From NCBI GenBank assembly GCA_018812265.1, contig JAHJDG010000080.1:1-33275 (forward strand): a DNA stretch of 33,275 nucleotides. The letters are read 5' to 3'. Source of the stretch: a bacterium. Lineage in GTDB: Bacteria; Electryoneota; RPQS01. Within the stretch, counting starts at the first letter, position 1, and each line of letters opens with the position of its first letter. The position numbers and the translations under genes are program-made. This document shows positions 1 through 33,275 of the stretch, in pieces. Below the pieces are notes generated by a model, which ran no database searches, was not told where the DNA came from, and saw nothing but the letters and a program-made list of their open reading frames with translations.

Positions 1-196
1 AAAGGCAAGGGAAAAGTGAACAAATGTGTAGTTCGCGTAAAGGACGGGATTTCAAACGCGTGGCCCAGCTGAACTGAACCGATGTGCGTGATTTTTCGGG
101 AATCGGATGGGGATGGGGATTGTGGAAGGATGGTGAGAGGGAGGAGGGGTGCCTCCCCGGGGGGGTAATAGTTCATTCGGCAGGAAACGAGTACTC

Positions 197-220
197 AAAA
201 AAAAACCCACTTGCGTGGGC
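197..220 (-). terminator. Intrinsic terminator of the toxin-antitoxin operon
   Basis: Read on the minus strand, CCCAC and GTGGG pair around a four-base loop and are followed at once by nine T residues. It begins about 20 bases past the stop codon of the RelE-like toxin, which is where a rho-independent terminator for that operon should be. Confidence 0.85.
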
Positions 221-241
221 GATCAAACGAGATTTAGGAGA

Positions 242-499
242 TCAGATCTTCTTGAGGATGTCGTGGGGACCAACACGACGCATGATGAGAGTTCCTTCTT
301 CGCGCGAGAACGTCATTCGATACCCGTCGGTCACACGGGCTTCCCAGACGTTTGACCTGCCCTTCATCTTGTGCACCCGGAGGGAAGGATGCTCGATATC
401 GCTCGCCAATTTCAAAATGGCCTTTTTCACACGATCTTTCAAATTGGGTGGCAGGTCTTCATAATCGCGGAGGAAACTCTTCGTAAAAGAGATTTCCAC
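242..499 (-). CDS. RelE/ParE-family toxin (putative mRNA interferase)
   Basis: An 85-residue basic protein with the layout of the RelE/YafQ-like toxin fold: an N-terminal strand and helix (EISFTKSFLRDYEDLP), a central helix with LKDRVKKAILKLA, then a strand-rich end with WEARVTDGYRMTF and the closing RRVGPHD. Toxins of this family usually cleave mRNA at the ribosome; that activity is inferred from the family. The start is a GTG at 499, chosen because AAGGAG lies 9 bases upstream inside the last codons of the antitoxin gene. Only four bases separate the antitoxin stop from this start, so the two genes are co-transcribed and probably translationally coupled. The exact subfamily cannot be fixed by eye. 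Confidence 0.85.
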   Translation of the reverse strand: MEISFTKSFLRDYEDLPPNLKDRVKKAILKLASDIEHPSLRVHKMKGRSNVWEARVTDGYRMTFSREEGTLIMRRVGPHDILKKI

Positions 500-503
500 C
501 TGC

Positions 504-851
504 TCAGTCTCCTTTGTGTTTCTTCCGTGATGCTACAGATCTATCGAGAGCGCGTAAGGCCTGTTTGGGAGTCTTGTATGGCCCGGTGAGGCGGCCGTGC
601 TTAATATCCTCATCCGCTTCGGCTTCCCGCCGTTTCCATTCTTCTTCGGACCAGGCGGACGTCAATCGCATTGGACGGACCAGAATGGTGCCAGCTTCGA
701 CCTTCACGGATTTCGTCTCAACAACGGTCGAAAACGCCAGGTACTCACCTTCCGAAACTCCCAGAACGTTACAGACATCCTGCGGCAGGGTGATTTGATT
801 CTTGGAACGGATGCGGGCGGTGGCTGTTGACGACTTGTTGGTCATTGACAT
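504..851 (-). CDS. AbrB/MazE-type antitoxin of the RelE-like toxin
   Basis: A 115-residue protein with an N-terminal AbrB/SpoVT swapped-hairpin DNA-binding domain: residues near 8-45 include ARIRSKNQITLPQDVCNVLGV, the family's usual opening. The acidic, helical C-terminal half (EEEWKRREAEADEDIKHGRL, then GPYKTPKQALRAL) is typical of the toxin-binding tail of such antitoxins. The ATG at 851 is preferred over an upstream in-frame start at 929 because AGG lies 8 bases before it and because the upstream stretch carries the promoter and inverted repeats. An in-frame ATG at 845 is also possible. It likely neutralises the toxin encoded just downstream and represses its own promoter. Confidence 0.85.
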   Translation of the reverse strand: MSMTNKSSTATARIRSKNQITLPQDVCNVLGVSEGEYLAFSTVVETKSVKVEAGTILVRPMRLTSAWSEEEWKRREAEADEDIKHGRLTGPYKTPKQALRALDRSVASRKKHKGD

Positions 852-886
852 AAAAGAACCTAAATCAGTGACAGAAAAAAAACGGA

Positions 887-931
887 CAAAGGAATCCTTT
901 GTGAGAATCGAGTCAGTTGGAAAATCCAACT
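887..931 (-). promoter_or_regulatory. Two perfect inverted repeats between promoter and antitoxin start
   Basis: CAAAGGA-A-TCCTTTG occupies 887-901 and AGTTGGA-AAA-TCCAACT occupies 915-931. Both are perfect seven-base arms and both lie between the -10 box and the antitoxin start. They are good candidates for operator sites of the AbrB-type antitoxin, because toxin-antitoxin operons are normally autoregulated. They could alternatively act as hairpins in the mRNA leader. Confidence 0.6.
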
Positions 932-936
932 TTCTG

Positions 937-965
937 AATATACGAAAATCTTACGCGATTGTCAA
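937..965 (-). promoter_or_regulatory. Sigma70-type promoter of the toxin-antitoxin operon
   Basis: On the minus strand TTGACA (965-960) and TATATT (942-937) are separated by exactly 17 bases. Transcription would begin near 930 and run into the antitoxin gene. This is the closest match to consensus in the window. Confidence 0.8.
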
Positions 966-1018
966 GGGCTGTTATCTAAGTAGTTGTGATTATTTTTGTT
1001 CGGTCCATGGGGGGTAAT

Positions 1019-1051
1019 GGGACGGAGCCGGTTGCCTAATCGAGGTTCAAT
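1019..1051 (+). repeat. 33-bp direct repeat, copy 1 (copy 2 at 1718-1750)
   Basis: The two copies differ at four of 33 positions and share the core TTGCCTAATCGAGGT. Each lies downstream of one of the two related small Cys/His protein genes, so the repeat may mark an old tandem duplication of a repeat-plus-gene unit of roughly 650 bp. Confidence 0.6.
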
Positions 1052-1066
1052 CCTTTCCATAACTAG

Positions 1067-1242
1067 GCAACACGCTCCCGCGTGTTGCATCCCTGATCCC
1101 GAGATTCGTCAACACGTCGGATAGGAATCGTTCCCAACACGCCGGAGCGTGTTGGCTAGTGGCGCTTCCTTAAGACTGTCTCGTCGTTGTCGGTCTCCAG
1201 ACCGGCAATGGCGGAGTTCTGGGTCGGCTGCGAGCAGCCGAC
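1067..1242. repeat. Cluster of four short palindromes in gene-free DNA
   Basis: Four hairpins lie close together. 1067-1088 has 9-base arms GCAACACGC around TCCC. 1134-1155 has 9-base arms CCAACACGC around CGGA and uses nearly the same arm. 1190-1207 is GTCGGTCT-CC-AGACCGGC. 1223-1242 is a near-perfect 20-base palindrome with arms GTCGGCTGC. They resemble REP-like intergenic repeats. No protein gene was recognised between 966 and 1315. Confidence 0.6.
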
Positions 1243-1258
1243 ACCGCAGAAAAGAAGT

Positions 1259-1290
1259 CGGGCGGAAGGAGTATTTCATCCTTCCGCCCG
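1259..1290 (-). terminator. Strong hairpin downstream of small gene A
   Basis: A perfect 12-bp stem, CGGGCGGAAGGA with its complement, encloses an 8-base loop. On the minus strand it starts about 25 bases after the stop of the 53-residue protein and is followed by ACTTCTTTTC, a moderately T-rich run, so a terminator role is likely. The same arm recurs in the hairpin at 1670-1694. Confidence 0.6.
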
Positions 1291-1315
1291 TCTGATGTCG
1301 GAGTGCTGTAAGGCA

Positions 1316-1477
1316 CTATGCCTTACGAACCAGCACCCAAGTTGCTGCGTGACCCCCACCCTGCCCGTGTGAGCATGGGGGAAATTTCTCGCCTTTCGAG
1401 AGAGGAATAGTGTTCGATGGATGTTCCGAGCACTTGTATACACCGCTCTCTTGGCATGTTTCACCGGTCCTTGGCAT
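1316..1477 (-). CDS. Small conserved Cys/His protein A (53 aa, putative metal-binding)
   Basis: A 53-residue protein beginning MPRTGETCQESGVYKC. Cys8, Cys16, His19, Cys35, His37 and His43 suggest a small zinc-binding fold; metal binding is inferred from this spacing alone. The middle of the protein, IPLSKGEKFPPCS, is shared with the protein encoded at 1894-2103, and the two align from the start through GGHA and WVL. The start is well supported: GGAGG lies 8 bases upstream of the ATG, and the gene is followed by a strong hairpin. I do not recognise a named family. The sequence agreement between two neighbouring copies that differ at the DNA level is the main evidence that it is a real gene. 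Confidence 0.75.
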   Translation of the reverse strand: MPRTGETCQESGVYKCSEHPSNTIPLSKGEKFPPCSHGQGGGHAATWVLVRKA

Positions 1478-1669
1478 GATTCAATCCTCCCATAATGATG
1501 AATAGGCGCGAGCAGCAACTGAAGCTGAGCAAGACCTTATCTCGCGCTAACATGAAATGGACAATTCGGCGGCGGCGGCCGCTTGCGCCCGGCCCCGCGA
1601 AATCTTTCGCGGTCACAAGAGCGTCCACAATGAATCATAGCCCTACAACTCAGGCGAGAAAAGGAACGA

Positions 1670-1694
1670 GGGCGGAAGGATTTTCCTTCCGCCC
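1670..1694. repeat. Hairpin related to the one at 1259-1290
   Basis: GGGCGGAAGGA and its exact complement form an 11-bp stem around TTT. GTTTTCTATT follows on the plus strand and a CTTTTCTC run follows on the minus strand, so it could end transcription in either direction. Apart from this hairpin and the repeat at 1718-1750, no gene was recognised between 1478 and 1893. Confidence 0.5.
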
Positions 1695-1717
1695 GTTTTC
1701 TATTCATCCGATGCAAC

Positions 1718-1750
1718 GGGACAGAGCCCATTGCCTAATCGAGGTGCAAT
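1718..1750 (+). repeat. 33-bp direct repeat, copy 2 (copy 1 at 1019-1051)
   Basis: This is the second copy of the repeat described at 1019-1051, with four mismatches. It lies 3' of small gene B, as the first copy lies 3' of small gene A. Confidence 0.6.
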
Positions 1751-1893
1751 CTCCGAAACACAATCTCCTTGATTAGCCAGCAGGCTCCGCCCGCCTCGAA
1801 GAGAAAAAGAAAAAGCGGCCTTGATGCAAGGTCACCTATCCATTTCCGGTAGGATTGTGGCTTGGCGGAAATGTCTTTTGATGGCCAATATTG

Positions 1894-2103
1894 TTAACCG
1901 CTTGGATCGGGAAACGGATCAGTACTTCTTGACCCGCCAGAACTGCTCTTTCCCGTCTTTCTTAGCACCCATTTCGTTGCATGGCCGCCATCTCTTGAAC
2001 ATGGGGGAAACTTCTCACCTACGGCCACAGGAATTTCATTCTGTGGATGTTTCTCGCAGTAGTAGATTCCACTCTTATCACAGCGTTCACCGGTTGTATT
2101 CAT
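1894..2103 (-). CDS. Small conserved Cys/His protein B (paralogue of the protein at 1316)
   Basis: A 69-residue reading frame starting MNTTGERCDKSGIYYCEKH. It shares with protein A the pattern TGE-C-SG-Y-C-H-P-N-IP, then GEKFPPCS, then GGHA and WVL, so the Cys and His positions are conserved. AAGGAG lies 7 bases before the ATG at 2103. After WVLRK the two proteins diverge: this frame runs on with a low-complexity GKSSSGGSRS end. A one-base shift near 1945 would instead give an ending FWRVKKY and a stop at 1919-1921, which looks more like a natural C-terminus. A frameshift or sequence error is therefore possible. Function is unknown; a small zinc-binding protein is a guess from the ligands. 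Confidence 0.6.
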   Translation of the reverse strand: MNTTGERCDKSGIYYCEKHPQNEIPVAVGEKFPPCSRDGGHATKWVLRKTGKSSSGGSRSTDPFPDPSG

Positions 2104-2160
2104 GAAGCAACTCCTTCGGGCAAGAGTGTGGTTGTACAATAAGAATCGGATCGCCGATCA

Positions 2161-2964
2161 CTAATATTCCGCGATAAGAAGATTGCTATTCGCGTACTCA
2201 CACGCCCCAGTCAAATCTGGGAACAAAGACAAATGGTTTATGTTCATTCTATTGAGCGCCCTAAGCGCAAGTTCACGTTCAGAATCAGGAATCAGAATTT
2301 TAAACAATCGTGTTTTCTTGTCATCCTTAAAGTACGTAGATACCCAATTCTGTATGTCTACGCCGTCAGGTGAACGTGTAAACAGCCCTCCTTGGCTAAC
2401 GAGTCGGGGGTTATCATCAACTTTCGGATCAATGAATTCGATGATGGGAGCTCGCGACACTCCTTTATGTTCTTTTCTAATCTCGTCCGAACGGTGCAAA
2501 ACATTGCTCGTTAATCCCCAAACCGCTCGAAATCTGGATGAAGTATTCTGTTCAATAAGCGCAAAAAATGCGGCGACGAATGGAGATCTTGTCCAATCCA
2601 AAAAAGGTGTTGCAAGTCCGTAATGCCTCCCAAGTGACCATAATTCGTCCTCTGTCGGTTTGGAAGGAAATGGGCCGCGTCGCCCACGCGCTGCCATTCG
2701 AAATCTCTCCAAATGGTCCTCACGAGCCTTTCCCCTATTCTCCGGCAGAATCACATTCAGGATTCTGTCTAATGTAGGCTCGAGTGGCCAGTCTGAGTCT
2801 GTGTGCCCCCTCCAAATGAAGTGCCTAAGATTAATGAGTTTTTCGTAGAAGAGATCGTTGAAACCTTGCCAGGATCCTACTCTGATGACCTTGCAGCCAT
2901 CCGCGAAGCTAATGCTGTTCCATCGCTTACTTTTATTGCCTTCGGCCATAATATAGTGCTTCAC
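2161..2964 (-). CDS. FRG-domain protein
   Basis: A 267-residue cytoplasmic protein with an FRG domain. The signature is seen twice: FIWRGHTDSDWPLEPTLDR near residues 49-67, which carries the Arg-Gly of the name, and RHYGLATPFLDWTRSPFVAA near 113-132, which carries the HYG and LDWT motifs. FRG domains occur alone or fused to other modules and are often found in accessory or defence-linked regions; no biochemical function can be assigned. No clear Shine-Dalgarno sequence precedes the ATG at 2964 or the second ATG at 2949, so the start is uncertain. Its immediate neighbours are housekeeping genes, and a strong hairpin separates it from groEL. Confidence 0.8.
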   Translation of the reverse strand: MKHYIMAEGNKSKRWNSISFADGCKVIRVGSWQGFNDLFYEKLINLRHFIWRGHTDSDWPLEPTLDRILNVILPENRGKAREDHLERFRMAARGRRGPFPSKPTEDELWSLGRHYGLATPFLDWTRSPFVAAFFALIEQNTSSRFRAVWGLTSNVLHRSDEIRKEHKGVSRAPIIEFIDPKVDDNPRLVSQGGLFTRSPDGVDIQNWVSTYFKDDKKTRLFKILIPDSERELALRALNRMNINHLSLFPDLTGACEYANSNLLIAEY

Positions 2965-2983
2965 ATGATCAATTGGAAGAGGT

Positions 2984-3018
2984 CTTGAGGGCTGGAGGCA
3001 GAACCTCCAGCCCTCAAG
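2984..3018 (-). terminator. 15-bp stem-loop after groEL
   Basis: A perfect 15-bp stem (CTTGAGGGCTGGAGG and its complement) with a 5-base loop lies 16 bases past the groEL stop. There is no T-run, so it may need a factor or serve as a 3' stabiliser, but its position fits the end of the chaperonin transcript. Confidence 0.55.
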
Positions 3019-3033
3019 TACTTGTCCGCAGCC

Positions 3034-4680
<1,647 letters not shown>

Positions 4681-4784
4681 TTATTGGTTCCTTAGGTTGG
4701 TTGCGGTGAAATGTTTTTTGACAAAACGAACTGCCTAACGGCCGATTTCAGATGAGGTTAGGCGAGGAAAGAAAAGCAGAAATC

Positions 4785-4822
4785 GGAAAGCTGAAAGCTG
4801 AAGGAAGACGGTCGGAGACCGA
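4785..4822. repeat. Direct repeat flanking the small gene between groES and groEL, copy 1
   Basis: GGAAAGCTGAAAGCTGAAGG followed by AAGACGGTCGGAGACCGACG. The other copy is at 5133-5164 and lacks an 8-base internal duplication but otherwise matches closely, including GAAGACGGTCGG. The pair brackets about 310 bp that hold a small reading frame. Confidence 0.6.
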
Positions 4823-4838
4823 CGCTAGTTTCAACAAC

Positions 4839-5060
4839 TTAGTGTGATGAAAAGGGGCACTCGCTCCAAGCCTCACGATCTGCCACAGGGCAACAATTCG
4901 TGAGCATAGAGCCTTCAAGGCCCTTCTTAAAAAGCGCACTGTATACTTTCAGCAGGTCCATGCGGCTACGCATCTTGATGGCGCAATCCTTTTTGACGAG
5001 AGAGATCGTATCCCCTATGGTCTGGATCTCCTCGCGCGTAGTGATCAAGTGCTGACACAT
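4839..5060 (-). CDS. Small hypothetical protein between groES and groEL (73 aa)
   Basis: A 73-residue reading frame starting MCQHLITTREEIQTIGDT. GGAGG lies 5 bases before the ATG at 5060, an ideal ribosome binding site and the main reason to take it as a gene. The first two thirds look helical and basic (LVKKDCAIKMRSRMDLLKVY). The end has a Cys pair in NCCPVADREAW and a further Cys in SECPF. I do not recognise a family. It is transcribed with the chaperonins and is bracketed by direct repeats of about 32-38 bp at 4785 and 5133, so it may have arrived as a small insertion that pushed groES and groEL apart. It could also be a chance reading frame. Confidence 0.45.
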   Translation of the reverse strand: MCQHLITTREEIQTIGDTISLVKKDCAIKMRSRMDLLKVYSALFKKGLEGSMLTNCCPVADREAWSECPFSSH

Positions 5061-5132
5061 GCTCGCCTCCACTTGTTGATTCATTGAGTTGTTGCTGAGT
5101 GCCACTACCCCGTTCGCTTTCTGAAACAAGAC

Positions 5133-5164
5133 GGAAAGCTGAAAGAAGACGGTCGGAAACCGAG
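5133..5164. repeat. Direct repeat flanking the small gene between groES and groEL, copy 2
   Basis: GGAAAGCTGAAAGAAGACGG followed by TCGGAAACCGAG. It matches the copy at 4785-4822 apart from one 8-base gap and a few substitutions. Confidence 0.6.
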
Positions 5165-5201
5165 GATACTTTCAGGCGAATCTGGTGATTTACCGCTGCC
5201 G

Positions 5202-5228
5202 GAAGCGCATATCCATGCGGCGCTACGG
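5202..5228. repeat. REP-like palindromic repeat overlapping the groES stop codon
   Basis: The 27-base unit GAAGCGCAT-N2-CCATGC-N-GCGCTACGG recurs at 5784-5810 with three differences. This copy contains the groES stop codon (TAG at 5225-5223 on the minus strand), so the repeat has shaped the end of that gene. Confidence 0.7.
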
Positions 5229-5567
5229 GTTGAGAAATCTTTGCCCTGTCGGACCCTTTTTCGCACTGGCTTCCTGATCCACAACGGCGAGGATGTCGCT
5301 GCGGCTGACGAGCAGGTATTCCTCATTGTCCATCTTGATCTCAGTGCCGCCGTAGCGGGCATAGACGATGTGGTCGCCCTTCTTGAGGACTTCCGACATT
5401 CTCTTCTGCTTGCGATCGGTGTGTTCGACGTCGTCGCCGACTTCGATGACTTCACCCATCTGGGGACGCTCTTTTGCCGTGTCGGGGATGATGATTCCGC
5501 CGACTTTGCGCTCTTCTTCCTTGAGGGGCTTGATGAGGACTCGCTCGTCAATGGGACGGATTTTCAT
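5223..5567 (-). CDS. groS: Co-chaperonin GroES with an extended C-terminus
   Basis: GroES caps the GroEL ring. This protein is 114 residues; the family is usually about 95-100. The family body is complete: MKIRPIDERVLIKPL at the start, the mobile-loop region KVGGIIIPDTAKERPQMGEV, then GDHIVYARYGGTEIK and YLLVSRSDILAVVD. It continues with about 18 extra residues (QEASAKKGPTGQRFLNP), and its stop codon falls inside a REP-like palindrome. The ATG at 5567 has GGAG 9 bases upstream; a longer in-frame start at 5624 is rejected because it would lie inside the CIRCE operator. A sigma70-type promoter and CIRCE precede it. The extension lies beyond the conserved fold and may be harmless. Confidence 0.96.
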   Translation of the reverse strand: MKIRPIDERVLIKPLKEEERKVGGIIIPDTAKERPQMGEVIEVGDDVEHTDRKQKRMSEVLKKGDHIVYARYGGTEIKMDNEEYLLVSRSDILAVVDQEASAKKGPTGQRFLNP

Positions 5568-5617
5568 GGGATTGAACTCCTGAATTGGGTTATGGTTGGG
5601 AGGGTGAAGACTGGTTA

Positions 5618-5644
5618 TTAGCACTCTTTCTTGCCGAGTGCTAA
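5618..5644 (-). promoter_or_regulatory. CIRCE operator (HrcA binding site)
   Basis: TTAGCACTC, nine bases, GAGTGCTAA: an exact match to the CIRCE consensus. It lies just downstream of the -10 box, around the expected transcription start, and 51 bases before the groES start codon. HrcA would repress groES-groEL here and release on heat shock. hrcA itself is not in the window. Confidence 0.97.
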
Positions 5645-5653
5645 CAGTAATAC

Positions 5654-5682
5654 AATATAACTTTGTGGAGGTTCCCAGTCAA
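5654..5682 (-). promoter_or_regulatory. Promoter of groES-groEL
   Basis: On the minus strand TTGACT (5682-5677) and TATATT (5659-5654) have a 17-base spacer. The predicted transcription start near 5647 abuts the CIRCE site, the classic arrangement for HrcA repression. Confidence 0.85.
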
Positions 5683-5783
5683 GCTGAGTTGTCAAGGAGG
5701 TGGATTGTTTTTCCTACGCTTAGTCGAATGTTTCATTTCAGTTGACCCGAGTCCTCTTGAGGGCGGGCACAAACGGGGCGGCC

Positions 5784-5810
5784 GAAGCGCATGGCCATGC
5801 TGCGCTACGG
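5784..5810. repeat. REP-like palindromic repeat, second copy
   Basis: GAAGCGCATGGCCATGCTGC followed by GCTACGG. It matches the element at 5202-5228 at 24 of 27 positions; the core GCATGGCCATGC is a perfect palindrome. It lies between the divergent groES and cytochrome promoters. Confidence 0.65.
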
Positions 5811-5836
5811 AGATTTGGCTGGGGTCTGGAACGTAG

Positions 5837-5865
5837 TTGCATTTCTCGCCGGAGGGTATTAGAAT
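5837..5865 (+). promoter_or_regulatory. Promoter of the cytochrome / cytochrome-porin operon
   Basis: TTGCAT (5837-5842), a 17-base spacer and TAGAAT (5860-5865). Transcription would start near 5872 and give a leader of about 57 bases before the ATG at 5929. Confidence 0.65.
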
Positions 5866-5928
5866 AAAGAAAACCCCGTTATCCTCTTTTCTTTTGAAGG
5901 GTGGAAAGCCGGCAGAATGGAGGCGATT

Positions 5929-7325
5929 ATGCGATGTAGTGATGTGAATTGTTTCACAATCAAGTGGATAGGTATCCGAGTGTCGCTTGTTGTGGTTGCT
6001 GTTGTGCTCGCCGCCGCGTTGGCTGCCGGGGCAGCCGAGCCGCCGGTGGGAGATGCGGCGCTGGGAACGCGGGCTTATAAGGATTACGAGACTCCCCAGA
6101 GCTGCGGAACGTCGTGTCACGTGGACCTCTATCGGCAATGGCAACAGGCGATGATGTCGCAGGCGTACACGCACCATTGGGATGAGATCGAGTATTTCAA
6201 GTTAGCGGTGCCACACGCCGAGAAGGATCCCAAAGTGGCGGGAGTGAAGGCGGGCGCAACGGTTGCCATGCTCCCGTCTCCTTCCTTGCGGGAGACGTGC
6301 CGCCGCCCCATCCGAAGGAGAACAGCCGGGCCAATGAATCGGTGTCGTGCGATCTTTGCCACACGGTTACCGGTTTTGCGGGCGACACACCGTACAACTT
6401 CAACTGGATATCCGAGCCGGGTGCGGTCAAGTACGGCCCGCGCGCGGGCGTGGAATCTCCCAATCACGAAACCGCTAAATCGGACTTCCTGGCACAGGCC
6501 GAGTTTTGCGGGACGTGTCACAACGAGGAGAGTCCGTACGGAGTGTGGGTGAAGTCCACTCATCTCGAATGGAAGGACGGGCCGTACGCAAAGGAGGGCG
6601 TGCGCTGCCACGACTGCCACATGACCTACGGGGATATGCGGACGGCCGAGATGGGAGAGAAGTATCCCGACGCCGCGCTGCATCTATTTCACGGGGCGCA
6701 CGATCCGGGTAAGGTGCGGGGTACGATTGAACTGCGCATTCATCCCGATATTCGCGAGGCCGAGCCGGGAGACCGGATCAAGTTCACGGTGGCGCTGTTC
6801 AATCAGAAGACCGGCCACAAGTTTCCCACCGGATCGGTGGAAGACCGCATCGTGTGGCTGCACGTGGAAGCGAAGGACGCGGCGGGAAAAACCTATCATC
6901 TGCCGGTGGACAAGAAGGGATTCGAGGGCGAGAAGTGGACGATCGCGGCCGATGAATTGGCCTATCAGGATATGGGAATCGCGCTCGACCGGACGGATTT
7001 CCCGGGCGTGCAGCGCGACGGCGTGCCGGTGGGGAACCGGATTTTCCGGATGCCCTATTTCGATCCGCAGGGGCGGATGACCATTCAGCAGTGGAACACC
7101 GCTTCGCTGGGAGTGGACTACCGTCTCGGCCCGCGCGAGACCAAGGTGGAAACGTTCACGTTTACGCTGCCCGATGACTTGGCCGATGGGCCGCTGACGG
7201 TGACGGCCACGCTGAACTATCAGAAACTGGTCAAGCCGGTGGCGGATTTTCTGGAAGTGCCGGCGGAGGAAGCGGAGATTATCGAGGTCAACCAACATCA
7301 GACCATCGTGAACGTTGTCGGCTAA
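5929..7325 (+). CDS. Exported multihaem cytochrome c (frame broken at about 6255)
   Basis: Two frames together encode one protein of about 465 residues. The first part has a signal peptide (hydrophobic VSLVVVAVVLAAALAAGAAE) and a CGTSCH site at residues 59-64, an unusual CX3CH spacing. In the original frame the sequence turns to nonsense after AGVKAG. Adding one base after 6255 restores CNGCH (110-114) and joins the second frame, which carries CDLCH (141), CGTCH (194) and CHDCH (227). That makes four canonical haem sites plus one variant, followed by a strand-rich domain of about 230 residues. It resembles periplasmic or surface electron carriers of the multihaem cytochrome c family. The ATG at 5929 has GGAGG 5 bases upstream. 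It is co-directional with, and 9 bp from, the fused cytochrome-porin, so the two probably work together. The single missing base may be a sequence error or a real mutation. Confidence 0.85.
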
Positions 7326-7334
7326 GGAGGAGTT

Positions 7335-8531
7335 ATGCGCAGAGCTATGGTTTGGTTAATCGCGGCTTTCGTCGGCATTCTGACGCTCAGCGAAGCCGCG
7401 ACGGCGATGCCGGCGTTTGCCCGCAAGTACAATATGTCGTGCGCGGTTTGTCACGCTCCGTTTCCCCGGCTGAAAGCCTACGGGGACGAGTTCGCGGGCA
7501 ACGGATTCGTGCTGAAGGATAAGGATGCGCCGCGCTATTTTACCGACACCGGCGATTCGCAATTGTCGCTGATCCGCGATTTTCCGATTGCCGCTCGCTT
7601 CGACGGACACGCGGTGTATAATACGGCCACCGAACGAGAGCTTGATTTCGAGTGGCCGTGGGTGCTGAAGATTCTCTCGGGAGGTGCGATTGCCCCGCAC
7701 GTGGCTTATTATTTTTACTTTTTCCTCAGCGAACGAGGGGAAGTGGCGGGCGTGGAAGACGCATTCGTGATGTTCAACGACGTCTTCAAGAGCGATCTCG
7801 ACATCTATCTTGGGCAGTTTCAGGCTTCCGATCCGCTGTTCAAGGGGGAGCTGGCGCTCACTTTCGAGAAGTATCAGGTCTACGGTGTGCGGCCGGGACT
7901 CTCGGTTGCCAATCTGAAGTATGACCGGGGAGTGATGCTGAATTATGGCTTTCCCACGGGAACGGACTTGTTCGTCGAGGTCCTGAACGGCAACGGGATC
8001 GGCGAAGCCGACGCGCAGCGAACCTACGACAACGACGAGTATAAGAATTTCATGGGCCGGCTGTCGCAGGACGTGGGTGAGTACGTGCGGGTGGGCGGAT
8101 TCGGCTATTGGGGGAAGGAGAAGGGACTGAACTCGGATACCACGCTGAATCCGAACGGCGAGGTTCATGCCAACGAAATCGGCATGGCCGGGCCGGACGT
8201 CACGTTCGCGGCGGGTCCGGTCGAGCTCAATGGTCAGTATGTGTGGCGGAAGGACAGCGATCCGATCATGCTCTGCCAAAGCAAGAACGAAGTGGTCACG
8301 ACGGGCGGATTCGTGGAGGCGATTTTCTGGCCATACGGAGACAAGAGCCGGTGGTATGCGGTGGGACTTTTCAACTGGGTGGACTCCGACCAGAAAGACC
8401 TGAAGTATCAGACGCTGACCGGTCATTTCGGTTATCTGCTGCGCACCAACTTTCGTTTGACGGCGGAGTTCACCTATGGCATGGAGAATGAAGAGAGCCG
8501 GGCGGCATTGGGGTTTGTGACGGGATTCTGA
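7335..8531 (+). CDS. Cyc2-like fused monohaem cytochrome / outer-membrane porin
   Basis: A 398-residue protein with a signal peptide (cleavage likely after Ala24), one haem c site CAVCH at residues 36-40, and then about 340 residues of alternating beta-strand sequence rich in aromatic and Gly residues, ending in F as outer-membrane barrels do. The segment MPAFARKYNMSCAVCHAPFP followed by RLKAYGDEFAGNGF matches the N-terminal pattern of Cyc2 and related fused cytochrome-porins, in which a haem domain plugs or caps a barrel and moves electrons through the outer membrane. AAGGAGG precedes the ATG, and the multihaem cytochrome gene ends 9 bp upstream. Iron oxidation is known for some Cyc2 proteins; the electron donor or acceptor here is unknown, and the barrel assignment is by eye. 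Confidence 0.8.
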   Translation: MRRAMVWLIAAFVGILTLSEAATAMPAFARKYNMSCAVCHAPFPRLKAYGDEFAGNGFVLKDKDAPRYFTDTGDSQLSLIRDFPIAARFDGHAVYNTATERELDFEWPWVLKILSGGAIAPHVAYYFYFFLSERGEVAGVEDAFVMFNDVFKSDLDIYLGQFQASDPLFKGELALTFEKYQVYGVRPGLSVANLKYDRGVMLNYGFPTGTDLFVEVLNGNGIGEADAQRTYDNDEYKNFMGRLSQDVGEYVRVGGFGYWGKEKGLNSDTTLNPNGEVHANEIGMAGPDVTFAAGPVELNGQYVWRKDSDPIMLCQSKNEVVTTGGFVEAIFWPYGDKSRWYAVGLFNWVDSDQKDLKYQTLTGHFGYLLRTNFRLTAEFTYGMENEESRAALGFVTGF

Positions 8532-8552
8532 TCGGCAGGAGCGAACCGAAGA

Positions 8553-8579
8553 AAAGGGCGGCCTTTGCGGTCGCCCTTT
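8553..8579 (+). terminator. Probable terminator after the cytochrome-porin gene
   Basis: AAAGGGCGGCC pairs with GGTCGCCCTTT (one G-T pair) around a 5-base loop, 22 bases past the stop codon. There is no real T-run after it, so termination strength is uncertain. A smaller hairpin, CCCCG-TGAA-CGGGG at 8648-8661, lies just beyond the end of the convergent gene. Confidence 0.5.
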
Positions 8580-8677
8580 GAATTGTTCCGTCGGGATCGG
8601 GGATATGAGCGGGGAGCTTCTCGCCGATTCGCTGCTGCCCCTTAGATCCCCGTGAACGGGGGGAACGGATTGGGGAG

Positions 8678-9244
8678 CTATTTACCGAGCAGGTAGATGA
8701 CGTTGATTTGGATGTTGGTTTGGTCGAGGTCGGCCCAATCGAGTTGGACTTCCCCGCTGGCCTTCCACTGTTCGTTGAACTGATGCTCCACACCGCCGAC
8801 GATGTAGAAACCGAATTCGGTTTCGCTGCTACTGGAGCTGCCCCAGTAGTCATGAGGCCAGTCGGCTTTCACCGAGAAGAAGTGCAGACCGAGACCGCCG
8901 CCGCCGTACGGTTCCCACGGACCCTCGATGAAGTGATATTTCACGCCGCTGCGGAGGGCGATGTCGCTGGTGGTCACTTTGAATTCGTCCGTCAGCCAAC
9001 CCAAGTCATACGAGCTGGACCAATAGCAGAGGGACGCGTCCCAATGAAGCTGGGGAATCCACGTGCCCAAGTCGGCGACGGCACCGATGGTGAAGGTTCC
9101 CTGATAGTCTAATTCGGGATCTACGTAGCCAATCCGGCCGCCGATGCCCTTGAATCCGATGTCCGACTGGGCCAGGGCCGTAGACATCAAGCCCAGCATC
9201 CATCCACCCAATGCCAAAACAAGAATTGCGTTTCTGATTTTCAT
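8678..9244 (-). CDS. Small outer-membrane beta-barrel protein
   Basis: A 188-residue protein with a clear signal peptide (MKIRNAILVLALGGWMLGLM, cleavage after LAQ near 26). The rest consists of amphipathic strands with GGRIGYVDPELDY, a central GVKYHFIEGPWEPYGGGGLG, and the closing strand QINVIYLLGK. This is the layout of small 8-strand barrels of the OmpW/OmpX or OMP_b-brl type; the exact family is not resolved and the function is unknown. The ATG at 9244 is chosen over a start 17 codons upstream because AAGGA lies close before it and the signal peptide begins there. It converges with the cytochrome-porin gene and has its own promoter. Confidence 0.8.
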   Translation of the reverse strand: MKIRNAILVLALGGWMLGLMSTALAQSDIGFKGIGGRIGYVDPELDYQGTFTIGAVADLGTWIPQLHWDASLCYWSSSYDLGWLTDEFKVTTSDIALRSGVKYHFIEGPWEPYGGGGLGLHFFSVKADWPHDYWGSSSSSETEFGFYIVGGVEHQFNEQWKASGEVQLDWADLDQTNIQINVIYLLGK

Positions 9245-9323
9245 GGTCGTTCCTTTGAAGGCTGAATGTGTAATGTTGTAGCCCTGATGGGCCATACAAA
9301 CGGTTGGTCAATTGACGGCGCGT

Positions 9324-9352
9324 AACATAGCGATTTTCGGAATGTCGCGCAA
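9324..9352 (-). promoter_or_regulatory. Promoter of the small beta-barrel gene
   Basis: On the minus strand TTGCGC (9352-9347), 17 bases, TATGTT (9329-9324). It would give a leader of about 70 bases before the ATG at 9244. Confidence 0.5.
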
Positions 9353-9444
9353 CTGTTTTTTCGGCCGGTTTGTTCGCGGATTTCGGGTTTTGGTTTCCTG
9401 GTTGTTCTGTATCTAATCCGGCCCGGCGGACCTTCGCCGCAATC

Positions 9445-10392
9445 TTAGCGGCGGAGGACGGATTTGACGGCGAGTTTGAAGAGATGGAAGTGAAACCTAT
9501 TGTACTCCGGCTCGACCATGTAGCGTTCGGCGGCGGGGAGAAATTCTGCATTCACGGGAATCTGGAGAAGCTTCCGCGAGTTGAGCCGGTTGCGCGAGTA
9601 GAGGAATCCCTCGTATCCGTACTTGCGAATCAACCGGAGGGTGACGGAGTTGAAATCCTCATCTCCACCAAAGGGAATCGAGAAGACTCGCGACAGAGGA
9701 ACGTTCAGTCCCTGCAGGAGCTGGAGATTGCGGCGAATATCGTTCTCTTGTTCGTCGTCGGTGAGGGACGACAGGACATAGTGGTGATAGGTGTGGCTGC
9801 CCAGCGTGCACAGCGGATTTGTCCGAAGCAGGGAAGAATCATTGACGCAAAAAGACATTTCCTCGAAACGGATATTTTCCTGTTCGAGAAAACGATCCAC
9901 GTGCAGGTCAAGGCGGCGGCTGCTCACGCGCGGGTCCTTGGTGACGCGGTAGAAGTTCTCGACCGTCATGAGCCGCGCGTCGTCCGCGAGAGGAGCCAAG
10001 AAATCGAGGAACTTGGCGACGAGTCCGCGGTTGATCAGGAAGCGAATCTTGTCGCGCCAGAACGCTTTGCCTTCGAGGGAGCAGCCGTTGACAAAGACGG
10101 TGAACGGGACCTTCAGCGATTCGAGAACGGCGGCGGCCTCGGTGAAGACGCAGGTATAGGCGTCGTCGAAGGTGATGGCCACCCGGCCGGTGCGATAGCG
10201 GCGGAAAAAGTCGTCCACGCTGACGATATCGAAGTGCCGCTTCAGCCAGCGGATCTGCCGGTACAGTTGTTCGGGAGTGACGTTGTGCAGTCCCTGCCGC
10301 AGACGGTCGGGGACGCGCGCGAACGTGGAATGGTAGAGCAGCACGTGCGACGTCCACAGCCTTTGCAGGGAATTGGCGACGGGCAGCAGCAT
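9445..10392 (-). CDS. Polysaccharide deacetylase (NodB-homology domain)
   Basis: A 315-residue protein of the carbohydrate esterase 4 superfamily, which removes N-acetyl or similar groups from polysaccharides. The first NodB motif is VAITFDDAY (catalytic and metal-binding Asp pair). The second is LGSHTYHHY (metal-binding His pair), and SIPFGGDEDFN follows as a possible third. The N-terminal part, LWTSHVLLYHSTF, is also usual in this family. No convincing signal peptide is seen. The gene starts one base after the stop of the formyltransferase-like gene, so the two are one operon, and a joint role in modifying sugars of a surface polysaccharide or lipid is a reasonable inference. Confidence 0.85.
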   Translation of the reverse strand: MLLPVANSLQRLWTSHVLLYHSTFARVPDRLRQGLHNVTPEQLYRQIRWLKRHFDIVSVDDFFRRYRTGRVAITFDDAYTCVFTEAAAVLESLKVPFTVFVNGCSLEGKAFWRDKIRFLINRGLVAKFLDFLAPLADDARLMTVENFYRVTKDPRVSSRRLDLHVDRFLEQENIRFEEMSFCVNDSSLLRTNPLCTLGSHTYHHYVLSSLTDDEQENDIRRNLQLLQGLNVPLSRVFSIPFGGDEDFNSVTLRLIRKYGYEGFLYSRNRLNSRKLLQIPVNAEFLPAAERYMVEPEYNRFHFHLFKLAVKSVLRR

Positions 10393-10393
10393 C

Positions 10394-11260
10394 TTAAAGT
10401 CCGCTATTGACCAGTCTCACGTCGTCCAATTCGCCAGCCGTTTGTCGGCGGCAGTACTCTTCGAGAAACCGCCGGCGATTCCGCAGGTAGCGGCAGGCGA
10501 TCCAGCCGTTCATGTCGCGGTCGAAAAAGAGTTTTCCCTTGGTCCACTGCGGCATGGCCCTCATTTCACCGGCGGCGAGACGGCGGATCGCCTGAATCAT
10601 GAGATCCGTTCCCAACTGAATGCAGCGGCTGTTGATGGTTCCGTAGGTGTCGTCGGGACGGATTTCCGGCCGCGCGGTGTAGATGATGTCGCCCGAGTCA
10701 ATGCCCAGCGAAATGCGGTGGATGGTCACGCCGAAGTAGCCGTACTCCCCAAGGACAATCGGCCAGAGGTTGGTCATCCCGCCGCGATAGTAGGGGGAGA
10801 GTCCGGTGTGGATGTTTATGACGTGGGGAGCCGATTCGATGATCTTCTTGCGGACCAGACAGGTTCCCATAATCACGATGGCGTCGGGCCGGGCGCGGCG
10901 GATGATCTCCACGTAGTGGGGATCATTCACGGACGGATAGGGCGCTCCGACCTCGGCCAGCACGAGATCGCGATGCCGTTCGAGGAAACGTTCTTTCGAT
11001 CCGCCGAACGCTTCCGACTCGGCGGCGGCTTTTTCGGCTTGCAGCTGCCGGTTGCAGCCGCGGAAGATGCGATTCAAGGCGGCGTTTCGCAGCCGGGATT
11101 TCAGGTTTTTGTCCTTCAGTATTCCGCTAAGTCCGCCGTTTTTCTTGACGGAACGTTTGGCCCCCGTAACAATCCCCACGACCATCCCGGTTTCTTCGAC
11201 AATTCGGTTCACGAAGTAGAAATGGCGGTCGGAGTTGTGGGTAAGAATCACGATTCGCAC
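10394..11260 (-). CDS. Formyltransferase-family protein (Formyl_trans_N fold)
   Basis: About 288 residues from a GTG at 11260. The core VINIHTGLSPYYRGGMTNLW (Asn and His of the catalytic centre) followed by GVTIHRISLGIDSGDII (the Asp) is the signature of the formyltetrahydrofolate-dependent formyltransferase fold shared by Fmt, PurN and sugar-N-formyltransferases. It is not a typical Fmt or PurN: there is no Fmt C-terminal domain, and the N-terminal segment VRIVILTHNSDRHFYFVNRI resembles surface-sugar enzymes. Pairing with a deacetylase suggests de-acetylation followed by N-formylation of an amino sugar, but this is inference. A longer frame begins with TTG at 11347, but that stretch holds the promoter. 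GGTGA lies 5 bases before the GTG at 11260. Confidence 0.75.
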   Translation of the reverse strand: MRIVILTHNSDRHFYFVNRIVEETGMVVGIVTGAKRSVKKNGGLSGILKDKNLKSRLRNAALNRIFRGCNRQLQAEKAAAESEAFGGSKERFLERHRDLVLAEVGAPYPSVNDPHYVEIIRRARPDAIVIMGTCLVRKKIIESAPHVINIHTGLSPYYRGGMTNLWPIVLGEYGYFGVTIHRISLGIDSGDIIYTARPEIRPDDTYGTINSRCIQLGTDLMIQAIRRLAAGEMRAMPQWTKGKLFFDRDMNGWIACRYLRNRRRFLEEYCRRQTAGELDDVRLVNSGL

Positions 11261-11318
11261 GAAAATCACCGTTCGACTGAGTACGTTCAGAACTTGACGC
11301 GCTGCTTTGGATGGCGCG

Positions 11319-11347
11319 AATATAGCGAATCGCCCTCCGATATGCAA
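11319..11347 (-). promoter_or_regulatory. Promoter of the formyltransferase-deacetylase operon
   Basis: On the minus strand TTGCAT (11347-11342), 17 bases, TATATT (11324-11319). This predicts a leader of about 50 bases and supports the GTG start at 11260. Confidence 0.6.
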
Positions 11348-11412
11348 ACAACTCCGGTCGGCGAGCTGTAAGGCTTAATAATTAAGAGCTTACAAGGATG
11401 AAAATCGAACCA

Positions 11413-11432
11413 AACGGGAGATTTCTCCCGTT
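11413..11432. repeat. Stem-loop between divergent operons
   Basis: AACGGGAG and CTCCCGTT form a perfect 8-bp stem around ATTT. It lies midway between the divergent formyltransferase and menF promoters. Neither side has a T-run. It could be a shared operator or a REP-like element. Confidence 0.4.
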
Positions 11433-11460
11433 CATCATGTACTTGTTTAACGAATTCCAA

Positions 11461-11489
11461 TTGCAAGAGTCACGGGACTTTGCTAAACT
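11461..11489 (+). promoter_or_regulatory. Putative promoter of the men operon
   Basis: TTGCAA (11461-11466), 17 bases, TAAACT (11484-11489). Transcription would start at or very near the ATG at 11496, which would make the menF message leaderless or nearly so. No strong Shine-Dalgarno sequence precedes menF, which fits. Confidence 0.45.
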
Positions 11490-11495
11490 GAAGAC

Positions 11496-12800
11496 ATGAA
11501 GACCGGAACCGGCCTCCGCTATCTGGCGATTGCCCACGAACTGGAACGGTCGTGGCTATTCGATGCGTTCGCCGCCCCCAACCCGACTTTGCTGCCCGCG
11601 TTTCTGTGGAGCGACCGCGACGGTGGAGACGTCTGGCTGGGTATGGGCTGGGCGGGAGTATATCCGACTCTGGAAGCGTGCCGGGCGGCGCTGGCGGGAG
11701 TGGAGTTTTTCGGTGATCCTTGCGGGCTTTATCCGCGCTGCTTTTGTGTCGTGGGATTCGAGCCGGGCGAGGACCTGCTGATGCCGTGGAACGGGTTTCA
11801 GTCACGGTTGTACGTGCTGCCCGAGGTGTTGGTGCGACAGCAGGGGGATCGGGCCGGTTTTCTGGTCATTCGTCCGATTCTTCCGAGCGTTACGGCGGCG
11901 GAGGCGGAAATCGAGTGCAGTTGCCGCGTGGCCGAGGTTCGGGTGGTATTGGAGAATCGGCAGGATCGAACGCATCGCGTGATCCGCGCGGGCGGAGAAA
12001 ATTTATCGCGAACGGAATGGCGGAAGGGCGAGCGAACGATTCACGATCACATCCTTGCGGGCGAAGCGGAGAAAGTGGTGCTCGCTCGCAGCATTTGGCG
12101 GGACACGGCTGGGGAGTGGAGCGTTCCGCTGATTCTGGATCGTCTGGCCTTGGGCAGCGACGGCTGCTATCTCTACGGTCATCGTTTGAGCGGCGATTGT
12201 TTTCTGGGAGCTTCTCCGGAGCGGCTGTTCCGGCAAAGTGGAAATGAGATCACCGCCGACAGTCTTGCGGGAACGAGGCCGCGGGGAGATGACATGGAGC
12301 AGGATGAGCAACTTGCCAAAGATCTCTTGGGTTCGGAGAAGGAACGTGCCGAGCAACAACACGTGACCTCGTTTCTTCGGGATCGGATGGCCGGGCTTTG
12401 TGATAAGGTGACAGCCGACGACGAGCCGAAAGCGCGGCGTCTGACCGCGGTTCAACACCTGCACACCGAAGTCAGGGGGCAGACAAAATCCGGGACCCGG
12501 CTCGACGACGTTCTTGAGACGCTGCATCCGACTCCGGCCGTGTGCGGTGTTCCCCGCGAAAATGCGCGGGGGATCATCGCGAATTTGGAGACGATGCCGC
12601 GCGGTCTGTTCACGGGAGCGATGGGATGGGTGGACCGTGATGAAGCCGAGTTTGCCGTGATGATCCGCGCGGCCTTGATCTCGGGCGCGCGCGCGACACT
12701 TTTCGCGGGAGCAGGGATCGTGAAGGACTCCAATCCCGACGCCGAATGGGACGAAACGGAGTTGAAGATGCAGCCGCTGCTGCGGGCATTGGAAGGATAA
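11496..12800 (+). CDS. menF: Isochorismate synthase MenF
   Basis: A 434-residue chorismate-utilising enzyme that converts chorismate to isochorismate, the first committed step to menaquinone. The conserved C-terminal domain shows FLGASPERL, DSLAGTRPRG, LLGSEKERAEQQ, LHPTPAVCGVPRENA, RGLFTGAMGWVDRDEAEFAV and FAGAGIVKDSNPDAEWDETE, all in the expected order. The N-terminal third is variable, as in other MenF proteins. A salicylate or enterobactin-type isochorismate synthase would look similar, but the adjoining menD, menH and menB settle the role. Its stop overlaps the menD start by one base (TAATG). Confidence 0.93.
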   Translation: MKTGTGLRYLAIAHELERSWLFDAFAAPNPTLLPAFLWSDRDGGDVWLGMGWAGVYPTLEACRAALAGVEFFGDPCGLYPRCFCVVGFEPGEDLLMPWNGFQSRLYVLPEVLVRQQGDRAGFLVIRPILPSVTAAEAEIECSCRVAEVRVVLENRQDRTHRVIRAGGENLSRTEWRKGERTIHDHILAGEAEKVVLARSIWRDTAGEWSVPLILDRLALGSDGCYLYGHRLSGDCFLGASPERLFRQSGNEITADSLAGTRPRGDDMEQDEQLAKDLLGSEKERAEQQHVTSFLRDRMAGLCDKVTADDEPKARRLTAVQHLHTEVRGQTKSGTRLDDVLETLHPTPAVCGVPRENARGIIANLETMPRGLFTGAMGWVDRDEAEFAVMIRAALISGARATLFAGAGIVKDSNPDAEWDETELKMQPLLRALEG

Positions 12801-14550
12801 TGGATGTGAACCCGGTCAACGTGAATTTGCTGCACGCTTCTGTTTTGATCGGCGAGCTCGCCAAGTACGGAGCGCGGAGGGCGGTGATTTCTCCCGGATC
12901 GCGTTCGGCGCCGCTGGCGGTGGCAGCTCACTCGTTTCCCGGACTTAAGACCTATACGATTCTCGACGAGCGCTCGGCGGCGTTTTTCGCGTTGGGACTT
13001 TCCAAGGCGGACGGCAAGCCGGTGATTCTGATTTGCACGTCGGGTACGGCGGCGGCGAATTATTTTCCGGCGGTGATCGAAGCCAGCCGCTGGGGTGTGC
13101 TGCTGGTCGTTCTCACGGCCGATCGGCCCGCTGCGCTCCGTCAAACCGGCGCACCGCAGACGATTGACCAGACTCATCTCTACGGCAATTTCGTTCGTTT
13201 CTTCGCCGACGTTCCGGAAGCGAAACTGGATATCGAAAGATGTCGCGCGGTGCAGAGTATTGCAGCAGAGGCGTGCGCGGCAGCGACGGGATCGAATCCG
13301 GGGCCGGTTCATCTGAATGTGCCGCTGGATGAACCGCTGGCGCCGATTCCCGAGAGCGCGACGGAAGTTAAACGATTGTGGACGGCGCTGCGTGACGAAG
13401 CGACCGAGCGGCCCGCGCCACGCATCGAGACCGAGCCGCCGGAAGGCGCGATGCGGCCGGTACGACAACTTGTCACCGAATCGTTGTGCGGGCTGATCGT
13501 AGCCGGACCGGGAGCGGCATCGTCGTTTGAGGAAGCGGAGCCGATTTTCCATCTCGCGCGCAAGCTCGGATGGCCGCTCCTCGCGGACGTGGTTTCGGGA
13601 GTGCGTTTGTTCGACGAGCCGGTCGCGCCGTTTTACGATTTCTTCCTCCGCACGGAAGAACTGGCCGCGCTCGCGCCGGACGTGGTGCTGCATCTGGGAG
13701 GATTTCCTACCTCGAAGATGCTCGCGCAGTATCTGGATCGTCACCGCGCCGCGCAGACGTTCCGAATCGGTCGGTCGTTTCAAGCGGGTGATCCACTGTT
13801 CCGCGAGGGAATGTTCATCGAGTCCAGCCCGGCGATTTTCTGTCGAGAACTTGCCAAGCGACTTGGTCCGAGCCGTGACTCGCTGCTGCTTGAACCTTTT
13901 CAAAGAGCTTCCCGCCTGGTGAGCGAAGAGCTGGAGCATGTTACCCGCGAGAGTAACGACGATTGTGAAGCGCTTGTGACTCTGGCGGCGCTGAACGCTC
14001 TCAAGGAAGAGTGGAATATCGTGCTGGCGAGTAGTTTGCCGGTTCGTTATGGGGATGCACTTTTCGCTACGCAGGGCCGCCTTCACCGCGTGTATGGTCT
14101 GCGGGGAGTCAACGGAATTGACGGAACCTTGTCGCACGCGGCGGGGATTGCGACGGCATCGGGCAGGCCGACGCTGCTCGTCACCGGCGATCTGGCGCTC
14201 GTTACGATCTGACGGGACTGATCGCGGCGCTGAAATATGCGCCCAACTTGACGATATTGCTCCTCGACAACAACGGCGGCGGGATATTCCACTTCCTGCC
14301 CGTTCGCGATCACGAGGACAAAACTCTCTTTGAGACGATTCACGGAACGCCGCACCACTTGAATCTGGCGGGAGCGGGATCGCTGTTCGGAGTGGATTGG
14401 ATTCCGGTTGGGCGCGCTTCGGAAATCGCGGTGCACCTGCAATCCACTCCTAAACGAGCGCGGGTTCTGCACGTGCAGAGTTCGCGGGAGCGGAATTACG
14501 CGGCATATTCGGCTCTCATCGAGCGGCTCAAGCGGGCGAGTGTGCGATGA
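12800..14550 (+). CDS. menD: MenD, SEPHCHC synthase (frame broken at about 14199)
   Basis: A thiamine-diphosphate enzyme that adds 2-oxoglutarate to isochorismate. The first frame has the N-terminal signatures VISPGSRSAPLAVAA, LDERSAAFFALGLSKADGKP, CTSGTAAANYFPAVIEAS, LTADRPAALRQTGAPQTIDQ and GPVHLNVPLDEPL, and reaches NGIDGTLSHAAGIATA and VTGDLAL before meeting a stop at 14210-14212. Adding one base after 14199 gives GDLALRYDLTGLIAALKY and then LLLDNNGGGIFHFLPV, the metal and cofactor-binding region every MenD needs. The repaired protein is about 583 residues, normal for the family. The start at 12800 overlaps the menF stop, and the stop overlaps the menH start (ATGA). The rest of the pathway is intact, so a sequence error is more likely than gene loss, but a true mutation cannot be excluded. 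Confidence 0.92.
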
Positions 14551-15368
14551 GATGGGTGGATGTTGGAGGAGTGCGCTGGCATGTGGAGTGGCGCGGCCAC
14601 GCGGAGAATCCCGTGCTCGCGATGGTACACGGATTTGCTGGTTCGCTGCGGACGTGGGATGCGCTTCTTCCCGAGCTGGAAACAAAATACCGCGTGTTGC
14701 TCGTGGACTTGCCTGGTCACGGGGATACGCCGTTTCCCGAAAAAGCCGATTTCGCTCTGCGGGATTTGTGGGAAGCGCTCGGCAAGCTGCTGCTCGAACT
14801 CTCTCCCGATCCGCCGCTGCTGTGCGGCTACAGCATGGGCGGGCGGATCGCGTTGCACGTCGGAATTCATGCTCCCAATTTTCTGCACAGGCTGATTCTT
14901 ATCGGAGCTTCGCCGGGAATCGAAAGTGAAACGGAGCGCACGGCGCGGCAATTATCCGATCACAAGTTGGCCGAGGACATCCTGCTCAAGGGGACGGAGT
15001 GGTTTGCGGATTATTGGGCAACTCTTCCGCTGTTCGAATCGCAGAAGCGGCTGCCGACAGACGTGCAGGCACGACTTCGCGACGCGCGGATCCGCTGTGA
15101 CGCGCGGGGACTGGCGTACGCGCTGGAGCGATTCGGAACGGGACGGCAGGAGTTTCTCGCGGGTGACCTGCATAAGCTGACTTGTCCGTTGCTGCTTTTG
15201 GCGGGCGCGCTCGACGAAAAATTCTGCGCATCGAACCGCTTGATTGCCGCGCATTGCGGTTCGACGAGCGTGCATCGTTTGGAAATTCTTGATGCGGGAC
15301 ATGCCGTGCATATCGAGAAACCGAGTGCGGTGGTGCGAGAGATCATCGCGTTTGCAGAATTGCTGTAG
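14547..15368 (+). CDS. menH: MenH, SHCHC synthase (alpha/beta hydrolase)
   Basis: A 273-residue alpha/beta-hydrolase that eliminates pyruvate from the MenD product to form SHCHC. It has the oxyanion region [13 protein letters not shown], the strand [15 protein letters not shown], the nucleophile elbow [10 protein letters not shown] (Ser), the acid region [12 protein letters not shown] (Asp) and the His in [11 protein letters not shown]. Alpha/beta-hydrolases are functionally diverse; the MenH assignment rests on the GYSMGGR and LPGHG motifs plus its place between menD and menB. The start codon overlaps the menD stop by four bases, showing translational coupling. Confidence 0.88.
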
Positions 15369-15384
15369 ATAATTCCCCCCTTTA

Positions 15385-15405
15385 TCCCCCCACAAAGTGG
15401 GGGGA
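15385..15405. repeat. C-rich stem-loop between menH and menB
   Basis: TCCCCCCAC and GTGGGGGGA form a 9-bp stem around AAA, in a C-rich setting. No T-run follows, so it is probably a dispersed intergenic repeat or a processing or attenuation hairpin rather than a full terminator. The downstream menB has its own strong ribosome binding site. Confidence 0.5.
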
Positions 15406-15424
15406 GATAGATCAGGAGATTCCC

Positions 15425-16246
15425 ATGAGCCAATTTCCGTGGAAGGCCGCCGGAACTTTTCAAGATATTTTCTACGAAAAGTGGAACGGCATCGCCAAAA
15501 TCACGATCAACCGTCCCGAGGTGCACAATGCATTCCGGCCGGAGACGCTGTTTGATTTGCAGAGAGCATTTCTCGACGCGCGGGAAGACAGCGAGATCGG
15601 CGTGGTGATTCTGACCGGTGCGGGCACGGAAGCGTTCTGCTCGGGCGGGGATCAGAAGATTCGCGGCGAGCAGGGCTATGTGGGCAAAGACAACGTGCCG
15701 CGACTGAACGTGCTCGATCTGCAAAGGCAGATTCGCTCACTGCCCAAGCCGGTGGTTGCGATGGTGGCGGGCTACGCGATCGGCGGCGGACACGTGCTGC
15801 ACGTGGTGTGCGATCTGACCATCGCCGCCGACAACGCGCGCTTCGGACAGACCGGGCCGCGGGTGGGTTCGTTCGACGGCGGATTCGGAGCCGGCTATCT
15901 GGCGCGGATCGTCGGGCACAAGAAGGCGAAGGAGATTTGGTTTTTGTGCCGTCAGTATTCGGCCCAAGACGCGCTCGACATGGGACTGGTGAACGCGGTG
16001 GTGCCGCTTCAAAAACTCGAAGAAACGACCGTCGAGTGGTGCCGCGAAATGCTGAAGCTCTCACCAATGGCGCTGCGCTGTTTGAAGGCGGCCTTCAACG
16101 CGGAGACCGACGGCGAAGCGGGGATTCAGGAACTGGCCGGCAACACGACGCTACTCTACTACATGACCGACGAGGCTCAGGAAGGCCGCAATGCATTCAA
16201 AGAAAAGCGCGAGCCGGATTTCGGGAAGTTCAAGCGGGTGCCGTGA
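15425..16246 (+). CDS. menB: MenB, 1,4-dihydroxy-2-naphthoyl-CoA synthase
   Basis: A 273-residue crotonase-fold enzyme that closes the second ring of the naphthoquinone from o-succinylbenzoyl-CoA. The family body is complete: [72 protein letters not shown] (active-site loop with Asp), [20 protein letters not shown], and the C-terminal tail [20 protein letters not shown] typical of MenB. AGGAGA lies 5 bases before the ATG. menC and menE, which act before MenB, are not in the window. A diverged second copy of its last 20 codons lies at 19489-19548, so the region just downstream has been rearranged. Confidence 0.95.
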
Positions 16247-16332
16247 CGGATGGGTTGCGCGCGGCGGAGTACTCGTCACAGGAAGAGGATGTGAGCGCTT
16301 AACCCGGCTCGGCGGGAACGTTGCACTATGCG

Positions 16333-16348
16333 GATGATAATTACCATC
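16333..16348 (+). promoter_or_regulatory. Imperfect palindrome upstream of the PsyrTA-type pair
   Basis: GATGATAATTACCATC reads nearly the same on both strands, with one mismatched pair. It is AT-rich in a GC-rich setting and lies 36 bases before the ATG, where an operator or the -10 region of a promoter would be. A convincing -35 box at normal spacing is not seen. Confidence 0.35.
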
Positions 16349-16383
16349 ATAACTGAAGAGTAATTCTTCGGGGGTAAGGTACG

Positions 16384-18468
16384 ATGGATGTTCGTGCGAA
16401 AGCATTGACGCATCTGCGTTCAGCCCTGACCGATCCGCGAGCGGAGTTTCGGGACGGGCAGTGGGAAGCGGTCGCGCGGTTGACGAGGGAACACGCGCGG
16501 CTCTTGGTCGTGCAGCGGACGGGTTGGGGGAAGAGCATGATCTATTTCATCGCGACGCGGATTCTGCGGGACAGCGGCGCGGGACCGACGCTCTTGATTT
16601 CTCCCCTGCTATCGCTGATGCGCAATCAGCTCCTGGCGGCGGATCGTTTGAACCTGCGCGCGGCCACTATCAACTCCAGCAATCCCGAGGAATGGGGCGA
16701 GATTCGCCGGAGATTGCACAAGAATGACGTGGATCTCCTGATGATTTCTCCCGAGCGGCTGGCTAACGAAGAATTCCGCAATCAAACGCTCGCGTCCATC
16801 GCGGGGAAAACGGGAATGCTGGTGGTGGACGAGGCGCACTGCATCTCCGACTGGGGACATGATTTTCGACCGGATTACCGGCGGATCGTGCGCGTGCTGC
16901 GGGCGCTACCGCGCAACGTGCCGGTGCTGACGGTGACGGCCACCGCCAATGATCGCGTGGTGGAGGACGTGGTGTCGCAACTCGGCGGACTTCAGGTGAT
17001 TCGCGGCGGGCTAGGCCGGGATAGTCTGCGATTGCAGAACATCCACCTGCCCGATCAAGCGCAGCGGCTGGCGTGGCTGGCCGAAGTGCTGCCGATGCTT
17101 CCGGGAAGTGGAATCATCTATACGCTGACGGTGGCGGACGCGAAGCGAGTTTCGGGTTGGCTGCGCGCGCATAAACTGAACGTTCCCGCCTACTACGGGG
17201 AACTGGAAAACGATCAGCGGGAGGAACTGGAACGGAAACTGCTCCAGAGCGAGGTCAAAGCGCTGGCCGCGACCACCGCGTTGGGCATGGGTTTCGACAA
17301 GCCGGATTTGCATTTCGTGATTCATTTTCAAAGGCCGGCTTCGGTGATTCATTATTACCAGCAGGTGGGGCGCGCCGGGCGAGCCGTACCGCAAGCCTAT
17401 GGAATCCTGATGTGCGGCCAAGAGGACGATGAAATCGCCGAGTACTTTCAGCGCACCGCGCTACCGCCGACGGCGCAGGTTGAGCAAGTGTTGAACGCTC
17501 TGGAGAAAGCCCGCGACGGCCTCACGCTTTCGATGCTGGAACGGGCGGTGAATCTTTCGCATTCACAGATCGAGAAAGTGTTGACGATGCTGGCGCTCGA
17601 AGATCCGACGCCGATCGTCAAAATCGGGCGGAACTGGCACCGCACTCCGGTGACATATCATCCCGAATCGAGCGCGGCCGACCGGCTGTATCAGATTCGG
17701 AAGCGCGAGCAGACCGTCATGCAGGAGTATGGAGCCACGGCGGAATGCCTGATGCAGTTCCTGCGGCGCGAGCTGGATGATTCGCGGGCCGAGCCGTGCG
17801 GAGTGTGCGCCAACTGTCAGGGCAAACCACTGCTTCCCGCCGCTCCGCACACGGCCACGGTCGTACAGGCCTTGCGGTTCCTGCGGCGCAACGAAGAAAT
17901 CATCGAGCCGCGCGCACAATGGAGCGGCGATGCGATGAAGGGACACGGCTGGAAGGGGAAGATCGTCGAAGGGCTGCGGGCGGAAGAAGGACGCGCGCTC
18001 TGCCGATGGGGAGACGCGGGTTGGGGAGAACAGGTGCGGCGCGGCAAATTTTCGAAGGAGCGATATGAAGATGACCTGTTGGACGGAGCGGTGGAGATGA
18101 TTCGTAAGCGTTGGAAGCCGGAGCCGTTTCCGCGGTGGGTGGCGTGCGTGCCGTCGTTGCGCCATCCGGGTCTCGTTCCCGATTTGGCGAAGAGACTAGC
18201 GGCGGCGCTCGCGCTACCGTTTGTGGATTGTATCCGGAAGACACGCGAAACGGCTCCGCAAAAGGAAATGCAGAACAGCTATCAGCAGTCGCGGAATCTG
18301 GCGGACTCGTTTCAGGTGGACAGGACGCAGGTACGAGGGGATGCCGTGCTGCTGGTGGACGACATGGTGGATTCCCGCTGGACGTTTACGGTGATCGCCG
18401 CGCTGCTGCGCGAAGCGGGCAGTGGGCCGGTGTTTCCGTTCGCGCTCGCCAAGACATTTTCAAAATAA
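16384..18468 (+). CDS. psyrT: PsyrT/RqlH-like protein: RecQ-type helicase fused to a phosphoribosyltransferase domain
   Basis: A 694-residue protein. Residues 1-340 form an SF2 helicase core: Walker A QRTGWGKS with Lys50, DEAHC at 149-153, TVTATAND (motif III), and HYYQQVGRAGR with the arginine fingers at 330 and 333. A RecQ zinc site follows, Cys455, Cys472, Cys475 and Cys478, with the same 17-3-3 spacing as bacterial RecQ. The C-terminal part is a PRTase fold whose PRPP loop is VLLVDDMVDSRWT (655-667). This order matches PsyrT/RqlH, a toxic helicase-PRTase whose partner has a DprA-like fold; the system is known as a toxin-antitoxin pair and as an anti-phage system. AAGG lies 6 bases before the ATG. 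The partner gene starts 8 bases downstream. A plain RecQ-ComF fusion for repair is the alternative, made less likely by the partner. Confidence 0.85.
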   Translation: MDVRAKALTHLRSALTDPRAEFRDGQWEAVARLTREHARLLVVQRTGWGKSMIYFIATRILRDSGAGPTLLISPLLSLMRNQLLAADRLNLRAATINSSNPEEWGEIRRRLHKNDVDLLMISPERLANEEFRNQTLASIAGKTGMLVVDEAHCISDWGHDFRPDYRRIVRVLRALPRNVPVLTVTATANDRVVEDVVSQLGGLQVIRGGLGRDSLRLQNIHLPDQAQRLAWLAEVLPMLPGSGIIYTLTVADAKRVSGWLRAHKLNVPAYYGELENDQREELERKLLQSEVKALAATTALGMGFDKPDLHFVIHFQRPASVIHYYQQVGRAGRAVPQAYGILMCGQEDDEIAEYFQRTALPPTAQVEQVLNALEKARDGLTLSMLERAVNLSHSQIEKVLTMLALEDPTPIVKIGRNWHRTPVTYHPESSAADRLYQIRKREQTVMQEYGATAECLMQFLRRELDDSRAEPCGVCANCQGKPLLPAAPHTATVVQALRFLRRNEEIIEPRAQWSGDAMKGHGWKGKIVEGLRAEEGRALCRWGDAGWGEQVRRGKFSKERYEDDLLDGAVEMIRKRWKPEPFPRWVACVPSLRHPGLVPDLAKRLAAALALPFVDCIRKTRETAPQKEMQNSYQQSRNLADSFQVDRTQVRGDAVLLVDDMVDSRWTFTVIAALLREAGSGPVFPFALAKTFSK

Positions 18469-18476
18469 GGAACCTC

Positions 18477-19454
18477 GTGCAGACGATTTCAGAAGATACA
18501 CAAGCGGTCCTGCTACTCTGTGGCGTATTCAGTGGCGCGCCGGCCGGGGAGGAGGCGCCGCTGGGGCCGTCGGAATTTCATCGGCTCGCTCGCTGGCTGG
18601 AAAAGGAATCGGCCACTCCCGCGAGCCTATTGGATACGCTGGATTCGGCGCGGGTGGCGGAGGGAATCGCCGAGCATCAGATTGCCGCGGAGCGGATCGA
18701 GCGATTATTGAAACGCGGAATGACAGTCGCGGTTGCCACCGAGCGCTGGCTGCAAATGGGATTGTGGATTTTGAGTGTGGCCGACGACGCATTTCCCGCG
18801 AGGTTGAAGAAGAAGCTGCGGGACAAGGTGATGCCCCTCTTGTTTGGCATTGGGGATCCCGGACTCTTGGACGGCGGTGGATTGGCGGTGGTGGGATCGC
18901 GGAAGGCGGATGAGGCCGCGCAGGAGTTCGCGCGCAAGGCGGGAGAACTGTGCGCACGAAATGGCATGCCCGTGATTTCGGGCGCGGCCCGGGGAATTGA
19001 CATGGCGGCCATGCAGGGAGCGCTGGATGCGGGAGGAGCGGCGGTGGGAGTATTGGGGAGTGACTTGGCCCGGCAGGCGGTGTCGCCGGAAACTCGCGTG
19101 TATTTGCAGGCGGGAAACTTGACGCTGGTTACGCCTTTTTCCCCGGAGGCTCCGTTTCACGCGGGCAACGCGATGGCGCGCAACAAATACATTTATGCTT
19201 TAGCTGATCGGGGTTTGGTGGTCAGTTCGGAAGCGGAAACAGGCGGAACATGGAGCGGGGCTACGGAGAATTTGAAGCAGCAATGGACTCCGCTGTGGGT
19301 TCGGAGAGACGCGAACGCTCCGCGCGGCAACGAACTGCTCATTCGTCGCGGTGCGCGGGCGCTCGAAACGTCGTGGCTATCGAAGGACGCGAGTTTTCAA
19401 GACCTCTTTCGCGATGACGGCGACTCAGGGGAGTTGACGTTGTTCGATGAATAG
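18477..19454 (+). CDS. psyrA: PsyrA/RqlI-like protein: DprA/SMF (SLOG) fold partner
   Basis: A 325-residue protein starting at a GTG, with AAGGA overlapping the stop of the helicase gene. The Rossmann-like DprA/SMF core runs from about residue 135: LAVVGSRKADEAAQEFARKA, then PVISGAARGIDMAAMQGALD, AVGVLGSDLARQAV, HAGNAMARNKYIYALADRGL, VVSSEAETGGTWSGATENL. The nucleotide-binding features GSR, SGAARGID and RNKYIYAL match the DprA/SLOG pattern. The N-terminal 130 residues are helical and unlike competence DprA. In PsyrTA/RqlHI this partner restrains the toxic helicase. Competence DprA is the alternative, but the gene is fused in operon to the RecQ-PRTase gene, not to competence or topA genes. The start is set by the ribosome binding site; a much longer in-frame extension overlaps the helicase and is rejected. 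Confidence 0.85.
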   Translation: MQTISEDTQAVLLLCGVFSGAPAGEEAPLGPSEFHRLARWLEKESATPASLLDTLDSARVAEGIAEHQIAAERIERLLKRGMTVAVATERWLQMGLWILSVADDAFPARLKKKLRDKVMPLLFGIGDPGLLDGGGLAVVGSRKADEAAQEFARKAGELCARNGMPVISGAARGIDMAAMQGALDAGGAAVGVLGSDLARQAVSPETRVYLQAGNLTLVTPFSPEAPFHAGNAMARNKYIYALADRGLVVSSEAETGGTWSGATENLKQQWTPLWVRRDANAPRGNELLIRRGARALETSWLSKDASFQDLFRDDGDSGELTLFDE

Positions 19455-19488
19455 CCGAGAGCGCAAGTCGGGAACGACAAAAGATGGC

Positions 19489-19548
19489 GCAACGCGTTCA
19501 AGGAGAAGCGCGAGCCGGATTTCGGTAAGTTCAAGGGGATACCGTGAC
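19489..19548 (+). pseudogene. Remnant of a menB 3' end (20 codons)
   Basis: In one frame this reads [19 protein letters not shown] and a TGA, against [19 protein letters not shown] at the end of menB (16187-16246). Five of the codon differences are silent third-position changes, and the only two amino-acid changes are next to the stop (R to G, V to I). The stretch therefore diverged while still under selection as coding sequence; it is not a recent copying error. Together with the menB end it brackets the PsyrTA-type pair in a unit of 3,302 bp. Confidence 0.85.
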
Positions 19549-19566
19549 GATTCGATATTGTTGTTT

Positions 19567-21077
19567 ATGACCAGAGTTCTCTTCATAGTTATCGCGATGA
19601 TTATCGCGAGCGTTGCATACGCTCAGCCATGGCAGCCGGTGGTGCTTTGGGATCGGTCGGGAGCGGGTGAAGCCTCGTGGTACGGGGTGAAGATCGTTCC
19701 GCTGGGGGATCAGAATGATGATGGCTATGCTGACTGGGCCGTGTGGGCTTTGGGAGGAGCTCCCCCCGGTGATCCCAGCGAAGAACTTGTGGAGTTCTTT
19801 CACGGCGGCAATCCACCTTCGCAACAACCTTACATGATCTTCGCGATCGACTCGGACACCACAGACGAGTTCGCTCATTTCGAAGGCGTGGGAGATGTAA
19901 ATGGGGATGGCTACCAAGATTGGGACATTTGGTGGCACTTTTTGAGCGATCCCGACAACTGGGCGGTGAGCATTTACTTCGGAGGGCCAACCGCAGATGC
20001 GTTTCCTGACTTCACGTTGCGGATTCCAACAGCACATGGTGACGTTGGTCCCGTTGGCGATTTCAACGGGGATGGATATGACGATTTGTTCCGTTACTAT
20101 CTTCCCCCCTTGGACTACAGCGAGATATTCTACGGTGGCAGCCCAATGGACACAATTCCTGACTGGATTTGTCAGAGCCCTTCAGGAAATCGTTATCTGG
20201 CGTGGCCAGAGGCGCACGGTGACGTAAACGGAGACGGCTACTCCGACTTTATCAGCGATACCCCCCCCCAGAACGCATAACGTATATCTTTCTCGGGGGA
20301 GAAGAACCGGACACGATTCCCGCCTATACGTGGGAGGATTTTTACAGCAGCACGAGCGTTATCGTTCCTGATATGAATGGGGATCGCTGTGACGAACTGG
20401 TTTTTGCCTCGTCAGGAGGGCATTTCAACATTCATTTGGGCGGACCAGTCCTGTCCACTACTCCGGATTTCACGCTGAACTTTGATCCAGCCTGCTACCC
20501 GTTTTTCATCTGCTCGCTCGGCGACATCAATCATGATGGATACGGAGATCTGGCAGTGGTAGACGATTTTTGTAATAATGGCTGGGGTACGTTCATGGCC
20601 TATCTGGGGCATCCGTGGTTGAATTCAGATCCTGTACTCACGATCAATGGTCGTGAGCCGCCATTAAATCTCATCGGGATTCGCACGGCGGCTGGATTGG
20701 GAGATGTGAACAATGATGGAATAGACGATTGGGCGATTGGTGCGGCCAACACCAATTTCGATGGGCGGCGTGGGAGGGCAGTGGTGATTTCGGGAGATAC
20801 GACCATGCGCGTCGACGTGGATGATCCTGTCACTCTTCACCCTTCCTCCTTCATCCTTTCCGTCTATCCCAATCCGTTCAATTCCTCGGCAACGTTCACA
20901 TTCGAATTGCTGCGCACTTCACCCGTGACGCTATCCGTGTTCAATACACTGGGGCAGCGCGTGGGGGAGGTGAATCTCGGTCAGATGGCGGCGGGGGATC
21001 TGCCGTCGGGCGTGTATCTGGCGCGCGTAGAGACGGCAGGGAGAACGGAGACGAGGAAGGTAGTGCTGCTGATGTAA
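19567..21077 (+). CDS. Secreted FG-GAP repeat protein with T9SS sorting domain (frame broken in a C9 tract)
   Basis: Two frames form one protein of about 503 residues. A signal peptide (MTRVLFIVIAMIIASVAYAQ) is followed by seven FG-GAP/calcium-loop repeats with D-x-N-x-DG-x-x-D cores, for example GDQNDDGYADWAV, GDVNGDGYQDWDI, GDFNGDGYDDLF, GDVNGDGYSDFI, PDMNGDRCDELVF, GDINHDGYGDLAV and GDVNNDGIDDWAI, which probably build a beta-propeller. The end (SVYPNPFNSSATFTF to VVLLM) is a type-A T9SS sorting domain, so it is exported to the surface. The frame is lost at nine consecutive Cs (20261-20269); ten or seven Cs would restore it. No good ribosome binding site is seen, and the gene begins only 18 bp past the menB remnant. 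Adhesion or binding is a guess. Confidence 0.8.
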
Positions 21078-21082
21078 TTGTG

Positions 21083-21115
21083 GATCGCGGGCGCATCGCC
21101 ATGCGCCCCTACAAG
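21083..21115. repeat. 33-bp palindromic repeat, copy 1
   Basis: An identical 33-base unit lies at 21366-21398. Its core is GGGCGCAT-CGCC-ATGCGCCC, an 8-bp stem with a 4-base loop, followed by CTACAAG. It begins 6 bases after the FG-GAP stop codon and may act as a transcript end or as a REP-like element. Confidence 0.8.
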
Positions 21116-21122
21116 AGTTTCC

Positions 21123-21144
21123 AGGCACCCGGGGACGGGTGCCT
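21123..21144 (+). terminator. Stem-loop after the FG-GAP gene
   Basis: AGGCACCCG and CGGGTGCCT form a perfect 9-bp stem around GGGA. There is no T-run. Together with the palindrome just upstream it may end the FG-GAP transcript. Confidence 0.4.
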
Positions 21145-21164
21145 CGGCGAAGACCTTCACGGTT

Positions 21165-21306
21165 GTCATTCTGAACGAAGTGAAGAATCTCAGCTTACTT
21201 GTCGGGCTTAGTTCTGTCCGGTCTGAGCAGGTGGGCCGAGATTCTTCGGGCCGCTTTATCTTCTGAGAGTGTGACCCCTATGAAGAAGCGCGGCCCTCAG
21301 AATGAC
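21165..21306. repeat. Inverted pair of GTCATTCTGA-type dispersed repeats
   Basis: GTCATTCTGAACGAAGTGAA followed by GAATCTC at 21165-21191 reads forward. An inverted relative runs from GAGATTCTTCGG at 21238 to CTCAGAATGAC at 21306. A similar start, GTCATCCTGAGG, appears at 28468. Such units are common between genes in FCB and related genomes. No gene was recognised in 21078-21439. Confidence 0.55.
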
Positions 21307-21365
21307 AGACGGGTGAGATTCCGGCAGGGAATATGTCCCGGCTCGGCGAGCTGTTGCGGTGTAGA

Positions 21366-21398
21366 GATCGCGGGCGCATCGCCATGCGCCCCTACAAG
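21366..21398. repeat. 33-bp palindromic repeat, copy 2
   Basis: It is identical over 33 bases to 21083-21115 and in the same orientation, 283 bp away. Perfect identity in gene-free DNA suggests recent spread or conversion. Confidence 0.8.
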
Positions 21399-21439
21399 GA
21401 TTAGGGATAACATGGGATTTAAAGTGAGACTTTACGCGA

Positions 21440-23422
21440 ATGTCTGAACACATTCCGATGTTCACCGATCTGGTGCTGATCATCGGCGCGTCGCTGCCGG
21501 TGCTGTTTCTGTTCCGGCGGGTGGGTTTGCCGCCCTTCGCCGGCTTCGTCATCACCGGTGTGCTGATCGGCCCGCACGGTCTGGGGCTGGTTCGCAGCGT
21601 GGAGAATGTGCATGTCGCGGCGGAAGTCGGTGTGGTCTTATTGCTGTTCAGCATCGGGCTGGAGGTCTCACTCTCTCGATTGCTAAAGACGTCCACGCGG
21701 ATTTATGCGCTCGCGCTCGGCCAGATCTTCGGTACGGCCGCGCTCGGATTCGCCGCCGGGCTTCTGCTCCAGCTCTCACTTCCGGCGGCGATCGTGGTGG
21801 GACTCGTGTTGTCGGTTTCGTCCTCGGCGATTGTCTTGAAAGGACTCTCCGACCGCGGCGAACTGGAGACTCCCATCGGTCGGGCAGTGGTGACGATCTG
21901 CATTACGCAGGATTTCGCCGTCGTGCCGATGATGCTGGTCATCGGTTTCCTGTCGGCGGGTCATGGCGACTGGACTCTGATCGCCCGCACCACCATCGAG
22001 GTCGCGGCGCTGGGCGGCGGATTATTTTTGTTTGCGAAGTACATTTTACCGCCGATCATGCGCCGCCTGATGACGATTGACACGACCGAAGTCGTGTTGC
22101 TGTTCACGATTCTGGTCATGCTGGGAACGGCCTGGCTGACGTCGCTGGCCGGACTCTCTCTGGCCATCGGAGCGTTCGCGGCCGGGTTGATCCTCTCGGA
22201 AACGGAGTATCATGCGCAGATCTATTCCGAGGTTGCGCCGTTCCGCTCGCTGTTTTCGAGCCTGTTTTTCGTGTCGGTGGGAATGCTCATTGACCTCCGC
22301 TTCGTGGCGGCCGATCCGTTGCCGATTATTGCCGTGGCAGTAGGAGTTCTGCTGCTGAAGTCGCTGGTGGTGTATCTGGTCGCGTTGCCGCTGCGGATCT
22401 CGCCGCGCATCGCCTTGCAGGGCGGATTCTACATTGCGCAGATCGGCGAGTTCTCGTTTTTGCTGATCGGCCTCGCGCTCACGCAGGGAATTCTCAGCGA
22501 ACGCCTGTTTCAATATCTGATCGCCGCCACCGGACTCACGCTGGCCGTGACGCCGCTGATCATGCAATGGGCGCCGCACGTCGCGTGGACGGCGGGCACG
22601 CGCTTTCCGTGGCTGGCCGGAGTCGAATCGGATACGGAAAAGCCCAAAGAGACCCGCCCGCAACCGGCGGTACTCATCATCGGATTCGGTGTGAACGGGC
22701 ACAACGTGGCGCGCGTGCTGCGCGAGTCGGGAATCTACTACGAGATTCTGGACAACAATCCCGACATCGTCCGCCGCGCGCGCGAAGACGGCGAACTCAT
22801 CCATTACGGCGAAGTCGCCCGGATGGAAGTGCTGCAGCAGCTCGAGGTGGATCAGTTCGACAGCATCGTGCTGGCGATTTCCGAGCCGGCAGTGACACGA
22901 CGCGCGGTGTCGGTGATCCGCCGGATGCATCCGCGTACTCACCTGATCGTCCGCACCCGCTTCGTGGCCGAAGTCGAGGAACTGGAAAAGCTCGGGGCGA
23001 ATGTAGTGGTGCCCGAGGAGTTCGAGACCTCGCTGCGGATTTTTTCCGATCTCTTGCATCACTACCGTGTGCCGCCGCATATCATCGCCATGCAGGTGGA
23101 AGCGGTGCGCGGTCACAGCTATGGTATTTTGCGTACACAAGCCGGAGCCAGTGTGGTCGAGAATATTCAGGAACTGATGTTGCGCCGGCTCGTCGAGGCG
23201 GTGCCGATCATGGAAGGTTCGCCGAACATCGGACACCGCCTCGGAGATCTGGGACTCTCCTCCGATGATGCGTGCCTTGTGCTCAGCCTGCTGCGCGATG
23301 GACTGCCGCTTCGCCCCCCGTTTGAGTCTATCGAACTGAAGGAAAACGACATCGTTGTCCTCTACGGAAATCATGTGGATCTGAATATCGCTGTCGAGAA
23401 ACTCGGGGCACGCCAGCACTGA
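21440..23422 (+). CDS. Kef-type monovalent cation/H+ antiporter (CPA2) with TrkA domains
   Basis: A 660-residue inner-membrane protein. Residues 5-390 are a CPA2 sodium/hydrogen-exchanger domain with about twelve hydrophobic segments, including GLPPFAGFVITGVLIGPHGL, GVVLLLFSIGLEVSLSRLL, SVSSSAIVLKGLSDRGE and ITQDFAVVPMMLVIGFL. A TrkA-N Rossmann domain starts near 405 (VLIIGFGVNGHNVARVL, with the acidic end of the nucleotide site in YEILDNN). A TrkA-C-like domain fills about 560-655. This is the layout of KefB/KefC-type potassium efflux systems controlled by nucleotide binding; YbaL-like proteins are the alternative. The ion is not certain. The ribosome binding site is weak. A good terminator follows. 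Confidence 0.9.
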   Translation: MSEHIPMFTDLVLIIGASLPVLFLFRRVGLPPFAGFVITGVLIGPHGLGLVRSVENVHVAAEVGVVLLLFSIGLEVSLSRLLKTSTRIYALALGQIFGTAALGFAAGLLLQLSLPAAIVVGLVLSVSSSAIVLKGLSDRGELETPIGRAVVTICITQDFAVVPMMLVIGFLSAGHGDWTLIARTTIEVAALGGGLFLFAKYILPPIMRRLMTIDTTEVVLLFTILVMLGTAWLTSLAGLSLAIGAFAAGLILSETEYHAQIYSEVAPFRSLFSSLFFVSVGMLIDLRFVAADPLPIIAVAVGVLLLKSLVVYLVALPLRISPRIALQGGFYIAQIGEFSFLLIGLALTQGILSERLFQYLIAATGLTLAVTPLIMQWAPHVAWTAGTRFPWLAGVESDTEKPKETRPQPAVLIIGFGVNGHNVARVLRESGIYYEILDNNPDIVRRAREDGELIHYGEVARMEVLQQLEVDQFDSIVLAISEPAVTRRAVSVIRRMHPRTHLIVRTRFVAEVEELEKLGANVVVPEEFETSLRIFSDLLHHYRVPPHIIAMQVEAVRGHSYGILRTQAGASVVENIQELMLRRLVEAVPIMEGSPNIGHRLGDLGLSSDDACLVLSLLRDGLPLRPPFESIELKENDIVVLYGNHVDLNIAVEKLGARQH

Positions 23423-23450
23423 CCAAGTTCATCTCGATAGCCTAACAGAA

Positions 23451-23478
23451 TGGGCAGCCCTTTGGGTTGCCCACTTTT
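23451..23478 (+). terminator. Intrinsic terminator of the antiporter gene
   Basis: TGGGCAGCCC and GGGTTGCCCA pair (one G-T pair) around TTT and are followed by CTTTT, 28 bases after the stop codon. Confidence 0.75.
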
Positions 23479-23712
23479 ATGATAGGGATTGCGCGCGATC
23501 TGGCCGTGGCATGGCCGGATGGGTCAGAAAGATCAATCGGGAACTTAGATACAGACTATGGGTCTGTAAATCACTGGTTTTTTTGTAAACTGGAGGCATG
23601 AAGGAGCGGTTTTAAATAACCCGCCAGGGTCTGGAAAATTAAGTGGGGTCAAATCAAGGCAATATACTGTTTTCCAGACGGTTTGCGGCCGTTTGGAATC
23701 ATTCGATTCCTA
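23479..23712. other. Gene-free stretch; possible dispersed-repeat fragment
   Basis: No coding sequence was recognised here. AATTAAGTGGGGTCAAATCA at 23637-23656 recalls the GGGGTCA-type repeats that accompany IS200-like REP transposases in many bacteria, but there is no transposase nearby and the likeness is only by eye. Confidence 0.3.
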
Positions 23713-23742
23713 TTGCAGCGATAGGCTCCCCGTAGGTATATT
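23713..23742 (+). promoter_or_regulatory. Putative promoter of the 849-residue secreted protein
   Basis: TTGCAG (23713-23718), 18 bases, TATATT (23737-23742). It predicts a leader of about 68 bases before the ATG at 23817. Confidence 0.5.
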
Positions 23743-23816
23743 AAATCGTCTAAGACTGCTAACTCGAATTAGAATCAACTGCGTTTTACGTACCCACCTA
23801 TCCGAGAGGAAAACGT

Positions 23817-26366
23817 ATGAGGAAGCTGATCGTGTTTTCGATGATGGTCGCCGCCCTGTGCCTGACGGCCTTCGCCGCCGAGAAGGGCGAAGAGGCGGTG
23901 GCCGGTGTCGCTGGATTGGCCCTTGAGACGGCAAATCCGGTGAACGAATACGGACTGGCGAAGGACCGTTACTACCAGTTATATGACCGGGTAGATGCGG
24001 GAACGGCCCTGGCCTCCGAGGTGATTGAGATACGAGATTTGTGTTCGGTGTGGGGTTTTGAACTCCCCGAGGCACTGCGTCCCGGTGAGCCGGAAGACAA
24101 CCGGCTGGATGCAGGCAGCGGTGACTGTACAAGCCCGACGGTCATTCCCGGTTGTCCATGGGATGACACCGGCAACTTCGACGCCGACAACGACTGCTCC
24201 ACTCCTTCGGCGGCTCCCTACAACGAAGTGTTCTACACCTTTACGCCGACGGCGACCGGCTTCTATCAGTTCCGGCTCCGCAACACCCAGGGGACCGTTT
24301 CCGGTCACAACGGGTGTATTCGTATCCTGTCGGGCGCTTGCTGTATCGGGGGGACGAACGTAGCCTATTCGAGCAGCTCGGTGGCCGGTGATTGTGAAGG
24401 TCCCGTCAACCAGCTTACCTACCTTCGTGCTTCATTGACTCAGGGAGTCCAGTACTGGATCCACGTGGGAACGCCCAGTGCGACGTATCAAACGCTGACC
24501 CACGCCTACGAGTTCAACGTGCGCTGCATTCCCTGCCCGCGTTTGGAGTCGGCCACAGCCCATGCCACCTGTACCGACGCAGAAATCATTGCTTGCCCCG
24601 ATTCCGTGTTAGGAACCGGTTCTTCAGCTACCGTACAGGATTGGTATAAGTTCACCACCACCGGCTGGGATAGCGTCTACATCTTCGTCGGCGGACGCGA
24701 GTTCGGCCATTGCAATTCGGGCGTTTACCCGGGAGCGACGGCCATTGATGGCCGCTACACGCTGTATAACATCACCAACGGCTGCCCGGGCGACTCGATT
24801 GGCTACTCCGACGATGAAGGCTGCAGCTATGACGCCTTAAAGGGTTTCCGGTTACCGGCCGGCACCTATGCCATCAAGGTCTGGAATGTGAATACCCAAG
24901 ACTACGTCTTGAAAACGCGGTGTTTCCCGACTGAGCCGCCGATTGACTGCAATACCTATTATCCGTGTGGTCAGCCGGCCGAAGTCGAGCCTAATAACTT
25001 GTGCACGGATGCCAACATCCTGAGCGTGGCTGCCTGCGGTCAGAGCGTATACGGCACGGTGTGTCCCACCGCCGATCTGGATTTGTGGTACGTCCCCGCC
25101 ACCACACCGGGACAAATCGTCACCGTGCGTATTTATGACGGCTTGGACTGCATGACCTATCCGCCGACGTCGGCGGCTTTGCGCATCGCCACCTCGTCAA
25201 CCTATACGTGCCTCGTTCCGACGGGTACGTCCTACTACGCCGGATTTATCTTCGGCGGCTGTGTTCCGTGGCCGGGCGGCTGGCTTGCGGTATCCCGCTT
25301 TGCCGGGGCTGAGACGAAGTATCGTCTGGAGACGATCTGCACGATGTACGAGTGTCCGTGTCCGGCGCCGACCGAGCCGCTCACGGCGCAGCACTGCCAG
25401 ACCTGTGCAGGACCGATCGTGGACTTGACTACCGTCGTGTACACGATCAATGTCCCGATCGAGTACCGGATCACCGACCTGAACGTATGCGTGGACGTCA
25501 CCCATACGTGGGACGGCGATGTGACCATGACGCTGGTCACTCCGTGGCTCGATTCGCTTACGCTTGTCAATCAACGCGGTAGCAGCGGCGACAACTTCCG
25601 CGTGACCACGTTTGATGACGAAGCGGCGACCTCCATCGTAGCCGGTACACCGCCCTACAACGGCAGCTTCCAGCCCGAGGCAGCCCTGACGGCCGTGGAC
25701 GGCAACAATGCCATTGGGAACTGGCAATTAGTGATCTATGACGGTTATGCCGGTGACGTCGGCTACGTCCACTGCTGGTGTTTGCAGTTCACCTATGACA
25801 TCATTCTGGCCGTGGAACTGGCCTCGTTCGATGCGATAGCGGGCGACGGCGAAATCATGCTGCGCTGGGCGACGGCTTCCGAGAGCAACAACGACCGCTT
25901 CGAGATTCTGCGCAACGGCGCGCGCGCGGCCACGATGCGCGGCGCGGGCAGCAGTTCGAACCGCACCGAGTACTCGTGGACCGACAGCGGCCTCGAAAAC
26001 GGCGTGACCTACACCTATGAGCTGATCGCCGTGGATCTGAACAACTCCCGTACGTCCTTGGGAAGCGTGAATGCCACTCCCAGCGAGAACGCCGCCACGA
26101 TTTCCGAATACGCCTTGTACCAGAACTACCCGAATCCGTTCAATCCCGGCACTCAGATTACCTTCGATCTGCCGGAGAACGGTCTGGTAACCCTCAAGGT
26201 ATACAATCTGGTCGGACAGGAAGTCGTGACGTTGGTCAGCGGCAGCCTGAGCGCGGGTCGTCACATCGTGAGCTTCGATGCTCGCGATCTGCCGTCGGGC
26301 TTGTATATGTACAAGCTTACGGCCGGCGAGTTCACCGCCACCAAGAAAATGCTGCTGATGAAATAG
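23817..26366 (+). CDS. Large secreted protein: PPC-like domains, P-domain, FN3-like domain, T9SS sorting domain
   Basis: An 849-residue Cys-rich exported protein. A signal peptide (MRKLIVFSMMVAALCLTAFA) is followed by three pre-peptidase-C-terminal-like beta domains at roughly 105-245, 250-375 and 385-510, each with the EVFYTF, DWYKF or DLWY motif of that fold. A proprotein-convertase P-domain fills about 525-660 (CVDVTHTWDGDVTMTLVTP, then GNWQLVIYDGYAGDVGYVH). Next come an FN3-like domain near 665-755 (ELASFDAIAGDGEIMLRWAT) and the type-A T9SS sorting domain from about 761 (ALYQNYPNPFNPGTQITFDL to KKMLLMK). PPC and P domains usually accompany proteases, but no catalytic domain is present, so it may be structural or adhesive. 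GAGAGGA precedes the ATG. A strong terminator follows. Confidence 0.88.
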   Translation: MRKLIVFSMMVAALCLTAFAAEKGEEAVAGVAGLALETANPVNEYGLAKDRYYQLYDRVDAGTALASEVIEIRDLCSVWGFELPEALRPGEPEDNRLDAGSGDCTSPTVIPGCPWDDTGNFDADNDCSTPSAAPYNEVFYTFTPTATGFYQFRLRNTQGTVSGHNGCIRILSGACCIGGTNVAYSSSSVAGDCEGPVNQLTYLRASLTQGVQYWIHVGTPSATYQTLTHAYEFNVRCIPCPRLESATAHATCTDAEIIACPDSVLGTGSSATVQDWYKFTTTGWDSVYIFVGGREFGHCNSGVYPGATAIDGRYTLYNITNGCPGDSIGYSDDEGCSYDALKGFRLPAGTYAIKVWNVNTQDYVLKTRCFPTEPPIDCNTYYPCGQPAEVEPNNLCTDANILSVAACGQSVYGTVCPTADLDLWYVPATTPGQIVTVRIYDGLDCMTYPPTSAALRIATSSTYTCLVPTGTSYYAGFIFGGCVPWPGGWLAVSRFAGAETKYRLETICTMYECPCPAPTEPLTAQHCQTCAGPIVDLTTVVYTINVPIEYRITDLNVCVDVTHTWDGDVTMTLVTPWLDSLTLVNQRGSSGDNFRVTTFDDEAATSIVAGTPPYNGSFQPEAALTAVDGNNAIGNWQLVIYDGYAGDVGYVHCWCLQFTYDIILAVELASFDAIAGDGEIMLRWATASESNNDRFEILRNGARAATMRGAGSSSNRTEYSWTDSGLENGVTYTYELIAVDLNNSRTSLGSVNATPSENAATISEYALYQNYPNPFNPGTQITFDLPENGLVTLKVYNLVGQEVVTLVSGSLSAGRHIVSFDARDLPSGLYMYKLTAGEFTATKKMLLMK

Positions 26367-26418
26367 CAGGAGACATCTCGCGGCCGCCGGGCGGCTGTGA
26401 GATGGTTGGGAATGACTA

Positions 26419-26456
26419 CCGGGGCAGCCCTGCGCGGGCTGCCCCGGTTTTAATTT
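26419..26456 (+). terminator. Strong intrinsic terminator
   Basis: CCGGGGCAGCCC pairs perfectly with GGGCTGCCCCGG around TGCGC and is followed by TTTTAATTT. It lies 52 bases past the stop of the 849-residue protein. Confidence 0.92.
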
Positions 26457-26803
26457 GCCCTCGATTCGGAGAGGCACAACATGCCGTTCTGATGAGGGTA
26501 TGTTGCGCTGTCGCGGGTTGCTTCAGAAGGAGCGGCCCGTTTTCTCTTTCCGACACTCCCATGCCGTCGCAGGTTACGATTCTGACCCACACCCGAAAAT
26601 CAGCTAACCATGACAAGTGTATCAAATGTGCGAGAAGTAGCAAGTGTATCGTTGAACCGAGGAGAGTTTCGAGTAATTCTTGAGCTTTTACTGTGGAGCC
26701 ATTGAAGCAGGGCGGGGCAATGTATTAGATTGTGATGGAGGTCACGGGAGTGGATAGCTGCATCCGGAAACAACGACTTAAAACATAACAAGGGGAACGA
26801 AGA
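26457..26803 (+). other. Gene-free leader region with a possible promoter for the next gene
   Basis: No gene was recognised. CAAGTGTATC occurs twice, at 26614 and 26641. A weak promoter candidate is TTGAAG (26702-26707), 17 bases, TTAGAT (26725-26730). AAGGGGAA lies shortly before the ATG at 26804. Confidence 0.35.
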
Positions 26804-28435
26804 ATGAAACGGATGATTTGTGTTTTGATCGCCTTGATGGCTTTCACCGGCTGGACTTTCGCGGTCGGCGGAGAAACTTGTGCGACGGCCACGGTGATTC
26901 CCTACCTGCCGTACACCGACAGCGGCAACACCTGCAACTTCAGCAACAACTACAGCCCGAGTTGCAGCGGCACGACCAGCAACGGCCCCGATGCGGTCTA
27001 CAGCTACGCATCGCCGGTGGATCAAAACGTCACCTTCAGCACCTGTGCGTCCGGCTATGACGACAAGCTCTTCATCTATGATGGAACTTGTTCGGGCGCG
27101 CCGATGGCGTGCAACGAAAATTCGCCTTCGTGCGCCAACACGAACCGCGCCCATTTGGAGTGTCTGCCCCTGCTGGCCGGTCACACCTACTACATCGTAG
27201 TGGACGGCCGGGCGGCCCGCGGAGAAGAAGATGACCGATGCACGTGCGGCAACTACACTTTGCGAGTTTTCGTGTGTGGTGAACCGCCCTTCGACGGCTA
27301 TGACATGGGTGATCTGCAGCCCTGCAACTACCCCACGCTGGTTGCCAATCCCGCGCACGGTCTGTCGGGCATTGCCTGGCTGGGCGCGAATGTCAGCCCC
27401 GAAACTGCACCCAACAGCGTAGACCTCGATCTCTTTGATGACGGTGTGGAATACCTCAATCCGCCGTGGAGACCGTGCACGATGGCGGAGGTGAAAGTGA
27501 TCGTCACGGCCGGACCCAACTATGCCGTCTATGCCGACACGGGGGGCGTGCTGTATCTGAACGGCTGGAAAGACGGCAATCTGGACGGCGATTTCGACGA
27601 TGAGCTGAGCTGTGCCGCAGCGCTGGTTTCCGAATGGATCGTGCAGGACTTGCTGGTGGCGCCGGGAACCGACACGCTCTCGTTCCCGGATCCCGGTGTA
27701 TTCGATCTTGGTATCTACGAGGGCGTCTTCCGCTGGCGGCTCACCCACGCTCCGGTCGGCCGCTACGGCTATGGGATTCGGGATACGATTGCCTGCCCGA
27801 ATATGTCACCGTTCGGGGGAACGGCCACCGACTATCTCGGCGAAGTCGAGGACTATATCGTCGGCGATCTGCAGCTCCTCGTGGAGCTTGGCAGATTCGA
27901 GGCGATTCCCGGCGAAGGCCAGGTGACGCTGCGCTGGCAGACGCTGTCGGAGGCCGACAACGACCGCTTCGAGATCGTGCGAGACGGTATCCGGATCACC
28001 GACGTGCGTTCGCACGGAGATTCGCCCATCGGTCACGACTACACCTTCGTGGATCGCGACGTGTTTGCCGGGACGAATTATACCTACATGTTGTACTCCG
28101 TGGACATGAGCGGAGCGCGCAGCGAACTGGCCACGGCGTCGGCCTCGCCCAGCACCGCCCTGGGGACCGTTACCGAATACGCGCTCCATCAGAACTATCC
28201 CAATCCCTTCAACCCGACCACGACCATTGGCTTCGATCTGCCGGAGGGCGGAATCGTGAGCCTGTCGGTGTACAACGTGCTGGGCCACCGGATTGCCGAG
28301 ATTGTGAACGGTTATCGCGACGCGGGCCGTCACGAGGTTTCGTTCGATGCGACCGGACTTCCGACCGGCGTGTACTGGTGCAAGCTGGAGGTGAACTCGT
28401 TCTCCACCGTGCGCAAAATGACCCTCATGAGATAG
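26804..28435 (+). CDS. Secreted protein: PPC-like domain, GEVED motif, FN3-like domain, T9SS sorting domain
   Basis: A 543-residue exported protein with signal peptide (MKRMICVLIALMAFTGWTFA). Residues 22-155 are a PPC-like, Cys-rich beta domain (DAVYSYASPVDQNVTFSTC, then DDKLFIYDGTC). A middle domain ends in DYLGEVEDYIV, the mark of GEVED-type domains of secreted FCB proteins. An FN3-like domain (LGRFEAIPGEGQVTLRWQT) and a type-A T9SS sorting domain (LHQNYPNPFNPTTTIGFDLP to KMTLMR) follow. Its last 170 residues closely parallel those of the 849-residue protein upstream, so the two share a common export module on different front domains. The function is unknown; attachment to cells, minerals or polymers would fit. 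Confidence 0.87.
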   Translation: MKRMICVLIALMAFTGWTFAVGGETCATATVIPYLPYTDSGNTCNFSNNYSPSCSGTTSNGPDAVYSYASPVDQNVTFSTCASGYDDKLFIYDGTCSGAPMACNENSPSCANTNRAHLECLPLLAGHTYYIVVDGRAARGEEDDRCTCGNYTLRVFVCGEPPFDGYDMGDLQPCNYPTLVANPAHGLSGIAWLGANVSPETAPNSVDLDLFDDGVEYLNPPWRPCTMAEVKVIVTAGPNYAVYADTGGVLYLNGWKDGNLDGDFDDELSCAAALVSEWIVQDLLVAPGTDTLSFPDPGVFDLGIYEGVFRWRLTHAPVGRYGYGIRDTIACPNMSPFGGTATDYLGEVEDYIVGDLQLLVELGRFEAIPGEGQVTLRWQTLSEADNDRFEIVRDGIRITDVRSHGDSPIGHDYTFVDRDVFAGTNYTYMLYSVDMSGARSELATASASPSTALGTVTEYALHQNYPNPFNPTTTIGFDLPEGGIVSLSVYNVLGHRIAEIVNGYRDAGRHEVSFDATGLPTGVYWCKLEVNSFSTVRKMTLMR

Positions 28436-28509
28436 ACAACGAACCAGGATTTCCCCTTTCCTCTCCTGTCATCCTGAGGCAGCTCTGCCGCTAAGGGATG
28501 TTGACCGGT

Positions 28510-28533
28510 CGGACGAATCCGGCGATTCGTCCG
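28510..28533. repeat. Perfect stem-loop in intergenic repeat DNA
   Basis: CGGACGAATC and GATTCGTCCG form a 10-bp stem around CGGC. It follows a GTCATCCTGAGG-type dispersed repeat start at 28468. Confidence 0.55.
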
Positions 28534-28550
28534 GCCCGAGGATGTGAGTG

Positions 28551-28590
28551 GGGGCGGGTCTTCGGACCCGCCCCTTGTGCGTTTTCATTT
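28551..28590 (+). terminator. Terminator with a TTCG tetraloop
   Basis: GGGGCGGGTC and GACCCGCCCC form a 10-bp stem closed by TTCG, the most stable tetraloop, with TTGTGCGTTTTC following. It lies between the convergent secreted-protein and oxidoreductase genes and probably ends the plus-strand transcript. Confidence 0.75.
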
Positions 28591-28605
28591 GTCGCTCGGC
28601 TCTCG

Positions 28606-29820
28606 CTACCGGAACTCCTCGACCGGCACGTCCGGATCGAGCACGCGCTCGATCTTTCCCGCCACCCGCGCTTGGCGGGAGATCAGCTTCCGCAGCCGGC
28701 GGTCGCCGCTTCGGTCTCCCAACAAAAAAGCGCTCTCCAGAATTCCGTCACGCACCACCAGCGCCGAGTACCGCTCCGGCTCGTGGAATTCGTGAATCGT
28801 CCGGCCCGGCGTCCGGCGTTCATCCCACGGTCCGATCTTGGTGAACTCGCGGTCGAAGAGCGAATCGAGGTTGTAGAGCACTCCCTCCTCCCACGGCTGA
28901 TCTTGTCCGCACATGTTGCCCGCCGCCACGCGGGCCTGTGCGGAAGCGACCGTCCAGGTATTACAGGCAATTTCACGGCCCTCCGCCGTGCGAACCACCG
29001 CGACGTCGCCCGCGGCATAGACGTTCTCGACGGGCGTTCGCAGGCGATCATCCACGATCAGTTTGCCATTCGTAAGGATTCCCGTTCCCGCAAGGAAGCT
29101 GACGGCGGGAACCACTCCGATGCAGACGACGGCCATCTCCGCTTCCAAGCGCCGGCCTTCCGTAGTCCGAACCGCCACAAGACAGTCCGCTTCGCCTTCG
29201 AACTCGGCCACCTGATCGCGGTAGATCATGTTCACGCCCGCGCGCTCCAAAGACTTCGTAATGATCGGACTGCCGCTGGGATCCACGGTCGGAGAACCGA
29301 CGTGTCCGCCGCGAACAAGAATCGTCGTTTCCCATCCGAAACTCACCACCGCGCGGGCGAGTTCAAGGCCGAGGATTCCTCCGCCGACGATCACGATCCG
29401 CCGCACCCGCTCGCGGCTCGCACAAATCAGCTCGGCGTCGTCGAGCGTATGATAGGCTACTACGCCCTCAAGGCTATGGCCGGGAACCGCAAGTTTTCGA
29501 GGCTCGGCTCCGGTGGCGACGAGCAAACGGTCATACCGAATCGTTCGTTCGTCCGCCAGTCGTACCTCGCGCTGGGGCGGATCTATGGCGAGCGCCCGCT
29601 CTTTGACGACGACAATTCCGTTCTCATCCCAATACGTAGGAGGGCGAGGGGTCAAGTCGGCGGCGGTCTTGCCATGAAAAATGCCTTCAAGATCGAGCCG
29701 CAGATAGAACTCCCGCCGGTCAGCACTGACCACCGTGATCTCCGCCTCCGGCTGCAAACGCCGGAGGGTCTCTACCGCATTGGCTCCCGCGGCACTGAAA
29801 CCGAGGACTAAGTATTTCAA
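28606..29820 (-). CDS. FAD-dependent pyridine-nucleotide oxidoreductase
   Basis: A 404-residue flavoprotein of the two-Rossmann-fold family that includes rubredoxin reductases, ferredoxin reductases and the N-terminal part of NirB. The FAD site opens at once (YLVLGFSAAGANAVETLRR), LLVATGAEPRKL marks the usual ATG motif, the NAD(P) site is IVIVGGGILGLELARAV, and ENVYAAGDVA is the second FAD motif. No redox-active CxxC pair is seen, so it is not a thioredoxin-reductase type. The physiological partner is unknown. The start is a TTG at 29820 with AGGA just upstream; it fits because the FAD fold begins immediately. Confidence 0.85.
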   Translation of the reverse strand: MKYLVLGFSAAGANAVETLRRLQPEAEITVVSADRREFYLRLDLEGIFHGKTAADLTPRPPTYWDENGIVVVKERALAIDPPQREVRLADERTIRYDRLLVATGAEPRKLAVPGHSLEGVVAYHTLDDAELICASRERVRRIVIVGGGILGLELARAVVSFGWETTILVRGGHVGSPTVDPSGSPIITKSLERAGVNMIYRDQVAEFEGEADCLVAVRTTEGRRLEAEMAVVCIGVVPAVSFLAGTGILTNGKLIVDDRLRTPVENVYAAGDVAVVRTAEGREIACNTWTVASAQARVAAGNMCGQDQPWEEGVLYNLDSLFDREFTKIGPWDERRTPGRTIHEFHEPERYSALVVRDGILESAFLLGDRSGDRRLRKLISRQARVAGKIERVLDPDVPVEEFR

Positions 29821-29928
29821 ATTCCTGAAAGTCTCTTAGTTATCAAAGACAATGCCCATCGGATTACCTATCAGGAACGGCATTTGCACTGGAATGTCCA
29901 GAAGCAGAACCATGAGGACAAACCTGTC

Positions 29929-30744
29929 ATGTCAGCCGAATCCCAATGGGTTACATTCAAAGTCGCGGAAGAAACCCTCGGCTTCGAGATTCAGTACGTG
30001 AAAGAGATGCTGCGGCTGCCCGAACCGCACGTGGTTCCGCATGCCGCTCCCGACAGTCTGGGAGTGATTCTGCTGAGGTCGGAGGTGATTCCCATCTTCG
30101 ATCTGCGGCGGAAATTCGGGATGCAGGACCTGTATACTCAGGGCAGCGAGCTTTGTAATCTACTGCGGGCCCGGCAGCGTGACCATGAGGAATGGTTGAA
30201 TGAGCTGCGACGCTGCGCCCACGAGAAGGAGCCGTTTACCCTGACGACGGATCCACACCAGTGTAAGTTCGGCCAGTGGTATGATACGTTCCAGAGCACA
30301 CAGTTCGATATCTGCCGCCTGCTGGAGCGATTCGATCAGCCCCATGCGGCGATTCATGCGGTGGGGGCGCAGGTGGTAAAGTTGCAGCAAGAAGAGAATT
30401 TCGAAGCCGCCGCGGCCACGTCCGCCAAAACGATTCTCGATCTGATGATCGTTCTGTTCGGCGATCTCATCACGGAGATCGAGGAAAAGGCTCGTCCCAG
30501 TCTCATCGTAGTGGGTTCCGCCGCTTGTACGCTGGGCGTGGCGGTGGACGAAATCAGCGCCGTGGTGCGTTGCCGTGATGATGAAATCCAGCCGCCTGAC
30601 AGTATTCCCGGAGTGGATCAGTTCGGCGGACTGATCGGCCTCCTCCCGCAAAAGGGAACCGATAAGTTCATCATGCTGCTCGATCCGGCCCAACTTTATC
30701 CACAACTGATTCTGCGGGCGAAGGAATCACCCGTTGCCGCGTAA
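29929..30744 (+). CDS. CheW-like adaptor with an inserted zinc-binding CZB domain
   Basis: A 271-residue protein. Residues 5-75 are the first half of a CheW domain (WVTFKVAEETLGFEIQYVKE, then GVILLRSEVIPIFDLRRKFG). Residues 80-190 are a helical CZB (chemoreceptor zinc-binding) domain with its ligands in place: His86, Cys112 in HQCKFGQWY, His139 and His143. The CheW fold then resumes (IVVGSAACTLGVAVDEISAV, then FIMLLDPAQLYP). CheW couples receptors to the CheA kinase; CZB domains sense zinc or oxidants such as HOCl. The insertion suggests that the adaptor itself carries a sensor. No receptor, CheA or other chemotaxis gene is nearby. The ATG at 29929 has GAGGA 10 bases upstream. Confidence 0.88.
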   Translation: MSAESQWVTFKVAEETLGFEIQYVKEMLRLPEPHVVPHAAPDSLGVILLRSEVIPIFDLRRKFGMQDLYTQGSELCNLLRARQRDHEEWLNELRRCAHEKEPFTLTTDPHQCKFGQWYDTFQSTQFDICRLLERFDQPHAAIHAVGAQVVKLQQEENFEAAAATSAKTILDLMIVLFGDLITEIEEKARPSLIVVGSAACTLGVAVDEISAVVRCRDDEIQPPDSIPGVDQFGGLIGLLPQKGTDKFIMLLDPAQLYPQLILRAKESPVAA

Positions 30745-30776
30745 TTCGGAAGAGATCCGACTGCCTTCGTGACGTT

Positions 30777-30808
30777 CCGGCGGGCTTGGCCCGCCGGTTT
30801 CGTTTTCT
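30777..30808 (+). terminator. Intrinsic terminator between CheW-CZB and rsgA
   Basis: CCGGCGGGC and GCCCGCCGG form a 9-bp stem around TTG, followed by TTTCGTTTTC. It lies 32 bases past the CheW-CZB stop and within the short gap to the convergent rsgA. Confidence 0.8.
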
Positions 30809-30811
30809 TGG

Positions 30812-31720
30812 CTACGTAAGTTCCTCCCAGAGCCGCCGGTAGGAACGAAAGCGGCCGGCCGCGATGTCTCCCCGCTGTGCCGCCGCTTGCACGGCACAAT
30901 CCGGCTCGGCCAGATGACGGCAATTGCGGAACCGGCAATCGGCGGCGAACTCGGCGATTTCGGGAAAGAGGTCGGCAAGGCTCTCGCGCGTGATACCGTA
31001 GGGAACGAAGCTCTTCATTCCCGGAGTATCCACCAGCGCGGCACGTTCACCGTAGGGAATCAGAAGTGCGGCAGTGGTGGCGTGCGTGCCTTTTCCCGAC
31101 CACGTGCTGACCTCGCGCACGCGCAAGTCCAATCCCGGAATCAGGCGATTCAGAAGCGAGCTCTTGCCCACGCCCGAATTGCCCACGCAGGCGCTGATGC
31201 CGTGGGTAAGATCCGCCGCCAGCCGCTCCACGCCCTCGCCGGTAGCGTTGCTGAGCGGATAGACGGACAGATCGAAGGCCTCGTATTGCTCGCGAACCGT
31301 GTCGGCTCGTTCGCTTTGAGGATCCAAGTCGGTTTTAGTGAGAACCAGAACCGGCGGCACGCCCCCTTGTAACGCAGCCACCAGAAAGCGGTCAATGGAA
31401 GCGGTCTTGGTCTCGGGCTCGACCAGCGACGCCAAGATCATAACGCGGTCGGCGTTGGCAAAAAGCACCTGCCGTTCCTTGCGGAGTCCCTCGCGGACGA
31501 ACTCGCTTGTGCGGGGCAGAACCTTCTCCACCATCCATTGCGCATCATGTTTCTCGCAGATGACGTGATCCCCCACGACGAGATGCTCTTCCTTCTCGCG
31601 GAACAGCCGCCCCCGCGCAATCGCCTCCATCGTCGTTCCATCCGCAAGAGCAAGACGGCATCGTTTTCCGGCGACGGTGATGACGCGAGCGTTGGCTTGG
31701 GGAGGGAGAGCGACCGGCAT
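30812..31720 (-). CDS. rsgA: RsgA, ribosome small-subunit-dependent GTPase
   Basis: A 302-residue circularly permuted GTPase that assists late 30S subunit maturation. An N-terminal OB-fold domain (RCRLALADGTTMEAIARGRL) is followed by the GTPase motifs in permuted order: LVLTKTD (G4), GNSGVGKSSLLNRLIPG (G1), GKGTHATTAA (G2) and LVDTPGMKSF (G3). The C-terminal zinc knuckle has CRFRNCRHLAEPDC. The length is normal. It starts three bases after the TGA of the upstream beta-barrel gene on the same strand, so the two are co-transcribed. Confidence 0.95.
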   Translation of the reverse strand: MPVALPPQANARVITVAGKRCRLALADGTTMEAIARGRLFREKEEHLVVGDHVICEKHDAQWMVEKVLPRTSEFVREGLRKERQVLFANADRVMILASLVEPETKTASIDRFLVAALQGGVPPVLVLTKTDLDPQSERADTVREQYEAFDLSVYPLSNATGEGVERLAADLTHGISACVGNSGVGKSSLLNRLIPGLDLRVREVSTWSGKGTHATTAALLIPYGERAALVDTPGMKSFVPYGITRESLADLFPEIAEFAADCRFRNCRHLAEPDCAVQAAAQRGDIAAGRFRSYRRLWEELT

Positions 31721-31723
31721 GAC

Positions 31724-32350
31724 TCAGAACTTGCCGAATTTGAAGAGGATTCCGCCGGTCGGTCCACCGATGTCGTTGTTGTCGAGGTGATACATTTGCA
31801 CGCCGCTGACCATGCGATAGCCGGCCGACAGTTCGGTGCGCATGAACGTCGTGATATTCATCTCGATCCCCAAGCTCGGTTCCAGAACGAAAAACTCATC
31901 GGAGATGACACTCTCATGATAATGATAATTCGGGTGGTCGGCATAGAAATAGTTCACGCTGCCGCCGCCGATGAGAAGCGTGAAGGTGGGATGAACCAGC
32001 CGATTCCATCCGCCGGTTATGCCGATTGTAAAGCCACCGTAGCCCATCGAGTATTTCAGAGGTACACCCCGATAGTGCCAGAAGACCTCGTCGGTTTCCC
32101 GCGAGCGCGCGAGTCCCTAGACACCTACTCCGAAAATGATCATATGGTTGATGATCCATCCGCCCTGCCCGCCGACCAGCACGTCGAACTCGTCGTTAAT
32201 GCCGGTGAACTTCACCGAAAGCCCGCCGTAGCCGCCGTGCCGAATTTCGTGCGAGCCGAGCAGGGTTTCGTGTTCAACGGGCTTCCGCTCCGCCAACAGA
32301 GGAGAAGTCAGGATCAGGATGAGTGTGCAAAGTGTAACAAGCGTGCGCAT
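31724..32350 (-). CDS. Small outer-membrane beta-barrel protein interrupted by an in-frame amber stop
   Basis: A signal peptide (MRTLVTLCTLILILTSPLLA) and strand-like sequence (GGYGGLSVKFTGINDEFDVL, then HMIIFGVGV) run to a TAG at 32119-32117. The same frame continues without shift as GLARSRETDEVFWHYRGVP, then SMGYGGFTIGITGG and a series of strands ending LFKFGKF, whose terminal Phe suits an outer-membrane barrel. Without the TAG it would be 208 residues, a normal size for a small barrel. GGAGG lies a few bases before the ATG at 32350, and a good promoter precedes it. The stop may be a real nonsense mutation, a sequence error or, less likely, a read-through site. The function is unknown. rsgA follows directly. 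Confidence 0.75.
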
Positions 32351-32430
32351 TGGTTCCCTCCATAAACGCGGAACAGTGCTTTGAGGTGTGCGATTCTCTG
32401 GTTGCCCGGCCGGGCAAAATCTATCGAAAT

Positions 32431-32459
32431 AATATAGCTTCCTCCTTCTACAAAATCAA
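32431..32459 (-). promoter_or_regulatory. Promoter of the beta-barrel/rsgA operon
   Basis: On the minus strand TTGATT (32459-32454), 17 bases, TATATT (32436-32431). The leader would be about 75 bases and includes the perfect palindrome GCCCGGCCGGGC at 32404-32415, a candidate operator. Confidence 0.7.
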
Positions 32460-32476
32460 GTTGTTACGGCAGCCAG

Positions 32477-32505
32477 TTGCCGATCTTGTGTCCGTGTGCT
32501 ATATT
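32477..32505 (+). promoter_or_regulatory. Promoter of the FabV-like gene
   Basis: TTGCCG (32477-32482), 17 bases, TATATT (32500-32505). It is divergent from, and 18 bases away from, the promoter of the beta-barrel gene. Confidence 0.6.
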
Positions 32506-32547
32506 ACAACTATAGAAGTCTCATTAGAAAAGGAGTGACCAGACCGA

Positions 32548-33275
32548 GTGATTGAATCCCCTTCACCTTTTGCGAAGCCCTCGGAAGGACTGCGGATCAA
32601 GGACCATCAGACCATTATTCCCCGGCCTTCCACCGACGAAATCGCCAAGTTCCCCGAACAGTCGCGCGCGCTATTGGAGAAGATCGCAGCGCAACAGGAA
32701 GTCTTCCTCGACCGGGGAGAATACAAGATAGACACTCTGAAAGGCCGCCATTTCCTACTGGCCGGAGCCACCGGTCCGGGACTGGGCGGAGCCATCGAGA
32801 CCGCCGCCCGTGCGCTCGCCGAAAAAGAGGGCAGCGTGACCGTTCTCGCCCGCGATTTGACCAGGTCCCTCGGCTATGAAATGGGCCGTCAGATGATCTC
32901 GCGGGCCGAACAGGCGGGAATGGGCAACCGGTTTCACTTGATTAACGACGGCATCGCCGCCGAAGGGCCGAACTTCGAGCGCATCGTCACCGCGCTTATC
33001 GAGGCGGGAGCCGACGAGATCATTTATATCAACACCATCGCCGCCGCCCACAGTGGTCTTCTGCCCGGCTATCCTCCTGTCTATGTGAAAGATGTGGACG
33101 AAGAAGGTCTGTTCCAGTGGCGATTGGCACCGCTCTCGGAATCCGCGATTGAGGGGACGAGAACGATCATGGGACGGCTGGCCGTGCATTTCCCGAGATC
33201 GCTGGAAGCGGCTGGCATTAAGGTTGCTCTAACTTGCTATATAGATTGGCGGGGAAGCCTTGATGTTCTCAGCCG
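32548..33275 (+). CDS. FabV-like enoyl reductase / Rossmann-fold protein (3' end outside window)
   Basis: An open frame from a GTG at 32548 runs off the end of the window, giving 242 residues. An N-terminal segment of about 70 residues is followed by a nucleotide-binding loop, FLLAGATGPGLGGAIETAAR, with VTVLARDLTRSLGYEMGRQM after it. Then comes a strand IIYINTIAAAHSGLLPGYPP and a region with EGTRTIMGRLAVHF and AGIKVALTCYIDWRGS. The spacing recalls FabV-type enoyl-ACP or trans-2-enoyl-CoA reductases, which use NAD(P)H on unsaturated acyl thioesters, but the match is by eye and the catalytic Tyr-x8-Lys cannot be confirmed before the sequence ends. AGGAG lies 12 bases before the GTG, a longer gap than usual; no other in-frame start exists nearby. 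Confidence 0.6.
   Translation, partial: MIESPSPFAKPSEGLRIKDHQTIIPRPSTDEIAKFPEQSRALLEKIAAQQEVFLDRGEYKIDTLKGRHFLLAGATGPGLGGAIETAARALAEKEGSVTVLARDLTRSLGYEMGRQMISRAEQAGMGNRFHLINDGIAAEGPNFERIVTALIEAGADEIIYINTIAAAHSGLLPGYPPVYVKDVDEEGLFQWRLAPLSESAIEGTRTIMGRLAVHFPRSLEAAGIKVALTCYIDWRGSLDVLS

Follow-up and report, generated by a model that had tools for sequence, protein, structure and literature searches.

The RqlH-RqlI pair of extraintestinal E. coli consists of a RecQ helicase fused to a phosphoribosyltransferase (PRTase) and a DprA-like partner encoded behind it (PMC4670107), which is also the gene order of the locus described here. On its own, RqlH causes SOS, filamentation and loss of growth in E. 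coli, and either deletion of the PRTase or the substitution D663A abolishes its effects on growth and SOS. RqlI binds RqlH and relieves its effects, and a variant comprising residues 1-320, from which the HTH had been removed, still conferred nearly complete rescue in E. coli (PMC4670107). In PADLOC, the system is represented as PsyrTA (Sberro et al. 2013). ComFC shares with the fusion protein the PRT fold and a four-Cys zinc domain nearby, but lacks a helicase fusion (PMC9005727). ShosTA also combines a DprA-like antitoxin with a PRTase toxin; however, ShosT is devoid of a helicase. In Mycobacterium smegmatis, RqlH reportedly has a RecQ-like core, a ComF/PRTase tail and a tetracysteine domain, as does the PsyrT protein described below. 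Unlike the pair studied here, the mycobacterial protein has no RqlI partner (PMC4670107).

The psyrT-psyrA gene pair

In the window, i.e., the whole stretch of 33,275 nucleotides that was analysed, psyrT and psyrA follow one another on the forward strand (Table 1). Both open reading frames were found intact at the positions given in the original prediction, and the residues it had singled out in the Walker A motif, the tetracysteine site and the PRPP loop were identified correctly. As also predicted, PsyrA retains the nucleotide-binding residues of the DprA/SLOG fold, located in the loops G140-S-R142 and S168-G-x-A-R-G173-x-D175 (alignment and motif check). The TAA stop codon of psyrT is spanned by the sequence AAGGA and is followed by a gap of 8 nt (GGAACCTC) and the GTG start of psyrA, in agreement with the spacing and the ribosome binding site noted before. 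In contrast, the two genes overlap by 4 nt in a homologous copy on an E. coli plasmid (L188), whose products are 51% and 43% identical to PsyrT and PsyrA, respectively. A scan for promoters and terminators yielded no signal exceeding that of shuffled sequence.

Table 1. Positions of the genes, motifs and repeats discussed in the text (window coordinates unless a locus is given).
Feature	Position	Strand	Description or basis
psyrT (rqlH-like)	16384..18468	+	694 aa; RecQ-family helicase core, tetracysteine site, C-terminal ComF/PurF-type phosphoribosyltransferase domain
Walker A TGWGKS, residues 46-51	16519..16536	+	motif check, homologue alignments
DEAH box (Walker B), residues 149-152	16828..16839	+	motif check, alignment
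Tetracysteine site Cys455, 472, 475, 478 (17-3-3 spacing)	17746..17817	+	motif check, alignment
PRPP-loop region LLVDDMVDSRWTF, DD at 659-660	18349..18387	+	alignment
Shine-Dalgarno-like AAGGA and 8-nt gap, psyrT stop to psyrA GTG	18467..18476	+	
psyrA (rqlI-like)	18477..19454	+	325 aa, GTG start; DprA/SLOG-fold partner lacking the C-terminal HTH found in long PsyrA
menB (dihydroxynaphthoyl-CoA synthase-like)	15425..16246	+	upstream neighbour of psyrT
Direct repeat, copy 1	16187..16248	+	true 3' end of menB
Direct repeat, copy 2	19488..19549	+	second menB 3' end, 87% identical, just behind psyrA
HNH-like ORF between psyrT ends	L021:4590-5126 (G001:C134)	-	154-179 aa; psyrA intact behind

PsyrT matched the PADLOC PsyrT profile over nearly its whole length (residues 4-693; 952 bits, 3e-287), and PsyrA matched the first 306 of the 398 positions of the PsyrA profile (382 bits, 1e-114); both scores are far beyond chance. 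The locus differs from the PADLOC system in its short antitoxin and in its host phylum. In the Pfam scan, DEAD and Helicase_C exceeded the threshold in the psyrT product and DNA_processg_A was identified in that of psyrA, while no HRDC domain was found in PsyrT. The matches of PsyrT to RecQ_Zn_bind (17.1 vs 25 bits) and Pribosyltran (23.8 vs 26.3 bits) stayed below the Pfam threshold, the latter in a protein matched in full length by the PsyrT profile. With the NCBIfam equivalogs, PsyrT scored 272 bits for recQ (cut-off 640) and PsyrA 81 bits for dprA (cut-off 191). The best PDB match of the PsyrT AlphaFold model (pLDDT 90.9) was the RecQ core 4tmu, and the PsyrA model (pLDDT 90.2) matched DprA (3uqz) and then ShosA (8zva), to which its fold is close; no solved structure of a RecQ-PRTase fusion was found by sequence search.

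The locus thus has the composition of PsyrTA: a RecQ-family helicase fused to a C-terminal PRTase, a tetracysteine zinc site between the two and a DprA-like gene immediately downstream on the same strand. Its full helicase core distinguishes PsyrT from the stand-alone PRTase toxin of ShosTA. The PADLOC profiles, together with separate clades in both phylogenetic trees, bear out the earlier assignment to PsyrTA/RqlHI, and we consider it likely that the pair is an intact toxin-antitoxin member of this known and widespread kind. As a family member, the pair adds no more than one further case to a system that has been described in hundreds of species.

Conservation, divergence and spread

Motif frequencies were determined over 90 full-length PsyrT homologues. 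TGWGKS occurs in 87 of these and is the usual form of the family, so that the Walker A motif is not the oddity for which it had been taken. The zinc site had been described as fully intact, which is correct, and as unusual beside a PRTase tail, which is not, since 78 of the 90 homologues keep all four cysteines; the site is usual but not universal, and in the 11 aligned PsyrT proteins of the phylum all four residues are invariant. The claim that either motif is unusual was rejected on the basis of this count. A loop of the form DD-x2-x-[ST]-x-W-[TS] is present in 89/90 homologues, indicating that the departure of the PsyrT loop (DDMVDSRWTF) from the canonical DDIITTGTTL of ComFC (PMC9005727) is family-wide. 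In twelve homologues (L083, L086, L087, L089-L095, L102 and L104) the tetracysteine site has been lost completely or in part, and most of these proteins are still accompanied by PsyrA.

The trees separated both proteins from their housekeeping counterparts. PsyrT sequences from 11 genomes of the phylum and 26 reference PsyrT formed a clade split from six RecQ proteins of the same phylum with a support of 100/100. PsyrA was split equally well (100/100) from the DprA proteins of the phylum, including that of the host itself (G000:C138), which is encoded away from the pair. The grouping with same-phylum RecQ and competence DprA that would speak against the assignment was therefore not observed. 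The topology of the PsyrT tree departs from that of the phylum. The distance matrices of PsyrT and PsyrA correlate (Mantel r = 0.83; 0 of 9999 permutations), demonstrating that the two proteins co-diverge.

At least 588 relatives of PsyrT were found in one scan, and the best 80 of these came from Cyanobacteriota, Chloroflexota, Verrucomicrobiota, Actinomycetota, Pseudomonadota, haloarchaea and others. A spread over 240 genera had already been reported by Russell and Mulvey in 2015 (PMC4670107). Within the phylum, psyrT occurs in 13 of 39 genomes; one of these copies runs off a contig end and another carries a frameshift, and a fourteenth genome retains a remnant. The host is therefore not unfamiliar ground for the system, contrary to the initial view that the pair lies outside its familiar hosts. 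In many relatives, mostly from Actinomycetota, no PsyrA was detectable, and the helicase is kept alone, without an RqlI partner, in Gram-positives (PMC4670107); PsyrT therefore need not be toxic everywhere. A phage origin of the pair was rejected, as among 50,697 phage records no match covered 80% of PsyrT and only the RecQ core was matched. The phylum also harbors ShosTA-like pairs, in which a gene for a helicase-less PRTase precedes a DprA-like gene (L157 in G032, L163 in G031 and L164 in G022); their best PADLOC matches are the C-terminus of PsyrT and PsyrA/ShosA.

Genomic surroundings of the pair

Genes resembling menF, menD, menH and menB lie upstream of the pair, and menB also precedes psyrT in G001, G006 and, with one gene between, G004, as it does in the host genome (G000). 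Across the family, the interval between menB and menA holds different cargo, with unscanned open reading frames being named by reading the sequence: psyrTA is present in G000, G001 and G006 and, behind another gene, in G004, whereas G007, G009 and G010 have a TrkH-like transporter there and G003, G005 and G008 a membrane protein resembling glycosyltransferases. In G000 (62 bp, 87% identity) and G003 (L058; 83 bp, 83%), another menB 3' end stands behind the cargo and brackets it together with the first, and no integrase was seen in either bracketed segment. The two copies of the menB tail differ mainly at synonymous sites, which suggests that two functional menB lineages met by recombination rather than that a local duplicate decayed. 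Identities to relatives do not distinguish which of the copies is native. In G001 and G006 the pair lies at menB and the second menB end is absent, and therefore the duplication need not mark the first arrival of the pair. The menB-menA interval represents a natural experiment of its own, an insertion site where cargo can sit between diverged copies of the menB end.

Other copies occupy different positions. In G033 (L030, 5058-17108), psyrTA directly follows a dnaA-like and dnaN-like pair and precedes a gyrB-like open reading frame, roughly at the position that recF often takes; these assignments come from reading the sequences. JetA- and JetC-like genes of a Wadjet system adjoin psyrTA in G030 (L032, 10854-16601). 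In the type I restriction system on the E. coli plasmid NZ_OX030731.1 (L188), psyrTA separates hsdS from hsdR, and on the Nostoc plasmid pNPM3 (L189) the pair is located immediately after parA and parB-like genes.

Proposed function and alternative readings

The PRPP loop of PsyrT contains the same acidic residue as that of RqlH: according to the alignment, D660 corresponds, via the motif DD-x-V-D-S, to D663, without which RqlH is not toxic in E. coli. If the E. coli RqlHI pair is taken as a guide, PsyrT is most likely a PRTase-dependent DNA-damaging toxin that is held by PsyrA. In such a system, an unrestrained PsyrT would damage DNA or block growth through an activity dependent on the PRPP loop, and the helicase core would carry this activity to DNA or gate it there. 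PsyrA, the DprA-like SLOG protein, would bind the toxin and hold it inactive; its translation is probably coupled to that of PsyrT on a shared transcript. Foreign or aberrant DNA might then disturb PsyrA and release PsyrT.

RqlI carries a C-terminal HTH of about 80 aa that the window PsyrA lacks; this domain was not treated as defining for the family. The alignments place the end of PsyrA near the truncation point of RqlI at residue 320. Most antitoxins of the phylum and some from elsewhere end near the same place, and 22 of those recovered are shorter than 360 aa. An antitoxin without HTH throughout most of a lineage thus represents a natural match to a truncation that works in the laboratory.

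Abortive infection, in which PsyrA would sense phage DNA and release PsyrT, is a narrower form of the toxin-antitoxin reading, and we regard it as plausible but somewhat doubtful. PsyrTA is classed as a defence system in PADLOC, and protection against T7 and lambda is conferred by a related pair of DprA and PRTase (PMC9122126). In this phylum, some copies have Wadjet-like genes as neighbours or a type IIG restriction enzyme in the vicinity, and the E. coli plasmid copy is embedded in a restriction operon. However, E. coli PsyrTA tested in its native host gave a growth defect only and no detectable phage protection (PMC12409345). Moreover, no PADLOC match occurred among the scanned neighbours in the window and therefore no defence island was seen. 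The biological role of the pair may lie in abortive defence, addiction or repair.

A host module for DNA repair or uptake, in which the RecQ-like and ComF/DprA-like parts would serve recombination rather than defence or a toxin-antitoxin function, appears unlikely. Repair or transformation machinery contains parts of all three kinds (RecQ, ComF-type PRTase and DprA), which would fit this reading, as would the retention of the helicase alone in Gram-positives (PMC4670107) and a host in which no canonical RecQ was found, the other matches in G000 being at most 26% identical. Housekeeping surroundings, assigned by reading sequences, point in the same direction (men genes in the window, dnaA-dnaN-gyrB in G033 and rimM-trmD-rplS in G020). 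On the other hand, the presence of the pair is patchy, the PsyrT tree does not follow the phylum, and plasmid copies adjoin parAB or sit within an hsd operon. In addition, a separate DprA is kept in host genomes, and the E. coli orthologue is genotoxic without its partner (PMC4670107). The RecQ and DprA profiles do match in part, which would fit a housekeeping RecQ and a competence DprA that became adjacent by chance. This reading is practically inconceivable and was ruled out, as both equivalog cut-offs were missed by far, no HRDC domain was found, and both genes are separate from same-phylum RecQ and DprA in the trees, with the host having a DprA of its own.

With respect to the toxin-antitoxin reading, two genomes of the phylum provide a natural experiment in which the toxin was lost and the antitoxin retained, which is the direction that a toxin-antitoxin pair allows. 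A frameshift near codon 278, conceivably an assembly error, interrupts psyrT of G029, and psyrA of this genome is open. In G001, a sister species of the same genus, psyrT is reduced to about the first 33 and about the last 16 codons and its start codon reads CTG. The psyrA gene of G001 is open and 78% identical, with a dN/dS of about 0.14, a rough value as dS is 1.25 and thus near saturation. The open reading frame between the psyrT ends displays an HNH-like pattern (C-x2-C, DHIIP and a spacing of the type N-x2-C-x-C-x2-CN) and gave weak matches to PHROG HNH families and none in Pfam; at the sensitivity of the search, no relatives were found in 291 genomes, plasmids or viral contigs. As this HNH-nuclease-like frame has replaced the middle of psyrT and psyrA is intact, PsyrA of G001 might now control a nuclease and, more generally, PsyrA-type DprA proteins might be exchangeable antitoxins or sensors that take different effectors at one locus; we deem this reading quite improbable. 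The exchange, seen in one genome, is the sole point of the analysis that may lead somewhere new.
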